NCBI RefSeq assembly: GCF_019801465.1
Contig: NZ_JAHVJA010000001.1
Coordinates: 124,001-188,000, forward strand
Reading direction: 5' to 3'
DNA length: 64,000 nt
From: Leisingera daeponensis
Lineage (GTDB): Bacteria > Pseudomonadota > Alphaproteobacteria > Rhodobacterales > Rhodobacteraceae
Made by a program: the position numbers and the translations under genes. This document shows positions 1 through 64,000 of the stretch, piece by piece (the stretch's first letter is position 1; each line of letters opens with the position of its first letter). Under the pieces are notes generated by a model. The model was not told where the DNA came from. It worked only from the letters and a program-made list of their open reading frames with translations, and searched no databases.

Positions 1-355
1 GGCACAGGTCCCTGATGCCCGGTTCCAGCGCTGCGATCCCGCGCGAGGTGAAGGCGCGCATCACCAGCTTGCGCAAGCGGGTGTGGCGGGGCGGTTCGGC
101 ATCCAGCATCGAATGCGCTTCCGCAGCCAGGAACGGAGCAAGATGGGCGGGCGCCTCGGTGCGCAGCTCCTGCGGCACCTCACGGCCGAAGCGGCGGTCG
201 CGCAGCAGCATGTGCACGGCGGAATGGCCGAAGGCGGCAACCATGCCGTAGTCCTGCCAGCGGTGCAGCTGGCCTGCGGCCTGGGCGGCGGCATAGAAGG
301 GGTAGGGGTCCTGCACAAAGGCTGGATCGGTGGGGGATTGGATCAAGGTCTTCAT
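1..355 (-). CDS. Cytochrome P450, N-terminal fragment (cut by window edge)
   Basis: The reverse strand reads without a stop from an ATG at 355 to the window edge, giving the first 118 residues. The sequence opens with a DPYPFY segment typical of soluble bacterial P450s and reaches a helix-C block reading AEPPRHTRLRKLVMRAFTSR at about residues 86-105, where the His and Arg normally contact the haem propionates. No signal peptide or membrane anchor is seen, so it is a cytoplasmic class I type. The oxygen-binding helix I and the Cys haem ligand lie outside the window, so activity and substrate cannot be judged. It is divergent from dctB, with 59 bases between the starts. Confidence 0.85.
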   Translation of the reverse strand, partial: MKTLIQSPTDPAFVQDPYPFYAAAQAAGQLHRWQDYGMVAAFGHSAVHMLLRDRRFGREVPQELRTEAPAHLAPFLAAEAHSMLDAEPPRHTRLRKLVMRAFTSRGIAALEPGIRDLC

Positions 356-414
356 ATGCCGGTTGTTGCCGTTGCATCTGGCCAATGCAAGGGCCGCTTT
401 GATAACGTGCCGCA

Positions 415-2160
415 ATGAATACACATAAAGTTCTTCGCTGGAGCCTGCCGGCCGGGTTCCTGGTGGCCGTGGCGGCATTGGCGCTGATGGTCTGGTCTTA
501 CGGATACCGCCAGGCGCTGGACAGCCTGGCAGAGCGCAGCGCGGCGGATCTGGCGCTGGCCTCGGACCGGGTCAGCACCCAGCTGCAGGTCTACCAGGAG
601 CTGGCGGTGCTGACGGCCGGGCACCCGGCGCTCACGGATTTATCCACCCCGGCGGCGCGGGAGCGGGCGGCGGAGCTGTTGCGGCAGGTGGCGGACAAGA
701 CGGCGGCGCTGGATGTGTTTTTTGCCGCCGCCGACGGCCGGGTGCTGGCCGCGGCCGAAGGGGTGACCGGCGCCAGCGTCGCGCAGGAAGAGTATTTCAT
801 CCGGGCCACGCAGGGGGCGCTGGGCACCGGCCACGGGGTGCTGCAGCCGGAAGGCAAGCGGTCCTATTTCTACGCCGCGCCGGCCTTTGCGGAGGACGGC
901 CAGGTACGCGGCGCGCTGGTGGTGGTCGCGGATGTCGGCGATGTGGAACAGACCTGGCGCGGCTCCTTGCCGGCGGTCTTCTTCACCAACGGCAGCGGCG
1001 TGGTCTTTATCGCCAACCGCTCGGAACTGCTGTTCTGGCGGCGCGGCGCGGCGGGGGAGACCCCAAGGGTGACGGGAAGGGATTTCCACGGCGGGCATGA
1101 GATCTGGCGCCTGGAGGGCAGCCCCTATCTGCCCGCCCGGGCGCTGCATCTGTCGGTCGGGCTGCCGGTCATCGGCATGACCGGGGAGATCCTGGTCGAT
1201 GTGGCCCCGGCCCGGCGGATTGCGGCGCTGCAGGCGGCAGCGCTGGCGGCGGTGTGCCTGGCGTTCGGCGCCCTTCTGTTCATCGTGATGGAGCGGCGGC
1301 GCACCCTGGCGGAGGCCAACGCGGTTCTGGAAAGCCGGGTCGAGCAGCGCACCCGCGACCTGTCTGCGGCCAACGCGCAATTGCGCCGTGAGGTGCACGA
1401 GCGGGAGGAGGCCGAGGCGGCCCTGAAACGGGCGCAGCAGGAGCTGGTGCAGGCGGGCAAGCTGTCGGCGCTGGGCCAGATGTCCGCAGGCATCAGCCAT
1501 GAGCTGAACCAGCCGCTGATGGCGATTCAGCAGTATGCCGAGAACGGCGCCGCTTTCCTGGCGCGCGGAAAGGCGGAGCGGACCGGCGAGAACCTGGGCC
1601 GGATTGCCGACATGGCGGCGCGGATGGCGCGGATCATCAAGAATCTGCGCGCCTTTGCCCGCAATGAGAGCGAGCCGATGGGGCGGGTCGACCTGGTCAG
1701 GGTGATCGACGCCGCCGTGGAGCTGACGGCGCCGCGCCTGAAGGCGGATCATATCGACCTGCGCTGGGATGCCGCGGCCTGCAGCGGACCGGTCCATGCC
1801 TGGGGCGGCGAGGTGCGGCTGACGCAGGTCTTCGTGAACCTGATCAACAACGCAGCGGATGCGATGCAGGGGCAGATGGAGAAAGTGATCTCCATCTGCG
1901 TCGATACCGGTCCGCGCCTTCAGGTGCGGGTGCAGGACAGCGGCCCCGGCATCAAGGAGCCGGAGAAGATGTTCGACCCCTTTTATTCCACCAAGGCGGT
2001 GGGCAGCTCAGAGGGCATGGGGCTGGGGCTGTCGATCTCCTATGGCCTGGTGCAGAGCTTCGGCGGCAATATCCGCGGCGCCAACACCGGCGGCGGTGCC
2101 GTGTTCACGGTGGAGCTGGAGCCGTGGCGCGAAGGTGAAGAAAAGGGAGACGCCGCATGA
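415..2160 (+). CDS. dctB: C4-dicarboxylate sensor histidine kinase DctB
   Basis: Inner-membrane sensor kinase of 581 residues. A transmembrane helix at about 9-29 and a second at about 270-292 enclose a roughly 240-residue periplasmic sensor region of the DctB type. A coiled coil (about 300-350) leads to the dimerisation/phosphoacceptor box with His362 in GISHELNQPL. The ATPase part has an N box near 475-482 (NLINNAADAM), then DSGPGI and GMGLGLSI. In this family the kinase senses succinate, malate or fumarate and phosphorylates DctD. The stop codon overlaps the dctD start (ATGA), so the two are translationally coupled, and the dctPQM transporter follows downstream, which supports the assignment. 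Confidence 0.93.
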   Translation: MNTHKVLRWSLPAGFLVAVAALALMVWSYGYRQALDSLAERSAADLALASDRVSTQLQVYQELAVLTAGHPALTDLSTPAARERAAELLRQVADKTAALDVFFAAADGRVLAAAEGVTGASVAQEEYFIRATQGALGTGHGVLQPEGKRSYFYAAPAFAEDGQVRGALVVVADVGDVEQTWRGSLPAVFFTNGSGVVFIANRSELLFWRRGAAGETPRVTGRDFHGGHEIWRLEGSPYLPARALHLSVGLPVIGMTGEILVDVAPARRIAALQAAALAAVCLAFGALLFIVMERRRTLAEANAVLESRVEQRTRDLSAANAQLRREVHEREEAEAALKRAQQELVQAGKLSALGQMSAGISHELNQPLMAIQQYAENGAAFLARGKAERTGENLGRIADMAARMARIIKNLRAFARNESEPMGRVDLVRVIDAAVELTAPRLKADHIDLRWDAAACSGPVHAWGGEVRLTQVFVNLINNAADAMQGQMEKVISICVDTGPRLQVRVQDSGPGIKEPEKMFDPFYSTKAVGSSEGMGLGLSISYGLVQSFGGNIRGANTGGGAVFTVELEPWREGEEKGDAA

Positions 2161-3386
2161 CCCGCAAGGTTCTCTTAGTGGATGATGACGCGGCGGTGCG
2201 CGAGGCGCTGGCGCAGACGCTGGAGCTGAATGATCTGGAGGTGGTGGTCTGCGGATCCTTCGTGGCGGCCAAGGACCACATCACCCCTGCGTTCGACGGC
2301 ATTATCGTGTCCGACATCCGGATGCCGGGGCGGGACGGGTTCCACCTGCTGGACTATGCGCGGGGTGCCGACGATGAGCTGCCGGTGGTGCTGCTGACTG
2401 GCGAGGGCGACATTCCGATGGCGGTGAAGGCGATGTCGCAGGGGGCGTTTGATTTCCTCGAGAAACCCTGTGCGCCCGCCGATTTCCTGCCGGTGCTGGA
2501 GCGGGCGCTGAAGACCCGGGCGCTGGTGCTGGAGAACCGGCGCCTGAAGCACCAGCTGGAGAGCGGCGATCCGGCGGCGCGGCTGCTGTTCGGCACCTCG
2601 CCGCAGGCCCGGGAAATGCGTCAGCGGGTGCGGGCGGTGGCACCGACCGGCGCGGAGGTTCTGGTCACCGGCGCGCCGGGCAGCGGCATATCCAAGGTGG
2701 CGGAGGTCATCCACCTGATGTCGCCCGCGGGGCAGGGGCCGTTTGTGAAGCGCCCCGCCGCCGGGCTGGCAGCGGAGACGGTGGCGCAACTGTGCCAGGA
2801 GGCGGCGGGCGGGTCATTGTTCCTGGACGAGGTGCAGGCGCTGCCGGAGGCGGCGCAGTACGCGCTGCTGGCGCAGCTGGAACAGGGCGGCGGCGTGCGG
2901 ATCATCGCGGGCTCCAGCGCCGATCTGGCGGGCAGGGCGGAGGCGGGCGCATTCAGCCCGGACCTGTTCTACCGGCTGGATGTGATGCGGGTGCGGATCC
3001 CGTCGCTGGCGGAGCGGCCGGGCGATATCCCGGTGCTGTTCCGCCATTACGTGGCGCAGGCGGCGGAGCAGGCGGGGATCGAGCCGCCGGAAATCAGCCA
3101 GGAGCATCTGGCGGCGCTGATGGCGCAGGACTGGCCGGGCAATGCGCGGTCGCTGATGTCTGCGGCGATGCGGTTTGTGCTGGGGATGCCGGAGGAGGCC
3201 TCGGCGGCAGCGGGTCTGGGGCTGGCGGAGCAGATGGCGCAGGTGGAGCGGTCGTTGCTGATCGCGGCGCTGGGCCGCGCCAACGGGCGCGCGGCTGCGG
3301 CCGCGGAAGCCCTGAAGCTGCCGCGCAAGACGTTTTATGACAAGCTGGCCCGCTATGGCATCCGGCCCGAGGATTACCGCCGCTGA
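2157..3386 (+). CDS. dctD: DctD-type response regulator with degenerate AAA+ domain
   Basis: Regulator of 409 residues, partner of DctB. Receiver domain 1-120 with phospho-acceptor Asp53 in SDIRMP and a conserved KP at 103-104. The central domain is plainly NtrC-like (Walker B SLFLDE at 220-225, then FYRLDVMRVRIPSLAERPGD) but is degenerate. The Walker A stretch reads GAPGSGIS, so the nucleotide-binding Lys is Ile178. The segment that carries GAFTGA in sigma54 activators is absent, with only about 40 residues between Walker A and B. The arginine-finger position reads FSPDLFYRL, with Ser replacing Arg. The C-terminal Fis-type helix-turn-helix (about 378-402) is intact. Rhodobacter capsulatus NtrC is a known precedent for an activator lacking GAFTGA that works with the housekeeping sigma factor. 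I infer it binds DNA but does not remodel sigma54 polymerase. Confidence 0.88.
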   Translation: MTRKVLLVDDDAAVREALAQTLELNDLEVVVCGSFVAAKDHITPAFDGIIVSDIRMPGRDGFHLLDYARGADDELPVVLLTGEGDIPMAVKAMSQGAFDFLEKPCAPADFLPVLERALKTRALVLENRRLKHQLESGDPAARLLFGTSPQAREMRQRVRAVAPTGAEVLVTGAPGSGISKVAEVIHLMSPAGQGPFVKRPAAGLAAETVAQLCQEAAGGSLFLDEVQALPEAAQYALLAQLEQGGGVRIIAGSSADLAGRAEAGAFSPDLFYRLDVMRVRIPSLAERPGDIPVLFRHYVAQAAEQAGIEPPEISQEHLAALMAQDWPGNARSLMSAAMRFVLGMPEEASAAAGLGLAEQMAQVERSLLIAALGRANGRAAAAAEALKLPRKTFYDKLARYGIRPEDYRR

Positions 3387-3834
3387 GGGCGCTGGGCCTG
3401 GGAGCCTTGCGGTTCGTTCTGTCCGGCGCTGAAGCCGGGGTAGTCAAGGAGGCGGCGCCGCCGGAAAGCCCCGTTGGGGCCATGGGCGGAGGGAGGACGG
3501 GGGTCGCAAGCCCCCCTGTCCGCTGAAGCCTTCAGTGCGGGACGCCCCTGCACCCAACAAAGAGGTGGTCTCGGGGGCCCTGTGATCTCCTGGAGGTGCG
3601 GGGTGTCAGTCCGCACCGGTGTCGCGACGGGAAGCAGTATTGCAAGCCCGGGTTAAGGAGCGGCAAGCGGTGCGTGCGGTGGCTGCGCAACACCGTTTAT
3701 GACCAAGCCGCTTGCGGCCCGGTTTGCAACTGCCTGTTTGTCAAACCAGCGGTGTGCCTCCGGCAGTGCGGCAGGCGTAGACGTGCCGGTTGAAAAAAGC
3801 CCTATGATTCCCGCAAGCCTGTCGGGCGCTAACA
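3387..3834. other. Intergenic stretch with several stem-loops, no gene seen
   Basis: No convincing coding frame. Three hairpins are visible: GCCCC-GTT-GGGGC at 3468-3480 just after dctD, a longer stem at 3495-3521 (GGAC plus five G on one side), and GGTGCGG paired with CCGCACC at 3595-3617. None is followed by a clear T tract. The stretch could hold the dctD 3' end or a small RNA, but I cannot show transcription. Confidence 0.4.
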
Positions 3835-3856
3835 TTTGTGCGGATTTCCGCACAAA
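3835..3856. promoter_or_regulatory. Probable DctD operator, site 1
   Basis: A perfect 22-base palindrome with ten-base arms TTTGTGCGGA and TCCGCACAAA separated by TT. It lies about 230 bases before dctP and downstream of dctBD. The symmetry and size suit a Fis-type helix-turn-helix dimer such as DctD. Confidence 0.7.
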
Positions 3857-3868
3857 GCCCGGAGTGCC

Positions 3869-3888
3869 CTGTGCGGGATTTCGCACAG
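3869..3888. promoter_or_regulatory. Probable DctD operator, site 2
   Basis: The sequence CTGTGCGGGATTTCGCACAG has seven-base perfect outer arms and the same GTGCG...CGCAC core as site 1. The two centres are 33 bases apart, about three helical turns, so two dimers would lie on the same DNA face. Paired sites of this kind are known upstream of dctA in rhizobia. Confidence 0.65.
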
Positions 3889-3988
3889 CTTTTGCAGGGC
3901 GCGGCCTGATCGCCTTTGGGCCGCTCCGTAAGCCTATGCAAAACTGCGGAAAATCATGTTTCAATGTGATTCCCGAATCAATTGTTGA

Positions 3989-4000
3989 GCGGATTTCCGC
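3989..4000. promoter_or_regulatory. Possible third DctD site near dctP promoter
   Basis: GCGGATTTCCGC is a perfect 12-base palindrome with the same core as site 1. The flank is less symmetric (GTTGA before, AACTT after). A related half-site TGCGGAAAAT stands at about 3944. Lying only about 85 bases before the dctP start, it could touch the promoter or repress. No convincing GG-N10-GC sigma54 promoter was found by eye in this interval. Confidence 0.45.
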
Positions 4001-4083
4001 AACTTGGGATGCTCTGGGCGGACCTCAGCCATGCGCTGGGATCGACATCGGATCAACAGACGATTTTTCTGGGAGGAAAAACC

Positions 4084-5085
4084 ATGAAATTCCTGACCAC
4101 TACCGCCGCCGCACTGGCACTGGCTGTAACCGCAGGCGCGGCAAGCGCTGCCTGTGACGACGGCGAGATCGTGGTGAAGTTCAGCCATGTCACCAACACC
4201 GACAAGCACCCCAAGGGGATCGCCGCGGCACTGCTGGAAAAGCGGGTGAATGAGGAAATGAATGGCACCATGTGCATGGAGGTCTATCCGAACTCCACGC
4301 TGTATAACGACAACAAGGTGCTGGAAGCGATGCTGCAGGGCGACGTGCAGCTGGCGGCGCCGAGCCTGTCGAAGTTTGAGAAGTTCACCAAGCAGTTCCG
4401 CCTGTTCGACCTGCCGTTCATGTTCAAGAGCATCGAAGCCGTGGATGCCTTCCAGGCCTCCGAAACCGGCCAGGAGATGCTGAACTCGATGCAGCGCCGG
4501 GGCCTGCAGGGCCTGGCCTACTGGCACAACGGCATGAAGCAGATGTCGGCCAACAAGCCGCTGGTGGAGCCGTCGGACGCCAACGGGCTGAAGTTCCGGG
4601 TGCAATCCTCGGACGTGCTGGTGGCGCAGATGGAAGCGATCGGCGGCTCGCCCCAGAAGATGGCGTTCTCGGAAGTCTACGGCGCGCTGCAGCAGGGAGT
4701 TGTGGACGGCCAGGAGAACACCTGGTCCAACATCTACGGCAAGAAGTTCTTTGAGGTGCAGGACGGCATCACCGAGACCAATCACGGCGCGCTGGATTAC
4801 CTGGTGGTGACCTCCGTCGACTGGCTGGACAGCCTGGAGCCCGAGGTGCGCGACCAGTTCCTGACCATCCTGAACGAGGTGACCGCGGTGCGCAACGCCG
4901 AGTCGACCAAGGTGAACGGCGAGGCCAAGCAGGCGATCATCGATGCCGGCGGCGTGGTGCGCGAGCTGACCCCCGAGCAGCGCGCGGCCTGGGTCGAGGC
5001 GATGAAGCCGGTCTGGGAGAAATTCGCAGGCGACGTCGGCCAGGAAAAGATCGACGCCGCGCAAGCCATCAACGCGGGCCTGTAA
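4084..5085 (+). CDS. dctP: TRAP transporter C4-dicarboxylate-binding protein DctP
   Basis: Periplasmic solute-binding protein of 333 residues. The ATG at 4084 follows GGGAGGAAAA at 4071-4080 and starts a Sec signal peptide (MKFLTTTAAALALAVTAG, cleavage near ASA-A at about 22). The mature part has the DctP-family features: VVKFSHV at the start, a GLKFRVQ segment with the conserved Arg that binds the substrate carboxylate, then GALQQGVVDGQENTWSNIY. Length is normal. With dctQ and dctM it forms a sodium-driven uptake system for succinate, malate and fumarate. An open frame extends further upstream, but no start there has a better ribosome site or keeps the signal peptide terminal. Confidence 0.95.
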   Translation: MKFLTTTAAALALAVTAGAASAACDDGEIVVKFSHVTNTDKHPKGIAAALLEKRVNEEMNGTMCMEVYPNSTLYNDNKVLEAMLQGDVQLAAPSLSKFEKFTKQFRLFDLPFMFKSIEAVDAFQASETGQEMLNSMQRRGLQGLAYWHNGMKQMSANKPLVEPSDANGLKFRVQSSDVLVAQMEAIGGSPQKMAFSEVYGALQQGVVDGQENTWSNIYGKKFFEVQDGITETNHGALDYLVVTSVDWLDSLEPEVRDQFLTILNEVTAVRNAESTKVNGEAKQAIIDAGGVVRELTPEQRAAWVEAMKPVWEKFAGDVGQEKIDAAQAINAGL

Positions 5086-5098
5086 ACCGGGCCTATCC

Positions 5099-5154
5099 GG
5101 GGTGCCCCCATGGGCGCCCCGTATCCGCAGGCGGCGCGGGGATCCGCCGCCTGC
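5099..5154 (+). promoter_or_regulatory. Two tandem stem-loops between dctP and dctQ
   Basis: First hairpin: GGGGTGCCC (5099-5107) with GGGCGCCCC (5112-5120), loop CCAT. Second: GCAGGCGGC (5127-5135) with GCCGCCTGC (5146-5154). Neither has a T tract, so they are more likely 3' mRNA protectors or partial terminators that raise DctP over the permease than full terminators. Confidence 0.6.
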
Positions 5155-5184
5155 ACCCCTTTCCGCAAAATTTGGGAGGCAGCC

Positions 5185-5862
5185 ATGGCGGGGTCCAGAA
5201 CCGGCCCGAGCGGGCTTATCAACTCACTCGAAGAAACTCTGATCGCGCTCCTGCTGGGGCTGATGACGGCGATAACATTCGCCAATGTGATCGCGCGGTT
5301 TGTATTCAATTCCAACATCCTGTGGGCGCTTGAGCTCACCGTGTTCCTGTTTGCCTGGCTGGTGCTGCTGGGCGCGTCCTATGCGGTCAAGGCCCATGCG
5401 CATCTGGGTGTCGATGCCATCGTCAACATGCTGGCGCCCGGCGCGCGCATGGCGGTGGGCCTGTTTGCTGTGGCCTGCTGCCTGGTGTTTTCGCTGCTGC
5501 TGCTGAAAGGCGCCTATGACTACTGGGCGGTGTTTGCCGACCTGCCGCCCACCTCGGGCCGCTGGTTCCCGACCGGGCTGGATTTCAAGGCGCGCTCGCA
5601 GAGCTTCTATGAAGTGCAGGACGTGCCGATGGTGGGGGTCTTCAAGTTCCTGGAAGACCTGATCAATTACGGCGACTCCTACGAGAAGCTGCCGAAAGTG
5701 GTGCCTTATGTGGTGCTGCCGGTGTCGATGCTGCTCCTGGTGTTCCGCTTCGCCCAGGCGGCGCTGCAGATTGCCCGCGGCGAGGCCGACCGGCTGGTCG
5801 CCAGCCATGAAGTTGAAGATGAAATTGCGGAAGTGCAGGCGCAGCGCGGGGAGCATGACTGA
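5185..5862 (+). CDS. dctQ: TRAP transporter small permease DctQ
   Basis: Inner-membrane protein of 225 residues with four hydrophobic segments (about 15-38, 51-70, 88-110 and 172-192), the DctQ topology. The family motif region reads FNSNILWALELTVFLFAWL. Between the third and fourth segments lies an extended hydrophilic loop (about 110-170, containing SGRWFPTGLDF) that makes it somewhat longer than minimal DctQ proteins; this is common in the Rhodobacteraceae branch. The start at 5185 has GGGAGGC ten bases before it. Its TGA overlaps the dctM ATG by one base, so the two permease subunits are translationally coupled. Confidence 0.92.
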   Translation: MAGSRTGPSGLINSLEETLIALLLGLMTAITFANVIARFVFNSNILWALELTVFLFAWLVLLGASYAVKAHAHLGVDAIVNMLAPGARMAVGLFAVACCLVFSLLLLKGAYDYWAVFADLPPTSGRWFPTGLDFKARSQSFYEVQDVPMVGVFKFLEDLINYGDSYEKLPKVVPYVVLPVSMLLLVFRFAQAALQIARGEADRLVASHEVEDEIAEVQAQRGEHD

Positions 5863-7238
5863 TGGAAGTGGTAATCCTCTTTGCGATGGTGATCGGCCTG
5901 TTGCTGATCGGGGTACCGATTGCGGTCTCGCTGGGTCTCAGCTCCACCATCTTTCTGCTGATCTATTCTGACAGTTCGCTGGCCTCTGTTGCGGGCACGC
6001 TGTTTGAGGCCTTTGAAGGGCATTTCACCCTGCTGGCGATTCCGTTCTTCATCCTGGCGTCCAGTTTCATGACAACCGGCGGCGTGGCGCGGCGGATCAT
6101 CCGCTTCTCCATCGCCTGCGTGGGCCATCTTCCCGGCGGTCTGGCAATTGCCGGCGTCTTTGCCTGTATGCTGTTTGCGGCGCTGTCCGGCTCCTCGCCT
6201 GCCACCGTTGTGGCCATCGGCTCCATCGTGATCGCGGGCATGCGGCAGGTGGGCTACACCAAGGAGTTCGCGGCCGGCGTGATCTGTAACGCAGGCACCC
6301 TGGGTATCCTGATCCCGCCGTCGATTGTGATGGTGGTCTATGCGGCGGCGGTTGAGGTTTCCGTCGGGCGGATGTTCCTGGCGGGCGTCATCCCGGGCCT
6401 GCTGGCAGGACTGTTCCTGATGGTCACCATCTACGTGATGGCCAAGGTCAAGAACCTGCCGAAGGGCGAGTGGAAGGGCTGGGGCGAGATCATCACCTCG
6501 GGCCGTGAGGCCGGCTGGGGCCTGTTCCTGATCGTGATCATCCTGGGCGGCATCTATGGCGGTATTTTCACCCCGACTGAAGCGGCAGCTGTGGCGGCGG
6601 TCTATGCCTTCCTGATCGCGTCTTTTGTGTACAAGGACATGGGGCCGCTGTCGAACGGCGAGGGTGAAGCGAAAACACCGCTGATCAAGAAGCCTTATGC
6701 GCTGGTCACGGCCATCTTCCACAGCGACACCAAGCACACGCTGTTCGAGGCGGGCAAGCTGACCGTGACGTTGATGTTCGTGATCGCCAACGCGCTGATC
6801 CTGAAGCATGTGCTGACCGATGAGCAGGTGCCGCAGCATATCGCCAACGCGATGCTGTCGGCGGGCTTCGGGCCGGTGATGTTCCTGATCGTCGTCAACG
6901 TGATCCTGCTGATCGGCGGCCAGTTCATGGAGCCCTCGGGCCTGCTGGTGATCGTGGCGCCGCTGGTGTTCCCGATTGCCATCGAGCTGGGCATCGACCC
7001 GATCCATCTGGGCATCATCATGGTGGTGAACATGGAGATCGGCATGATCACACCGCCGGTGGGCCTGAACCTGTTTGTGACCTCGGGCGTGGCGGGGATG
7101 CCGATGATGGGGGTGGTGCGCGCGGCGCTGCCGTTCCTGGCCGTGCTGTTCGTTTTCCTGATCCTGATCACCTATGTGCCCTGGCTGTCCACCGTGCTGC
7201 CAAATGCGGTGATGGGGCCGGAGATCATAACGAACTAG
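5862..7238 (+). CDS. dctM: TRAP transporter large permease DctM
   Basis: Polytopic inner-membrane protein of 458 residues with about twelve hydrophobic segments. It shows DctM signatures: FEGHFTLLAIPFFILASSFM near the N-terminus, LSGSSPATVVAIGSI, the LGILIPPSIVMVVYA loop, and MEIGMITPPVGLNLFV near the C-terminus; the paired Pro-rich loops form the substrate and sodium sites in this family. An inserted cytoplasmic loop of about 60 residues (DMGPLSNGEGEAKTPLIKK and following) lies in the middle. It starts inside the dctQ stop codon. It is the last gene of the operon, with a good terminator 18 bases downstream. Confidence 0.95.
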   Translation: MEVVILFAMVIGLLLIGVPIAVSLGLSSTIFLLIYSDSSLASVAGTLFEAFEGHFTLLAIPFFILASSFMTTGGVARRIIRFSIACVGHLPGGLAIAGVFACMLFAALSGSSPATVVAIGSIVIAGMRQVGYTKEFAAGVICNAGTLGILIPPSIVMVVYAAAVEVSVGRMFLAGVIPGLLAGLFLMVTIYVMAKVKNLPKGEWKGWGEIITSGREAGWGLFLIVIILGGIYGGIFTPTEAAAVAAVYAFLIASFVYKDMGPLSNGEGEAKTPLIKKPYALVTAIFHSDTKHTLFEAGKLTVTLMFVIANALILKHVLTDEQVPQHIANAMLSAGFGPVMFLIVVNVILLIGGQFMEPSGLLVIVAPLVFPIAIELGIDPIHLGIIMVVNMEIGMITPPVGLNLFVTSGVAGMPMMGVVRAALPFLAVLFVFLILITYVPWLSTVLPNAVMGPEIITN

Positions 7239-7255
7239 GAAAGTTCGCAAAAAGA

Positions 7256-7282
7256 AACGCCCCGGGACACCGGGGCGTTTTT
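7256..7282 (+). terminator. Rho-independent terminator of dctPQM
   Basis: AACGCCCCGG and CCGGGGCGTT pair around a short GACA loop and are followed by a T-rich run (GTTTTTC). It stands 18 bases after the dctM stop. Confidence 0.85.
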
Positions 7283-7294
7283 CATTTCAGGGCA

Positions 7295-7389
7295 GGGGCG
7301 CTGCCCCTCTTGCCCCTTCGGGCCAATTCACCCCGGAGTATTTGGCAAAGGTGAAAACTGCCTGAGTTTCATCTTTCTGGAAATACTCA
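7295..7389. repeat. Hairpin-GGAGTATTT element, copy 1 (with inverted partner)
   Basis: A GGGGCGCTGCCCC hairpin is followed by ATTCACCCCGGAGTATTTGG and then CAAAGGTGAAA (to 7356). An inverted copy of the GGAGTATTT...GATGAAA part follows at 7367-7389, so the two face each other across about ten bases. It lies between convergent dctM and tpiA. Related copies are at 32921-32966 and 59168-59233. The inverted arms could act as a two-way transcription end. Confidence 0.7.
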
Positions 7390-7417
7390 ATCCCGAGGTT
7401 TGCGCCGCAGCGGTATG

Positions 7418-8167
7418 TCAGCTGTTTTCCAATGCGCTGATGATCGGGGAGAAATCTGCGGCCTTGAGGCTGGCGCCGCCCACAAGCGCACCGTCGACGT
7501 TGGAGACGGCGAAGATTTCAGCTGCGTTGGACGGCTTGACCGAGCCGCCGTAGAGCAGGCGGATGCTGTCTGCTGTTTCGGCACCGAAGCGGCTGGTGAG
7601 TTCGGCGCGCAGGAAATCGTGGACTTCGGCGATCTGTTCCAGCGTCGGGACCTTGCCGGTGCCGATGGCCCAGACCGGTTCATAGGCGATCACGGTGTTG
7701 GCGCCGGCGGCCGAGGCAGGGACGGAGCCTGCCAGCTGGGTGCCGGCCACTTTCAGCGTGTCGCCGGCCTCGCGTTCCGCCAGGGTTTCGCCGATGCAGA
7801 TAACGGCAGTGAGGCCCTCGCCGATGGCGGCTTCTGCCTTGGCACAGATCTGGGCGTCTCTTTCGCCGTGGTCGGCGCGGCGCTCGGAGTGGCCGAGGAT
7901 CACTGCGGAGGCGCCTGCATCCTTGAGCATGGCGGCCGACAGATCGCCGGTGTGGGCGCCGGAGGCGTTTGCGTGGCAGTCCTGGCCGCCGATGGCAACG
8001 GCGCTGCCCCGGGCGGTGTCCGCGGCGCGCGACAGCAGGGTGGCGGGCGGGCAGATCAGGATGTCGGCGGCGGGGGCGCCATGGCTTTCGGCCAGGGCCG
8101 CCAGTTCAGCCAGGCTGTCGCCAGTGCCGTTCATCTTCCAATTGCCTGCTGCCAGTTTCCGCCGCAT
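7418..8167 (-). CDS. tpiA: Triose-phosphate isomerase
   Basis: Interconverts dihydroxyacetone phosphate and glyceraldehyde 3-phosphate in central carbon metabolism; cytoplasmic (beta/alpha)8 barrel of 249 residues, normal length. The active site is complete: Lys11 in GNWKMNG, the electrophile His in ILGHSERR (about 95), the catalytic Glu in [11 protein letters not shown] (about 163) with the flexible loop 6, and the phosphate-binding LYGGSV. The ATG at 8167 is preferred because GGAGGC lies just upstream on the reverse strand and because family members begin at [11 protein letters not shown]; a longer reading frame to 8257 adds residues unlike the family. Confidence 0.96.
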
Positions 8168-8305
8168 GGGGGTGCCTCCGAATGTCCTGTTTGGGCGTGA
8201 CTGGTAGCACCGGCAGCGGGGCGGCGCAATTCGCTTGCGCGCCCGCCGGGAACGCAAAAGGGCGGGGAAGCCCCCGCCCGCTGCTGTCTTCCCTGATGCG
8301 CCGGA

Positions 8306-8665
8306 TCAGCTGCCGGGCACTTCCTTGAAGGAGATCGACTCGCCGCAGCCGCAGGCCTCGGCGACATTGGGGTTGTTAAACTTGAAGCCGCTTTCCAAGA
8401 GCGTCACCTCATAGTCGATCTCGGTGCCGAACAGGAACATCTGCGCCATCGGGGCGATCAGGATGCGGGCGCCGTCTTGCTCGACCACCTCGTCATTGGG
8501 GTCGGCCTGGTCGACATATTCCATGGTGTATTCCATGCCCGCGCAGCCGCCCTTCTTGACGCCGATGCGCAGGCCGGCGCGGCCGTCCTTTATCATCAGC
8601 TTGGCGATCTGGGCCGCAGCCTTGGGCGTCATGGTCACCGCCTGTTTGCCGGGAATGCCGAACAT
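8306..8665 (-). CDS. A-type iron-sulfur cluster carrier (IscA/ErpA/SufA family)
   Basis: Cytoplasmic protein of 119 residues, slightly longer than usual because of a short N-terminal stretch. The three cluster-binding cysteines are present: Cys41 in KKGGCAGMEY, and Cys105 and Cys107 in ACGCGES. The family accepts Fe-S clusters and delivers them to client proteins. A GGAG site lies just upstream of the ATG at 8665. The gene stands alone rather than in a suf or isc cluster, so it cannot be assigned to ErpA, IscA or SufA from context. A second Fe-S maturation gene, sufT, lies 1.5 kb away on the same strand. Confidence 0.9.
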   Translation of the reverse strand: MFGIPGKQAVTMTPKAAAQIAKLMIKDGRAGLRIGVKKGGCAGMEYTMEYVDQADPNDEVVEQDGARILIAPMAQMFLFGTEIDYEVTLLESGFKFNNPNVAEACGCGESISFKEVPGS

Positions 8666-8765
8666 GTATGTCTCCTTGCGCTTCCCCTGTTATCTAGGGT
8701 GGCTGCGGGGGCGGCTCAACCCCCACATGCGGCGGGGCCGGAGAATAACATACACTTGTTATGCG

Positions 8766-8804
8766 GAAATAAAAGCGGCCGCCTCCTGGGCAGGGAGGCG
8801 GCCG
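8766..8804 (-). terminator. Terminator of the glycerophosphodiesterase gene
   Basis: Perfect 11-base arms CGGCCGCCTCC (8776-8786) and GGAGGCGGCCG (8794-8804). Read on the reverse strand the stem is followed by CTTTTATTT, a good T tract. It lies 38 bases beyond the stop of the gene at 8842-10065. Confidence 0.85.
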
Positions 8805-8841
8805 GTGATGGGGGTGTCCGTCATTTGGGGAGGGACGGGCG

Positions 8842-10065
8842 TCAGAGCCCCATGCAGTTCGCGTAATAGGTGGTGGTGGCGGGCCAGTCGGAGAACACGC
8901 CCTCAACCCCCACATCCCGGGCCAGAACATCCAGCAGCTGGTAATACATGCTGTCATCGGTGGTCAGGCCGGAAACCGACTGGAAGTACCAGCCGCCGCC
9001 CGAGGCCAGCGGGCCGGAGCGTTCCAGGGTCCAGGTGATCAGCTTGAGGCCTGCCGCCTTGGCCGCCTTGGCGTAAGCCGAGGGCACGATCTTGCCGTCT
9101 TCCGAGGTGACCAGCATCCACATCGGCGGGGCGATGTAGTTGACGCCCTTGGCGTGCAGCTCCGCAAAGTCGTGCGGGAAGGTCGCCGGGTTGTTGTGGT
9201 CAAAGCCGTCGAGGTCGTAGCTGGCGTCGAGGAACACCGCCTGCTTGCCGAACTCCGGCTCGTTTTCAATCCAGTAGAGCACATCGTCGAGGTTGAAGCT
9301 TTGCGCCCAGACGTCCGAGGCCGGGATGCCGGCGGCCTTGTATTCGTCGATCAGCTTCTGGGCATAGTCAGCCTGGCTGAAGCCGTTGAAGGGCATTTCC
9401 ACCGCGGGAGATTTCAGCTCCGGGGTGAACTTGGCGCCAAGCGATTTGAACAGCTCGATCGATTCCGCGTGGGTCATCGACGTGGCGTCATCCGCAAACA
9501 GGGTGGAGCGCCAGCCGGCGGTGCCGCCCTGATAGGCTGCGGCGGTCAGGGCAGTCTTGTCGGCGCTGTCCATCTTGGGCTGCAGGGTGCGGAACTCTGC
9601 CAGGGTGATTTCGGAGGTGCGGCACTCGGCAGCGGCGGGGGTCCCGCCGTCCGCCGGGGTGAAGGGGGTAATGCAAGTGTCCGCCAGGTCCGAGGTCAGG
9701 ATGTTGGTGGTGGTGTGCAGGTCGTTCTGGGCGTGACGGCAGACCAGCTCCAGATCCTTGGTGAAGGTGACGTCGCATTCCAGGATGCCCGCGCCCATCT
9801 GGGCGGCGGCGATATTGGATTCGACGGTGTGCTCCGGGAACAGCAGCGGCGCGCCGCGGTGGCCGATGGAGAAATCCGTGCGCTGCGGCGTCTGGCCCAG
9901 GCAGGACTGCAGGTTGTCCTTGAGCGCGCCCTCGGGCAGCTTGGAGATCAGATAGGCGGGGCGGGGGCCGTAGCTGAGGCCCGCATCCGCCGCAGCCGGG
10001 GGATTGCCGGCGAAGGCGGCGGTGGACAAAAGCAGGGCAGCTGCCGCGGGCAGGGCAAGGCGCAT
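8842..10065 (-). CDS. Periplasmic glycerophosphodiester phosphodiesterase (GlpQ type)
   Basis: Protein of 407 residues with a Sec signal peptide ([20 protein letters not shown]). It hydrolyses glycerophosphodiesters to glycerol 3-phosphate and an alcohol. The GDPD signature is complete: His69-Arg70 in SIGHRGAP, Glu79, Glu96 and Asp98 in [10 protein letters not shown] (metal ligands), and His111 in CRHAQNDL, the second catalytic His. Later blocks TPELKSP and VFSDWPATT also suit the family. It is longer than E. coli GlpQ and has Cys residues that could form disulfides in the periplasm. It stands alone, with no glpT nearby, and has its own terminator. Confidence 0.9.
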
Positions 10066-10187
10066 GGAAAGGTCTCCGGTTGGTCACATTCGCGGCGAGA
10101 GTGGCGCGCAAATGTAACAGCCGGGTTGCGCCCGCATGACGGGCGCAAGAAGGTCTTGTAACACCTGAAGCGGAGTGGCGGCCGGGC

Positions 10188-10550
10188 TTACATGAAGCCC
10201 AGTTCGAGGCGGGCCTCGTCAGACATCATCTCCATGCCCCAGGGCGGCTCCCAGGTGAGCTCGACATCGACGCTCTTGATGCCGGGCACGGGGGAGATCG
10301 CATCGACCAGCCAGCCCGGCATCTCGCCGGCCACCGGGCAGCCCGGCGCGGTCAGAGTCATGATGATCTTCACGTCGTTCTCGTCAGTGATGTCGATGGT
10401 GTAGATCAGCCCCAGTTCATAGATGTTCACCGGGATTTCCGGGTCATACACGGTGCGGCAGGCGTCGACGACGGCTTCGTACAGCGGGTGGCTGACGGAG
10501 GAGGGCGCGATCAGAGGGGCGCCTTCGAGCGGTTCGGCAGGGTTGGTCAT
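10188..10550 (-). CDS. sufT: SufT-like Fe-S maturation protein (MIP18/DUF59)
   Basis: Small cytoplasmic protein of 120 residues with one DUF59 domain. It has the family marks YDPEIPVNIYELGLIY (Asp36 to Tyr50) and TAPGCPVAGEMP with the conserved Cys71. SufT proteins help Fe-S cluster assembly, mainly under high demand for clusters. The N-terminal twenty residues are a variable leader. It is usually found at the end of suf operons, but here it stands alone. A related family member, PaaD, is excluded because no phenylacetate genes are near. A TATATA box at 10580-10585 on the reverse strand lies about 30 bases before the start. Confidence 0.87.
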   Translation of the reverse strand: MTNPAEPLEGAPLIAPSSVSHPLYEAVVDACRTVYDPEIPVNIYELGLIYTIDITDENDVKIIMTLTAPGCPVAGEMPGWLVDAISPVPGIKSVDVELTWEPPWGMEMMSDEARLELGFM

Positions 10551-10579
10551 GAGGATCCCGGTTTGATTTTCCGACGGTT

Positions 10580-10610
10580 TATATAGGAAATATGCGGCCC
10601 GGCGTCCAGA
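10580..10610 (-). promoter_or_regulatory. Possible promoter of sufT
   Basis: On the reverse strand a CTGGAC hexamer (about 10604-10609) is followed after 18 bases by TATATA (10580-10585). The -10 element is good and the -35 is weak. Confidence 0.35.
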
Positions 10611-10793
10611 GGCGGCGGGCGCTAAGCTGCCGCCCGGTTGCCTTGCCCTGGGAACGCAAATATTTGATTTGCACCCGGATTCGCGCTAAGTTGTGGCTCC
10701 CCCATAATGTTTTCGTGAAGGCTGCCATGCTGCAGCGGACCGGTGTGCGATTGCCGTCCGCACCGCGGTCCTTGGCGGGTCCGGGGAGGAGCC

Positions 10794-11549
10794 GTGCCTG
10801 AGCTGTTTGCATTCCGCCGCGCATCTGCACGCATTCTGCTGGCAGCTCTTGCGCTTTTAGCCGCTGCCGCTCTGGCCCGGGCCGAGGGCAGCTGGCAGTG
10901 GCAGCTGACCCCCTTTGTCCTGGCGCCTTCCATCGACAGCACCACTGAATTGGGCCGCAGCGGCGGAGATGTGGAGATTGATGCCGGTGATGCCTTTGAC
11001 CAGCTGCAAGCCGGCGGGATGCTGCAGTTTGAGGGGGTTCACAGCAGCAATCTGGGGTTCCGCCTGCGGTATTCGATACTGGACGCCGATGCGGACGGGG
11101 CAACCGAAATGGGCCCGGCCTCTGTGCGCTATGACCAGAATCTGGGCGAGGCGGTGCTGACGTACAGGTTTGCCCGGGGCCGCAACCGGTTCGAGGTGTT
11201 CGGGGGGCTGCGCCACTGGGAGGTGGATGTGACCGCCGCCGTGCCGGGCGGCACCCTGCGGCGGGGCGCGGACTGGACAGATCCGATCGCGGGCTTCCGC
11301 TGGGAGCGCCGCCTGTCGGATGATATCAGCTTGGCGCTGGAGGCCGACATCGGTTTGGGCGGCGGCTCCGACAAAAGCTGGTCGGCCATGGGCGGCGTGA
11401 TCTACGACCGCTGGGAGCGGGCCTCGATCTATGTCATGTACCGCGGGCTGGGGGTGGACTATCAGGAAGGCATCCGCGGCACCGGCAGCTTCTTCCGCCA
11501 TGATGCAGTCACGCACAGCCTGCTGGCTGGGGTCGGGTTCCGGTTCTGA
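10794..11549 (+). CDS. Outer-membrane beta-barrel protein, function unknown
   Basis: Predicted 251-residue outer-membrane protein. The GTG at 10794 has GGGGAGGA four bases ahead and begins a signal peptide ending near ALARA. The mature part alternates polar and hydrophobic residues in strand-like blocks (FRLRYSIL, AVLTYRFARG, NRFEVFGGLRHWEV, SIYVMYRGLGV) and ends in GVGFRF, a terminal Phe as in Bam-inserted barrels. Size suits an eight- or ten-stranded barrel. It resembles porin-family proteins of Rhodobacteraceae, but I cannot name a substrate. It is a single gene in the opposite direction to its neighbours, and a CAAATATTTG palindrome lies upstream at 10657-10666. Confidence 0.7.
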   Translation: MPELFAFRRASARILLAALALLAAAALARAEGSWQWQLTPFVLAPSIDSTTELGRSGGDVEIDAGDAFDQLQAGGMLQFEGVHSSNLGFRLRYSILDADADGATEMGPASVRYDQNLGEAVLTYRFARGRNRFEVFGGLRHWEVDVTAAVPGGTLRRGADWTDPIAGFRWERRLSDDISLALEADIGLGGGSDKSWSAMGGVIYDRWERASIYVMYRGLGVDYQEGIRGTGSFFRHDAVTHSLLAGVGFRF

Positions 11550-11602
11550 CAGCCGGTCAAGGAGACCGGGCGCGCGCGGCTGCAGCACCCCCGGCCGGAA
11601 GA

Positions 11603-11878
11603 TCAATCGTTGATATCGTGGTCGAAAGTCTTCACCTGGCCCTTGGGCAGGGCGAAGTAGCGGCGCATCACCAGCCAAGCGGTCAGCGACAGGGCGGCGA
11701 AGATTAGCAGCAGCGGCGGCAGGCTGATGCTGGCGCCTGCCAGCAGCAGCAGGGTGACGACCGCCGCGCCGATGGCAAAGCCCAGGAAAACGAAGCCCGG
11801 CACCAGCACCTCGAGGATGGCCAGGGCCAGGGCGGCTGCGCCCCAGACCCACCACAAGGCCCAGAAAGGGGCGTCCAT
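11603..11878 (-). CDS. NfeD-like membrane protein, short form
   Basis: A 91-residue inner-membrane protein with two or three hydrophobic segments (about 5-35 and 42-68) and a short charged tail with no room for the OB-fold domain of full NfeD. NfeD proteins are encoded with SPFH proteins and may control their stability or assembly. The ATG at 11878 shares one base with the stop of the upstream SPFH gene (TGATG), giving tight coupling; a GTG at 11881 is an alternative start. The pair matches the usual two-gene SPFH-NfeD operon. Confidence 0.82.
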   Translation of the reverse strand: MDAPFWALWWVWGAAALALAILEVLVPGFVFLGFAIGAAVVTLLLLAGASISLPPLLLIFAALSLTAWLVMRRYFALPKGQVKTFDHDIND

Positions 11879-12768
11879 CACTTTCCTCCCTTCAGCAGGT
11901 TGAAGGCGTTGCCGAAGGCCTCCAGTGCGTGGGCAGGAACCACGATGGTCTGCTTGCCCTCGCCCTTGCCAAGCGCGGTCAGCGATTCCACCTGTTTCAG
12001 CGCCACCTGATACTGCGCCGCCTCAAGCCCGTTTTCGGCAATGGCCTTGGCGACAACTTCGGTCGCGTAGGCTTCGGCCTCGGCCTGGATGCGGCGGGCC
12101 TTAGCGGTCTGTTCGGCGGCGTAGAGCTCGGCGTCGGCCTGCAGCTCCACGGCGCGCTTCTGACCCTCGGCCTTGGTCACCTCGGCCCGGCGGGCGCGCT
12201 CGGCATTGAGCTGTTGCAGCATGGCGTCGCGGGTCGCCTGGTCCAGGTTCACATCGAGGATCTCGGCGCGGGTCACCTCGATGCCCCAGTCGTCCACCGC
12301 GGTCTCGACCGCTTCCTGAATGCGGGTGATCAGCTGGGCGCGGTTCGATTGCACCTCGTCCAGATCCATCTTGCCGATCTCGGCGCGGACGATGCCGGCC
12401 ACGGTGGTAGCGATGGCGCCGTCCACGTCACGGATCCGGTAGACGGTCTTTTCCGGCTCCAGGATGCGGTAGAACACCGAGGTGTCGATCTGTACCAGAA
12501 CGTTGTCCTTGGTGATTGCGTCCTGGGTGGCGTTTGGGAGCTGGCGTTCCAGAATCGAGATCTTGTGGCGGGCCACATCCAGGAAGGGCACGATGAAGTT
12601 GATGCCCGGCCCCAGCACCGAGTGCAGGCGGCCGAAGCGTTCGACCACATATTTTTCCGATTGCGGCACGATCTTGATGCCCTTCAGGATCACGATGATC
12701 AGCAGAACGGCACCCAGCAGGTACAGAAGATTGCCGGACAGAAGGTCGAGGAACAGGTCTTCGTTCAT
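11878..12768 (-). CDS. SPFH/stomatin-family membrane protein (QmcA-like)
   Basis: A 296-residue protein with one N-terminal membrane helix (about 12-32), then a prohibitin/stomatin domain (VPQSEKYVVERFGR, GINFIVPFLDVARHKISILE, VQIDTSVFYRI) and a long Ala/Glu-rich coiled coil (NAERARRAEVTKAEGQKRA and following) that drives oligomerisation. The family forms large membrane rings or microdomains and often binds FtsH-type proteases. I prefer the ATG at 12768 (AAAGGA seven bases upstream). A GTG at 12879 would add a Pro/Ala-rich leader of 37 residues without a good ribosome site. It is translationally coupled to the NfeD-like gene. Confidence 0.88.
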   Translation of the reverse strand: MNEDLFLDLLSGNLLYLLGAVLLIIVILKGIKIVPQSEKYVVERFGRLHSVLGPGINFIVPFLDVARHKISILERQLPNATQDAITKDNVLVQIDTSVFYRILEPEKTVYRIRDVDGAIATTVAGIVRAEIGKMDLDEVQSNRAQLITRIQEAVETAVDDWGIEVTRAEILDVNLDQATRDAMLQQLNAERARRAEVTKAEGQKRAVELQADAELYAAEQTAKARRIQAEAEAYATEVVAKAIAENGLEAAQYQVALKQVESLTALGKGEGKQTIVVPAHALEAFGNAFNLLKGGK

Positions 12769-12999
12769 GTAAAATTCCTTTGGTTGGTCAGCGGGGGCTG
12801 CAGGAGCCGGGGCACCCGGGTCCGGCGGCCCGCCGGGCAGGGGCTGTGCGCCGGAAGTCTTGTCCTTGTTCAATGACACGCCCCGTTGTGTGCAACGGTA
12901 TACAAGTGGGTGTTAGCGGTGCCGGTTTCAAGAGTTTCCAAGCGTATATGACGCCCGGCAGTCCAGGCTGGCAAGCCCGGAGGGGCTTGCCGCGCGGTG

Positions 13000-14406
13000 T
13001 CAGCTGCTGGAGGGTTTGAGCCGCCGCATCGGCGCCGGGCGCACCCGGTCTTCGATTTCGCTGTAAATCAGCCCGGCAATGTTCTTGGAGGAGGTTTTTT
13101 CGATCCCCTCCAGCCCGGGGGAGGAGTTCACCTCAAGCACCTTGGGGCCGGTTTCCGAGCGCAGGAGGTCGACGCCCGCCACATTGAGCCCGAAGGCCTT
13201 GGCTGCGCGGACGGCGGTGGCGCGCTCCTCCTTGCTGATGCGGACTGACTCGGCGCTGCCGCCCAGATGCAGGTTGGACCGGAAGTCGCCTTCTGCACCG
13301 GAGCGTTTCATCGACGCAACCACCTTGGAGCCGACCACGAAGCAGCGGATGTCCACGCCCGCGGCCTCCTTGACGAATTGCTGCACCAGAAAGTTGGCCT
13401 TGAGCCCGCGGAAGGCGGTGATGACGCTTTCGGCGGCCTTCTTGGTTTCAGCCAGCACCACGCCTTTGCCTTGGGTGCTTTCCAGCAGCTTCACGATCAG
13501 CGGCGCGCCGCCCACGATATGGATCAGGCTGCCGGTGTCCTTGGGCGAGGCGGCGAAAGCGGTGGCAGGCATGCCGATCTTGTGACGCGCAAGGATCTGA
13601 TGCGCGTGCAGCTTGTCGCGGCTGGCGGTGATGCCTTCGGATCCGTTGACGCAGAAGGTGCCCAGGGTTTCGAACTGGCGCAGCAGTGCGGTGCCGTACT
13701 GGGTGACAGAAGCGCCGATGCGCGGGATTACCGCATCATAGCGGGGCAGGCGCTTGCCATCGTAGTGGATCTCCGGCGCCAGCGCGTTCAGGGCCATGTA
13801 GCAGCGGGTGGTGTTGATCACCTCCACCGTGTGGCCGCGGAGTTCGCCCTCTTCCACCAGGCGGCGGGTGGAATAATTGTCTTCGCGGCTGAGCACGGCG
13901 ATGCGCAGGGCGCGTTTGGGGGCGGATTTGCGGATGTTGGCGGAGGCGTAGACGGAATAGTCCAGCGCCGGCTGGCACATGCGCTCGCCGGGCACGACGG
14001 TCACGTTTTCGGTCAGCGCCTGGCGGCCCAGCAGCATGTGCTTGGCCATGCCGCGCCGGTCGGTCAGTGTCAGCTCCACCGGCCAGGACTGGCCGCCGAT
14101 TTCCAGCGCGGTCTCGATCACAAAGCGCATCTCGCTTTCGCCGTTAGACGAGGTGACCTCGCGCCGGTCCTTGATCAGGGCGGAGCAGGGGATTTCCAGA
14201 TCGTACTGGCCGGGAATGGGGTGCACCATGAAGCGCACCTTGGGGGCGCTTGCCGGGCCGAAGGTTTCGATCCCGGTGGCATGCAGCGACGATGTGCGGG
14301 CGCCGGTGTCGACCTTGACCCGCAGGGCGGGCAGGCCGAGGTCCGGCAGGCTGACCCATTCCTCCCAGCCGAGTTTCAATTTCGGTGCGGGGTCGGCTGT
14401 GGACAT
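13000..14406 (-). CDS. rimK: RimB-like aspartic protease fused to RimK-type ATP-grasp ligase
   Basis: A 468-residue fusion. Residues about 1-150 form the retropepsin-like RimB/DUF785 domain with [14 protein letters not shown] (Asp33-Thr-Gly). Residues about 165-460 form a RimK ATP-grasp ligase: [15 protein letters not shown] at its start, [44 protein letters not shown], and metal ligands in [15 protein letters not shown]. In E. coli RimK adds Glu residues to ribosomal protein S6 and can make poly-alpha-glutamate; RimB trims them in pseudomonads. One chain carrying both would add and remove the tag. The ribosomal target is not proven here. No neighbour gives a functional link. Confidence 0.85.
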
Positions 14407-14475
14407 GCGCGGGGCTCCTTGGCATTAGGGGGAATCACCGGTGTGCCGGTTTGATTGTAACGGCAGGAATACGAG

Positions 14476-15606
14476 ATGGCAGAGCTTTTCAACTTTGAAC
14501 TGAAGGCAACCGACGGCAAGGCGCGCGCAGGTGTCATAAACACCCCGCGCGGTGAAATCCGCACCCCTGCCTTCATGCCGGTTGGGACGGCTGCGACGGT
14601 GAAGGCGATGATGCCGGAAAGCGTGCGCGCCACCGGTGCCGATATCCTGCTGGGCAACACCTACCATCTGATGCTGCGGCCGACGGCGGAGCGGATTGAC
14701 CGGCTGGGCGGCTTGCACAAGTTCATGAACTGGGAGCGCCCGATCCTGACCGACAGCGGCGGCTTCCAGGTGATGTCGCTGGCGGGGCTCAGGAAGCTCA
14801 CCGAGAAGGGTGTGACCTTTAAGTCCCACGTCGACGGCTCCAAACATGAGCTGACGCCGGAACGGTCGATGGAGATCCAGGGGCTCTTGGGGTCGGACAT
14901 CGTGATGTGTTTCGATGAATGCCCGGCGCTGCCTGCGGACCGCGACCGGATTGCTGAATCGATGCGCCTGTCGATGCGCTGGGCGGAGCGGAGCCGCGAG
15001 GCTTTCGGCGACCGGCCGGGCCACGCGCTGTTCGGGATCATGCAGGGCGGGTTGGAGCAGGACCTGCGCGAGGAAAGCGCCGAGGCGCTGAAACAGATCG
15101 GGTTCGAGGGCTACGCGGTCGGCGGCCTGGCTGTCGGAGAGGGGCAGGCGGCGATGTTCGACTGCCTGGATTACGCCCCCGGTTTCCTGCCCGAGGACAA
15201 GCCGCGTTACCTGATGGGGGTGGGCAAGCCCGACGACATCGTCGGCGCGGTGGCGCGCGGCATCGATATGATGGACTGCGTGCTGCCGTCGCGTTCCGGC
15301 CGGACCGGCCAGGCGTTCACCCGCTACGGCGTCGTGAACATCAAGAACGCCCGCCACCAGGACGATCCGCGGCCGCTGGACGAGCACTGCAGCTGTCCGG
15401 CGTGCTCGAACTACTCCCGCGCTTACCTGCACCATGTGTTCCGGTCGAACGAGATGATTTCGGGCATGCTGCTGACCTGGCACAACCTGCATTATTTCCA
15501 GGAGATCATGCAGGGAATGCGTGATGCGATTGCTGCCGGGACGTTCGACGCCTGGCAGAAGGACTTTCACGACACCCGCGCGCAGGGGGATATTGAGCGG
15601 TTGTGA
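14476..15606 (+). CDS. tgt: tRNA-guanine transglycosylase
   Basis: Swaps guanine 34 for preQ1 in tRNAs with GUN anticodons (Asp, Asn, His, Tyr), the first tRNA-bound step of queuosine synthesis. The 376-residue barrel is normal in length. Asp93 in [10 protein letters not shown] is the general acid/base, and the nucleophilic Asp lies in [17 protein letters not shown]. The zinc site is complete ([16 protein letters not shown]). Residues at QGGLE and GGLAVGEG contact the base. No queA or queF is adjacent. The window also holds three copies of tRNA-Asp(GTC), a substrate of this enzyme. Confidence 0.96.
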
Positions 15607-15652
15607 CGCTGGGAGCAGCGGCGGGCGCACATCTTTTCGTGAACGATGTATG

Positions 15653-15676
15653 GGCTGCCCCTTGGGGCGGCCTTTT
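15653..15676 (+). terminator. Terminator of tgt
   Basis: GGCTGCCCC (15653-15661) pairs with GGGGCGGCC (15664-15672), with one G-T pair, and is followed by TTTT then AACATTTT. It lies 47 bases after the tgt stop. Confidence 0.75.
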
Positions 15677-15858
15677 AACATTTTGACCGCAAGGCATTTT
15701 TTCTGCTTGGCCGGGGGGCGTCCGCTGCGCGGGCCGGGAAAAAGGCAGCCCGCGGTTAACATTCCTGAGACTGGAGGGTTGAAAGGGGCTGGCGGGATGC
15801 ACAGCTCCTTCCGGGCAACATTCCTGTTGCTGGAAACTTTGACCGGAGGGAAATCCCC

Positions 15859-16941
15859 GTGACCCAAGAATTGTTTTCCGCCAGCGCCGCTGGCGCGATC
15901 GAGCTGAAGAACCGCATCGTGATGGCGCCCCTGACCCGCAACCGGGCCGACGACCAGACCGGCGAGGTGCTGGACCGGCATGTGGAATACTACGCCCAGC
16001 GGGCCGGCGCCGGGCTGATCATCACCGAGGGCAGCCAGATCAGCGCCGAGGCCAAGGGCTATATCCAGACCCCCGGCATCCACACGGCCGCGCAGGCCGC
16101 CGCCTGGCGCAAGGTCACCGATGCGGTTCATGCGAAGGGCGGCAAGATCGTCATCCAGCTGTGGCATGTGGGCCGGATCACCCATGACTCACTGCTGCCC
16201 GAAGGCACCAAGGCTGTGTCGTCCACCGATGCGGCGGCTGAGGCCCAGACCTTCACCCATGAGGGATTTGTGCCGACCTCCAAGCCGCAGGCGCTGAGCG
16301 CAGAGGGCATTCAGCGGGTCGTTGAGGACTATGTGCAGGCGGCGAAATACGCCAAGGACGCAGGCTTTGACGGGGTCGAGCTGCATGCCGCCAACGGCTA
16401 CCTGCTGGAGCAGTTCCTGAAGGACGGGGTGAACACCCGCACCGACGGCTATGGCGGCTCGCCCAAGAACCGCGCCCGGATCGTGTTCGAGATCCTGGAC
16501 GGGCTGCTGACGGTCTGGGAGGCTGGCCGCATCGGCCTGCGCCTGTCGCCCTTTGCCACCTTCAATGACGTGTCGGACAGCGATCCCATCGGCCTTTACA
16601 CACCGCTTATCCAGCGGCTGAACAGCTACGGTCTGGCTTATCTGCACATGGTCGAGGGCGAGACCGGCGGTGCCCGCGAGGGCGATTTCGGGGCGCTGCG
16701 CAAGCTTTATACCGGCACCTATATGGCCAACAACGGCTATGACCGCAAAACCGCGCTGGCGCGGACAGCAGCCGGTGAGGCGGATCTGGTGGCCTTCGGC
16801 CGCCCGTTCATTGCCAACCCGGATCTGGCGGCCAGGCTGGCAGCGGACGCGCCGCTGAACGAGGGTAATCCGGATACCTACTACGGCGGAGGGGACGAAG
16901 GGTATACGGACTACCCGGCGCTGCAGCAGGCGGCTGAGTAG
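15859..16941 (+). CDS. Alkene reductase, Old Yellow Enzyme family
   Basis: FMN-dependent NAD(P)H oxidoreductase of 360 residues that reduces activated C=C bonds of enones, maleimides or nitro compounds. Markers: MAPLTRNRA with Thr26 near the flavin, IVIQLWHVGR, His176 and Asn179 in ELHAANGYLL (hydrogen-bond pair for the substrate carbonyl), the proton donor Tyr181, and GYGGSPKNRAR. The C-terminal VAFGRPFIANPDLA closes the FMN phosphate site. It belongs to the classical NemA/XenB branch. The GTG start at 15859 has GGAGGG nine bases upstream. There is no linked regulator of the NemR type, so the inducer is unknown. Confidence 0.92.
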   Translation: MTQELFSASAAGAIELKNRIVMAPLTRNRADDQTGEVLDRHVEYYAQRAGAGLIITEGSQISAEAKGYIQTPGIHTAAQAAAWRKVTDAVHAKGGKIVIQLWHVGRITHDSLLPEGTKAVSSTDAAAEAQTFTHEGFVPTSKPQALSAEGIQRVVEDYVQAAKYAKDAGFDGVELHAANGYLLEQFLKDGVNTRTDGYGGSPKNRARIVFEILDGLLTVWEAGRIGLRLSPFATFNDVSDSDPIGLYTPLIQRLNSYGLAYLHMVEGETGGAREGDFGALRKLYTGTYMANNGYDRKTALARTAAGEADLVAFGRPFIANPDLAARLAADAPLNEGNPDTYYGGGDEGYTDYPALQQAAE

Positions 16942-17054
16942 GTCCGGGCAGTCCGGATCAGGGCGGCGGGGCATTCTGCGCCTCGCCGCCGCAGCGTTCA
17001 CGGGTTGTGAAGACCTCACGGCTACGCTTGCCCGAAAATGCGGGGAGGATGGCG

Positions 17055-17708
17055 ATGATCCGGTATCAGGCATTGGCTGTTGCGGCTTTTCTGAGCGGCA
17101 GTTCCGGCGTTCTGGCGCAGACGGTGCAGACCGCACCGGGATCGCTTGCCGAAGCCTCCAGTTTCTTCAAGGCGCCGCGGCTGGATGGCTGCACGGTGCC
17201 GCTGGAGGACCTGGCCAAGGGCGGCGCGCAGGCGCTGCGCGGGCAGTGGGTCGTGCAGAAGGGGCCGGGCGAGGCCGGGCTGGCCGCGGGCGGGCGGATC
17301 GAGATGGTGCCGCTGCCGCAGCGCACGGGCGAGGTATTGTCGCTGCGATTCCGCAATGGGCGGCTGGTGGCCGATTCCGCCGCCTTGGGGTTCCTGCCCA
17401 TCGGGGTGGAGGACCGGGCGCCATTGAAGCCCGGCACAGGCCTGAGGGCTGAAAGCGTGGGCCGCGGCGATCTGGCCGAAGGCACGGAGGTTTATCTCGA
17501 TGAGCTGACGCTTGGGGCGCTGCCCTGCGGCGCCGACCGGATGCTGCGGCTGAACCTGCTGGCAGAACGCGAGTCCGGCACCGGAAAGGTGCTGCGGCAG
17601 GATATCCGCCTGTTCCTGGTCGACCAGGGCCGGATGAGCGGAACCTACCGCGAAACCGGGCCGGGCGGGCGGCTGGAGCGCGGCCTGATCACGCTGCTGC
17701 GGCGCTGA
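17055..17708 (+). CDS. Secreted protein of unknown function
   Basis: A 217-residue protein with an N-terminal signal peptide (MIRYQALAVAAFLSGSSGVLA, cleavage near LAQ), so exported to the periplasm. I do not recognise the family. The mature part holds only two Cys (in LDGCTVP and ALPCGAD), which might form a disulfide, and beta-rich stretches such as EVLSLRFRNGRLVADS, DIRLFLVDQG and ERGLITLLRR. The ATG at 17055 is chosen because GGGGAGG lies six bases ahead; an in-frame ATG at 17049 is too close to that site. It lies between the OYE gene and lon with no overlap, so no function follows from context. Confidence 0.7.
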   Translation: MIRYQALAVAAFLSGSSGVLAQTVQTAPGSLAEASSFFKAPRLDGCTVPLEDLAKGGAQALRGQWVVQKGPGEAGLAAGGRIEMVPLPQRTGEVLSLRFRNGRLVADSAALGFLPIGVEDRAPLKPGTGLRAESVGRGDLAEGTEVYLDELTLGALPCGADRMLRLNLLAERESGTGKVLRQDIRLFLVDQGRMSGTYRETGPGGRLERGLITLLRR

Positions 17709-17722
17709 TCGGTGCGGCAGAG

Positions 17723-17731
17723 TTATCCACA
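17723..17731 (+). promoter_or_regulatory. Single perfect DnaA box
   Basis: TTATCCACA, the DnaA consensus 9-mer, stands 15 bases after the preceding gene and about 210 bases before lon. It is alone and no AT-rich unwinding region is near, so it is not an origin. It may be chance or a DnaA-titration or regulatory site. Confidence 0.4.
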
Positions 17732-17943
17732 GGGGCGCCCGGCGCGGCCTTCATCATTTGCTCACCCTTCCTGCATTTGCGCCCTTGTGGTCCCGGCGCG
17801 CAGCGGGCAAGGTGAGCCCCAGCCTTGAGGTGCCGCGGTTGAAAACCCAAAACCGCCCCACCAAGTAAAGACATCCAATGAGGAGACGGGCCAAAGCTGC
17901 CAATACCGGGGCCGGGCCGTCTTGCCTAACCAAAGGACCGAGT

Positions 17944-20355
17944 ATGCAAGAGCCACTCAATTCCTCCTACCCAGTCCTGCCGCTGCGCGACATCGTGGTG
18001 TTCCCCCACATGATCGTGCCGCTGTTCGTGGGCCGGGAAAAATCGGTGCGCGCCCTGGAAGAGGTGATGGCGGACGACAAGCAGATCCTGCTGTCGAGCC
18101 AGATCGACCCTTCCGAGGATGATCCCGATACCGATAGCATCTACACCGTCGGCGTGCTGGCCAATGTGCTGCAGCTGCTGAAGCTGCCCGACGGCACCGT
18201 CAAGGTGCTGGTCGAGGGCCAGAGCCGGGTGAAGATCACCGAGTTCCTGGAGAACGACAATTTCTTCGAGGCCAAGGCCGAGGAACTGGCCGAGATGCCG
18301 GGCGACGTCACCACCACCGAGGCGCTGGTGCGCACCGTCGGCGATGAGTTCGAGCGTTACGCCAAGGTGCGCAAGAACATCCCCGAAGAGGCGCTCTCCG
18401 CCGTGGGCGAGACCGCCGAGCCGGCCAAGCTGGCGGACCTGGTGGCAGGCCATCTGGGCATCGAGGTGGACCGCAAGCAGGAACTGCTGGAGACGCTCTC
18501 CGTCAGCGAGCGGCTGGAGAAGGTCTATGGCCTGATGCAGGGCGAAATGTCGGTCCTGCAGGTCGAGAAGAAGATCAAGACACGCGTCAAATCCCAAATG
18601 GAGAAGACCCAGCGCGAGTACTATCTGAATGAGCAGATGAAGGCCATTCAGAAGGAGCTGGGCGACGGCGAGGAAGGCGCCGGCGAAATCGCCGAGCTGG
18701 AAGAGAAGATCGCCGCCACCAAACTGTCGAAAGAGGCGCGCGAGAAGGCCGAGGCCGAGCTGAAGAAGCTCAAGAACATGTCGCCGATGTCGGCGGAAGC
18801 CACGGTTGTGCGCAACTACCTCGACTGGATGCTGTCGATCCCGTGGGGCAACAAGTCCCGCGTCAAGAAAGACCTGAACCGCGCGCAGGAAATCCTGGAT
18901 GCGGATCACTACGGCCTGGAGAAGGTTAAGGAGCGGATCGTCGAATATCTGGCGGTGCAGCAGCGCTCGGCCAAGCTGAAGGGGCCGATCCTCTGCCTCG
19001 TCGGCCCGCCGGGCGTGGGTAAGACCAGCTTGGGCAAATCCGTGGCCAAGGCGACCGGCCGCGAGTTCATCCGCATTTCGCTGGGCGGCGTGCGCGATGA
19101 GAGCGAGATCCGCGGCCACCGCCGTACCTACATCGGCTCGATGCCCGGCAAGATCATCCAGGCGCTGAAAAAGGCGAAAACCACCAACCCGCTGATCCTG
19201 CTCGATGAAATCGACAAGATGGGCCAGGATTTCCGCGGCGACCCGGCCTCGGCGATGCTGGAGGTGCTGGACCCGGAACAGAACAACACCTTCATGGATC
19301 ACTACCTGGAGGTGGAGTACGACCTGTCGAACGTGATGTTCCTCACCACTTCCAACAGCTACAACATGCCCGGGCCGCTGCTGGACCGGATGGAGATCAT
19401 CCCTCTGTCCGGCTACACCGAGGATGAAAAGCGCGAGATCGCCAAGCAGCACCTGATTTCCAAGCAGGTGAAGAACCACGGCCTGAAGGCCAAGGAGTTC
19501 GAGCTGACCGATGATGCGGTGACCGAGATGATCCGCACCTACACCCGCGAGGCCGGTGTGCGGAACCTGGAGCGCGAAATCGCCAAGGTGGCGCGGAAGT
19601 CGCTGACCAAGATCGTCAAGAAAGAAGCCGAAAGCGTGACCGTGACGGCGGACAATCTGGATGATTTCCTGGGCGTCAAGAAGTACCGCTATGGCCTGGC
19701 CGAGCTGGAGGATCAGGTGGGTGTTGTTACCGGTCTCGCCTATACCTCTGTCGGCGGTGAACTGTTGTCGATCGAGGCGCTGCGGCTGCCGGGCAAGGGC
19801 CGGATGAAGACCACCGGCAAGCTGGGCGACGTGATGAAGGAATCGATTGAGGCGGCGTCGAGCTATGTGCGGTCGGTCAGCCCGCAGATCGGCATCAAGC
19901 CGCCGCAGTTCGACCGGCTGGATATCCACGTGCACGTGCCGGACGGCGCAACGCCGAAAGATGGCCCCAGCGCCGGCCTGGCGATGGTGACCGCGATTGT
20001 GTCAGTGCTGACCGGCATCCCGGTGCGCAAGGACATTGCGATGACCGGCGAAGTGACTTTGCGCGGCAATGCCAGCGCTATTGGCGGCCTCAAGGAAAAG
20101 CTGCTGGCGGCTCTGCGCGGCGGTATCAAGACGGTGCTGATCCCGCAGGAGAACGAAAAGGACCTGCCGGAAATCCCGGACAACGTGAAGGAGGGGCTGG
20201 AGATCATCCCCGTCAGCCATGTGTCCGAAGTTCTGGAGCACGCGCTGGTGTCCAAGCCCGAACCAATCGAATGGGATGAGGAGGCGGAAGAAGCCGCAGC
20301 CGCCAAGGCGGCGCTGAAAGGTTCCGGCGAAGGTGCAGGCGCGACCGCGCACTGA
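17944..20355 (+). CDS. lon: ATP-dependent protease Lon
   Basis: Cytoplasmic AAA+ serine protease of 803 residues that degrades misfolded and some regulatory proteins. The substrate-binding N-domain ([19 protein letters not shown]) covers about 1-200, followed by a long coiled coil. The ATPase has Walker [10 protein letters not shown] and Walker [12 protein letters not shown]. The protease domain has the Ser-Lys dyad: Ser676 in DGPSAGLAM and Lys719 in [10 protein letters not shown], spaced 43 residues as in E. coli Lon (679 and 722). The ATG at 17944 follows AAAGGA. A CTTGAG-N16-CCCAAA pattern at 17824-17851 weakly resembles a heat-shock promoter, but I do not rely on it. Confidence 0.97.
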
Positions 20356-20384
20356 TCCGCTGATCAAGCAATACGGCAAAAGGA

Positions 20385-20412
20385 AAGGGCGGTCCGAGGG
20401 GGCCGCCCTTTT
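20385..20412. terminator. Terminator between lon and the convergent dehydrogenase
   Basis: AAGGGCGG (20385-20392) pairs with CCGCCCTT (20403-20410), followed by TTTTC for lon. Read the other way the stem runs into CCTTTTG, so it may serve both convergent genes. Confidence 0.75.
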
Positions 20413-20503
20413 CAGTTCTCTCTTCCGTTCTGGCCCTTCTTGCCGGGGCGTATGGTCCTTGGCGCCTGCGGGAGTGCGTCCGCGGCATTGCAGCCGGGAA
20501 GGT

Positions 20504-21559
20504 TCAGGCGGCCTTGCTGGCGTTCGCCATCTTGGCCTGAACGGTGGCAATTGCCATTTCCGCCGGGCTGACATCCGCCGCCTTGGCCTGGGTCAGGATT
20601 GCTGCCATGGTTTCATCCAGCGCCTGCAGCTTCTCGGCGACAAAGCCCTCGCGGTCCTTGATCTGCTGGATTTCGGTCGCGACGTTGATGATGCCGCCGC
20701 CGTTGGCAACGAAATCGGGCGCATAGAGGATGCCGCGGGCGTGCAGCGCCGCGCCGTCCTCCGCCGTTGCCAGCTGGTTGTTGGCGCCGCCTGCGACGAT
20801 ATCCGCCTTCAGCTGCGGGATTGTCCCGGCGTTCAGGATGCCGCCAATCGCACAGGGCGCGAACACGTCAGCTTCGGCGCTGTAGATGTCCGCCAGCGGC
20901 ACCGCCTTTGCGCCGAAGGATTCGATGGCCTTTTCGACGCGGGTCTCGTCGATGTCGGTGACAACCAGCCTGGCGCCGGCCTCGTGCAGGAGCTGGCACA
21001 GATACCAGCCGACGTGGCCCAGGCCCTGCACCGATACGGTGACACCATCCAGGCTGCGGCTGCCGTGCTTGTGTGCGCGCGCGGTGCGGATCGCGTTGAA
21101 GATGCCGCGTGCGGTGATCGGGGAGGGGTCGCCGCTGGCAAACGCGCCGTCGGCCAGGCCGGCCACGAACCGGGTTTCCTCCGCCAGGACCGCCATGTCG
21201 GCGGGGCTCATGCCCATGTCCTCGGCGGTGATGTAGCGGCCGTCCAGGCTCTCGATGGCGCGGGCAAAGGCGCGCAGCAGCTCCGGCGACTTGTCCTTGG
21301 CCGGGTTGCCGATGATCACCGCCTTGCCGCCGCCGAGGGTCAGCCCGGCCGCCGCGTTCTTGTAGGTCATGCCCTCGCTGAGGCGCTTGACGTCGGTCAG
21401 CGCTTCTTCTTCGCTGGCATAGGGGCGCATGCGCAGGCCGCCTGCCGCCGGGCCCAGCTGGGTGGAGTGCACGGCAATAAAGCCGAGAAGGCCAACGGAG
21501 GGCTCCTCGACACGGTAAATTTCTTCGTGGCTGCTGGACGAAACGGCGGTCACTGTCAT
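20504..21559 (-). CDS. Leucine/valine/phenylalanine-type amino acid dehydrogenase
   Basis: NAD-dependent oxidative deaminase of 351 residues in the Glu/Leu/Phe/Val dehydrogenase family. Residues 30-110 hold the substrate domain: GPAAGGLRMRPYASEEEAL, LSEGMTYKNAAAGLTLGGGK with the two catalytic Lys, and AEDMGMSPADM. The Rossmann part has VSVQGLGHVGWYL and the acidic VVTDID. Length fits leucine or valine dehydrogenases rather than glutamate dehydrogenases (over 400). Exact substrate cannot be fixed by eye. The ATG at 21559 has GGAG eight bases upstream. It is divergent from an Lrp-family regulator that probably controls it. Confidence 0.9.
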   Translation of the reverse strand: MTVTAVSSSSHEEIYRVEEPSVGLLGFIAVHSTQLGPAAGGLRMRPYASEEEALTDVKRLSEGMTYKNAAAGLTLGGGKAVIIGNPAKDKSPELLRAFARAIESLDGRYITAEDMGMSPADMAVLAEETRFVAGLADGAFASGDPSPITARGIFNAIRTARAHKHGSRSLDGVTVSVQGLGHVGWYLCQLLHEAGARLVVTDIDETRVEKAIESFGAKAVPLADIYSAEADVFAPCAIGGILNAGTIPQLKADIVAGGANNQLATAEDGAALHARGILYAPDFVANGGGIINVATEIQQIKDREGFVAEKLQALDETMAAILTQAKAADVSPAEMAIATVQAKMANASKAA

Positions 21560-21615
21560 CTGGATGGCTCCTCCAAAACTTTTCCCGATACTACCAGCGC
21601 GCAAACGCCGGTTTT

Positions 21616-21651
21616 CACCAAAAAAGCCTGCCGGAAAGCTGCTGTTTGGTG
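21616..21651. promoter_or_regulatory. Candidate Lrp-family operator between the divergent genes
   Basis: CACCAAA (21616-21622) and TTTGGTG (21645-21651) form a perfect inverted pair whose centres are 29 bases apart, in the 133-base gap between the dehydrogenase and its presumed regulator. Spacing suits two faces of an Lrp-type dimer or octamer. Confidence 0.5.
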
Positions 21652-21692
21652 GTAAACTGCCTTGGAGGCCGCCTGCGTTAGGGAAAAGCTCC

Positions 21693-22148
21693 ATGGATTC
21701 GATTGACCGCAAGATTGTCGCCGCGCTCCAGCGCAACGGGCGGCTGAAGATTTCCGAACTGTCGGAGATGATCGGCCTGTCTCCGACCCCCTGTGCGCGG
21801 CGGGTCGCCAACCTCGAGGACAGCGGCGTCATCAGCGGCTATTCGGCGCGGGTGGACCAGGCCAAGCTGGGACTGCCGGTGACCATCTTTGTCGCGGTGG
21901 AACTGGAACGGCAGTCCACCGATGCGCTGCAGGCCTTCGAGAAGGCGGTGCGCAAGTTCGACCAGGTGATGGAATGCTACCTGATGACCGGCACCCGCGA
22001 TATCCTGCTTCGGGTGGTGGCGGAGGACCTGCCGGATTTCGACCGCTTCCTGGAGGACCGGCTGATGCGGGTGCCAGGCATTCGCAATACCCGGTCCAGT
22101 TTCACCCTGAGGACAATGTTGCAACGCGACGCGCTGCCGTCCTGCTGA
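21693..22148 (+). CDS. Lrp/AsnC-family transcriptional regulator
   Basis: A 151-residue regulator. An N-terminal helix-turn-helix (DSIDRKIVAALQRNGRLKIS, then ELSEMIGLSPTPCARRVANL) is joined to a C-terminal RAM ligand-binding domain with MTGTRDILLRVVAEDL, the loop that binds amino-acid ligands. It is divergent from the Leu/Val/Phe-type dehydrogenase, a common arrangement in which the regulator senses a branched-chain or aromatic amino acid and switches on the dehydrogenase. The ATG at 21693 gives the usual Lrp N-terminus. No sequence sign of autoregulation is proven, but the shared intergenic inverted pair would cover both promoters. Confidence 0.9.
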   Translation: MDSIDRKIVAALQRNGRLKISELSEMIGLSPTPCARRVANLEDSGVISGYSARVDQAKLGLPVTIFVAVELERQSTDALQAFEKAVRKFDQVMECYLMTGTRDILLRVVAEDLPDFDRFLEDRLMRVPGIRNTRSSFTLRTMLQRDALPSC

Positions 22149-22279
22149 CCGGTTCACGGCGGCGGGAAGGCTGTGGTAGGCTGGGGCACAGGATAAGCCT
22201 GCCCGCCGGGCTGCGGCCCCCGTTCCGGGCGGCCGGGCGCGGGCGAAGCGGGCGGGAAAACAGGCAGACGGGGCATAAC

Positions 22280-22840
22280 ATGGCACGAGCAACCAGCAAG
22301 AACAGTTCAGCCGCGCGTAAATCAGGCACGCGCAAAACCGCTGCGCGCAAGAGTGGCACGCTGACGGCTGCCGCGGCAAAACCTGCGGCGGTGAAACCGG
22401 CGCCGGTCGAGCTGCGAGCCGGTCAGGCGCCTGCGGCCGAGGCGCCCGCACCGGCCCCTGCGGTTCCGGCGGCGGAGCCGGCAGCCCCGGCGCCGGTTGT
22501 TGTCGCGGCCGCCGAACCGGTGGTGGCGGCGCCGGAGCTGGCCAAGAAGGAGCTGGTGGAACAGGCGGTCGAACGGTCCGGCATCAAGAAAAAGGACGCA
22601 AAACCGGTGGTCGAGGCGGTTCTGGCGCTGCTGGGAGAGGCCATTGCAGAGGGGCGTGAACTGAACCTGAAACCCTTTGGAAAGCTGCGTGTCAACCGCA
22701 GCCAGGAACGCAGCAACGGCAAGGTGTTCGTGTGCAAGCTGCGCCAGCCGGCGGCCGCCGCGGAAGCTGCTGAAGAAAATGGGCCGGAAGGTGAAAAATC
22801 TTCCAATGACCCTCTTGCGGAGGCCGCATCTGACGGTTAA
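22280..22840 (+). CDS. HU-family DNA-binding protein with histone H1-like tail
   Basis: A 186-residue protein of unusual build. Residues about 1-35 are Lys/Arg/Ala/Ser-rich (ARKSGTRKTAARKSGT), residues 36-88 are an Ala/Pro-rich linker, and residues about 90-160 form an HU/IHF domain (LAKKELVEQAVERSGIKKKD, NLKPFGKLRVNRSQ). A final acidic tail follows (AEAAEENGPEGEKSSNDP). Normal HU is about 90 residues. The basic tail plus flexible linker resembles eukaryotic H1 and the tailed HU proteins of some actinobacteria and Bdellovibrio. The HU core lacks part of the usual arm motif, so intercalation may differ. A tRNA-Val gene follows 13 bases downstream. Confidence 0.85.
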   Translation: MARATSKNSSAARKSGTRKTAARKSGTLTAAAAKPAAVKPAPVELRAGQAPAAEAPAPAPAVPAAEPAAPAPVVVAAAEPVVAAPELAKKELVEQAVERSGIKKKDAKPVVEAVLALLGEAIAEGRELNLKPFGKLRVNRSQERSNGKVFVCKLRQPAAAAEAAEENGPEGEKSSNDPLAEAASDG

Positions 22841-22853
22841 AAGCCTGCCTCAC

Positions 22854-22928
22854 GGGTGATTAGCTCAGTGGTAGAGCGCTTCGTTCACATCGAAGATGTC
22901 AGGAGTTCAAATCTCTTATCACCCACCA
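22854..22928 (+). tRNA. tRNA-Val (anticodon CAC)
   Basis: Full cloverleaf: acceptor GGGTGAT pairs with ATCACCC, D arm GCTC/GAGC, anticodon stem CTTCG/CGAAG with loop TTCACAT (anticodon CAC, reads GTG) and T arm around GTTCAAATC. The CCA end is encoded. It lies directly after the HU-like gene, so it may share its transcript. Confidence 0.95.
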
Positions 22929-23044
22929 TCTTTCCCGAAAGGCGCTCCCTGAAAAGGTTGAGCGCCTTTTGCGTTTCCGGGGTTCCTCAGGCGGCTGTGT
23001 GCCGTTACCACTTTGCCTGAAAAAAGACGGGCAGGGAGCATGTG

Positions 23045-23614
23045 ATGCAATTTCCGAAAATCTGGCTGCTGCGCCACGGGCAGACCGAATGGAATGCCGA
23101 GCGGCGAATCCAGGGGCAGCTGGAATCGCCGCTGACGCCGCAGGGGGTGGAGCAGGCCCGCAGGCAGGCAACGCTGATGGCGCCCGTCATGGCGCAGAAA
23201 CCGGCCTGTTATGCCTCGCCCCTGGGGCGGGCGCAGCAGACCGCGGACATTGCTTTGGGCGGTGCGCCTTTCGTGACTGACCCGCGCCTGGCAGAGGCCT
23301 ATGCCGGTGCGTTTCAGGGCATGACTCTGGCGGAAGTGGCGGCAGAGTACCCGCAGATCCACAGGGCGAATCCGCGCAATCTGGACCTGTTCTGCGAAGC
23401 GCCGGGCGGCGAGGGCTACGGCAGTTTCCACGCCCGCATCCTGGATTTCATGCAGTCGCTGGCCGGGCCGTCGGTGGTGGTGGCGCACGGGCTGCTGGGA
23501 CAGGTGATGCGCGGGATCGTCTGCGGCCTGCCGCGGGACCGGATGGCGGCGCTGCCGAACGGGCAGGGGTGCGTCTATGTGCTGGAAAACGGAGCGGAAA
23601 CGGTCCTGGAGTAA
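23045..23614 (+). CDS. Histidine phosphatase family protein (phosphoglycerate mutase-like)
   Basis: Cytoplasmic protein of 189 residues. The catalytic His is in LLRHGQTEWN near the N-terminus, the second Arg is in SPLGRAQQTA, the acid is in RLAEAYAGAFQGM, and the second His is in VVVAHGLLGQVMRG. The RHGxTxWN form belongs to the cofactor-dependent phosphoglycerate-mutase-like phosphatases, which include alpha-ribazole phosphatase and broad phosphatases; the substrate is unknown. The ATG at 23045 is preferred to a GTG at 23042 because GGGAG at 23034 gives six bases of spacing. It is convergent with the porin-like gene, with a GC-rich stem between. Confidence 0.88.
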   Translation: MQFPKIWLLRHGQTEWNAERRIQGQLESPLTPQGVEQARRQATLMAPVMAQKPACYASPLGRAQQTADIALGGAPFVTDPRLAEAYAGAFQGMTLAEVAAEYPQIHRANPRNLDLFCEAPGGEGYGSFHARILDFMQSLAGPSVVVAHGLLGQVMRGIVCGLPRDRMAALPNGQGCVYVLENGAETVLE

Positions 23615-23648
23615 GCCGGGCCGCAGGGGCGGCGGCCCGGCGCGAGGC

Positions 23649-24353
23649 TCAGAGGCCCGGCAGCTTGCTCACCAGCCCTCGGCGGCCGAAGGTGGTGCCG
23701 CGGTTGGCGCCGAAGTCCCACTTGAATCCGATGCCGACAAAGGCCTCGTTGCCGGACAGGTTCTGCGCGTCTGCGTTCAGTGAGCCGAGCTCGCCGTAGA
23801 ACTTTGCGCCTTCGCCGATGTCATACTCGGCGCCTGCGGCAATCCGGGTGAGGTCGATGCTGCCAAGATCCAGATGGTCGAGGCCTGCGTTAATGGTGAA
23901 TTGGCTGGTCACGTCCTTGCGGATGGCAATGCCGGCGATGGTGCCGGAAATTGCGCCGTCATCGCCTTCGCCCAAGTAGAATTCCGCGTCGGCAAAGCCG
24001 AATTCGTGCCCGGCCTCGATGCCATAGAAGTCGTATTCATCGTTGCCAGCTTCCTCGACGCCGTAGAACAAGCCCAGCGAGGTGCTGTCGCTGACGTGGG
24101 CAATACCGTGAAGGGTAGCATTGGCGCCTTCGAGGCGGGTGGCGTTGAAATCCGCGTAGAACAGGTCGAGCTGGGTGGAAAAACCGCGTGAAAACCCGAG
24201 TTCCAGCGCGCCGCCCACCGCCTTGCGCGCAAAATCCGTGTCGTCTGCAAAGGCGGAGGTCGAAAGGTCGAAGCTGCCGCCGGTGATTTCGGCGGCCTGC
24301 AGGCTGCCGGCCATTGCCGCTGCCGCGGCTGCTGCGCCAATTATGCGTTTCAT
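23649..24353 (-). CDS. Porin-like outer-membrane protein
   Basis: A 234-residue exported protein. It starts with an Ala-rich signal peptide (MKRIIGAAAAAAAMAGSLQA, cleavage before AEITG). The mature part alternates hydrophobic and polar residues with many acidic and Gly/aromatic turns (GALELGFSRGFSTQLDLFYA, FYGIEAGHEFGFADAEFYLG), as in Rhodobacteraceae porin-family barrels. The predicted last strand (EAFVGIGFKWDF) is followed by about 20 extra residues, so the C-terminal aromatic is not at the very end. The start at 24353 has GGAG eight bases ahead. Function is not known; it could be a small channel or structural barrel. Confidence 0.72.
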   Translation of the reverse strand: MKRIIGAAAAAAAMAGSLQAAEITGGSFDLSTSAFADDTDFARKAVGGALELGFSRGFSTQLDLFYADFNATRLEGANATLHGIAHVSDSTSLGLFYGVEEAGNDEYDFYGIEAGHEFGFADAEFYLGEGDDGAISGTIAGIAIRKDVTSQFTINAGLDHLDLGSIDLTRIAAGAEYDIGEGAKFYGELGSLNADAQNLSGNEAFVGIGFKWDFGANRGTTFGRRGLVSKLPGL

Positions 24354-24550
24354 GAAAACTGCTCCAGTCGTGTGGCGTGGGCCGTCCTCTGCAATTTCCG
24401 GGCCGGCTGGATAGGGTGCTAGGGGAGCGCCGCACCGGTTGGCAATAATGATCGGGCCGCGGCCTGGCGGCCGGATCGGAGTGTTGCGCGGCTGCACGGA
24501 AGGGGCGGGATGCGGCGGTGGAAAAACCGGAAAAAAAATCCTTCCGCCTC

Positions 24551-24578
24551 TTGCGCTGCCGGGCGGCATTCTCTAAAT
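24551..24578 (+). promoter_or_regulatory. Possible promoter of tRNA-Val(TAC)
   Basis: TTGCGC (24551-24556) is followed after 15-16 bases by CTCTAAAT (24571-24578), with the tRNA beginning 12 bases on. The spacing is a little short, so this is tentative. Confidence 0.4.
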
Positions 24579-24589
24579 CCCCGCTCACC

Positions 24590-24665
<76 letters not shown>

Positions 24666-24799
24666 TTCCCCCTCAGACAGATACGTCGAACGAACTGCTG
24701 CGGCCACCTGTGCCGGGCTTGGTTTTATATATTTTTCAATGGCTTGCTGGCTGGAGATCATTTTTTTTCCGGAAACCTCCGAAAAAGGCAAAACACCGC

Positions 24800-24828
24800 T
24801 TGACGCTTTGGGGGGTGGAGAATATTAC
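24800..24828 (+). promoter_or_regulatory. Promoter of the tRNA-Asp triplet
   Basis: TTGACG (24800-24805) and TATTAC (24823-24828) are separated by exactly 17 bases. They lie 37 bases before the first tRNA-Asp. Good match to the housekeeping consensus. Confidence 0.65.
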
Positions 24829-24865
24829 AGCCCAACATTCGGCAGCGATGCTGAATGCGCAGCGG

Positions 24866-24942
24866 GCGGTTGTAGCTCAGTTGGTTAGAGTACCGGCCTG
24901 TCACGCCGGGGGTCGCGGGTTCGAGCCCCGTCAACCGCGCCA
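24866..24942 (+). tRNA. tRNA-Asp (anticodon GTC), copy 1
   Basis: Acceptor GCGGTTG/CAACCGC, anticodon stem CCGGC/GCCGG with loop CTGTCAC (anticodon GTC), T arm around GTTCGAGCC, CCA encoded. It is identical to the two that follow. Confidence 0.96.
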
Positions 24943-25024
24943 CTGCTGTACCTCATCCTGGGGTTAATCAGGATCCGCCCCGGAGGGGAACTGGACCGGA
25001 GACGGTCTGCCGCAAGGCGAAAAT

Positions 25025-25101
25025 GCGGTTGTAGCTCAGTTGGTTAGAGTACCGGCCTGTCACGCCGGGGGTCGCGGGTTCGAGCCCCGTCAACCGCGCC
25101 A
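25025..25101 (+). tRNA. tRNA-Asp (anticodon GTC), copy 2
   Basis: Same 77-base sequence as copy 1, 82 bases further on. The spacer begins differently but holds a similar CCGCCCCGGA..GGGGA stretch, so the unit was probably duplicated with its flank. Confidence 0.96.
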
Positions 25102-25168
25102 CTTTCGCCCGCCGCCCTGGCGCTTCAGGGTCCGCCCCGGACGGGGACCATGGCCGAAAGGCCCATGC

Positions 25169-25245
25169 GCGGTTGTAGCTCAGTTGGTTAGAGTACCGGC
25201 CTGTCACGCCGGGGGTCGCGGGTTCGAGCCCCGTCAACCGCGCCA
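25169..25245 (+). tRNA. tRNA-Asp (anticodon GTC), copy 3
   Basis: Same 77-base sequence as copies 1 and 2. The 67-base spacer holds TCCGCCCCGGACGGGGAC, close to the spacer before copy 2. The three probably come from one precursor processed by RNases. Confidence 0.96.
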
Positions 25246-25291
25246 CTTTCCTTTTCAGTCATGTTGGTGCCGCATACGCATGCGGCGCGTC

Positions 25292-25678
25292 TTATTCGTT
25301 TTCCGGGGTGTCCTGGCTGAAGCTGTTGCGCCAGCTCCCGGCGTCCTGTTCCCACAGGGATGAGATCAGCATCGTGCTCCATTCAGATCCCCCCGCAGCC
25401 AGGTAGGAGGCGCGGTAGCTGAGCAGCACGGCCTCAGCGGTGATGACTCTCAGCTGTGCATTGCTAAGGCGGTACGCACGCATCACCGGCCCGTCCTTCA
25501 GCTGATCGCAATGTCCCGATTTGTCCGAGAAACCGCTTGGGTATACGCCGAGGAAATCCTCTGTCAGCAGGCGCCCGTCGGCCACAGGATCGCCGGCGGC
25601 CAGCGCCTCCCAGACCTTGGTTTCCAGAGCCAGGATTTCGGCCAGTTGCGGGCCGTCTGTCAGAATCGCTGTCGTCAT
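25292..25678 (-). CDS. NTF2-like protein (DUF4440 type)
   Basis: A 128-residue cytoplasmic protein with no signal peptide. Its shape is that of the NTF2/SnoaL fold: an N-terminal helix (LAEILALETKVWEALAAGDP), then LLTEDFLGVYPSG, and beta strands AQLRVITAEAVLLSYRASYL, STMLISSLWEQDAGSWRNSF. This fold is used by many small enzymes and binding proteins, so a catalytic role cannot be set. A start at 25678 is used; upstream is the 60-base gap to the next reverse-strand gene, which may be cotranscribed. Function unknown. Confidence 0.72.
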   Translation of the reverse strand: MTTAILTDGPQLAEILALETKVWEALAAGDPVADGRLLTEDFLGVYPSGFSDKSGHCDQLKDGPVMRAYRLSNAQLRVITAEAVLLSYRASYLAAGGSEWSTMLISSLWEQDAGSWRNSFSQDTPENE

Positions 25679-25738
25679 GCCGCCAGCCTGACTGCCGGAA
25701 ACGGGTCAGGCAAGCCGTTTGGCGGCGGCCGCGGGCGG

Positions 25739-25960
25739 TCAGATGGCAGGCGGGTTCGGTGCCGCCTCAGTGTCGTGGCGCCAGCCGGTCAATTCCGCAT
25801 TCACCCATGTCTTGAGGCGGTCGAGGTCGGGCTGGGGGTGGGATTCCAGGTAGCGCAGCAGCACCCGGGTGCCATGCTGATAGCCGGCGCGGTAGCTTTC
25901 CTCCGGATCGGTCTGGTTGCCCTCGAAGCCGGGCGGGCGTTTGAATCTGCTTTGTGCCAT
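25739..25960 (-). CDS. Small hypothetical protein
   Basis: A 73-residue soluble protein, basic at its N-terminus (MAQSRFKRPPGFEG) with a helical middle (ESYRAGYQHGTRVLLRYLES). The ATG at 25960 has GGAGG upstream; an extended frame to 26011 adds an unlikely hydrophobic leader. I know no family for it. It lies between the NTF2-like gene and the dehalogenase-type hydrolase on the same strand and could be part of their transcript. Confidence 0.6.
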   Translation of the reverse strand: MAQSRFKRPPGFEGNQTDPEESYRAGYQHGTRVLLRYLESHPQPDLDRLKTWVNAELTGWRHDTEAAPNPPAI

Positions 25961-26074
25961 CGCTGCCTCCATCTGCAATGCTGGAAAGGGTAGGGCAAGA
26001 GCGATAAGCAAGCCTTAACCGGGTGCGTTAAACGCACGTGAAACCCGGGGCTTCGTCCCGGTTCAGGCACCGCT

Positions 26075-26953
26075 TCAGGGCGGCGGCAGGGGCGTGAGAA
26101 ACTCCAGCAGCGCGGCGGCGGTTTCATCCGGGGCGCTGTCGATGAAGAAATGCCCGCCCGGCAGGCCCCGTGCCGTGATGTCCTGCAGGCAGGGCTCCCA
26201 GGTTGCAGCGACGTCATAGCCGCGGGCCATGGCGCCTTCGGCTCCGTAGAGCACCAGTGCCGGGCACCGGACCCGGCGACCCAGGTCGCGGGCGTCGTCG
26301 TGAAAGTCCACGTCGATCGCAGCGCGGTAATCGTTGCACATGGCGTGGATGCAGGCCGGATCCTGCCAGGCGCGGCGGTAGGCGGTCAAGGCGGCAGGCG
26401 GGAAGTCCGAAAGCGATGCGCGGCCCCAGCCCAATAGGCAGCTTTCGAAATAGGCCTGCGGAGCGGCGCCGATCATCCGTTCCGGCAGCGGCGCGGGCTG
26501 GGCCAGGAAGAACCAGTGGTAATAGGTGCGGGCGACCTGCTGCGTCAGCTTGTCCAGCAATGTGTGTGTTGGGATGATGTCCATCACGGTGAGGCTGGCG
26601 ACGGCCTCTGGCGCATCCAGCGCCAGCCGGTGCGCGGTGCGCCCGCCGCGGTCGTGACCCGCCAGGTGGAACCGGGGAAACCCCAGCGCCTGCATCAGCG
26701 CCAGCTGGTCGGCGGCCATGCTGCGGAAACTCATTGCCTCCACGCCTTCGGGTTTGGAGCTGGCGCCGTAGCCGCGCAGGTCCGCTGTCACCACGGTGAA
26801 GCGGCGCGCAAGGGCAGGGGCGGTTTCCTCCCACATTTCCTTGGTCTGCGGAAAACCGTGCAGGAGGAGCAGCGGCGGCCCGCCGCCGCGCAGGGTGTAG
26901 GCGATCTGCTGGCCGTTCACCTGCAGGGTGCCGGATTGCTTGGATGCTGGCAT
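26075..26953 (-). CDS. Alpha/beta hydrolase of the fluoroacetate/haloacetate dehalogenase type
   Basis: Cytoplasmic enzyme of 292 residues predicted to cleave carbon-halogen bonds of haloacetates to glycolate. The full fluoroacetate-dehalogenase signature is present. Nucleophile Asp101 and Arg102 and Arg105 lie in AGHDRGGRTAHRL. Asp125 is in VMDIIPTH. The halide pocket His146-Trp147 is in YYHWFF, Tyr209 in NDYRAA, and the catalytic His268 in GGHFF. The spacing matches Rhodopseudomonas FAcD (Asp110, Asp134, His155, Trp156, Tyr219, His280). Defluorination rather than chloroacetate use would need testing. The start at 26953 has GGGAGA eight bases upstream. No regulator or haloacid permease is adjacent. 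Confidence 0.85.
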   Translation of the reverse strand: MPASKQSGTLQVNGQQIAYTLRGGGPPLLLLHGFPQTKEMWEETAPALARRFTVVTADLRGYGASSKPEGVEAMSFRSMAADQLALMQALGFPRFHLAGHDRGGRTAHRLALDAPEAVASLTVMDIIPTHTLLDKLTQQVARTYYHWFFLAQPAPLPERMIGAAPQAYFESCLLGWGRASLSDFPPAALTAYRRAWQDPACIHAMCNDYRAAIDVDFHDDARDLGRRVRCPALVLYGAEGAMARGYDVAATWEPCLQDITARGLPGGHFFIDSAPDETAAALLEFLTPLPPP

Positions 26954-27299
26954 GGACTTCTCCCTTGTCGGCGGCGCCTTACCGGGATTGGACCCTGAAG
27001 GCGGCAGAGGATCAAGTGTGCCGCTGTATTCTCGCAAGGGGAGCGGCTCCCGCGCCCTTGCGGCGCATCACAGATGCCCCGCAGAGCCTTGGGGCCGGCG
27101 CCGTGCTGCTGCACGGCGCGCGCCGCATCCGCGGCGCCGGGCCCAACGGGAAGAGGGCCTCGCCAGAGGCGTGATGACGGGCGGGAGTACGCCTGTGCCG
27201 GCGTGGGGCAGGGCAAGGGCCCTGCCAATGCTCGCATGGCCCGGCCACCGGAAGGCAGGCAAACGGGCAGAGCTTCGCGGAGCGTCCGCCCGCCGCCGG
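26954..27299. other. Intergenic gap with GC-rich hairpins
   Basis: No coding frame is supported. Two hairpins stand out: GCGCCGTGC (27098-27106) with GCACGGCGC (27111-27119), loop TGCT, and GGCAGGG (27207-27213) with CCCTGCC (27220-27226). Neither has a T tract in either direction. They probably mark the 3' end of the upstream M20 gene on the reverse strand. Confidence 0.4.
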
Positions 27300-28691
27300 C
27301 TACTTGGCGGTCAGCGCATCCAGGATGCGGGCCCAGGAGCGGATGCCCTTGTGGAAGCTCTTCAGGTCATACTTTTCGTTCGGCGAATGAATGGCGTCGT
27401 CATCATTCGCGAAACCGGCCAGCATCGATTCCATGCCGAGGATCGATTTGAAGAAGCCCGCGATCGGGATCGAGCCGCCCATGCCGCAGAATACCGCCTC
27501 GCGCTGCCATTCGTCCGTCAGGGCGGCGCGGGCGGCGGTGAACTCGGGGCGGGTGATGTCCATGACGGAGGCTTTGGAGCCCTCCAGATCGTTGTCCCAG
27601 ACCACCTTGCAGTCGGGTTTCAGCTGCGCCTCAACGTGTTTGCGGATCTTCACCCGCAGCGCGTCCGGGTCCATGTCGCCGACCAGGCGGCAGGTGATCT
27701 TGCAATGCGCCTCCGACGGGATCACGGTCTTGGAGCCTGCGCCGTTGTAGCCGCCCCAGAGACCGTTCACCTCCAGCGTCGGGCGGGCCCACTGCTGTTC
27801 CAGCACCGAACGGTCTTTTTCGCCGTGGGCCTGAGTGTAGCCTGCGTTGTCGAGATAGTCCTTCTCGTCGAAGCCGCAGCCCTCCCACTGGCGCAGCTGG
27901 TCCTCGGGCACCTCGTGCACGCCATCATAGAAGCCTTCGACGGCCACCTTTCCGGTTTCCTCGTCGTAGAAAGAGGCGACGATGCGGCTGAGCTCGCGCA
28001 GCGGGTTCAGGCCGGGGCCGCCGTAATGGCCGGAATGCAGGTCGATGCGCGGGCCGATCACGGTGAATTCATCCTTCAGCATGCCGCGCAGCTGCGAGGA
28101 GATCGACGGCACCCCGCGCGACACCATCGAAGTGTCGCAGATCAGCGCGATATCGGCCTTCAGCTCTTCGGCATTGGCCTCCATGAAGGGGATCAGCGAC
28201 GGCGAGCCGGATTCTTCCTCGCCCTCGAAGAAGAAGGTGATGCGGCAGGGCAGGGAGCCGTTCACCGCCTTCCACGCGCGGCAGGCTTCGACGAAGGTCA
28301 TCAGCTGGCCCTTGTCATCAGAGGCGCCGCGGCCGCGGAATACCGTGCCGTTCGGGGTGTCCTCCAGCTGCGGCTCGAACGGCGGCGTGTTCCAGAGGTT
28401 CAGCGGGTCCACCGGCTGCACATCATAATGGCCGTAGAACAGCACGTGCGGGGCATCGGTGTTTTCCTCGCCCACATGGCCGACCACCATCGGATGCCCC
28501 GGGGTGGCGCGTTTCTCCGCCTTGATGCCGATCGAGTTCAGGTCGGCGACCAGCCAGTCGGCAGCCTTGTCGCACTCTGCCTTGTAGGCCGGGTCTGTCG
28601 AAATCGACTGGATCCGCAGCAGCTCCATCAGCCGCCCGGTTGCGGCGTCCAGCTCTGCGTCGATCCGGTCCAGAACGTCATTCAATGCCAT
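27300..28691 (-). CDS. M20-family dipeptidase
   Basis: Cytoplasmic metallopeptidase of 463 residues. The di-zinc site is complete: His in FYGHYDVQP, the bridging Asp in GRGASDDKGQLM, the general base Glu in FEGEEESGS, then Asp in ICDTSM, and the final His in DDDAIHSPNEKY. The lid/dimerisation domain is at about 200-375. The RGASDDKGQ form is that of the CNDP/dipeptidase branch (M20 dipeptidases such as CPG2-like and carnosinase-like), acting on small peptides. Length is normal for the branch. It stands alone on the reverse strand and is divergent from hemA. Confidence 0.9.
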   Translation of the reverse strand: MALNDVLDRIDAELDAATGRLMELLRIQSISTDPAYKAECDKAADWLVADLNSIGIKAEKRATPGHPMVVGHVGEENTDAPHVLFYGHYDVQPVDPLNLWNTPPFEPQLEDTPNGTVFRGRGASDDKGQLMTFVEACRAWKAVNGSLPCRITFFFEGEEESGSPSLIPFMEANAEELKADIALICDTSMVSRGVPSISSQLRGMLKDEFTVIGPRIDLHSGHYGGPGLNPLRELSRIVASFYDEETGKVAVEGFYDGVHEVPEDQLRQWEGCGFDEKDYLDNAGYTQAHGEKDRSVLEQQWARPTLEVNGLWGGYNGAGSKTVIPSEAHCKITCRLVGDMDPDALRVKIRKHVEAQLKPDCKVVWDNDLEGSKASVMDITRPEFTAARAALTDEWQREAVFCGMGGSIPIAGFFKSILGMESMLAGFANDDDAIHSPNEKYDLKSFHKGIRSWARILDALTAK

Positions 28692-28924
28692 CTCTTGCTC
28701 TCCTGCATCTGCGGGGAAGGCCCCGGAAACCGGGCCGATTTGCCGCGGACCCTAGCAGTGAGCATCAAGAGGGGCCAGAGGTCATGGTGCCGGATTTCTC
28801 CTGCTATTCCAGGCGCCGGGGTTTCCGATCCTGAACTTCAGCCGCCGGAAGGCGCGGCAGATACGACGCAAACGGACACAGGTTGGCCGCAGCTGTCCTT
28901 GCCGGGGCATGGTTTAAGCTCTAT
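28692..28924. other. Divergent intergenic stretch upstream of hemA
   Basis: The part between the M20 start and the FnrL box shows no gene and no clear stem. The reverse-strand promoter of the M20 gene should lie here but was not identified. Confidence 0.4.
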
Positions 28925-28938
28925 TTGACCTGCATCAA
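28925..28938 (+). promoter_or_regulatory. FnrL/FNR-type box upstream of hemA
   Basis: TTGACCTGCATCAA is TTGAC-N4-ATCAA, a match to the FNR consensus TTGAT-N4-ATCAA with one change. The centre (about 28931.5) lies about 42 bases before a possible transcription start at about 28974, downstream of TATGCA at 28962-28967. That is a class II FNR arrangement. FnrL control of hemA is known in Rhodobacter sphaeroides. Confidence 0.75.
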
Positions 28939-29092
28939 TGTTGCGCACCCCTGGCGGAGCGTATGCAGTTGATCGAAGGGGACGCCTGGGGTAACCATTC
29001 GCGAACGTGATTGCGGCCTAATCGTCAGAAGACCCGTGCCCTTTACACAGCCCGCGTGCTCCGCAGGAGCACAATTAGCTATGGAGATGCCG

Positions 29093-30316
29093 GTGGACTA
29101 TACCGCGAAACTGGACGCAGCGATTGCCAGCCTTCACGAAGAGGGCCGTTACCGGACCTTCATCGACATCGAGCGCAAGAAGGGTCATTACCCGCATGCG
29201 GTCTGGACCCGGCCCGACGGAAGCCAGCAGGACATCACAGTCTGGTGCGGCAACGACTACCTTGGCATGGGGCAGAATCCGGTTGTGCTGGACGCGATGC
29301 ATGGCGCCATCGACTCCACCGGCGCAGGTTCCGGCGGCACCCGCAACATCTCCGGCACCACGGTTTACCACAAGCAGCTTGAGGCCGAGCTGGCCGATCT
29401 GCACGGCAAGGAAGCGGCGCTGCTGTTCACCTCTGCCTATATCGCCAACGACGCGACTCTGAGCACCCTGCCCAAGCTGTTCCCGGGGCTGATCATCTTT
29501 TCCGACGCGCTGAACCATGCCTCGATGATCGAGGGCGTGCGCCGCAATGGCGGCGCCAAGCGTATCTTCCGCCACAACGACGTCGCCCATCTGCGCGAAC
29601 TGCTGGAAGCCGACGATCCCAAAGCGCCCAAGCTGATCGCCTTCGAATCGGTCTATTCGATGGATGGCGACTTCGGACCAATTGCGGAAATCTGCGACCT
29701 GGCCGATGAATTCGGCGCCCTGACCTATATTGACGAGGTGCATGCGGTCGGCATGTACGGCCCCCGCGGCGGCGGCGTCACCGAGCGGGACCGGCTCGCC
29801 CACCGCATCGACATCATCAACGGCACCCTGGCCAAGGCCTACGGCGTGATGGGCGGCTACATCGCGGCTTCGGCCAAGATGTGCGACGCCATCCGCTCCT
29901 ATGCGCCGGGCTTCATCTTCACCACCTCGCTGGCGCCTGCAGTGGCGGCCGGGGCGGCGGCCTCGGTGGCCTATCTGAAAGGCGCGCAGGACCTGCGCGA
30001 CAAGCATCAGGACCAGGCCAAAGTGCTGAAACTGCGCCTCAAGGGGTTGGGTCTGCCGATCATCGACCACGGCAGCCACATTGTGCCGGTGATCGTCGGC
30101 AACCCCAAGCACACCAAGGTGCTGTCCGACCATTTGCTGGAGGACTACGGTATCTACGTGCAGCCGATCAACTTCCCCACTGTGCCGCGCGGCACCGAGC
30201 GGCTGCGCTTCACGCCGTCGCCGGTGCACGGTCCCAAGGAGATCGACGCGCTGGTCCACGCAATGGACGCATTGTGGTCGCATTGTGCGCTGAATCGTGC
30301 CGAACTTGCCGGGTAA
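29093..30316 (+). CDS. hemA: 5-aminolevulinate synthase
   Basis: PLP enzyme that condenses glycine and succinyl-CoA to 5-aminolevulinate, the first haem step in alphaproteobacteria. The GTG at 29093 gives 407 residues beginning MDYTAKLD, matching the Rhodobacter HemA N-terminus and length, with GGAG six bases ahead. The catalytic Lys in [11 protein letters not shown] is then residue 248, exactly as in Rhodobacter. Other motifs: [34 protein letters not shown], and [11 protein letters not shown] with the PLP Asp. Two upstream in-frame ATGs (29081, 29087) are rejected because they overlap the ribosome site. Confidence 0.96.
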
Positions 30317-30445
30317 CATACTGATCAGTGTAAATTAACGCTGAGTGTGTTACGCTGTTGTCAATCAATGAGTGGATCTGAGTCGCAATTGTGATTCTTT
30401 CACCACTCTGGAACGATGGCGGCAGGCATTGATGGGACGGCAGGC

Positions 30446-31672
30446 ATGATCGGGCGCTTCACCCAGCGCAAGCAAAATGAACATGACGGAACGGCAGAGC
30501 CGAAGGGTTTTGACGATTTCGAACTGAAGCTTGGCGACGTGATGCGCGGCGAACGGGCAACGATGGGCAAATCGCTGCTGGACGTTCAGCGGGAATTGCG
30601 GATCAAGGCCTCCTACATCGCAGCCATCGAAAATTCCGATCCCTCGGCCTTTGACACCCCCGGTTTCATCGCGGGGTATGTGCGCTCTTACGCACGTTAT
30701 CTCAATATGGATGCGGAGCAGGCGTTTCAGGACTTCTGCAAGGAAAGCGGCTTCTCCGTGGCGCACGGCATGTCGGCCGAGGCATCCAGCCGCAGCAAAT
30801 CCGGCAGCGCGCCGGCAGCGGCTTCCAAGGGGCTGGGCGGCGATGCCTTCGCCTCGCCGAACACGCCGTTCATTCCCGCTCCCAGCGGCATCCTGAGCCA
30901 GATCGAGCTGCGCGCCGTCGGGTCGCTGATGGTGCTGGCCGGGTTGATCGGCGGCATCACCTACGGCGGCTGGGCCGTGCTGAAAGAGGTTCAGCAGGTG
31001 CAGTTTGCACCGGTGGACCAGACCCCGGCGGTGCTGGCCGATCTCGATCCGCTCAGCGGCGCGGTGCTGGAAGTGGCCGAAGGCTCCCAGGATCCGGCAG
31101 CGGAGGCGCTGGACCGGCTGTACCGTCCGCAGGCGCTGGATGTACCGGTTCTGGTGGCGCGCGATGCACCGATCTCGACCATTGATCCGTCTACGCTGGG
31201 CAATTTCGCGGCACCGGACGTGCCATCGGTCAGCCTGGCGGGCGCCAGCCTGCCGTTTGACGGCGCGGGCCCGTTGCCGGCTGGCGAGCACGGGCCGCAA
31301 GTGCCGCAGGTGGTGGCAGAGGTTGCGCCGGGCGTCGAAATGGTTGCGGTGCGTCCCTCCTGGGTGCAGGTCACTGCAGCGGATGGCAGCGTGATCCTGG
31401 AAACCATCATGGATGCAGGCCAGCGGTTCCAGGTGCCAATGACCGAAGATGCGCCGAAACTGCGCACCGGCGAAAGCAGCGCCATCTACTTTGCTGTCAA
31501 TGGTGAGCATTTCGGCCCGGTCGGCAAGCGCGGCCAGGTCACCAAGAACATCGAACTGTCGATCGACGCGATCACCGGCCGCTTTGAGCTGGCCGACCTG
31601 CAGGACGGCAAGAACGAGGCGCTGGCCACATTGGTCGCGCAGCTGCAGGCGGAACAGCAGCCCGCTGAATAA
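30446..31672 (+). CDS. RodZ-like membrane protein with Cro-type HTH (DUF4115)
   Basis: A 408-residue inner-membrane protein. Residues about 30-100 form a Cro-type helix-turn-helix (GEVMRGERATMGKSLL-type region, then VQRELRIKASYIAAIEN and GFIAGYVRSYARYL). A low-complexity Ser/Ala linker leads to one membrane helix (about 163-182, GSLMVLAGLIGGITYGGWAV). The periplasmic part ends in a DUF4115 domain (VEMVAVRPSWVQVTAADGS and IYFAVNGEHFGPVG). This is the RodZ arrangement, linked with MreB and cell shape. It stands directly upstream of ispG, a common gene order. An ATG at 30416 is an alternative start with a weaker ribosome site. Confidence 0.82.
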   Translation: MIGRFTQRKQNEHDGTAEPKGFDDFELKLGDVMRGERATMGKSLLDVQRELRIKASYIAAIENSDPSAFDTPGFIAGYVRSYARYLNMDAEQAFQDFCKESGFSVAHGMSAEASSRSKSGSAPAAASKGLGGDAFASPNTPFIPAPSGILSQIELRAVGSLMVLAGLIGGITYGGWAVLKEVQQVQFAPVDQTPAVLADLDPLSGAVLEVAEGSQDPAAEALDRLYRPQALDVPVLVARDAPISTIDPSTLGNFAAPDVPSVSLAGASLPFDGAGPLPAGEHGPQVPQVVAEVAPGVEMVAVRPSWVQVTAADGSVILETIMDAGQRFQVPMTEDAPKLRTGESSAIYFAVNGEHFGPVGKRGQVTKNIELSIDAITGRFELADLQDGKNEALATLVAQLQAEQQPAE

Positions 31673-31712
31673 TCCTGCCGCAGGAATTCGCACAAGACGC
31701 CTGGTGCCGCCA

Positions 31713-31741
31713 TTGCAGCGCCGGGCGTCTGCACGTATCTA
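31713..31741 (+). promoter_or_regulatory. Candidate promoter of ispG
   Basis: TTGCAG (31713-31718) and TATCTA (31736-31741) separated by 17 bases, 34 bases before the ispG start. Fair match to the housekeeping consensus. Confidence 0.5.
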
Positions 31742-31774
31742 GGCGCTAACAGGATCCAGCCGGGACACGAACGC

Positions 31775-32896
31775 ATGTCGATGAACCACATCCGCCCCTG
31801 GCGCCATATCGAGCGCCGCAAGAGCCGCCAGATCCACGTCGGCAACGTGCCGGTCGGCGGCGATGCCCCGATCGCGGTCCAGACCATGACCAACACGCTG
31901 ACCACCGATGTGGCGGCGACAGTGGCGCAGGTGCAGGCGGCGGCTGAGGCCGGTGCCGATCTGGTGCGGGTCTCGGTGCCGGATGAGGCGTCCGCCAAGG
32001 CGCTGAAGGAGATCGTGCGCGAAAGCCCGGTGCCGATCGTCGCCGACATCCATTTCCACTACAAGCGCGGCATCGAGGCCGCCGAGGCCGGGGCTGCCTG
32101 CCTGCGCATCAACCCCGGCAACATCGGCGATGAAAAGCGCGTGGCCGAGGTGATCAAGGCCGCCCGCGACCACAATTGCTCCATCCGGATCGGGGTGAAC
32201 GCAGGTTCCCTGGAAAAGCATCTGCTGGAAAAATACGGCGAACCCTGCCCGGAAGCGATGGTGGAGTCGGGCCTGGACCACATCCGCATCCTGCAGGATC
32301 ACGACTTCCACGAGTTCAAGATCTCGGTGAAGGCGTCCGATGTCTTCATGTCGGCCGCGGCCTACCAGCAGTTGGCAGAGGCCACCGACGCGCCCATCCA
32401 CCTCGGCATCACCGAGGCGGGGGGCTTTGTCTCAGGCACCATCAAATCCGCCATCGGCCTCGGCCAGTTGCTATGGATGGGCATCGGCGACACCCTGCGC
32501 GTCAGCCTGTCGGCCGATCCGGTGGAGGAAGTGAAGGTCGGCTTCGAGATCCTCAAATCCCTCGGCCTGCGCCACCGCGGCGTCAACATCATCTCCTGCC
32601 CGTCCTGCGCGCGGCAGGGGTTTGACGTAATCAAGACGGTGGAAAAGCTGGAGCGGCGGCTGGAGCATGTGAAGACCCCGATGAGCCTCAGCATCATCGG
32701 CTGCGTGGTGAACGGCCCCGGCGAGGCGCTGATGACCGATGTAGGCTTCACCGGCGGCGGCGCGGGGTCGGGCATGGTCTATCTGGCGGGCAAGGCCAGC
32801 CACAAGATGTCCAACGACCAGATGGTCGACCACATCGTTGAAGAGGTCGAGAAAAAGGCCGCCCAGATCGAGGCGGCCCAGGGCGCAGCGGAATAA
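31775..32896 (+). CDS. ispG: 4-hydroxy-3-methylbut-2-enyl diphosphate synthase
   Basis: Reductive penultimate step of the MEP isoprenoid pathway, converting MEcPP to HMBPP with a [4Fe-4S] cluster; cytoplasmic, 373 residues. The N-terminal TIM barrel starts [20 protein letters not shown] and has [12 protein letters not shown]. The C-terminal cluster domain holds [14 protein letters not shown] (two cluster Cys), [11 protein letters not shown] with the third Cys, and the Glu ligand in NGPGEA. Length fits the bacterial single-chain form. It lies downstream of the RodZ-like gene. It ends in a convergent gap with the DsbA-type gene. Confidence 0.96.
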
Positions 32897-32920
32897 GGCG
32901 TCTCAAGCGCTAAACCGGCT

Positions 32921-32966
32921 TCCTTTTTGTGAAAATACTCTGGGGTCCGGGGCAAAGCCCCGGTCC
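32921..32966. repeat. Hairpin-GGAGTATTT element, copy 2
   Basis: On the reverse strand a CCGGGGCTTTGCCCCGG hairpin is followed by ACCCCAGAGTATTTTCAC and AAAAAGG. It has the same order as copies 1 and 3: GC hairpin, CCCC(G/A)GAGTATTT, then an A-rich end. It lies between convergent ispG and the DsbA-type gene. The forward hairpin arms are GGTCCGGGGC and GCCCCGGTCC with one mismatch. Confidence 0.6.
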
Positions 32967-32978
32967 AGTGCTTTCGGA

Positions 32979-33743
32979 TCAGCTCTGCTGCTCGCGGATC
33001 TCCGCCACCATGATCTCCATCTGATCGGCGGGCAGGTAGCCGCGCAGCAATTCCGTGCCCAGCACGAACGTCGGGGTGCCGGAGATCGCCATCTTCTGCG
33101 CCAGCGCGCGGGTCTGGCGCAGCTCGGCGGTCACCTCTTCGCTGTCCATCTTGGCGAAAATCGCGTCTGCATCCAGCGACAGCCCTTCGGCCAGGCGGCG
33201 CAGCGCTACCTCGTTCGGTTCGCCGCCGAACTCGATCAGCGCATCATGCACCTGCTTGTAGGCGTCATCGCCTGCCGCATGCTTGGTGGCGACGGCAAAG
33301 CGCGCGGACAGCACCGACGCATCCCCCAGGATTGGAAACTCCTTGATCACAAGGCGGATATTGCCGTCGCTTTCCAGCAGCTTGGCCACCTCAGGCGCGG
33401 CGCGGCGGCAGTAGCCGCAGCGGTAGTCCATGAACTCGACCAGGGTGATGTCGCCGTCCGGATTGCCGCCGACCCAGGAATAGCCGTCGTTCTGCAGCTC
33501 GGCCAGGTTCTCCTCCACCAGCACGTCATCGCGGGCCGCCTCGGCCTGCTGCTGGCGCTGCTCCAAAAGGTCGACTGCCTCCAGGATCAGTTCCGGGTTG
33601 GACAGGATGTATTCGCGCACCTCATTGCCGAAAGCCTCTCGTTCGTCCTCGGACATGGCGCTGATATCAAAGGCCTGCGCCGGCGCGCCGGCAAGGGCGA
33701 GGGCAGTGGCGGCCGCAGTGGCGGTGCGGGTGAAAAGGGTCAT
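32979..33743 (-). CDS. Periplasmic DsbA-family thiol-disulfide oxidoreductase
   Basis: A 254-residue exported protein with a Sec signal peptide (TATAAATALALAGAPAQA). After a helical leader (about 30-80, DEREAFGNEVREYILSNPEL) comes the thioredoxin fold with catalytic CGYC at 109-112 in FMDYRCGYCRRA and a cis-Pro loop SGTPTFVLG near the C-terminus. The helical leader and CGYC make it the DsbA/DsbG-like Com1/BcfH class. It is likely to oxidise or isomerise disulfides in secreted proteins. The start overlaps the stop of the upstream M48 gene by four bases, so the two are translationally coupled. Confidence 0.9.
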   Translation of the reverse strand: MTLFTRTATAAATALALAGAPAQAFDISAMSEDEREAFGNEVREYILSNPELILEAVDLLEQRQQQAEAARDDVLVEENLAELQNDGYSWVGGNPDGDITLVEFMDYRCGYCRRAAPEVAKLLESDGNIRLVIKEFPILGDASVLSARFAVATKHAAGDDAYKQVHDALIEFGGEPNEVALRRLAEGLSLDADAIFAKMDSEEVTAELRQTRALAQKMAISGTPTFVLGTELLRGYLPADQMEIMVAEIREQQS

Positions 33744-35095
33744 TTTCTTCTCTTTCTCTTCTGAGCTTGTTCATAGGCCGCCAGCACGTCCTGCGCCCGC
33801 CGGGCAGAGGGGGAGCCTGCTGGCAGCTGGGCGACCGCCCGTTTGGCGTGAATGCCGGCGTCATCCAGACGCCCCTGCAAGGCATAGCGTTCAGCAGTGA
33901 CCAAGGCGGCCATGCCGGTCTGTCCGGTCTTGGCGTAGGCCAGCGACATGTCGCGCAGCAGCACCGTATTGCGGAAGTCGATAGCGCGGGCGCGTTCCAT
34001 GGATTTGAGCGCCGCCTCGGGCTGGCCGGACGCCAGCTGGGCGCGGCCGTAGCCGGTCAGGACCAGCGGGTCCCCGGGGGCAAGGCTCACGGCCTTGCCG
34101 TAGGCGGCAAGCGCTGCGCTCCACTGGCGGTTCTCGATCAGGATCTGGCCTTTGAGTTCATGATAAAACGGGTCGGTAGGGCGCGCGGCCAAGGCGCCGT
34201 TGACCGCTTTCAGTGCCTTCTGGAGGCTGTTCTGGCGGTGGTAGGCGGCCGCCTCGCGCATCAGGCGCACGTCCTTGAACTGCTCCTCACGCACCCGGCG
34301 AAGGGTCCATTTCGGGGCGCGGGTAAAGGCAGACAGTTTGCCGCGGACGCGCGCAAACCAGTACTGCGCCTCGGCGTTCGTCCGGCCCTTGTCGCCATGG
34401 GCCGCCAGATAGGCCTGCGCGGCACGGATGCGGTCACGGCTCAAGGGGTGGGAGCGGGTGTAAGGATCCTGGGTGCCGGCGCTGAGCACTTCCTGGCCGG
34501 CAAAGGCCTTGTGCAGGTCGACCAGCTCCTGCGGGCTGATGCCGGCCCGGTTCAGGTAATCGGCAGCGGATCGGTCGGCAGAGCTTTCCTCCGCGCGGGT
34601 ATGGGCAAGGAAGCTGCGCAAGGCGGAATTCTGGGTGCCGATGGCAACGCCTGCGGCCGCGTCACCGCCGCCGGCGGCAGCGGCCAGCGCTGCCAGCGCC
34701 AGGCCCAGCCCTGCGGCATTTCTGGCGGAGCGCAGGTTCTGCATCCGCCGCGCCAGATGCCCGTTGGTGATGTGGGCGGCCTCATGGGCCAGCACGGCCT
34801 GCAGCATCTCCGGCGAGGTGACCTTCAGGATCAGCCCGTAATTCACGAAAATCGTTCGGGAATCCAGGACGAAGGCATTGAAGGAACTGTCATTGACCAT
34901 AAGGATGCGAACCCGGTTCGCGTTGAGTCCGGCGGCGCGCAGCACCGGCGCCGCCAGCCGGTTCAGCCCGTGTTCGATATCCGGATCGCGCAGCAATGAA
35001 ATGGAGGCCGCTTGCGCTGCCGCTGCAAACTGAACCAGCGCGCAAAGCAAAAGAGCCGGGATTGACGCCAGCCGGAAGAAACGGTCAAAACTCAT
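33740..35095 (-). CDS. M48 metalloprotease with TPR region (BepA-like)
   Basis: A 451-residue exported protein with a signal peptide (SIPALLLCALVQFAAAAQA). The zinc protease motif HEAAH is at residues 104-108 (AVLAHEAAHITNGH), with the third ligand Glu in EESSADRSAADYL. Residues about 300-450 carry tetratricopeptide-like repeats (ALKAVNGALAARPTDPFYHE, AALAAYGKAVSLAPGDPLVL). This is the layout of BepA/YfgC, which degrades or assists stalled outer-membrane proteins. Coupling to a DsbA-type gene suits a role in outer-membrane protein disulfide folding. It is divergent from the aminotransferase gene with only 22 bases between starts. Confidence 0.9.
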   Translation of the reverse strand: MSFDRFFRLASIPALLLCALVQFAAAAQAASISLLRDPDIEHGLNRLAAPVLRAAGLNANRVRILMVNDSSFNAFVLDSRTIFVNYGLILKVTSPEMLQAVLAHEAAHITNGHLARRMQNLRSARNAAGLGLALAALAAAAGGGDAAAGVAIGTQNSALRSFLAHTRAEESSADRSAADYLNRAGISPQELVDLHKAFAGQEVLSAGTQDPYTRSHPLSRDRIRAAQAYLAAHGDKGRTNAEAQYWFARVRGKLSAFTRAPKWTLRRVREEQFKDVRLMREAAAYHRQNSLQKALKAVNGALAARPTDPFYHELKGQILIENRQWSAALAAYGKAVSLAPGDPLVLTGYGRAQLASGQPEAALKSMERARAIDFRNTVLLRDMSLAYAKTGQTGMAALVTAERYALQGRLDDAGIHAKRAVAQLPAGSPSARRAQDVLAAYEQAQKRKRRK

Positions 35096-35117
35096 GCGCG
35101 CACATTGGGAGATTAGC

Positions 35118-36263
35118 ATGCGAAACTCAACCCGGTCCGAGGTCGATCCCTTCATTGTGATGGATGTGATGGAAGCTGCCCGCAAGGCCGAGGAGGCAGG
35201 CCGCCATATTATCCATATGGAGGTGGGCCAGCCTTCGACCGGGGCGCCGTCAGGGGCGCTAAAGACGCTGGGGAATGCGCTGGAAAACAATGCCTTGGGC
35301 TACACGGTTGCTCTGGGGCTGCCGGAACTGCGCAAGCGGATCGCGAGGCTCTACGGGGACTGGTACAACGTCGATCTGAATCCGGAGCGGGTGATCGTGA
35401 CACCGGGTTCTTCCGGCGCTTTTCTGCTCAGCTTTACCGCACTTTTCGACAGCGGCGACCGGGTCGGCATCGGCGCGCCGGGCTATCCTTCCTACCGGCA
35501 GATCCTGAAAGCGCTGGGGCTGACGCCGGTAGATATCCAGACCGCACCGGAAAACCGGCTGCAGCCGGTTGCGGCGGACCTGAAGGGGCAGGATCTGGCA
35601 GGGCTGATGGTGGCCTCGCCCGCCAACCCGACCGGCACCATGCTGGACCATGCGGCACTGGGCACGCTGATTGATGCGGCCCGGGCAGAAGGTGCCAGCT
35701 TCATCTCGGACGAGATCTATCACGGGCTGGAATATGAGGCGAAGGCAGTGACCGCGCTGGAGCTGACGGATGAATGCTACGTCATTAATTCCTTCTCCAA
35801 GTTCTTCTCGATGACCGGCTGGCGGGTCGGCTGGATGGTGGTGCCCGAGGACCATGTGCGGGTGGTGGAGCGTATCGCCCAGAACATGTTCATCTGCGCG
35901 CCGCACGCCAGCCAGGTGGCGGCGCTGGCCGCGCTGGACTGCGAGGATGAGATGCGGGAGAATCTGGCCGTTTACGCAAAGAACCGCCAGCTGATGCTGG
36001 AGGGGCTGCCCAAGGCCAGATTCACCAAAATCGCGCCGCCCGACGGGGCGTTCTATGTCTATGCAGATGTGTCGGACCTCACGGATGACAGCCGCAGTTT
36101 TGCCGCGGAACTCCTTGAAAAGGCAGGGGTTGCGGTGACGCCGGGGCTGGATTTCGATCCCGTGCGCGGCGCGGCCACGCTGCGGTTCTCCTATGCGCGC
36201 TCCACCGCGGATATCGAGGAAGGGCTGGCACGCCTGGCGCTGTACATGGCCTCGCGCGGGTAA
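35118..36263 (+). CDS. PLP-dependent class I/II aminotransferase
   Basis: Cytoplasmic enzyme of 381 residues in fold type I. Motifs: YTVALGLPELRKRIARLYG, SSGAFLLSFTALFDSGD, Asn170 in SPANPTG, Asp198 and Tyr201 in SDEIYHGLEY, and PLP Lys228 in NSFSKFFSMTGWRVG. The C-terminal Arg in LRFSYARS should bind the substrate carboxylate. It belongs to the aspartate-aminotransferase-like branch, but the amino donor and acceptor cannot be read from the sequence. The start at 35118 has GGGAGA; its promoter must lie inside the divergent M48 gene. Confidence 0.9.
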   Translation: MRNSTRSEVDPFIVMDVMEAARKAEEAGRHIIHMEVGQPSTGAPSGALKTLGNALENNALGYTVALGLPELRKRIARLYGDWYNVDLNPERVIVTPGSSGAFLLSFTALFDSGDRVGIGAPGYPSYRQILKALGLTPVDIQTAPENRLQPVAADLKGQDLAGLMVASPANPTGTMLDHAALGTLIDAARAEGASFISDEIYHGLEYEAKAVTALELTDECYVINSFSKFFSMTGWRVGWMVVPEDHVRVVERIAQNMFICAPHASQVAALAALDCEDEMRENLAVYAKNRQLMLEGLPKARFTKIAPPDGAFYVYADVSDLTDDSRSFAAELLEKAGVAVTPGLDFDPVRGAATLRFSYARSTADIEEGLARLALYMASRG

Positions 36264-36347
36264 GCCGGGGATATCCGCAGAAGGCGGATTTTCAAGTCTG
36301 CGCAAATTGCCTAGTCTGCCGGCCAAAAGACCGGGCAAGGGGCGAGC

Positions 36348-37580
36348 ATGGGCAGAGTGATAATTCTTACCGCATTGATCTGGGCTGCGGCGGCGGGCGC
36401 CTGGGCGCAGTCGGGCAGCAGCGGCTTCAGCGGGCTTGCGCGGATTGATGCTGAAGCCAGCCGGGTGCGCGACGCCGGGCAGGGGGCCGAGATCTCACTG
36501 GGGCTCAGCCAAGGCGTGCCGTACCGCCTGTTTACCCTGGCGGAACCGCCGCGGCTGGTGCTGGACTTTCAGGAAGTCGACTGGACCGGGCTGACGGCGG
36601 ATAAGCTGGTCCAGGGCGAACAGGTCTCTGCCGTGCAATTCGGGACCTATGTGCCCGGCTGGGCGCGGCTGGTGCTGCAGTTGGCGGAACCCATGAAAGT
36701 GGCTTCAGCCGCGATGTCGGTGGATCAGGTCACTGCCGCCGCCCGGCTGGCGGTGACGCTGGAGCCGGTCGCCGCAGAAGAGTTTGCCGCCAGCGCCGGG
36801 GCGCCGCAGGATCCGCGCTGGGACTTGCCCGCGCCGCAGGTGATGGAAGGCAAGACGGAGCGGGACGAGAACGCCCCGCTTCTGGTGATGCTGGATCCTG
36901 GCCACGGCGGCATTGATCCGGGTGCCGAGACTGAACATGGGATCATCGAAAAACACCTGATGCTGCAATTCGCGCGCGAACTGGGCGAGGCGCTGGTGCG
37001 CTCCGGCCAGTTCACCGTGATGATGACCCGGGACGGCGACTATTTTGTCTCTCTGGAGCGCCGTATCGCGATGGCGCATCAGGCCGGAGCTGATGTGTTC
37101 ATATCCCTGCATGCCGACACCATCTCCGAGGGCCGCGCGCACGGCTCCACCGTCTATACATTGTCCAGGGAGGCCTCCGACCAGGCCTCTGCCAAACTGG
37201 CGGAACGGCATCTGCGCGGGGATCTTCTGTCCGGCACCGACCTGAGCCAAGCGGACGACCGGGTGACCGGCGTGATGCTGGACCTGGCCCGGCAGGAAAC
37301 CCAGCCGCGCAGCGACGCGCTGGCTGCGGCGCTGATCGACGGCCTGCGCGGGCAGAAGCGCCCGATCAACAATCGTCCGCTGCGCTCTGCCGGGTTTTCG
37401 GTGCTGAAATCTGCCGATATCCCCTCGGTCCTGGTGGAGATCGGATTCCTGTCCAGCAAGCGCGACCTGAACAATCTGGTGGATGCTGAATGGCGCGCCA
37501 AGGCCGCCCGGGGCATTCTGAACGGATTGATCACCTGGCGCGCCCAGGACGATGCCCGCCGGGCGCTGGTGCGGCAGTAG
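36348..37580 (+). CDS. N-acetylmuramoyl-L-alanine amidase with AMIN domain (AmiC-like)
   Basis: A 410-residue periplasmic hydrolase with a signal peptide (ILTALIWAAAAGAWAQ). An AMIN domain (about 30-135; LSQGVPYRLFTLAEPPRLVL and RLVLQLAEPM) targets peptidoglycan or the septum. The Amidase_3 domain follows from about 175: MLDPGHGGIDPGAETEHG with the first zinc His, Glu in IIEKHL, FISLHADTIS with the second His, and the catalytic Glu in VLVEIGFLSS. It cuts the amide between MurNAc and the stem peptide during cell separation. It precedes the PBP1A gene and prfB, an order often seen in Rhodobacterales. Confidence 0.92.
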   Translation: MGRVIILTALIWAAAAGAWAQSGSSGFSGLARIDAEASRVRDAGQGAEISLGLSQGVPYRLFTLAEPPRLVLDFQEVDWTGLTADKLVQGEQVSAVQFGTYVPGWARLVLQLAEPMKVASAAMSVDQVTAAARLAVTLEPVAAEEFAASAGAPQDPRWDLPAPQVMEGKTERDENAPLLVMLDPGHGGIDPGAETEHGIIEKHLMLQFARELGEALVRSGQFTVMMTRDGDYFVSLERRIAMAHQAGADVFISLHADTISEGRAHGSTVYTLSREASDQASAKLAERHLRGDLLSGTDLSQADDRVTGVMLDLARQETQPRSDALAAALIDGLRGQKRPINNRPLRSAGFSVLKSADIPSVLVEIGFLSSKRDLNNLVDAEWRAKAARGILNGLITWRAQDDARRALVRQ

Positions 37581-37688
37581 GCATAATCGTGCCAGTTTTC
37601 CGGGGGCGGGGCGCTTTCCCGCCCGGGGTGCGGTGAAATCTGGCAGGATTTTCCCACCCCTCCCGGCGCTAACCCTCCCTTTCCCGTT

Positions 37689-37717
37689 TTGACGCGGGCG
37701 GTTGCCGCACCTATATA
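37689..37717 (+). promoter_or_regulatory. Promoter of the PBP1A gene
   Basis: TTGACG (37689-37694) and TATATA (37712-37717) with a 17-base spacer, 30 bases before the GTG start. A strong housekeeping match. Confidence 0.65.
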
Positions 37718-37747
37718 GGCGGCACCCCGCGTGAAAGGCCAACATCC

Positions 37748-40249
37748 GTGCTCAGGTTCATACTTTCTTTCTTCGGCTCTATTTTCAGCACCATCACCCT
37801 TGGCGTGGCGATGGTGGCGCTGACCATTGGGGCGGTGTTCTGGATTTACGGCCGCGACCTGCCAAGCCATGAGTCGCTGGCCCAGTACCAGCCGCCGACG
37901 ATCAGCCGGATCTATTCAGGCGAAGGCCATCTAATCGATGAATTCGCCAAGGAGCGGCGCCTGTTCACCCCGTCGGCGGAAATCCCGGATCTGGTGAAGC
38001 AGGCCTTCATCTCGGCCGAGGACAAGAACTTCTACAGCCATTCAGGCTATGACGCCCGCGGCATCGCCGCCGCGGCGATCGAGGCGGTGCGCTCACGCGG
38101 GCAGAACGTGCGCGGCGCCTCCACCATCACCCAGCAGGTGATGAAGAACTTCCTGCTGTCCGGCGACCGACGGGCCGAGCGCAAGATCAAGGAAATCATC
38201 CTCGCCACCCGGCTCGAGGAAACGCTCGACAAGGAGCGGATCCTGGAATTGTACCTGAATGAGATTTTCCTCGGTCAGAACTCCTATGGCGTGACCGCCG
38301 CGGCGCAGACCTATTTCAACAAGACCCTGGGCGAGCTGGCCCCGCATGAGGCGGCGACCCTTGCCGCGATGCCCAAGGCGCCGTCCGACTACCATCCGGT
38401 GCGCCAGAAGGAGCGCCTGCTGGCGCGGCGCAACTACGTGCTGCGGGAGATGCGCGAGAACGGGTATATTTCCAAGGACGTTTATGAGGTTGAGGTGGCG
38501 CAGCCGCTGCGCTCGGTCCAGAACGGCGATTTCGAGGGCTTCCGAACCACGCTGCCGCCGCGCGACTACTTCACCGACGAAATCCGGCGGCAGCTGACTG
38601 AGGATTTCGGCGAGGGCGAGTTCTTCACCGGCGGCTTTACCGTGCGCGCCACCATCGACCACGAGATGCAGGCCGAAGCAGCGCTGGCGATGCGCGGCGG
38701 GCTGGAGAAATACGACCGCTCGCGCGGGAAATGGCGCGGCACCGGAGTGACGCTGTCCGAGGAGCAGCTGAAGGACGAGGCGGCCTGGCGCGCGGCGCTG
38801 GAAGCCGCCGATGTGCCGCGTGACATCGTTCTGGGCGGCCGCTGGTATCCGGCGGTGGTGCTGGAGGTCGGCAGCGAAAGCCTGACCGTCGGCGTCGAGA
38901 ACAGCGAAGGCACCGGCTCTGTGCCTCGGTCCGACATCAAGTGGATGAAGGGCAGTTTCGCCGACAATTTCACACGCGGCGACGTGGTGCTGGTCAGGGC
39001 TGAAAAGAAGGACGATGCCTTCAGCCACTGGTCGCTGCGCCAGGTGCCGGAAGTGCAGGGCGGCTTTGTCGCGATGGACGTGAACTCCGGCCGGGTTCTG
39101 GCGATGCAGGGGGGCTTCTCCTACCAGCATTCGGTGTTCAACCGCGCCACCCAGGCGATGCGCCAGCCGGGCTCCAGCTTCAAACCTTTCGTCTATGCGG
39201 CGGCGCTGGACAGCGGCTACAGCCCGGCGACCATCGTCGTCGACGCCCCGATCGAGATCAACACGCCGCAGGGACTGTGGCGGCCCAAGAACTCCACCAA
39301 CAAGTTCTACGGGCCGACGCCTTTGCGCACCGGCATCGAGATGAGCCGGAACCTGATGACCATCCGCCTGGCGCAGGAGGTCGGGATGCCGGTGGTGGCG
39401 GGCTACGCCGAGCGCTTTGGCGTTTATGACAACATGGGTCCGTTCCTGGCCAACTCGCTGGGGTCTGAGGAAACCACGCTCTACAAGATGGTGGCGGCCT
39501 ATGCGATGTTCGCCAACGGCGGCGAGCGGGTGCAGCCGACACTGGTGGACCGGGTGCAGGACCGCTTCGGCAAGACCATCTACCGCCATGACGACCGCGA
39601 CTGCGTGGATTGCTCGGACCCGGCATTGGCGCCCGGTCAGGCGCCGCGCATCGTCACAGATCGCGAGCAGGTGATGGACCCGATCACCGCCTATCAGCTG
39701 ACTTCCATGATGAAGGGGGTGGTGGACCGCGGCACGGCGTCGAGCGTGATCAACCTGCCGGTGCCCACCGCGGGCAAGACCGGCACTACCAACGATTCCC
39801 GCGATGTCTGGTTTGTCGGCTTCACCTCTAACATCGTGGCAGGCTGCTACATGGGGTTCGACCAGCCCCGCCCGATGGGCCGCGGCGCCTATGGCGGGAC
39901 CATGTGCGGTCCGGTGTTCCAGCAGTTCATGAAGAAGGCGACCGAGAAATTCGGCGGCGGCCCGTTCGAAGTGCCGGAGGGCGGCCATTTCATCAAGATC
40001 GACCGCTACACCGGCGCCCGGCTGCCGGACAATGCGTCCGGGCCCTATGTGGTGGCGGAGTATTTCCGGGATGGCGCGGAGCCGATCTTCGGCCTCACTT
40101 ATGACGGCGGCTTTGCGATGGGATCGAACCTGCCGCTGATCGAAGAGGTGCAGCAATCGGGCCGCAAGGTCACCACCTCCAGCGGCGGCACTGCGGTGCT
40201 GGGGCCCAAGGCGACCTTCGGCACCGTTAGCTCCGGCGGGCTTTACTAA
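37748..40249 (+). CDS. mrcA: Penicillin-binding protein 1A
   Basis: Class A bifunctional murein synthase of 833 residues with one N-terminal membrane anchor (about 8-32). The glycosyltransferase domain has [19 protein letters not shown] with the catalytic Glu, [15 protein letters not shown] and [12 protein letters not shown]. An extra OB-like region lies between the domains (about 300-420). The transpeptidase has the nucleophile Ser in [13 protein letters not shown], the SRN motif in MSRNLMT, and [13 protein letters not shown]. The start is a GTG after AAAGG. It lies between the amidase and prfB. Confidence 0.94.
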
Positions 40250-40340
40250 CCTGCTTCTGCAAAGGCTCCCGTGCGCCGCTTGCCCGCGGCGCGCGGGTGG
40301 TTTATCACGCAAGCCTGACAAGAGATTTCAAGGAACTGAA

Positions 40341-41468
40341 ATGCGCGCGGAAACCCAGAATATCGTCGCAGACATCGAGAAATCGCTGGAGCTTCTGGCC
40401 CAGCGAATGAACTGGGAAACCGCCGAATACCGGCTGGAGGAGTTCAACGCGCGCGTTGAGGATCCGAACCTGTGGGACGACCCGGAGGCGGCGCAGAAGC
40501 TGATGCGCGAGCGCCAGGCGCTGGTTGATTCGATTGAAACCTACAAGGGAATCCAGCAGGACCTGTCCGACAATATCGAGCTGATCGAGCTGGGCGAGAT
40601 GGAAGACGACGCCGAGGTCATCAAGGACGCCGAGGCGGCCCTGGCGGCGCTGAAAGAGAAAGCGGCCGAGAAGGAGCTGGAAGCGCTGCTGGACGGTGAG
40701 GCCGATGCCAATGACACCTTCCTGGAGATCAACGCAGGCGCCGGCGGCACCGAAAGCTGCGACTGGGCCTCGATGCTGGCGCGGATGTACGTGCGCTGGG
40801 CCGAGAAGAAAGGCTACAAGGTCGAGCTGCAATCCGAGAGCGCGGGCGACGAGGCGGGCATCAAATCCGCCGCCTACAAGATTTCCGGCCACAACGCCTA
40901 TGGCTGGCTGAAGTCCGAGAGCGGCGTGCACCGGCTGGTGCGGATCTCGCCCTACGACTCGGCGGCCAAGCGGCATACCTCGTTCAGCTCAGTCTGGGTC
41001 TACCCGGTGGTGGACGACAATATCGAGATCGAGGTGAACCCGGCCGACATCCGCGTCGACACCTACCGTTCCTCGGGCGCCGGCGGCCAGCACGTTAACA
41101 CCACCGACTCGGCGGTGCGGATCACCCACATGCCGACCGGCATCGTGGTGACCTCGTCCGAGAAATCCCAGCACCAGAACCGCGATATTGCCATGAAGGC
41201 GCTGAAATCGCGCCTATACCAGATGGAACTGGACCGCCGCAACGCCGCCATCAACGAGGCGCATGAGGCCAAGGGCGATGCGGGCTGGGGCAACCAGATC
41301 CGCTCCTATGTGCTGCAGCCCTACCAGATGGTGAAAGACCTGCGCACCCAGCATGAGACTTCCGACACCAAGGGCGTTCTGGACGGCGACCTCGACGGTT
41401 TCATGGCCGCCACCCTGGCGCTGAATGTTTCCGGCAAAAGCCGCGCCGACGCGCAGGCCGAGGACTGA
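40341..41468 (+). CDS. prfB: Peptide chain release factor 2
   Basis: Recognises UGA and UAA stop codons; 375 residues. The GGQ motif is in [13 protein letters not shown]. The stop-codon-reading tripeptide is Ser-Pro-Tyr in [15 protein letters not shown], whereas E. coli RF2 has Ser-Pro-Phe. The reading frame is continuous: there is no in-frame UGA with an upstream CTTT slip site near codon 25, so the programmed frameshift used by E. coli and many bacteria is absent. The start at 40341 follows AAGGA. A good terminator lies 48 bases downstream. Confidence 0.96.
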
Positions 41469-41516
41469 CTCCGCCGCTGCCCGGGCGGGGCAGCCGGATT
41501 TCCGGTGAAATGCGTG

Positions 41517-41546
41517 AAAAGGGCTGCCGGTGCGGGCGGCCCTTTT
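41517..41546 (+). terminator. Terminator of prfB
   Basis: AAAAGGGCTGCC (41517-41528) pairs with GGCGGCCCTTTT (41535-41546) with one G-T pair; the T run closes the stem and continues. It lies 48 bases after the prfB stop. Confidence 0.8.
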
Positions 41547-41716
41547 CCGTATACCGGCACGGGCTGCCGCTAAATCATGCATCTGCAAGGCATTTTATAA
41601 TCCTGGTTTCGCGGCTAGGCTGAACGGACTCATTTTGATTGCTGCAATCGGACACGAAGCCGAACAGCCGGGAGACGCCGGCGGGGCAGGCCTGCCAGAG
41701 GGGAGAACAGAGCGCG

Positions 41717-42487
41717 ATGAGCACAGAAAAGCCGTTTGGCGTACCGCCGCTGCGGCCTGTCACGACGCAAATGCTGTTTGAGGCGCTGCGCCGCGGCTGG
41801 GAGGATTTCCGCAAGAAGCCGCTGTACGGGCTGTTCTTTGCGGCGGTTTATGTGCTGGCGGGCTGGGTAATGGCCTGGATCACCGTGCACACCGGCACCA
41901 CGTACTGGCTGGTTCTGGCAGCTATCGGCTTCCCGCTGATCGGCCCCTTTGCCGCGGTCGGCCTCTATGAGGTGTCGCACCGGCTGGAGCAGGGTAGGGG
42001 AATTGCGGTCGGCCGGATTCTGGGTGTCGTGCTGCAGCAGAGCCGCCGCCAGCTGCCGTCGATCTGCGCCATCATCGTGGTGGTGTTCCTGTTCTGGTTC
42101 TTTCTGGGCCACATGATCTTTGCCCTGTTCATGGGGCACGCCACCATGACCAACATCTCGACCTCGGCCGAAGTGTTCCTGACCGTCAACGGCCTGGCCA
42201 TGCTGACGGTCGGCACAGTTGTGGGAGCGCTGTTTGCGCTGTTGCTTTACATGATCACGGTGATCGCGCTGCCGCTGCTTCTGGATCGCGAGGTGGACTT
42301 CGTCACTGCCATGATCACCAGTTTCCAGTACGTGCAGCAGAATTTCATCGTGATGATGATCTGGGCCGCCACAATCGCCATTCTGACCTTTGCGGCGCTG
42401 CTGCCTTGGTTCCTGGGGCTGTTTCTTGTGCTGCCGCTGCTCGGCCACGCCACCTGGCACATCTACCGGCTGGCTGGCGCCAGTTAG
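41717..42487 (+). CDS. Polytopic membrane protein of the DUF2189 type
   Basis: A 256-residue inner-membrane protein with about six hydrophobic segments (about 41-60, 66-88, 119-142, 153-180, 205-225 and 230-248). The N-terminal cytoplasmic part has [20 protein letters not shown], typical of the DUF2189 family, and later [20 protein letters not shown]. Function of the family is unknown. The ATG at 41717 has GGGAGA upstream. It is convergent with the XRE regulator, with two bases between the stop codons. Confidence 0.85.
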
Positions 42488-42489
42488 CG

Positions 42490-43287
42490 TCAGCGGAAAG
42501 GCTGGCCGGTGTTCAGCAGGCGCCGGTGGAAGGGCAGAAGCGCATTTTCATCTGCAAAACCCGCGCTGCGGGCGGCCGCCAAAACCTGGCCGGTGTCACG
42601 GCCCAAATGCTCATAGACCATCCGCGTCACCCGTTCACCGGCGCCGTTTTCGCGGACGGTGCGGGCCACGTATCCGGACCAGAAGTTGTTCTCCAGCGAT
42701 GCCGCCCGCGCCAGGTAGTTGAAAGAGTAGGTCATTGCCTTGCGCCGCGCGATGACAAAGGCGACACCATCCTCGTGGCCGCTGATGTAGCCGCGGAACT
42801 CCCGCACGCCGGGAGTGGCAGGAAGGCCCTGGCTCAGCATTGCCTCCTTGGCTTCGAACCCCTTGATATAGGTGACGCCCTCTGCCCGGAAGACGTAGAC
42901 CAGGCCGATCACGAACTTCTCTTCGTTAATAAAACTGCGGCGGGTGAAGCGGTAGAAACCGGAGGGAAAGAACTCCTCCGTCAGCTGCTGCACGCCGTGG
43001 CCGAGGAAATCTGCCAGAAAGGCGCCGTTTACAACCTGGCCGGCCTTGGAAAGCGTGTCCACCGGGTCCAGAAGAATACGCGCATCGACGTCAAAGAAAC
43101 GGCAGATGCGGTCCAGAACATCCGGCCGCGGAAAACTCTCGCCGGAGAGGTAGCGGTTGAATTGGGTGCGGTTGATGCCCAGCTGGCGAGACAGTTCCGA
43201 AATGGACGGGTATTGCCGCGCAAGCTGACGCAAATTTGCGCCAAACATGTTCCTCAAGTCGGCTGGGGAGCGGTTCTGGCTGTTCAT
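42490..43287 (-). CDS. XRE-family transcriptional regulator
   Basis: A 265-residue cytoplasmic protein. Residues about 15-70 form a Cro-type helix-turn-helix (LRQLARQYPSISELSRQLGI and NRTQFNRYLSGESFPRP). The 190-residue C-terminal part, starting FPSGFYRFTRRSFINEEKF, is a sensor-like region I do not recognise; it has strand blocks such as GLVYVFRAEGVTYIKGFEA and ISGHEDGVAFVIARRKAM. Long XRE regulators of this kind often sense small ligands. Its target is not obvious; the neighbouring small gene at 43523 is divergent and could be a target. Confidence 0.82.
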   Translation of the reverse strand: MNSQNRSPADLRNMFGANLRQLARQYPSISELSRQLGINRTQFNRYLSGESFPRPDVLDRICRFFDVDARILLDPVDTLSKAGQVVNGAFLADFLGHGVQQLTEEFFPSGFYRFTRRSFINEEKFVIGLVYVFRAEGVTYIKGFEAKEAMLSQGLPATPGVREFRGYISGHEDGVAFVIARRKAMTYSFNYLARAASLENNFWSGYVARTVRENGAGERVTRMVYEHLGRDTGQVLAAARSAGFADENALLPFHRRLLNTGQPFR

Positions 43288-43522
43288 TCCGGGTCCTGAC
43301 GGTTCCGCTTTTACGTAGAATTTTCCCCTTTTGCCGGTAACTTATGCCAGTTTCCGGCATCGGCATAGCTGCCCTCGCAGCCCTTGTGCGTCAGGGGTGT
43401 CGCTAATTCACGTCAGGAGGCTAGTCAAACTGACACAAAATGCAATAGCGAAACCCGATTTTTGTCATGTTGGCGTCAGCTCAATTGGTCCAGAATTAAC
43501 GTGCGGCAATACGAGGACTGGT

Positions 43523-43879
43523 ATGATTGGAGTCATTTTATGGAGTGACGCCCCCCTGACCAAAGCCGTGATCTGGTGCGATGACCAGGGGGACCTTGCT
43601 TTTTTCTCAAACAAGGCCGGGGTCGACTTTCCGGAGTTGCATCCGGGGGACTGGGTTGAGTTTGATATAACCTTGAGTGGTAATATCAGGGTTGCGGAAA
43701 ATCTTGCGATCGTGATGGAGCAGGGCAGCCCGGGTCTGGCAGACCGGCTGTGCGCCACCGCAGACTGCGGCGGATCGGCTGAAGAAGCCCGCGAGCAGGA
43801 GCAGAAGGTTGTTCTGTTCCCGCTGCAAGCAGCAAAAGAGCGGCGCGTATCCGCGCCGCTGCAGTTCGTTCAAATGTAG
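43523..43879 (+). CDS. Small hypothetical protein with OB-fold-like pattern
   Basis: A 118-residue soluble protein. The first 70 residues (VILWSDAPLTKAVIWCDDQG, LAFFSNKAGVDFPEL, HPGDWVEFDITLSGNIRVAE) have a strand pattern reminiscent of cold-shock OB folds: FF near the RNP1 position, then PGDWVEFDI and NLAIV. The usual RNP motifs are not present, so this is only a resemblance. The tail after 75 is charged (SAEEAREQEQKVVLFPL). GAGG stands seven bases before the ATG at 43523. It is divergent from the XRE regulator and convergent with ilvH. Confidence 0.6.
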   Translation: MIGVILWSDAPLTKAVIWCDDQGDLAFFSNKAGVDFPELHPGDWVEFDITLSGNIRVAENLAIVMEQGSPGLADRLCATADCGGSAEEAREQEQKVVLFPLQAAKERRVSAPLQFVQM

Positions 43880-43908
43880 CGCCAGCCCGGTTCGGGGAGG
43901 CAGCAGGA

Positions 43909-44469
43909 TCAGTTGCCGCGCAGCAGGGCGGCAACACCGGTGCGGGCGATCTCGCTCAGGCCGAGCGGGCGCATCAGATCGGCGAAGGCATCGATCTTTT
44001 CCGGCGCACCGGTGATTTCAAAGACAAAGCTGTTCAGGGTGCTGTCGACGACGTTGGCGCGGAAGATATCCGCCAGCCTCAGCGCTTCGACGCGCTTGTC
44101 GCCTTCACCGGCCACCTTCAGGATCGCCAGCTCGCGCTCCACGGCAGCGCCCTCGACCGTCAAGTCATGCACGTCGCGGACCGACACGATGCGGCCGAGC
44201 TGCGCCTTGATCTGTTCGATCACCTGCGGGGTGCCGGTGGTGACAATGGTGATGCGGCTGAGGTGGCCGGTATGGTCCACCTCCGCCACAGTCAGGCTTT
44301 CGATGTTGTAGCCGCGGCCGGAGAAAAGCCCGATGACGCGGGCGAGGACGCCGGGTTCGTTTTCCACCAGCACCGCAATGGTGTGCCGCTCCTGCACGTC
44401 CGAAAACGTCGGGCGCAGGTTGTAGGCGGAATGGCGGTTGGAGCCTTTTTTGATGTGTAGGGCAGACAT
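43909..44469 (-). CDS. ilvH: Acetolactate synthase small (regulatory) subunit
   Basis: A 186-residue subunit that activates the catalytic subunit and gives valine feedback. An ACT domain (about 30-100) starts HTIAVLVENEPGVLARVIGL with the Asn/Gly valine-site segment FSGRGYNIESLTVAEV. The C-terminal domain (about 105-186) includes LKVAGEGDKRVEALRLADIF. Length is normal for IlvH. The start at 44469 is preferred; an upstream ATG at 44508 adds a basic leader. It follows the large subunit on the same strand with 85 bases between, forming an ilvIH operon under the attenuator. Confidence 0.94.
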   Translation of the reverse strand: MSALHIKKGSNRHSAYNLRPTFSDVQERHTIAVLVENEPGVLARVIGLFSGRGYNIESLTVAEVDHTGHLSRITIVTTGTPQVIEQIKAQLGRIVSVRDVHDLTVEGAAVERELAILKVAGEGDKRVEALRLADIFRANVVDSTLNSFVFEITGAPEKIDAFADLMRPLGLSEIARTGVAALLRGN

Positions 44470-44554
44470 TCGTGGTCTTCCTCTCGTATGTCGCTGCCTG
44501 AAGGACACGGGCTTTCAGGCGAATTCCTCGAAGAAACTTGCGGCGCTGCCGCGG

Positions 44555-46306
44555 TTACACCAGCACTGCGCCGCCGGCCTGGATGACGCCCTGCGTCTCG
44601 GCCTCGCCCAGCAGCATCTCGTTGTGCGCCTTGCCCGACGGGATCATCGGGAAGCAGTTCTCGTGCTTCTCCACCAGGCAGTCGAAGATCACCGGCCCGT
44701 CGTATTCGATCATTTCCATGATCGCATCATCCAGGTCCGCGGGATCGCTGACGCAAATGCCCTTGCAGCCGAAGGCTTCGGCGAGCTTCACGAAATCAGG
44801 CAGCGCCTCGGACCAGCTGTGGCTGTAGCGCTCGCCGTGCAGCAGCTCTTGCCACTGGCGCACCATTCCGAGGCGCTCGTTGTTGAGGATGAACTGCTTG
44901 ACCGGCAAGCGGAACTGCACCGCGGTGCCCATCTCCTGCATGTTCATCAGCCAGGACGCCTCGCCCGCGACGTTGATGACCAGCGCGTCCGGATGCGCCA
45001 TCTGGGCGCCGATCGAAGCCGGGAAGCCATAGCCCATGGTGCCGAGCCCTCCGGAAGTCATCCAGCGGTTCGGATCCTCGAAGTTCAGGTACTGCGCCGC
45101 CCACATCTGGTGCTGGCCGACTTCGGTGGTGACATAGCGGTCGCGGCCCTTGGTCAGTTCCTCCAGGCGCTGCAGCGCATACTGCGGCTTGATGGTCTTC
45201 TCGGAGTTCTTGAACGACAGGCAGTCCACCGCGCGCCATTCATCGATCTGCTTGTGCCATTTCTGCAGCGCCTCGCGGTTCACTTTGCGGCCGCGCGATT
45301 TCCAGACCTTCAGCAGATCCTCCAGCACATGGGCGACATCGCCGACAATCGGAATGTCGACCCGGATCACCTTGTTGATCGAGGAGGGATCGATATCGAT
45401 ATGCGCCTTTTTCGACTTCGGGCTGAAGGCATCGATGCGGCCGGTGATCCGGTCATCGAAGCGGGCGCCGATGTTGATCATCAGGTCGCAGCCGTGCATC
45501 GCCATGTTGGCCTCGTAAAGCCCGTGCATGCCGAGCATCCCCAGCCAGTTCCTGCCGGACGCCGGATAGGCGCCAAGCCCCATCAGGGTCGAGGTGACCG
45601 GGATGCCGGTGGCGTCGACCAGTTCACGCAGCAGCTGGCTGGCCGCCGGGCCGGAGTTGATGACGCCGCCGCCGGTATAAAACACCGGGCGCTTGGCCTT
45701 CTCGATGGCCTCGACCAGTTCGGTGATCTCCTCCATGTCGCCCTTCAGCTGCGGCTGGTAATGCGAGGCCGAGGGTTTCGGCCCCTGATACTTGCCGCTT
45801 GCGAACTGCACGTCCTTGGGGATGTCGACCAGGACCGGGCCCGGGCGGCCGGATTTGGCGACATGGAAGGCCTCGTGCAGCGTTCCGGCCAGCGCTTCGG
45901 TGTCCTTGACCAGCCAGTTGTGCTTGGTGCAGGGGCGGGTGATGCCGACGGTATCCGCCTCCTGGAAGGCGTCCGAGCCGATCATGAAGGTCGGCACCTG
46001 GCCGGTCAGAACCACGATCGGGATCGAATCCAGCAGCGCATCGGTGAGGCCGGTGACCGCATTGGTGGCGCCGGGGCCGGACGTCACCAGCACAACGCCG
46101 GGCTTGCCGGTGGAGCGGGCATAGCCTTCGGCGGCGTGCACGGCGCCCTGTTCGTGCCGCACCAGAACATGGCGGATGTCATTCTGCAGAAAGATCTCGT
46201 CATAGATCGGCAGCACGGCGCCGCCTGGGTATCCGAAGACTACGTCCACACCCTGATCCTTCAGGGCTTGGACAACCATCTTTGCGCCGGTCATTTCACG
46301 TGTCAT
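44555..46306 (-). CDS. ilvI: Acetolactate synthase large subunit
   Basis: ThDP- and FAD-dependent enzyme of 583 residues that makes acetolactate and acetohydroxybutyrate, the first common step of Val, Leu and Ile synthesis. Catalytic Glu52 is in VRHEQGAVHAAEGYA. The FAD region and MGLGAYP lie in the middle. The ThDP-binding motif reads VAGEASWLMN and ends in ILNNERLG; the usual metal-binding Asp (GDGS or GDAS) is Glu here. The same substitution may occur in relatives, which I cannot check. Regulation by attenuation is visible upstream. GGAG is ten bases before the ATG. Confidence 0.95.
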   Translation of the reverse strand: MTREMTGAKMVVQALKDQGVDVVFGYPGGAVLPIYDEIFLQNDIRHVLVRHEQGAVHAAEGYARSTGKPGVVLVTSGPGATNAVTGLTDALLDSIPIVVLTGQVPTFMIGSDAFQEADTVGITRPCTKHNWLVKDTEALAGTLHEAFHVAKSGRPGPVLVDIPKDVQFASGKYQGPKPSASHYQPQLKGDMEEITELVEAIEKAKRPVFYTGGGVINSGPAASQLLRELVDATGIPVTSTLMGLGAYPASGRNWLGMLGMHGLYEANMAMHGCDLMINIGARFDDRITGRIDAFSPKSKKAHIDIDPSSINKVIRVDIPIVGDVAHVLEDLLKVWKSRGRKVNREALQKWHKQIDEWRAVDCLSFKNSEKTIKPQYALQRLEELTKGRDRYVTTEVGQHQMWAAQYLNFEDPNRWMTSGGLGTMGYGFPASIGAQMAHPDALVINVAGEASWLMNMQEMGTAVQFRLPVKQFILNNERLGMVRQWQELLHGERYSHSWSEALPDFVKLAEAFGCKGICVSDPADLDDAIMEMIEYDGPVIFDCLVEKHENCFPMIPSGKAHNEMLLGEAETQGVIQAGGAVLV

Positions 46307-46345
46307 CTGCTTTTTGCTCCAATTGGCGGCATCGTCCGTTACGCA

Positions 46346-46376
46346 TAAAAAAAGCCCCCGATTTCAGGTCGGAGGC
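46346..46376 (-). terminator. Attenuator terminator of ilvIH
   Basis: On the reverse strand GCCTCCGA (46376-46369) pairs with TCGGGGGC (46361-46354) with one G-T pair, followed by seven T (46353-46347). It stands between the leader peptide and ilvI. Confidence 0.85.
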
Positions 46377-46417
46377 GCATGGGTTCGATTATGGTCTACC
46401 GTTACCGGCCCATGCGC
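46375..46417 (-). promoter_or_regulatory. Alternative (antiterminator-type) stem of the ilvIH leader
   Basis: GCGCATGGG (46417-46409, in the end of the leader peptide) pairs perfectly with CCCATGCGC (46383-46375). The second arm shares two bases with the terminator stem, so the two forms compete at their edge. Position of the ribosome on the Leu-Val-Ile codons would decide between them. Confidence 0.6.
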
Positions 46418-46449
46418 TTGGTTCCTACGATTACGACTAGGGTGGTCAC
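46402..46449 (-). CDS. ilvIH leader peptide (attenuator)
   Basis: Fifteen-residue peptide on the reverse strand, start GTG at 46449, stop TAA at 46402, reading (M)TTLVVIVGTKRMGR. Five consecutive codons are Leu-Val-Val-Ile-Val, the three amino acids made by the pathway. AGGAG lies nine bases before the start. Stalling at these codons would be expected when branched-chain aminoacyl-tRNA is low, letting transcription pass the terminator. It is too short for standard gene calling. Confidence 0.85.
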   Translation of the reverse strand: MTTLVVIVGTKRMGR

Positions 46450-46479
46450 GGCCACAGGCTCCTTTTTGCGTTGCGGGCG

Positions 46480-46508
46480 ACATTATGTGTGCCGGGCAGG
46501 GGCGTCAA
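46480..46508 (-). promoter_or_regulatory. Promoter of the ilvIH leader
   Basis: On the reverse strand TTGACG (46508-46503) is followed after 17 bases by TAATGT (46485-46480), overlapping CATAAT with 15-base spacing. Predicted start at about 46473, some 24 bases before the leader GTG. Confidence 0.6.
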
Positions 46509-46709
46509 CCGCGAAAGCTGTCAAAAAAGACCTGTTCAGGGACATTTTCTTGCTCCCGTCACGGGGTGGTGTGAAATATCCGCGAAAATGGCGGCGGTTT
46601 CGGGGGCGGAATCGTTCAAAACCGGCATGCCTGTGTCCCGTTTGTGCCAGATCAGCCCTCCTGCTGCGGGCAAGTTCAAGTGCAAAGAGGTGACAAGGAA
46701 GGACAAGGC

Positions 46710-47561
46710 ATGGCGGATCTTGCAGAGGTTGTGGATCTTGGACGCTATCCAATCGACCGCCCGGGCTCGCAGGCTTATGCGCGGATGATGGAGGATTTGC
46801 AAAGCGAGCTGGAGACTGACGGCTGTGCGGTGCTTCCGGGATTCGCGCATTCGGACGGTATTGCCCGGCTGGCGGCAGAGGCCGAATCCGTGGCCAGCCA
46901 GGGACATAAGTCCTTCAGCCGCACCAATGCCTATTTCTCCAAGGACGATCCGTCCTTGCCGGAAACCCATCCCGTCCGCCAGTTCTACGACCGCTCCAAC
47001 GCCTTCATCCCGGCGGACAACTTCGGTGCGGACGGCCCGCTGCGGGCGGTTTATGAATACCCTGGATTCATGCCGTTCATCCGTGAAGCCTTGGGGGAGC
47101 CGGAAGGCCGCTTCTTCCGCTATGACGACCCGCTGGCGGATGTGATCGTCAACATGGTGGAGGAAGGTCAGGGCTTCCCCTGGCATTTCGACACGAACAA
47201 TTACACGGTGACGCTGGCCATCCAGAACGGCGAGGCGGGCGGCGAATTCGAATATGCACCGATGCTGCGCACCTCCACGGACGAAAATTATGACGGGGTG
47301 GCGCGGGTGCTGGCAGGCGGCTCGCCGCTGGTGCACAAGCTGGTGCTTCAGCCGGGGGACTTGCAGATTTTCCGCGGCCGCTATTCGCTTCACCGGGTGG
47401 CCCCGGTCGAAGGCCCGCGCAGGCGCTATGTCGGTATCTTCTCCTTTGCCGAGACCGAGGGGATGTGCGGCGGGGTGGAGCGCACCAGGCAGCTTTACGG
47501 CCGGGTTCTGCCGCGCCACTACGAGCGTGAAGGGCTCCGCGCCGACGCCCTGCGGGACTGA
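46710..47561 (+). CDS. 2-oxoglutarate/Fe(II) oxygenase of the HalD/BesD type
   Basis: A 283-residue cytoplasmic protein of the Fe(II)/2OG cupin fold. His159 and Asp161 in GFPWHFDTNNYTVTL and His228 in RGRYSLHRVAPVEG form the metal triad, and an Arg in GPRRRY (237-239) should bind 2-oxoglutarate. Segments such as FFRYDDPLADVIVNMVEEGQ resemble the BesD/HalD group of free amino-acid halogenases and hydroxylases. Those halogenases have Gly in place of Asp at the second position; here Asp is present, so hydroxylation is more likely. The substrate is unknown. Start at 46710 follows AAGGA. It is divergent from ilvIH, with 200 bases of leader and promoter sequence shared. Confidence 0.75.
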   Translation: MADLAEVVDLGRYPIDRPGSQAYARMMEDLQSELETDGCAVLPGFAHSDGIARLAAEAESVASQGHKSFSRTNAYFSKDDPSLPETHPVRQFYDRSNAFIPADNFGADGPLRAVYEYPGFMPFIREALGEPEGRFFRYDDPLADVIVNMVEEGQGFPWHFDTNNYTVTLAIQNGEAGGEFEYAPMLRTSTDENYDGVARVLAGGSPLVHKLVLQPGDLQIFRGRYSLHRVAPVEGPRRRYVGIFSFAETEGMCGGVERTRQLYGRVLPRHYEREGLRADALRD

Positions 47562-47639
47562 AACCGGCTTGACCGCGACGCAGGCCAGGCTGCAGATAAG
47601 CACAATGCAGATTTCGCCGCTGGTCAGAGGATACGCCGT

Positions 47640-48614
47640 TTGCCCAAGGTCATATTCCACCTGAAGAAACAGCAGATGGAAGGGTACACAAAAGGCCAAG
47701 GGCTTGAGCTTTTCCGGATCATTGAACGGATGCTGGCAGAAACCGGCAGCGAAGCAGAAAAGCGGGCCAAGGATCCAGACATCCGGATCGGCACCCAGCA
47801 GGTGGCGGATGGCCGGTTCGCGGACGGCAATCTGCATATCTTCAGCGACCATCACATGAAGATGCCCAACGTCCTGAACGCCGCTTCGGCTTATCTGCCC
47901 GGTTTCTGGCATCTGGATCCCAAGGGTATCCGCAGCTACAGCTCCATCGCTGACCGCCCGTTCAGCCCGGACATGGTGCCCTTCAAATATGCCAAACGGT
48001 TCTACGGGCGCCTGCAGCACCAATTCAGGGACAAGCGGCGCTCCCGCTATGGCCAGATGAAGGACAGGACCGAGGTGCCGGATGGCGCCATTGCTGTCTT
48101 CTTCCAGGGCCGGTATCCGCTGGACGCAGGCGCGACGACGTTTAGTGATATCGAGGTTCTGAAGGATGTGCTCGGCGGTGCAGGCAGCCGGCCGGTTCTG
48201 GTCAAGCCGCATCCTCTGACAGCCGACATCGACAGCCTGACCGCCTTGCTGGAAATCGCCGCGCAGGACGCCCGGGTCATCCCCACTCAGGCCAACGTCC
48301 ATGACATTCTGGCGGCCTGCTGTGTTTGTGTCTCGGTGAATTCCGGAGTGGCCGCCGAAGGGTTTCTGCATCGCACCCCGGCGGTGTTCTACGGCGCTAC
48401 CGACCTGCACCACATGGGGGAAACCATTGCCGCGCCGGGGCAGTTTGACGGAGCGCTGGAGCGTGCTCTGGCCCGCACCGGCGGGTATGCGCAATTCATG
48501 ACCTGGTACTTCAGGAACAACTGCCTCGAAATCGGCGCGGCAGGGCTGGAACAGAAGATCTGGAACATCTTTGCCAGTGCCGGATTTCCGCCGGAACGGT
48601 TTGCCGGCGGCTGA
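47640..48614 (+). CDS. Capsule polysaccharide Kdo-transferase-like protein
   Basis: A 324-residue protein with no signal or membrane helix, resembling the KpsC/KpsS family of capsule Kdo transferases and related enzymes. The best marks are VLVKPHPLTADIDSL and the end of the catalytic domain, VHDILAACCVCVSVNSGVAA followed by EGFLHRTPAVFYGATDLHHM; the conserved Ser and His/Glu of the family fall here. The start is a TTG at 47640 with AGAGG upstream; an ATG at codon 13 is possible. It follows the oxygenase gene by 78 bases on the same strand. No other capsule genes are in the window, so the glycan is unknown. Confidence 0.68.
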   Translation: MPKVIFHLKKQQMEGYTKGQGLELFRIIERMLAETGSEAEKRAKDPDIRIGTQQVADGRFADGNLHIFSDHHMKMPNVLNAASAYLPGFWHLDPKGIRSYSSIADRPFSPDMVPFKYAKRFYGRLQHQFRDKRRSRYGQMKDRTEVPDGAIAVFFQGRYPLDAGATTFSDIEVLKDVLGGAGSRPVLVKPHPLTADIDSLTALLEIAAQDARVIPTQANVHDILAACCVCVSVNSGVAAEGFLHRTPAVFYGATDLHHMGETIAAPGQFDGALERALARTGGYAQFMTWYFRNNCLEIGAAGLEQKIWNIFASAGFPPERFAGG

Positions 48615-48634
48615 CAGGTCTTTCCGAGGCAACA

Positions 48635-48661
48635 CCGGGCGCCCCGGGGCGGGGCGCCCGG
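48635..48661. other. Strong hairpin between convergent genes
   Basis: Perfect 11-base arms CCGGGCGCCCC (48635-48645) and GGGGCGCCCGG (48651-48661), loop GGGGC. No T tract on either side, so it may stabilise mRNA ends or act through Rho. Confidence 0.5.
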
Positions 48662-48698
48662 CGCGCCGGGCACAACGTGTTTGCGGCAATGCTGAGGG

Positions 48699-49688
48699 TT
48701 ACTCCGTCAGCGCGTTGTGCCCGAAATACAGGAACTCCTTGTCCATTCCCTGCACATCCGCTGCTGCCAGCGACAGGGAGGCGCCGTCGAGCATCCTGAA
48801 GCTGTTCTGCCCCTTCACCCAGCTGTCGGCAGGCTGCAGCGTCGACAGCGTGTAGGTGGTGGTCTCCGACAGGTAATGGGTGGGGATCACCGCCTTGGGC
48901 TGGATCCGCTCGACCAGCGCGTTGGCCTGTTCGTAGGACAGGATGTGCTCCGAACCGTCGACCGGCAGGGTCAGCACGTCGATGCGCCCGATGGCATCCC
49001 AGAACCCGTCCGCGGGATCGGGCCGGTTGTCGCCCCAGATCAGGGTGCGGATGCCGCCAGTTTCCACCACATATGTCACCATGTCCATATGGCCCGGGTT
49101 ATTGGGCGGGCAGGCCTCGACCCCGAACTCGGCCAGCGCATCGGTCCAGGGATACCAGCCCGGTGCAACACAGGCGTGCTTGTCGGCATAGCCGGTGATC
49201 CTGAGGTCCGCGAATTCGAACGCGCCCGCCATCCGGTCCAGCACCATTGTCGATTGCGGCCGGTCAATGGCGTCGTGGTCGAAATGGGTGTGGGTGGACA
49301 TGGTGATGTCCACCAGCACCTCCGGGAACTTCTGCTTGAACCACAGCCCCCAGGCGCCCGAGGGATCGTCGCGCCACGGGTCGAACAGGACCGAGGCGCC
49401 GCCGGGGGAGGTGATCTTGAGCGCGCAATGGCCGTAGAAATCGATCTTCACCTCGCCATCTGCAAAGGCGGACATGTTCTGCAGGTCGATCACATGGTTG
49501 TTGTTGCCGGGCTGCAGCCAGTCGGTCGATTGCGCCTGCGCGGTGGTGGTGCCCAGCAGGCTGGCGGCGGTTCCGACACCCGCAGCACCTGCCGCCGCAA
49601 AGAAGCTGCGACGTGACAGGCCGGGGGCCAGATCATCCTTGCGCCCATCGAGCCTGGCCGGTTTCAAGTCCTTCTTCTGCCCATCCAT
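48699..49688 (-). CDS. Tat-exported metallo-beta-lactamase-fold protein (UlaG-like)
   Basis: A 329-residue exported hydrolase. A Tat signal is plain: Arg26-Arg27 in LSRRSFFAAAGAAGVG, with a 25-residue charged leader before it. The MBL-fold zinc motif is THTHFDHD (His133, His135, Asp137, His138); a His in GYADKHACV and a Asp/His pair in PVDGSEHILS complete the site. It suits the UlaG/YcbL-like branch of MBL hydrolases rather than beta-lactamases. The substrate is unknown. Gene stands alone on the reverse strand; a tandem GATTATGGGGG repeat lies about 95 bases upstream of its start. Confidence 0.85.
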   Translation of the reverse strand: MDGQKKDLKPARLDGRKDDLAPGLSRRSFFAAAGAAGVGTAASLLGTTTAQAQSTDWLQPGNNNHVIDLQNMSAFADGEVKIDFYGHCALKITSPGGASVLFDPWRDDPSGAWGLWFKQKFPEVLVDITMSTHTHFDHDAIDRPQSTMVLDRMAGAFEFADLRITGYADKHACVAPGWYPWTDALAEFGVEACPPNNPGHMDMVTYVVETGGIRTLIWGDNRPDPADGFWDAIGRIDVLTLPVDGSEHILSYEQANALVERIQPKAVIPTHYLSETTTYTLSTLQPADSWVKGQNSFRMLDGASLSLAAADVQGMDKEFLYFGHNALTE

Positions 49689-49779
49689 TGGTTGCGTCTC
49701 CCTGTTGTTGTCTGGCCGCCGCTTTGGCGCAGCGATGCAAACAGGCTAGGCGCGTAATGCTCCAAGGGGTGCCCCGGAA

Positions 49780-49815
49780 GATTATGGGGGGATTATGGGG
49801 GCAGTCCCCATAATC
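49780..49815. repeat. GATTATGGGGG tandem repeat and hairpin
   Basis: GATTATGGGGG occurs twice head to tail (49780-49790, 49791-49801). The second copy pairs perfectly with CCCCATAATC (49806-49815) to give a ten-base stem. It lies in the divergent gap between the MBL protein and the transglycosylase. Confidence 0.6.
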
Positions 49816-49954
49816 AGAGCGCGAAGGCGGGCGGCGGGGATTTGCTGCGGCGGAATTCCGGGTCTTGGCGGCAAGGATGGATTCTGGCAGCCTGTCCGGC
49901 AAAGGATCCGGCTGAAACCGGGCAGCAAAACACCTGATGGAAGAGGCAGAGAGC

Positions 49955-51103
49955 ATGAGCATCACACGGCGTCACTTCGGATTTGGCCTGGCAGCCCTGG
50001 GGCTTGCCGCCTGCAGCGGCACAGTGCCCGCGGGCAGCGGCCCCAGCGGCGCCTCCGGCTTGCCTGCGGACCTGCAGCCCGTGCCCAATGCAGGGTATGA
50101 CGCCTGGGTTGCTTCGTTCCGCAGCCGGGCCGAGGCGCAGGGCATTTCGGCGTCCACCCTGCGTGCGGTCTTCCGCGGGGCGGGGTATCTGCCCGGCGTC
50201 GTCACCCGCGACCGCAACCAGACCGAATTCAAGCGCTCGCTGGAGGATTACCTCTCCATCGCCGTCTCGGAAGAGCGTCTGAGCAAGGGGCGTGCCGCCT
50301 TTGCCCGCCACCAGTCCACCCTGCGCACTCTTGAGCGCAGCTATGGCGTCGATGCGGAAATCATTTGCGCGATCTGGGGGCTGGAGAGCTTTTTTGGCGA
50401 GCGCCGCGGCAATGTGCCGGTGATCTCTGCCACTTCAACGCTGGCCTATGACGGGCGGCGCGGGGCGTTCTTCGAAAAGCAGCTGCTGGCGGCTCTGAAG
50501 ATCCTTCAGAACGGCGACATCACGCCCGACCGGATGACCGGGAGCTGGGCGGGAGCAATGGGGCATACCCAGTTCATCCCGACCTCCTACCAGGCCTTTG
50601 CGGTGGATTTCACCGGCGACGGGCGCCGAGATATTTGGTCCGAGGATCCGACCGACGCGCTGGCCTCCACCGCGGCTTACCTGCAAAGAAACGGCTGGAC
50701 CCGCGGCCTGAAGTGGGGCGGCGAGGCCGGGGCGACCGGCACCCCGCCGGGGCGCAGCCTGCAGCCGCAGCAGGGCGGACCGGTATTCACTGTCACCAGC
50801 AACTTCAATGCGATCAAGCGCTACAACAACTCCGACTCCTACGCGATCGGTGTGGGCCACCTGGCCGACCGCATCGCCGGCGGCGGCCCGCTGCGCGCCA
50901 GCTTCCCGCCGGACAAATACGGGCTGACCAAGGACGACCGCATCCTGCTGCAGAAGCGCCTGACTGCGCGCGGCTTTGACACCGGCGGCGCCGACGGGGT
51001 GCTGGGACCGAAAAGTCGTGCCGCCATCAGCGATTACCAGTCCAGCCGCGGCCTGGCCGCAACCGGCGATCCGTCGCAGGCGCTGCTGAACAGCCTGAAA
51101 TAG
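49955..51103 (+). CDS. Lytic murein transglycosylase, MltB type, Tat-like lipoprotein
   Basis: A 382-residue lipoprotein that cleaves glycan strands with 1,6-anhydro ring formation. The leader MSITRRHFGFGLAALGLAAC has twin Arg plus a lipobox with Cys20 as the lipidation site. The catalytic Glu144 is in AIWGLESFFGERRG, and later AMGHTQFIPTSY suits the MltB family. The C-terminal PG_binding_1 domain (about 325-380) includes TARGFDTGGADGVLGPKSRA. A start at 49937 (MEEAES) is rejected because it has no ribosome site. It ends three bases from the convergent LuxR-type gene. Confidence 0.9.
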   Translation: MSITRRHFGFGLAALGLAACSGTVPAGSGPSGASGLPADLQPVPNAGYDAWVASFRSRAEAQGISASTLRAVFRGAGYLPGVVTRDRNQTEFKRSLEDYLSIAVSEERLSKGRAAFARHQSTLRTLERSYGVDAEIICAIWGLESFFGERRGNVPVISATSTLAYDGRRGAFFEKQLLAALKILQNGDITPDRMTGSWAGAMGHTQFIPTSYQAFAVDFTGDGRRDIWSEDPTDALASTAAYLQRNGWTRGLKWGGEAGATGTPPGRSLQPQQGGPVFTVTSNFNAIKRYNNSDSYAIGVGHLADRIAGGGPLRASFPPDKYGLTKDDRILLQKRLTARGFDTGGADGVLGPKSRAAISDYQSSRGLAATGDPSQALLNSLK

Positions 51104-51106
51104 CGG

Positions 51107-52075
51107 CTACTCCGCCGAACTCAGCGCAATCAGGTGCTGGCGCAGGTTTTCGCGCCGGCTCAGCCCCAGTTTCTGGCGGATGTTGTTGCGGTGAAAATCG
51201 ATGGTGCTGGTCCCGCGCCCCAGGGTGGCGGCGATCTCCTTGGTGGTGCGGCCCATCATGATCAGCTGCATGATCTCGGTTTCCGCAGGCGTCAGCCGTT
51301 CCAGCGTCTGCGCCAGCTTGGACGAGAGCGCCGAGGTGATGTTCTTCAGATTGTCCTCGATCATCATCAGATAGGCGCTCTGCAGTTCGCGGCCGGCATC
51401 CAGATGCCGCAGCTTGGCCACGTAGGGCAGCACCATTCCCTTGATCTGCTGCACGATCTGCTGCTCGCTTTCGTGGCGGGAGGCCTCCACATTGTCGATC
51501 AGCACCCGCAGCGCGGTATTGGCTTCCTCCAGCGCCTTGGTGCGGCGCCTGATGGTGTCTTCGCGGGCGCGCACGGTCTCGCGCAGCTCTGCCTGGGCCT
51601 GTTTGCGCTGGGCCACTTCCAGCAGCAGCGCCAGGTCGCCTTCGACCACCCGGCAGAACTCCTGCAGCCCTTTGCGGAACATCAGGGCGCGGTTGTTGCG
51701 CCGCGTGTCGAGAACGCAGATGGTGCCATAGACTTCACCGTCCGGCCATTTGATCGGATAGCCGATGTAAAAGGACATGGCGTGCTCCATGTCCTCATTG
51801 TTCTGCCAGCGCGGGTCGCATTGCGCGTCCTCGACCACCAGTTCGCCGTCGTTTTCAAAGACGCCGAAGCAATAGAGCTTTTCGTTCAGCCGGTATTTGC
51901 GGCCGGGGTAATAGGGATTGTTTTCCGCGGTATTGGAGACTTTGACGCGATGATCCAGATCCACCGTCGCCATGATCAGCGCTGCCGGAACATCGGTCAG
52001 TTCCGCCACCAGATCCACCACCCGCTGCCATTTGGCCTGGGTTTCCGGCGGGATCGGCGGTTTGTCGATGGTCAT
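51107..52075 (-). CDS. GAF-domain LuxR-type regulator
   Basis: A 322-residue cytoplasmic protein. A GAF domain (about 15-150; MATVDLDHRVKVSNT, LYCFGVFENDGELVVEDAQC) precedes a coiled coil (about 150-215) and a LuxR helix-turn-helix (about 255-315: RLTPAETEIMQLIMMGRTTK, STIDFHRNNIRQKLG). There is no receiver domain and no autoinducer domain, so it is neither a classic response regulator nor a quorum-sensing receptor. It lies just downstream of the RR/HK pair on the same strand and may be part of their circuit. GAGGAG lies eight bases upstream of the ATG at 52075. Confidence 0.85.
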   Translation of the reverse strand: MTIDKPPIPPETQAKWQRVVDLVAELTDVPAALIMATVDLDHRVKVSNTAENNPYYPGRKYRLNEKLYCFGVFENDGELVVEDAQCDPRWQNNEDMEHAMSFYIGYPIKWPDGEVYGTICVLDTRRNNRALMFRKGLQEFCRVVEGDLALLLEVAQRKQAQAELRETVRAREDTIRRRTKALEEANTALRVLIDNVEASRHESEQQIVQQIKGMVLPYVAKLRHLDAGRELQSAYLMMIEDNLKNITSALSSKLAQTLERLTPAETEIMQLIMMGRTTKEIAATLGRGTSTIDFHRNNIRQKLGLSRRENLRQHLIALSSAE

Positions 52076-52143
52076 GGCGCAGCTCCTCGGCCCGAAGGCT
52101 AGGGCAGGGGCCAAGGATCGCAAAGACAATTCTGAAGGAGGTG

Positions 52144-52791
52144 TCAGAACCCGGCGCCGGTGCCCTGAAGCACGCCATGCTCAAGCGCATAGCGGGTGAG
52201 GCCGGCAGTGGAGGAAATGCCCAGCTTGCGTTTGATGTTCTTGCGGTGGGTCTCGACAGTCCTAACCGAGATATCAAGCGTTTGCGCGACTTCCTTGTTG
52301 GATTTGCCTTGTGCCAGCTCCAGCAGGATCGTCTGCTCCCGCCCGGTGAGCGCCTCGCGGGTGTCGCCAGCCTTGGGCTTGAGCGATCCGGCGGCACCGG
52401 TGCAGAGGTAGGTCTTGCCCTTCATCACCGCGTCAATGGCCTGCTTGATTTCCTCCGTCGGCACGTCTTTCAGAACATAGCCCATGGCGCCATGGCTGAG
52501 CGCGGTGGAGATATATTCGGCACTGTCATGCATCGACAGGATCAGGATGCGCGTGCCGGGGTGTTCTTCGAGAATGATCTCGGTGGCGCTGAGGCCGCCG
52601 AGCTTGGGCATGTTGAGGTCCATCAGCACCACATCCGGCCGCAGCGCCGCCATCCGCTCCACCGCGTCGCGCCCGTCAGTCAGGGAGCCGACGACCTCGA
52701 TGTCATCATAGCTTTCAAGGATCGATTGGATGCCTTCGGCCACCATAGGGTGGTCATCCACGATCAGTACTTTCACCGGATCCGCCATCAT
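52144..52791 (-). CDS. NarL/FixJ-family response regulator
   Basis: A 215-residue DNA-binding response regulator. Receiver domain 5-125 with phospho-acceptor Asp58 in VVLMDLNMP, the switch Ser in LILSMHD and Lys in YVLKDVP. A LuxR helix-turn-helix follows (about 148-210: LTGREQTILLELAQGKSNKE, SVRTVETHRKNIKRKLGIS). It lies between the Cache kinase and the GAF-LuxR gene, and the kinase is the cognate partner. ATG at 52788 is an alternative start three bases in. It probably controls the divergent TRAP operon. Confidence 0.92.
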   Translation of the reverse strand: MMADPVKVLIVDDHPMVAEGIQSILESYDDIEVVGSLTDGRDAVERMAALRPDVVLMDLNMPKLGGLSATEIILEEHPGTRILILSMHDSAEYISTALSHGAMGYVLKDVPTEEIKQAIDAVMKGKTYLCTGAAGSLKPKAGDTREALTGREQTILLELAQGKSNKEVAQTLDISVRTVETHRKNIKRKLGISSTAGLTRYALEHGVLQGTGAGF

Positions 52792-52852
52792 CCCCCCAAC
52801 GGCAGTTGTCGTTCATTCAATAGGCCGCGCAGGCCGCCGCATCCTCCCCCGG

Positions 52853-54280
52853 TCACGGCAATTGCACCGGTGTCCCTTCCTCGCCCGGCGGCAGCAGGTG
52901 GCTCAGAGGCAGGCTTGCCTCGATCACGGTGCCGCTTTGGGTGCCCCGTGATGACAGAATGCGCAAGGTTCCGTCAAGCTGCTCGATCCGCTCCTGCATG
53001 TTACGCAGGCCGATCCCCGGCCCGCTGCGGGCATCGCGCGGCGGCAGGCCGCGGCCGTTGTCGGAGATCCGCATGGTGGCGCCGCGGGTGTGGCCGCGCA
53101 GGTCGATGCTGACCTTGGTGGCTTCCGCGTGGCGCTCGATGTTGGTCAGTGCTTCCTGGGCGATGCGGTAGAGCGCGATCTTGGAATCCTGATCCAGCCG
53201 GTTGCGGAACACCACGGTGGAAAACTCGGTGTCAATTCCGGTGCGGACGGCGAAATCGTCGGTCAGCGCCTTCAGCGCCGGTCCCAGGCCCAGGTCGTCC
53301 AGCACGCCAGGGCGCAGGTCGCGGCTGATCCGGCGCACCTCGGTGATCGCGGTCAGCAGGTTTTCGGTGCCCTTCTCCAGCGGTGCTGCCGCACCCTCTC
53401 CGTCGCCGCGCGCCAGGCGGCGGCGGGCGTTGTCCAGAGCATAGCGGACACCCACCAGCAACTGGCTGATTCCGTCATGCAGCTCCCGCGCCACCCGGCC
53501 GCGCTCTTCCTCCTGTGCGTCGAACACCCGCTGGGTCAGCTCCTTCAGCTTGGCATCCGCCAGCCGCCGTTCGCGGATGTTCAGGAACATGCCGGAGGCA
53601 AAAACCAGCGCCAGCGAAATCAGGGTGATGCCGCCGATGTACAGGAAGGTGCGCTGCACCCGCGCCTCCACTTCGGCGCGCGAGGCCGCCACGGTCGCCA
53701 GCACATCGTCGATGAAAACGCCGGTGCCGATCGCCCATTGCCAGTCCTGCAGGCCCAGCACATAGGCGATCATCTGCGCTTCTTCGCCGGTCGAGGGTTT
53801 CTGCCAGGTGAAGCTGTGCCAGCCGGCCCCGTCGCGGGCGAGGCGGATGAACTCATCCACCACCGGCACGCCGGCACTGTCGGTGAGGCCCGCCCAGTTG
53901 CGGTTGATGTATTCGGTCTGCCGCGGGCTCACCAGATTGGTGCCGTCGTAGTCGTAGACGAAAAAGAACCCGTCCTTGCCGTAGATCATCGCGCTGAGAA
54001 TCTGGGTCACCTGCTCCTTGGCCTGCGCATCATCGGGCGCTGCCAGGCCGTAGATGTGGGCAAACCCGTTGCGCGCCTGGGTGACGTAATTGCGCAGTTC
54101 CGCTTTTTTGGCCTCCAGCAGCTGGAGTTCCAGCGCTTGGATCTCGCGCTCCGCCAGGGCGCGGGACTGATAACCCACCACCAGCGCAATCGCGGTGCCC
54201 GCCACGATCAGCGGCAGGGTCATCAGAAGCGACAGCTTTTGCGCGTAGTCAGGGCGCAGCAGGGAGCGGAACAGGCGCAT
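52853..54280 (-). CDS. Cache-domain sensor histidine kinase (HisKA_3/NarX type)
   Basis: Inner-membrane sensor of 475 residues. Helix 1 (about 16-37), a single Cache domain (about 60-190: GLAAPDDAQAKEQVTQILSA, GKDGFFFVYDYDGTNLV, WQWAIGTGVFIDDV) and helix 2 (about 211-233) form the sensor. The HisKA_3 phosphoacceptor is His268 in GRVARELHDGISQLLVGV. The ATPase ends near the C-terminus (ISDNGRGLPP, GPGIGLRNMQERI). The sensor form suits small carboxylates such as keto acids. It is the cognate kinase of the adjacent NarL-type regulator and is divergent from the TRAP genes. GGAG lies five bases before the ATG at 54280. Confidence 0.92.
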   Translation of the reverse strand: MRLFRSLLRPDYAQKLSLLMTLPLIVAGTAIALVVGYQSRALAEREIQALELQLLEAKKAELRNYVTQARNGFAHIYGLAAPDDAQAKEQVTQILSAMIYGKDGFFFVYDYDGTNLVSPRQTEYINRNWAGLTDSAGVPVVDEFIRLARDGAGWHSFTWQKPSTGEEAQMIAYVLGLQDWQWAIGTGVFIDDVLATVAASRAEVEARVQRTFLYIGGITLISLALVFASGMFLNIRERRLADAKLKELTQRVFDAQEEERGRVARELHDGISQLLVGVRYALDNARRRLARGDGEGAAAPLEKGTENLLTAITEVRRISRDLRPGVLDDLGLGPALKALTDDFAVRTGIDTEFSTVVFRNRLDQDSKIALYRIAQEALTNIERHAEATKVSIDLRGHTRGATMRISDNGRGLPPRDARSGPGIGLRNMQERIEQLDGTLRILSSRGTQSGTVIEASLPLSHLLPPGEEGTPVQLP

Positions 54281-54447
54281 TGGCACTCCGTCGGAATTGG
54301 TAAGATTCGTGTACCGAATCATTGCCCGGCCGCCCAGAAGAATCAAAGGGGGCAGGATGGTTTGCACCTTGGGCGGGTGTTTCAGTTTTTATGTTCAAGT
54401 CAAAAATGCGCAACATTTGCTGTCAAACCCGGCAAAAACGTCCCGTT

Positions 54448-54467
54448 CTACGCAGTAGTAGGTATTC
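54448..54467 (+). promoter_or_regulatory. Candidate operator before the second TRAP operon
   Basis: CTACGCAGTAG (54448-54458) is an inverted CTAC-N3-GTAG motif that runs into TAGGTATT. Paired short inverted heptamers of this kind are used by NarL-type regulators. It stands about 110 bases before the binding-protein gene, in the gap shared with the kinase gene. Confidence 0.45.
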
Positions 54468-54561
54468 ACATAAAATCCGCTGCCGCTAGGCTGACCGCAC
54501 TCGAACCGATCCGCCCGGGAGACCTTCCGGGCAATCCGAATGATAATGGGAGGAATAATTT

Positions 54562-55644
54562 ATGGATCGCCGTTCTTTCTTGAAAACGTCCGCACTGGGC
54601 GGCTCCGCCGCAGCAGCCGGCACTCTGGCTGCACCGGCTTATGCCCAGGGCAACCGCACCCTGACCATGGTGACCACCTGGGGCCGCGGCCTGGCGGGCG
54701 TGCATGATTCCGCGCAGTTCGTTGCCGACGCCATTACCTCCATGTCCGATGGCTCGCTGACCATCGACCTGAAAGCCGCAGGCGAACTGGTCGGCGCGTT
54801 CGAAGTGTTCGACGCCGTGACCGCAGGCCAGGCTGACATGTACCACGCCGCCGACTACTACTTCGTCAGCCAGCATCCGGGCTACGCCTATTTCACCGCC
54901 GTGCCGTTCGGCATGACCCCGCAGGAAATCACCAACTGGTACTACCACGGCGAAGGCCAGGCGCTGCATGACGAACTGGGCCAGATTTTCGGCCTCAAGT
55001 CCTTCATCGGCGGCAACACCGGCCCGCAGTCCGGCGGCTGGTTCAACAAGGAAATCAAAGGCCCCGAGGACTTCAATGGCCTCAAGTTCCGGATGCCGGG
55101 CCTGGGCGGCAAGGCGCTGGGCAAACTGGGCGCCTCCGTTCAGAACATCCCGGGCTCCGAAGTGTATCAGGCGCTGTCCTCCGGCGCGATCGACGGCACC
55201 GAATGGATCGGCCCCTGGGCCGACGAGAAGGCCGGTTTCCAGGAAATCACCAAGACCTACTACACCGCGGGCTTCCACGAGCCGGGTGCGGCACTGTCGG
55301 TTGCCACCAACCGCGAAGTGTTCGAGAGCCTGTCGCCTGCGCACCAGAAGATCATCGAGATGGCATCGGCTGCCGGCCACCAGTGGAGCCTGGCGCAGTT
55401 CATGAACAACAACGGTGCAGCGCTGCAGCGCCTGCAGTCCGGCGGCGTGAAGACCCTGGAATTCCCGGACAGCGTCTGGGACGCCTTCGGCCAGGCCACC
55501 AAGGAAACCCTGGACGAGTTCATGGGCGACGAGCTGTTCGCAAAAATCCGCGGCAGCGTCGAAGCATCTATGAAAGCCTCCTCCGGCTGGATCACCAAGT
55601 CCGAAGGCGCCTACCGCACTCAGCGCGACCGCGTCCTGGGCTGA
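54562..55644 (+). CDS. TRAP transporter binding protein, TakP-like (2-oxoacid type)
   Basis: A 360-residue periplasmic binding protein with a Tat signal (MDRRSFLKTSALGGSAAAAG, cleavage near AYA-Q). The pattern TMVTTWGRGLAGVHDSAQFV, the GGNTGPQSGGWFNKEIKGPE block and GLKFRMPGLGGKAL with the carboxylate Arg resemble TakP of Rhodobacter sphaeroides, which binds pyruvate and other 2-oxoacids with a metal ion. Selection of the exact ligand needs assay. The operon with the next two genes and the divergent two-component genes supports regulated uptake. Confidence 0.88.
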   Translation: MDRRSFLKTSALGGSAAAAGTLAAPAYAQGNRTLTMVTTWGRGLAGVHDSAQFVADAITSMSDGSLTIDLKAAGELVGAFEVFDAVTAGQADMYHAADYYFVSQHPGYAYFTAVPFGMTPQEITNWYYHGEGQALHDELGQIFGLKSFIGGNTGPQSGGWFNKEIKGPEDFNGLKFRMPGLGGKALGKLGASVQNIPGSEVYQALSSGAIDGTEWIGPWADEKAGFQEITKTYYTAGFHEPGAALSVATNREVFESLSPAHQKIIEMASAAGHQWSLAQFMNNNGAALQRLQSGGVKTLEFPDSVWDAFGQATKETLDEFMGDELFAKIRGSVEASMKASSGWITKSEGAYRTQRDRVLG

Positions 55645-55665
55645 ACCGCCTGACCGGCATCAACC

Positions 55666-55693
55666 GGATCCCCCGCCGCTGTGCGGGGGATCC
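55666..55693 (+). promoter_or_regulatory. Stem-loop after the TRAP binding-protein gene
   Basis: Perfect 11-base arms GGATCCCCCGC (55666-55676) and GCGGGGGATCC (55683-55693), loop CGCTGT, then CTTTCC. It lies in the 130-base gap before the small permease. Likely mRNA protector or partial terminator, similar in place to the dctP-dctQ stems. Confidence 0.65.
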
Positions 55694-55775
55694 CTTTCCA
55701 GTTGCGTGACGCGGGCAACGGCCGGCCATAGGGCCGTGCGCCGGACCCGCCGCAGCAAAGACCCCCGGGGGAAAC

Positions 55776-56702
55776 ATGCAGGAAGAGAGTGGCCTCACCT
55801 TCTTCGGCGCCATAGCGGGCGGATTGCTCTGGCTTGTCCAGAACATCGCCGGCGCCTTTTATAATTTCGGCTATGCCGTCACCCATCCGCAGCTCTGGCT
55901 TGACTGGTCCGACAAGGCCTCGATCATGCGCTTCGTCTACTACGGCGGCTCGGTCGAGTTCTTCTTTGTCGTCTTCACCGCCTTCCTGGTGCTGACCGCC
56001 ATCGGCATCTACTTCCGCGGTTTCATGTGGGGCATGGTCCGCGGGCTGGAGGGGCTGGCCAACATCACCGGCCGCTTCTTTGCCTGGGCGGGCCTGCTGA
56101 TGGTTCTGCAGCAGATCATCATCGTCTTCATGCAGCGGGTGTTTGCCCGGCCCGACATCAGCTTCGGGTTCGGCATTCCGTTCAGCCAGGACATCAGCTG
56201 GTTTGCCGAGGAACTGAAGTTCTACAATGCCCTGGTGGTCTGCCTTTGCGTGACCTACACCTTCGTGCAGGGCGGCCATGTGCGGGTGGACTTGATCTAT
56301 TCCGGCATCAGCTTCCGCGCCAAGCGGGTGGTCGACATGCTCGGCTCGCTACTGTTCATGATGCCCGCCGCGGTGCTGACATGGATGTACGGCTGGTTCT
56401 TCCTGTGGCGCCACCTGATCGTGCCGAAACCGTCGGCCTCGGACACGCTCGACCGGCTGGTGATGAAATCCCGCGCCCTGCGCTGGAACGTGGAAACGAT
56501 CGGCTTCAGCCCCAACGGGTTCAACGCCTACTTCCTGTTCAAGATCCTCCTGATCGCCTTTGCAGGTCTCGTGTTCCTGCACGCCATCGCCTTCTTCTAC
56601 CGCTCGTACCTCGAGTTCGTCGAAGGCCCCGGCAGCGAAAACAAATACCTCGACAAGGACAGTCTTGGAGAGGGTGAAGAAGCCTACGAAGGCACGCACT
56701 AA
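55776..56702 (+). CDS. TRAP transporter small permease subunit (long form)
   Basis: A 308-residue inner-membrane protein, longer than the usual DctQ of about 170-230 residues. Hydrophobic segments occur at about 8-28, 60-84, 95-122, 143-168, 186-210 and 258-284, so it has extra helices at the N-terminus. The DctQ core is seen around FAEELKFYNALVVCLCVTYT and GGHVRVDLIYSGISFRAKRV. It lies between the binding protein and the large permease, with 15 bases to the latter. The ATG follows GGGGGAAAC. It is the partner of the TakP-like protein. Confidence 0.85.
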   Translation: MQEESGLTFFGAIAGGLLWLVQNIAGAFYNFGYAVTHPQLWLDWSDKASIMRFVYYGGSVEFFFVVFTAFLVLTAIGIYFRGFMWGMVRGLEGLANITGRFFAWAGLLMVLQQIIIVFMQRVFARPDISFGFGIPFSQDISWFAEELKFYNALVVCLCVTYTFVQGGHVRVDLIYSGISFRAKRVVDMLGSLLFMMPAAVLTWMYGWFFLWRHLIVPKPSASDTLDRLVMKSRALRWNVETIGFSPNGFNAYFLFKILLIAFAGLVFLHAIAFFYRSYLEFVEGPGSENKYLDKDSLGEGEEAYEGTH

Positions 56703-56717
56703 AGGGACGTCGGAAAC

Positions 56718-59072
56718 ATGCTATTTGGACTTGATGGCGTCGAAATCGGCCTGCTCATCGTATTTTTCTGCCTCTTCGGGGGCATTCTCTCCGGCTTTCC
56801 GGTGGCCTTTGCCATCGGCGGCGCCGGGATCATCTCCTTCGGGATCATCGCCGCGCTGGATAGCGCCGGCATCCTGATCCACCAGGCCATCGACACCTCG
56901 TCGCAGGCCTACCGGGACCTGGTGGGCTCGGGCGTCAGGCCCGACAAGATATCCACCTTCCGCTATCCGGATCTGCCAAGGGTGGCCGAAGCCGTGTTCC
57001 CGCTCGGATGGGAAACCGCGCTGGACCGCAACATTTCCTTCATCGTCAACCGGATGAACGAGCGGGTGCTGGCGGGCGCGTCGATTGAAACCCTTCTGGC
57101 GGTGCTGATGTTCGTGCTGATGGGCATCACCCTGGAGCGCTCCAAGATCGCCAACGACCTGCTGACCACCATGGCACGCGTCTTCGGGCCGCTGCCGGGC
57201 GGCCTGGCGGTGTCGATCGTGGTCGTGGGCGCCTTCCTGGCGGCCTCCACCGGCATCGTCGGCGCCACCGTGGTGACCATGGGCCTCTTGGCCCTGCCCA
57301 CCATGCTGCGCAACAACTACTCGCCGGAGCTGGCGACCGGCGTGATCGCCGCCTCCGGCACGCTGGGGCAGATCATCCCGCCGTCGATCGTGATCGTTCT
57401 TCTGGGCACCCTGGCAGGCGACCTTTATTCCACTGCGCAGGAAACCCGCGCGATGGAGGCAGGCTGCTCCGATGCGCTTACCTATCTGGGCGAACCTGCG
57501 GTGGTCTCGGTCGGCACCCTGTTCCAGGCGGCACTGCTGCCGGGCATCCTGCTGGCGATCCTCTATGCCACCTATGCCTTCGGCTATGCGCTGCTGAACC
57601 CGCACAAGGCGCCCGCCGTGACGCTGGAAGGCGGCACCGGCGAGGTGATCACCCGCAACGAAGGGCTGATCTGGTTCCTGGGCGTGCCTGCGGCGCTGAT
57701 CGGCGGCGCGGTCCTGCTCTCCAGCTTCAACGTGATCGGCAGCCAGAACATCACCGTCTCCACCTTCTCGGACGCCGGTGAAACCGCATCGCTGCGCACC
57801 AATGTCGGCGCGGACTGCAAGGCGGCAATGATCGACTTGCACGGGCAGGACGCCTGGGATGCCGCAGTGGAAGAGCAGAAGGCCATCAACGCGGCGGGGG
57901 GCGTGGCCCTGGCCAAGCGGCTGAGCGACGAGGAAATCGTCGCTGCCCGGGAGGCCAAGATCGCTGCTGCTGCACCCATCGGCACCGGCATTACCGTGAT
58001 CATGGTCCTGCTCGGGCTGGTGCTGACCTTTGGCCGCGGCGTCGCGCCCTCGCGCGATCCCAAGCCGCTGATCCTGGGCGCCATCGGCATCCTGCTGATC
58101 GCACTGGTGGATCTGGCGGCGATTGCGCCGACCACCTCTGCCGGGATCACGGTGCTGTGGATCGCGCTGCCGCTGCTGCTGGCGCTTTACGGCTGCCGCG
58201 AGGCTGCCGCGCGCTGTGCCGGAAACGACCTGATCCGGGTGGTGTTCCCGCCGCTGGTGCTGATTGTTGCGGTGCTGGGTTCGATCCTCGGCGGCATCAC
58301 CAACCCCACGCCGGCTGCGGCGCTCGGCGCGGGCGGTGCCATCATGCTGGCGGCCTACCGCAAGCTGCAGGACGAGGGTAAATCGGGCAGGATCATCATC
58401 TGGTCCACCTTTGCCGTCATGCTCTGCATCCTGATCGGCATGAACTTCGACCTGCGCATTAACCAGGGCGGGCTGACGGCGGAGACCATCATCGCCTTCG
58501 GCGTGGCCTATGCGATGTATCTCTATGCTCTGTTCGGTCTGCTCTATGGCTGCTGGGTCCTGTTCCGCTCCGGCGTGCTGACCCCGGTGGTGCGGGAAAC
58601 CGCCAAGGTGACCTCGATGGTCTTCACCATCCTGATCGGCTCGCAGCTGCTGAACCTGGTGGTGATCTCCTTCGGCGGCGAGCACTACATCCAGCAGTTC
58701 CTGAAGAGCTTCGACAACGAGATGACGGTCTTCCTGATCGTGATGCTGGTGCTGTTCTTCCTGGGCTTCGTGCTGGACTTCCTGGAGATCATCTACATCG
58801 TGATCCCGATCGTGGGCCCGGTGATCTATGGCGGATCGTTCGATCCGAAATGGGTGACCATCATGGTGGCGGTGAACCTGCAGACCTCGTTCCTGACACC
58901 GCCGTTCGGATTCGCGCTGTTCTACCTGCGCGGGGTGGCGCCGAAGGAGGTCACGACGGCCCATATTTACCGCGGGATCGTGCCCTTCGTGCTGATCCAG
59001 GTGGTGGGTATCGGCATCCTCTGGGCATTCCCGTCGATTGTCACCATCGTGCCGGCGCTGATCCCGAACTGA
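56718..59072 (+). CDS. TRAP transporter large permease subunit, extended form
   Basis: A 784-residue inner-membrane protein, nearly twice the length of DctM (458 residues in this window). The family core is present: SGFPVAFAIGGAG near the N-terminus, AASTGIVGATVVTMGLLA, SGTLGQIIPPSIVIVLLGTL, and at the C-terminus NLQTSFLTPPFGFALFYLRG. Two inserts separate these parts: one at about 60-105 and a large one at about 340-430 (DAGETASLRTNVGADCKAAM, EEQKAINAAGGVALAKRL), which is hydrophilic and may be periplasmic. Additional helices follow at 440-560. It is probably the TakM-type form found with TakP proteins. Confidence 0.9.
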   Translation: MLFGLDGVEIGLLIVFFCLFGGILSGFPVAFAIGGAGIISFGIIAALDSAGILIHQAIDTSSQAYRDLVGSGVRPDKISTFRYPDLPRVAEAVFPLGWETALDRNISFIVNRMNERVLAGASIETLLAVLMFVLMGITLERSKIANDLLTTMARVFGPLPGGLAVSIVVVGAFLAASTGIVGATVVTMGLLALPTMLRNNYSPELATGVIAASGTLGQIIPPSIVIVLLGTLAGDLYSTAQETRAMEAGCSDALTYLGEPAVVSVGTLFQAALLPGILLAILYATYAFGYALLNPHKAPAVTLEGGTGEVITRNEGLIWFLGVPAALIGGAVLLSSFNVIGSQNITVSTFSDAGETASLRTNVGADCKAAMIDLHGQDAWDAAVEEQKAINAAGGVALAKRLSDEEIVAAREAKIAAAAPIGTGITVIMVLLGLVLTFGRGVAPSRDPKPLILGAIGILLIALVDLAAIAPTTSAGITVLWIALPLLLALYGCREAAARCAGNDLIRVVFPPLVLIVAVLGSILGGITNPTPAAALGAGGAIMLAAYRKLQDEGKSGRIIIWSTFAVMLCILIGMNFDLRINQGGLTAETIIAFGVAYAMYLYALFGLLYGCWVLFRSGVLTPVVRETAKVTSMVFTILIGSQLLNLVVISFGGEHYIQQFLKSFDNEMTVFLIVMLVLFFLGFVLDFLEIIYIVIPIVGPVIYGGSFDPKWVTIMVAVNLQTSFLTPPFGFALFYLRGVAPKEVTTAHIYRGIVPFVLIQVVGIGILWAFPSIVTIVPALIPN

Positions 59073-59099
59073 TCCGGGCGGCAGGACAAGAAACGAAGA

Positions 59100-59122
59100 G
59101 GGGCCCCAAGCGGGCCCCTTTC
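59100..59122 (+). terminator. Terminator of the second TRAP operon
   Basis: GGGGCCC (59100-59106) pairs with GGGCCCC (59112-59118), loop CAAGC, followed by TTTCC. It lies 28 bases after the stop. Confidence 0.75.
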
Positions 59123-59167
59123 CATATCTGAACCGGGCAGGGGTTCTGCCCCGCAGGCAGGGATGAA

Positions 59168-59233
59168 GGAGGGGCGCTGCCCCTCTGCGCGCGGCGCGCG
59201 CATTCACCTCGGAGTATTTTCGGAAAGATGAAA
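59168..59233. repeat. Hairpin-GGAGTATTT element, copy 3
   Basis: GGAGGGGCGCTGCCCCTC hairpin, then ATTCACCTCGGAGTATTTTC and GGAAAGATGAAAA. It is closest to copy 1 at 7295-7356, including the ATTCACC stretch before the core. It lies between the convergent TRAP large permease and VOC genes. Confidence 0.7.
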
Positions 59234-59250
59234 AGGGGGCGGCGCGGGCC

Positions 59251-59634
59251 TCAGGCGAACTGGATCAGGTCCCAGCGGTTGCCGAAAGGATCGCGCCACA
59301 CGGCGACGGTGCCATAGGGCTCATGCCGCGGCTCTTCCTCGAAGATCACTCCCTTGGCCAGCATCGCGGCATGATCGCGGGCGAAATCGTCAGTGGCGAG
59401 GAACAGGCCGACGCGGCCGCCGAACTGATTGCCGATCACAGCCTCCTGCGCCGCCCCTTCGGCGCGGGCCAGGATCAGGCTGCCCTGCTGCGCCCCGGGC
59501 GGCAGGATCCGAACCCAGCGCTTGCGGCCCTGGTCCACATCCTCTGCCAGCTGCCAGCCCAGCTGGCCGCAGTAAAATGCGATGGCGGCGTCATACTCCG
59601 GCACCACCAGCGACACGGCGTGGATGTACTGCAT
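59251..59634 (-). CDS. VOC-superfamily protein (glyoxalase/dioxygenase-like)
   Basis: A 127-residue cytoplasmic protein of one vicinal-oxygen-chelate domain. It has YIHAVSLVVPEYDAAIAFYC at the start, GRVGLFLATDDFARDHAAML in the middle and TVAVWRDPFGNRWDLIQFA at the end, with the usual metal positions His near residue 5 and Glu/Asp near the ends of strands; exact ligands are not certain. Such proteins are glyoxalases, dioxygenases or binding proteins. It overlaps the stop of bpt by one base (TGATG), so it is translated with it. Substrate is unknown. Confidence 0.82.
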   Translation of the reverse strand: MQYIHAVSLVVPEYDAAIAFYCGQLGWQLAEDVDQGRKRWVRILPPGAQQGSLILARAEGAAQEAVIGNQFGGRVGLFLATDDFARDHAAMLAKGVIFEEEPRHEPYGTVAVWRDPFGNRWDLIQFA

Positions 59635-60458
59635 CAGCGCTTCTTGTGGATCGGATGCTCGGGCAGCTGGATGTTAGCGACCTGTTCGGCAATCGGGTCG
59701 GTCGACAGAGGGTGGCTGGCGGTCTCGAACTGCGCCGGGTCGGTCATCTTCTTCCATTCGCTCTGGTGATAGATTTCCAGACCCGAGAATTTGGCCTTGT
59801 AGCCCATCTTCTGGCTGCCGGGCACCCAGTAGCCGAGATAGACGTAAGGCAGCCCGGCCTCCTGCGCGATCTTGATATGGTCGAGGATCATGAAGGTTCC
59901 GAGCGAGTCCTGCGGCCGGTCCGGGGCGTAGAAGGAGTAGACCATGCTCAAGCCGTCCTCCAGCACATCGGTCAGAGACACAGCGGTCAGGTTGCTGCTG
60001 CCCGGCGCCGCATATTCCACCACCCGGCTGCGCACCGGGGTTTCCTCGATCATCGCAGCGTATTCGAACACATCCATGTCGGCCATGCCGCCGTCGGCAT
60101 GCCTGCTGTCCAAGTAGCTGCGGAACAGGGCAAACTGGTCCTCGGTCGCCCAGGGCGAGGTGGCCCGACGCTCCAGATGCGCGTTGCGTTTGAGCGTGCG
60201 TTTCTGGCTGCGGCTGGGGCTGAAGGCCGCCACGTCGATCCGCGCCGACAGGCAGGCCGAACATTCCGAGCAGGACGGCCGGTAGAGCACATTCTGCGAC
60301 CGGCGGAACCCCTGCTGGCTGAGGCTGTTGTTCAGCTGATCGACCCCGTCGCCCTGCAGCGCGGTGAACAGCTTGCGCTCCATCCGGCCCTCCAGATAGG
60401 GGCAGGGCTGCGGCGCAGTCACATAGAACTGCGGAGCAATGGGAAGAGTATGGCGCAT
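59634..60458 (-). CDS. bpt: Aspartate/glutamate leucyltransferase
   Basis: N-end-rule enzyme of 274 residues that adds Leu from Leu-tRNA to N-terminal Asp or Glu, marking proteins for ClpS-ClpAP. The ATE N domain has [15 protein letters not shown] and the Cys-rich SCSECSAC, with the invariant Cys residues. The C domain has the fold marks [20 protein letters not shown] and [18 protein letters not shown]. It is bacterial-size and related to eukaryotic ATE1. It is followed by the VOC gene with a one-base overlap. No clp genes are nearby. Confidence 0.93.
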
Positions 60459-60588
60459 CGGAACCCGTCAGCAGTTTCGCGGAACAGGCGGAACAGATCG
60501 CCTGCGGTCCCTTGGATGATAGCAACGCGGTTCCGGTGCGCCAAGCGGTCTTGTGGAAAATGGTTTAACGCTGTCTTGCCGGATTGGT

Positions 60589-61020
60589 TCAAACCCGCCG
60601 GTTCAGCATCACCGTGCCCAGGAAGTGGTCCGTCAGGCCCTGGCCGCGCGACGAGGTCAGCATCAGGATGACCGAGATCACCTGCAGAACCGGCAGCGCC
60701 AGCGACAGCGTATAACCGGCGGTGTGCAGGGCTGCCATGCCGCTGTCCATCCGGCGGCCTTCGCCGTCGCGCAGTTCGATACCCGCAAAACGCATGCCCC
60801 AGGTGGCGGAGCCGTTGGCGATGGTCACGGTCCGGTAGGCAAAGCCCACCGCCAGATACAGCAGCGGCCAGATCAAAAGTCCGGTGAAGGCGGTCAGCAC
60901 CACGGCGCCGGCGCTGAGGGCAAAGATCAGGATGCTGTCGATAATCCAGGCGATCAGGCGCTTGGCGGGAACAGACGCATAGAATTCTGCCTGGTAGTCG
61001 GGATCGGGCAGGGCGGTCAT
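60589..61020 (-). CDS. RDD-family membrane protein
   Basis: A 143-residue inner-membrane protein with three hydrophobic segments (about 21-43, 44-63 and 100-122). The RDD family name residues fall near KRLIAWIIDSILIF (Arg then Asp), and ITIANGSATWGMRFAGIEL (YRTVTIANGSATWGM) is the second family block. Function of the family is not settled; members include transporters and sodium/proton antiporter-like proteins. The ATG at 61020 has AAAGGA; the frame could start three bases earlier at a TTG. It is followed by bpt after a 130-base gap on the same strand. Confidence 0.85.
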   Translation of the reverse strand: MTALPDPDYQAEFYASVPAKRLIAWIIDSILIFALSAGAVVLTAFTGLLIWPLLYLAVGFAYRTVTIANGSATWGMRFAGIELRDGEGRRMDSGMAALHTAGYTLSLALPVLQVISVILMLTSSRGQGLTDHFLGTVMLNRRV

Positions 61021-61092
61021 CAAAGGGTCCTTTGCTGATAGGGTGCGGGGGAAGCCCCGCCTGGAGGGCGGGGCGGCCGGAGAGGGCTGGGA

Positions 61093-61548
61093 TCAGTGGC
61101 GCTTGGGTTCGCCCTGGTCTTCGCCGCCGTCCTCCGGGTCTTCGCTGGCGGCGGCGCGGGCGCGCTCATTCATGAATTCGTCGAATTCGGCCTTGTCCTT
61201 AGCCTCGCGCAGGCGCTGCAGGAAGGCCTCGAAGTCATGCTGCTCCTGCTCCAGGCGGTGCAGGGTGTCGGCCTTGTAGGCGTCAAAGGCGCTGTTGCCC
61301 GAGGGTTTCATCGCCGAGTAGCCATGGCGGGCCCAGGACTTGCGGTGGCGGCAGGAGGATTTGCTGAACATGCGTTTGCTCCAGATCATGTAGAAGAGAA
61401 GGGCCAGGCCAACCGGCCAGAAGAACACAAAGCCCAGCACCATGGCGGCGATCCAGGCGCCCTTGCCCTTGCTGTCCAGCCAGGCTTCGCTGCGGGAAAA
61501 CCAGCCCTGTACCGGGGCGGCAGGGGCGGTCGGGGTAAAACTCGTCAT
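61093..61548 (-). CDS. DUF2852 membrane protein
   Basis: A 151-residue protein with one strong hydrophobic segment (about 33-56, IAAMVLGFVFFWPVGLALLF) and a basic and acidic C-terminal coiled coil (AYKADTLHRLEQEQHDFEAF, LRREAKDKAEFDEFMNERA-type). The family is specific to alphaproteobacteria and its function is unknown. GGAGG lies ahead of the ATG at 61548. Two copies of a 19-base ATGTAAATCNTTTTCACAT motif lie just upstream. It precedes the RDD gene on the same strand. Confidence 0.85.
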   Translation of the reverse strand: MTSFTPTAPAAPVQGWFSRSEAWLDSKGKGAWIAAMVLGFVFFWPVGLALLFYMIWSKRMFSKSSCRHRKSWARHGYSAMKPSGNSAFDAYKADTLHRLEQEQHDFEAFLQRLREAKDKAEFDEFMNERARAAASEDPEDGGEDQGEPKRH

Positions 61549-61572
61549 CGGGGTCCTCCAGGTTGCGGGTGA

Positions 61573-61591
61573 ATGTAAATCCTTTTCACAT
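61573..61591. promoter_or_regulatory. ATGTAAATC-TTTTCACAT motif, copy 1
   Basis: ATGTAAATCCTTTTCACAT, 24 bases upstream of the DUF2852 start. It differs by one base from copy 2, 59 bases away. The ends ATGT and ACAT are inverted, so it may bind a dimer. Confidence 0.5.
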
Positions 61592-61631
61592 GACTGCATA
61601 TCGGAAGCGGTCCGGATGCTTTCAAGACCCC

Positions 61632-61650
61632 ATGTAAATCTTTTTCACAT
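61632..61650. promoter_or_regulatory. ATGTAAATC-TTTTCACAT motif, copy 2
   Basis: ATGTAAATCTTTTTCACAT, about 84 bases upstream of the DUF2852 start. The pair suggests cooperative binding of one regulator. The TGT-N11-ACA spacing is one short of the PpsR form TGT-N12-ACA. Confidence 0.5.
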
Positions 61651-62023
61651 TTTCCGCCGGCGCGCCGCGGACCCGCAGGCCTTGCGGAACCAAGGACCCA
61701 CTGGAAGGCGCACTTGCACCGGGGAAAGGGGATGTCGAGGGAGAGGCGCGGTTATGCTCCGGTTGCGATGCCGGGAGGGGCGGTTGCAACGGAGGCGCCT
61801 CCGCTGCCGGGACCTGTCCGAAACAAAGACAGATCCGAGCGTCCCTTAAACAAATCACTCTTTACGCCGAAACAGCTCCGTAACGGGAGCATAACCGTGA
61901 CGTTAACATTACCTTGAAAGTCGATCTTTACCTATTCGGGTATTCCTGACCCAGCGTAAGCTTGTGCGGCGGCGCGGCAATTCGGCCATTGACGCGCCCC
62001 GGCCCCCGGCACAGTCTCAGCTC
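61651..62023. other. Intergenic region between DUF2852 gene and glnE
   Basis: No gene is supported. A small stem GCTCC-GTAAC-GGGAGC lies at about 61878-61893, and an AT-rich stretch (GTTAACATTACC) follows. The glnE promoter is probably here, but no clear -35/-10 pair was seen. Confidence 0.4.
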
Positions 62024-64000
62024 ATGACATCCGGCCTGACGATCACCCGCATTCCCCGCCCTTATGACCCGGACCTGGGCGCCGAGGCGCGCGCCCAGGT
62101 GCCGGGGCTGTCCGGCGATCAGGCGGCACTGGTGGCGGGCGCCTGCGGCTCCAGCCCCTACCTGAAGGAACTCACCGCACGCGAGGCGGACTGGCTGCCG
62201 GAGGCGCTGCACGATCCTGACGCGGCACTGCAGCAGGTTTTCGCGGAGTGCCGCCGCCTGGAGGCAGCACAGCTGAAGCCCGGATTGCGGCAGGCCAAGC
62301 GGAGGCTGGCGCTGCTGACCGCGCTCTGCGACCTCTCGGGCGGCTGGAGCCTGGAGCAGGTGACCGGGGCGCTGACCGATTTCGGGGCGCTGTGCGCCGA
62401 TGTGGCCATCAAGGCGGAAATCGCCAGTCTGATCCGCCGAAAAAAGCTGCCGGGCCTGACCGAGGATGACGCGGAGACTGCGGGCGGACTCACCATCCTG
62501 GCGATGGGCAAGATGGGCGCGCATGAGCTGAACTACAGCTCCGACATCGACCTCATCTGCCTGTTCGACGAAACCCGCTTTGACCCGGATGACTTCTACG
62601 AGGCGCGCCAGGGCATGGTGCGCGCGACCAAGAACATGTGCGCAGCGCTCAGCGACCGGACCGGCGACGGCTATGTGTTCCGCACCGACCTGCGGCTGCG
62701 CCCGGACCCGGCGGTGACCCCCGTCTGCCTGGCGATGGAAGCGGCGGAGCGGTATTACGAAAGCCTGGGCCGCACCTGGGAGCGCGCGGCCTATATCAAG
62801 GCGTGCCCCTGCGCCGGCGACATCGGCGCGGGGGAGCGGTTCCTGAACACGCTGCGCCCTTTCGTCTGGCGGCGGCATCTGGACTTCGCCGCGATCCAGG
62901 ACGCCCATGACATCCGCCTGCGCATCCGCGAGAACAAGGGCACCGGCGGCGCCCTGCAGGTGCCGGGCCACGATATGAAGCTGGGCCGCGGCGGCATCCG
63001 CGAGATTGAGTTCTTCACCCAGACCCGCCAGCTGATCGCGGGCGGGCGCGACGAGAGCCTGCGCCTGCGTGGCACTGTCGAGGGGCTGGCGGCGCTGGCC
63101 GGCAAGGGCTGGGTGCCACCGGAGGTGGCCGAAACGCTCAGCGCGCACTACCGCGCCCACCGCGAGGTGGAGCACCGTATCCAGATGGTGCATGACGCCC
63201 AGACCCATAGGATGCCGAAATCCGAAGACGGCATCGCCCGTATTGCCTGCCTGATGGACCGCGGCCCGGGCGAGCTGCAGTCCGAAATCAGGGCCCGCCT
63301 GGAGGAGGTTCACGAACTGACCGAGGGCTTCTTCTCTCCCGGTGCCGCTCCGGCTCCGGCGCCATTGCCGGAGGAAACCGCCGAACTGGATGGCGCCATA
63401 ATTGCCCGCTGGCCGACCTATCCGGCGCTGCGCTCGTCGCGCGGCGCCCGCATCTTCGAAGGGCTGAAGCCTGAGCTTTTGTCCCGCGTTGCCAAGACCG
63501 CCAAACCGGCGGAAACCCTGCTGGCGCTGGATGGGTTCCTGGCCGGTCTGCCCGCCGGTGTTCAGCTTTTCTCCTTGTTCGGCGCGAACCCCCAGCTGGT
63601 CGACCTGCTGATCGACATCGCCGGCACCTCGCGCGAACTGGCCAGTTTCCTGTCGCGGAACTCAAGCGTCTTTGATGCGGTGATCGGCGGCTCTTTCTTT
63701 GACCCCTGGCCGGGAACGGACCGGCTGCGGGCAGAATTGAAAGCGCGGCTGGAACAGGAACAGGATTATGAATCCCGGCTCGACGCCACCCGCCGCTGGT
63801 GCAAGGAATGGCACTTCCGCATCGGCGTGCATCACCTGCGCGGGCTAATCGACGGCCATCAGGCCGGCGCCCAGTATGCGGAACTGGCGGAAGTGGTGAT
63901 TGCAGAAATCGTGCCGGAAGTGGTGGCGCATTTCTCCGCGAAACACGGGCCGCCGCCGGGACGCGGCGCGGCGGTCCTGGCGATGGGCTCGATGGGGGCA
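62024..64000 (+). CDS. glnE: Glutamine synthetase adenylyltransferase/removase, 5' part (cut by window edge)
   Basis: First 659 residues of a protein usually about 930-950. It adds or removes AMP on glutamine synthetase according to nitrogen status and the PII protein. The first nucleotidyltransferase domain (adenylyl-removing) has AMGKMGAHELNYSSDIDLIC, with the Asp-x-Asp metal site, and RTDLRLRPDP, followed by GRGGIREIEFFTQTRQL. The central region includes ANPQLVDLLIDIAGTS, and the start of the second domain (VLAMGSMGA) is cut at the edge. No strong ribosome site precedes the ATG at 62024. Frame is open to the end. Confidence 0.94.
   Translation, partial: MTSGLTITRIPRPYDPDLGAEARAQVPGLSGDQAALVAGACGSSPYLKELTAREADWLPEALHDPDAALQQVFAECRRLEAAQLKPGLRQAKRRLALLTALCDLSGGWSLEQVTGALTDFGALCADVAIKAEIASLIRRKKLPGLTEDDAETAGGLTILAMGKMGAHELNYSSDIDLICLFDETRFDPDDFYEARQGMVRATKNMCAALSDRTGDGYVFRTDLRLRPDPAVTPVCLAMEAAERYYESLGRTWERAAYIKACPCAGDIGAGERFLNTLRPFVWRRHLDFAAIQDAHDIRLRIRENKGTGGALQVPGHDMKLGRGGIREIEFFTQTRQLIAGGRDESLRLRGTVEGLAALAGKGWVPPEVAETLSAHYRAHREVEHRIQMVHDAQTHRMPKSEDGIARIACLMDRGPGELQSEIRARLEEVHELTEGFFSPGAAPAPAPLPEETAELDGAIIARWPTYPALRSSRGARIFEGLKPELLSRVAKTAKPAETLLALDGFLAGLPAGVQLFSLFGANPQLVDLLIDIAGTSRELASFLSRNSSVFDAVIGGSFFDPWPGTDRLRAELKARLEQEQDYESRLDATRRWCKEWHFRIGVHHLRGLIDGHQAGAQYAELAEVVIAEIVPEVVAHFSAKHGPPPGRGAAVLAMGSMGA

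Follow-up and report, generated by a model that had tools for sequence, protein, structure and literature searches.

A predicted branched-chain amino-acid attenuator ahead of ilvIH in a Leisingera-like member of the Rhodobacteraceae

Background

Attenuators of ilvIH are said to have been predicted in Alphaproteobacteria by Vitreschak and colleagues in 2004. Transcription attenuation by way of an ilv leader ahead of ilvIH is presented for Caulobacter in the legend of Figure 6C of PMC4117421, which cites Tarleton 1994; a passage in PMC2573895 names an 'ilvIH cis regulatory' element in S. meliloti, and a passage in PMC1273637 refers to an ilvB leader peptide already known from alpha-proteobacteria, both citing Vitreschak 2004. 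For enterobacteria, a section of PMC6123439 gives leaders of 32 residues, of which 15 and 11 are branched-chain.

Here we describe a leader ahead of ilvIH in a stretch of 64,000 nucleotides (the window) whose source is a Leisingera-like bacterium of the Rhodobacteraceae; the best-matching named loci are from Leisingera, with 97-98% ilvI identity. The leader is very probably a ribosome-mediated branched-chain amino-acid transcription attenuator, through which ilvIH expression would follow how much charged Leu, Val and Ile tRNA is available.

Sequence sets and folding

The ilvI loci of relatives were collected as 110 rows, three of which were duplicates, leaving 107 distinct loci; the leader was called in 103 of these by script and in one more (L075) by eye. 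Codon and length statistics were drawn from 67 non-redundant representatives (<85% identity). The alignment (A1) comprises 63 of the 67, with L079, L099 and L108 (diverged stems) and L098 left out. L051 was dropped from later sets by the terminator pattern though its leader is present, and L053, L060, L065 and L075 were excluded. For the ribosome model, a 30-base footprint was set at each codon and each leader was folded; the folding is at equilibrium and ignores kinetics.

The leader region and its parts

The minus strand of the window contains, from position 46508 to 46347, a promoter, a Shine-Dalgarno site, a leader ORF, a stem and a terminator, followed by ilvI (44555..46306; acetolactate synthase large subunit, Pfam TPP_enzyme_N/M/C) and ilvH (43909..44508; small subunit, Pfam ALS_ss_C and ACT_AHAS_ss). 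An earlier note on this DNA had claimed a promoter, ribosome site, leader, competing stem and seven-T terminator here; all are present, on the minus strand, and its coordinates and its leader peptide with Leu-Val-Val-Ile-Val codons are right. As in an attenuator, a short, Leu/Ile/Val-rich and translated-looking ORF lies ahead of a biosynthetic operon, and an intrinsic terminator lies between this ORF and ilvI.

The -35 element TTGACG (46503..46508; TTGAC is conserved in relatives) and the -10 element CATAAT (46482..46487; the relatives' commonest -10 and spacing), from which transcription would presumably start, are separated by a spacer of 15 nt. No promoter is listed in the leader region by the promoter scan, because this spacer falls outside its 16-18 nt rule. 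The Shine-Dalgarno site AAGGAG (46459..46464), with SD-like counterparts in relatives, serves the leader ORF (46402..46449), which is recognized from its sequence, conservation and codon statistics. The ORF encodes MTTLVVIVGTKRMGR from a GTG start to a TAA stop and reads GTG ACC ACC CTA GTC GTA ATC GTA GGA ACC AAG CGC ATG GGC CGG TAA; the control codons within these 15 codons are CTA GTC GTA ATC GTA. An inner AUG with the purine-rich GTAGGA upstream could open a three-codon ORF (MGR), a speculation from the letters.

The proposed 5' arm of the antiterminator, arm A (GCGCATGGG, 46409..46417), is seen in the inverted repeat and in the alignment, and its replacement in silico abolishes the modelled switch; it spans the last base of Lys11 and the Arg-Met-Gly codons, up to the second base of Gly. 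A small hairpin, CCG-GUAA-CGG (46399..46408), recognized by pairing across 63 sequences, holds the stop codon in its loop. The proposed 3' arm, A' (CCCATGCGC, 46375..46383), is seen in sequence and alignment, and its last two bases are the first two of the terminator 5' arm, so that they are common to both structures. The terminator hairpin, GCCTCCGA-cctgaaa-TCGGGGGC (46354..46376; terminator scan and alignment), is followed by its T7 tract (46347..46353; sequence and terminator scan). On the plus strand, the divergent neighbour (46707-47561) matches Pfam HalD at 44.3 bits (cut-off 26) and encodes a 2-oxoglutarate-dependent oxygenase/halogenase-like protein.

Taken singly, the parts of the leader hardly exceed chance: one terminator-like site was found against a shuffle mean of 0.8, and the leader fold has a z of -2.2, with 6 of 200 shuffles equally stable. 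The exact long inverted repeat A:A' is not chance (one found, 0.01 expected in 64 kb). It is conservation among relatives that decides, at the level of sequence, that the leader is real.

Conservation in relatives

The earlier note had named a lack of conservation in relatives as grounds against the leader; a leader is present upstream of ilvI in 104 of the 107 distinct related loci. The loci without a called leader are L053, in which a contig end cuts the region, L060 and L065. The last, from the close relative Nereida sp. MMG025, keeps TTGACG and has neither leader nor terminator upstream of ilvI, a natural loss.

Among the 67 representatives the leader is exactly 15 residues long in 58 and ends in RMGR in 56, and five Leu/Ile/Val codons are the commonest count (37/67); the short peptide and the small number of control codons, which the earlier note had singled out as unusual, are normal for the family. 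The ORF starts with ATG in 59 leaders, GTG in 6 and TTG in 2, and stops with TAA in 46, TGA in 19 and TAG in 2, with a C directly after the stop codon in 57. In 65 of the 67, TTGAC lies no more than 80 nt before the leader start, where mononucleotide shuffles give a mean of 4.1 of 67; within these 65, the best -10 is most often CATAAT (16) and the commonest promoter spacing is 15 nt (46). An SD-like motif precedes the leader in 62 of the 67 relatives.

Across the class, the exact-stem pattern was found in 7 of 289 genomes, with four of four in the window's own family. The remaining matches are G143, in the leader of a transporter gene, and G047 and G173; the latter two were taken as chance, with leader and terminator absent around them. 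Upstream of ilvI in 13 other alphaproteobacterial genomes, a leader was recognized in one only (G040, by eye, MTTQLVLIRQPLSGRD), and the element is therefore not universal in the class; the ORFs that the script listed in L133, L139 and L140 looked spurious. The survey of six further own-family genomes, which left out G017, gave a clear leader in G036, diverged leaders in G024 and G028, and leaders seen by eye only in G021, G032 and G034, that of G032 having few Ile/Val/Leu codons.

Control codons

From genus to genus Leu, Val and Ile come in different orders (LVVIV, ILVLV, VVLIV, VLVIV and others), and the number of these codons stays at about five. Rare codons are favoured: in the 67 leaders CTA occurs 33 times against 1.7 expected from ilvI of the same genomes (19-fold enriched), GTA 93 times against 8.4 (11-fold) and ATT 41 times against 12.0, while CTG, GTG and GTT are depleted. 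The mean synonymous share of the leader Leu/Ile/Val codons is 0.211; the value for such codons in early ilvI is 0.404, and for the remaining leader codons 0.344. In the window's own ilvI, CTA (0 of 48 Leu codons) and GTA (1 of 49 Val codons) are rare; GTC (23 of 49 Val codons) and ATC (30 of 33 Ile codons) are common, and both are among the control codons of the leader. Theory for the sharpening of attenuators by rare control codons is set out in a section of PMC1183508, which cites a CUA experiment in the leu attenuator.

The window also carries, at 22854-25245 on the plus strand, genes for tRNA-Val(CAC), tRNA-Val(TAC) and three tRNA-Asp(GTC). The tRNA-Val(TAC) should read the rare GTA control codons.

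Competing pairings and the modelled switch

At both of the two shared bases (alignment columns 111-112), standard pairing with arm A is kept in all 63 aligned sequences; with the terminator 3' arm it is kept in 63 and 61. Terminator pairs are mostly kept in 91-100% of the sequences, the innermost pair in only 32 of 61.

In the ribosome model, the mean probability of the basal terminator pair over 67 sequences is 0.33-0.40 with the ribosome on control codons 11 to 9 codons before the stop, 0.98 one codon further on, and 0.92 at the stop. For the window's own leader it is 0.01 at Leu4, 0.00 at Val5 and Val6, 0.04 at Ile7, 0.98 at Val8 and 0.69 at the stop. When arm A was replaced in silico, the probability was 0.88-0.92 at every ribosome position (63 sequences) and the switch was lost. 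What follows when the ribosome waits at Val8, the last control codon, depends on the footprint: a +15 footprint gives termination (0.98) and a +12 footprint antitermination (0.37). With either footprint, 13-23 of the 63 sequences keep a basal-pair probability above 0.5 despite the stall, and for +15 at position n-8 this is true of all 63. The third-last terminator base is still paired during the stall (mean 0.64-0.69), the inner terminator often survives, and L058 has nearly no switch in folding. In the model, then, the position of the ribosome governs which of two mutually exclusive structures forms; this holds for the average and for the window's own leader, and the effect is weak or missing in some relatives, L058 among them.

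The stop hairpin is nested inside A:A' and is mostly CCG-GURA-CGG, with a loop of mostly GUAA or GUGA; 91.5% of its cells are paired (63 sequences), and two of its three pairs change on both sides. In stem A, seven of the nine pairs have identical letters in 62-63 of the 63 sequences, an invariance that the omission of the four representatives from the alignment makes look greater than it is; the other stems of the same RNA vary. Covariation in stem A is nearly nil, with a double change in one sequence (L045). This invariance may reflect a double constraint, by the RMG peptide and by pairing.

A candidate long-range pairing of the 5' end of the RNA (ACGCAAAAAGGAGCC) with the U tract and the bases that follow was also examined. 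A swap test gave z -3.2 (p 0.001) with 18 divergent leaders, for one of 28 window combinations, and z -4 to -8 with a larger but related set. The nearest-neighbour pair test was weak: it gave a sign p of 0.21 for the U-tract version and of 0.017 and 0.019 for the post-U version, and was not significant for the other windows; this test has low power, as the stop hairpin also failed it (p 0.5, 14 pairs).

Related leaders in Rhizobiales

The leader in the window weakly matches Rfam family RF02502 (21.1 bits), and rhizobial ilvI leaders were therefore examined. Upstream of ilvI, RF02502 scores 121.1 bits in S. meliloti (the gene is annotated as acetolactate synthase) and 113.8 bits in Shinella, where the leader peptides are MKNFAVILVVGRRMGRMV and MKNLTAIILVVGRRMGRVV, respectively; the matches lie at 2479-2599 in both L156 and L158, the loci of these two. 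RF02502, filed as 'Rhizobiales sRNA Atu_C8', is thus probably an attenuator RNA.

The module also stands ahead of an MFS transporter gene, in six genomes of family f107 and nine Rhizobium/Phyllobacterium plasmid records (L111, L122-L126, L157 and L159-L166, by RF02502 or blastn); these are 15 of the 17 classified loci, a proportion without meaning, since the plasmid collection favours plasmid-borne copies, 11 of 17 matching records were fetched and Rhizobiaceae chromosomes lay outside the scope. RF02502 scores 70.7-98.8 bits for the transporter leaders of the six f107 genomes and 96.9-110.9 bits for four of the plasmid-borne ones, the other five having been found by blastn. The transporter gene of R. 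etli IE4803 is annotated as Bcr/CflA; in the leader copy ahead of it, the hairpin contains no in-frame stop. The f107 genomes' own ilvI, found in five of the six, lacks the stem in the 281-500 bases upstream; for G343 no ilvI was matched within the limit applied. The parts of the module are a leader of the form ...VVxxRMG..., the stem GCGCATGGG:CCCATGCGC, a stop codon in the hairpin loop, and a terminator.

Folding of the rhizobial type gave no switch: in 14 of the 15 leaders the terminator keeps a probability of about 1 wherever, or almost wherever, the ribosome is placed, with exceptions in L125, which dips to 0.54-0.69 at two positions, and L124 (0.2-0.5 throughout). Since stem and terminator are not in competition here at folding equilibrium, the read-out in these leaders would have to differ from the classical one.

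We tentatively suggest, with somewhat more doubt than confidence, that the branched-chain attenuator is a portable cassette, a Rhizobiales module at ilvI with a related copy at a Bcr/CflA-type MFS gene, which accompanies the transporter in f107, where ilvI has no such leader. If so, the exporter would respond to slow translation of Val, Leu and Ile codons, be it through starvation or through ribosome-slowing drugs, and 'sRNA Atu_C8' would be the product of an attenuator. The open-licence literature on Atu_C8, RF02502 and CflA leader attenuation yielded no account of the element as an attenuator and none of a transporter copy; RF02502 appears in PMC5913331 as a benchmark family only.

Proposed mechanism and alternative explanations

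The aligned sequences show the parts of the Rhodobacteraceae leader and how well these are conserved, as well as the codon bias and the two pairings that compete. The earlier note's proposal of an ilvIH attenuator is supported by the gene context (Pfam ilvI/ilvH), by the conservation of a Leu/Ile/Val ORF with shifting residue order, by the rare-codon bias and by two conserved, exclusive pairings. With ample supply, the ribosome would reach the stop codon and cover arm A at the Arg-Met-Gly codons, leaving A' free; the terminator would then be complete to its base, and transcription in vivo would stop before ilvI. In short supply, we infer, the ribosome would be held on CTA/GTC/GTA/ATC/GTA with arm A exposed just ahead; A and A' would pair, the terminator would lose its two basal pairs beside the T tract, a loss presumed sufficient to block termination, and RNA polymerase would read into ilvIH. 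Against this account stand the partial switch of many relatives, the common codons GTC and ATC in the window's own control block, the near lack of covariation in stem A, and the two relatives, L060 and L065, that have no leader.

That the arms A:A' instead form a polymerase pause hairpin or a stop-codon device, with starvation acting in another way, we consider unlikely. The stop codon does lie in a hairpin loop, and in 14 of the 15 folded rhizobial-type relatives A' is no competitor of the terminator; the Rhodobacteraceae type, however, conserves the two shared bases together with both pairings, and the modelled switch requires arm A. A quite improbable reading, in which a trans-acting small RNA is the main product of the element and attenuation is secondary, draws on the filing of RF02502 as a Rhizobiales sRNA that the S. 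meliloti ilvI leader matches at 121 bits, on A:A' letters more invariant than pairing alone requires, and on the S. meliloti trp attenuator RNA, which works in trans according to a part of PMC10117765. Yet the leader lies directly ahead of ilvI in nearly all of the distinct Rhodobacteraceae-type loci (104/107), and the rare-codon bias and the shifting Leu/Ile/Val order make sense only if the ORF is translated; an attenuator would moreover yield such an RNA anyway, so that the two readings are compatible. That a constitutive terminator and a spurious ORF came together by chance would fit the near-chance level of the single parts, but is contradicted by the same conservation and by the codon statistics, and we regard it as extremely improbable.

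The ribosome-mediated attenuator would offer a comparative model of branched-chain amino-acid sensing in the Rhodobacteraceae, an abundant marine group, with a minimal and easily testable layout of 15 codons and two shared bases. It also suggests a functional reading for the Rfam 'sRNA' family RF02502, and a like leader ahead of a transporter gene would tie amino-acid sensing or ribosome slowing to export.

Comparison with known systems

The enterobacterial ilvG, ilvB and leu attenuators have the logic of control codons, antiterminator and terminator in common with the window. The leader in the window differs from them in having 15 residues, five control codons and no separate segment 1:2, and in that the final part of the ORF contains its antiterminator arm, which has only two bases in common with the terminator. 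In Rfam RF02502 (Atu_C8) the parts stand in the same order and the stem, GCGCAUGGG:CCCAUGCGC, is likewise found; at 21.1 bits the window falls below the gathering cut-off of 50 and is not counted as a member; the rhizobial leaders have two or three extra codons after RMG, and their terminator does not overlap A'. The alpha-proteobacterial ilvIH/ilvBN attenuators (Caulobacter ilvL, S. meliloti) resemble the window, by description and not by letters, in the branched-chain leader ORF, the terminator, the downstream ilvI or ilvB and the class of the host. The kind itself is not new: attenuators of this sort had already been predicted for alpha-proteobacteria, and the leader described here adds a new member to them.
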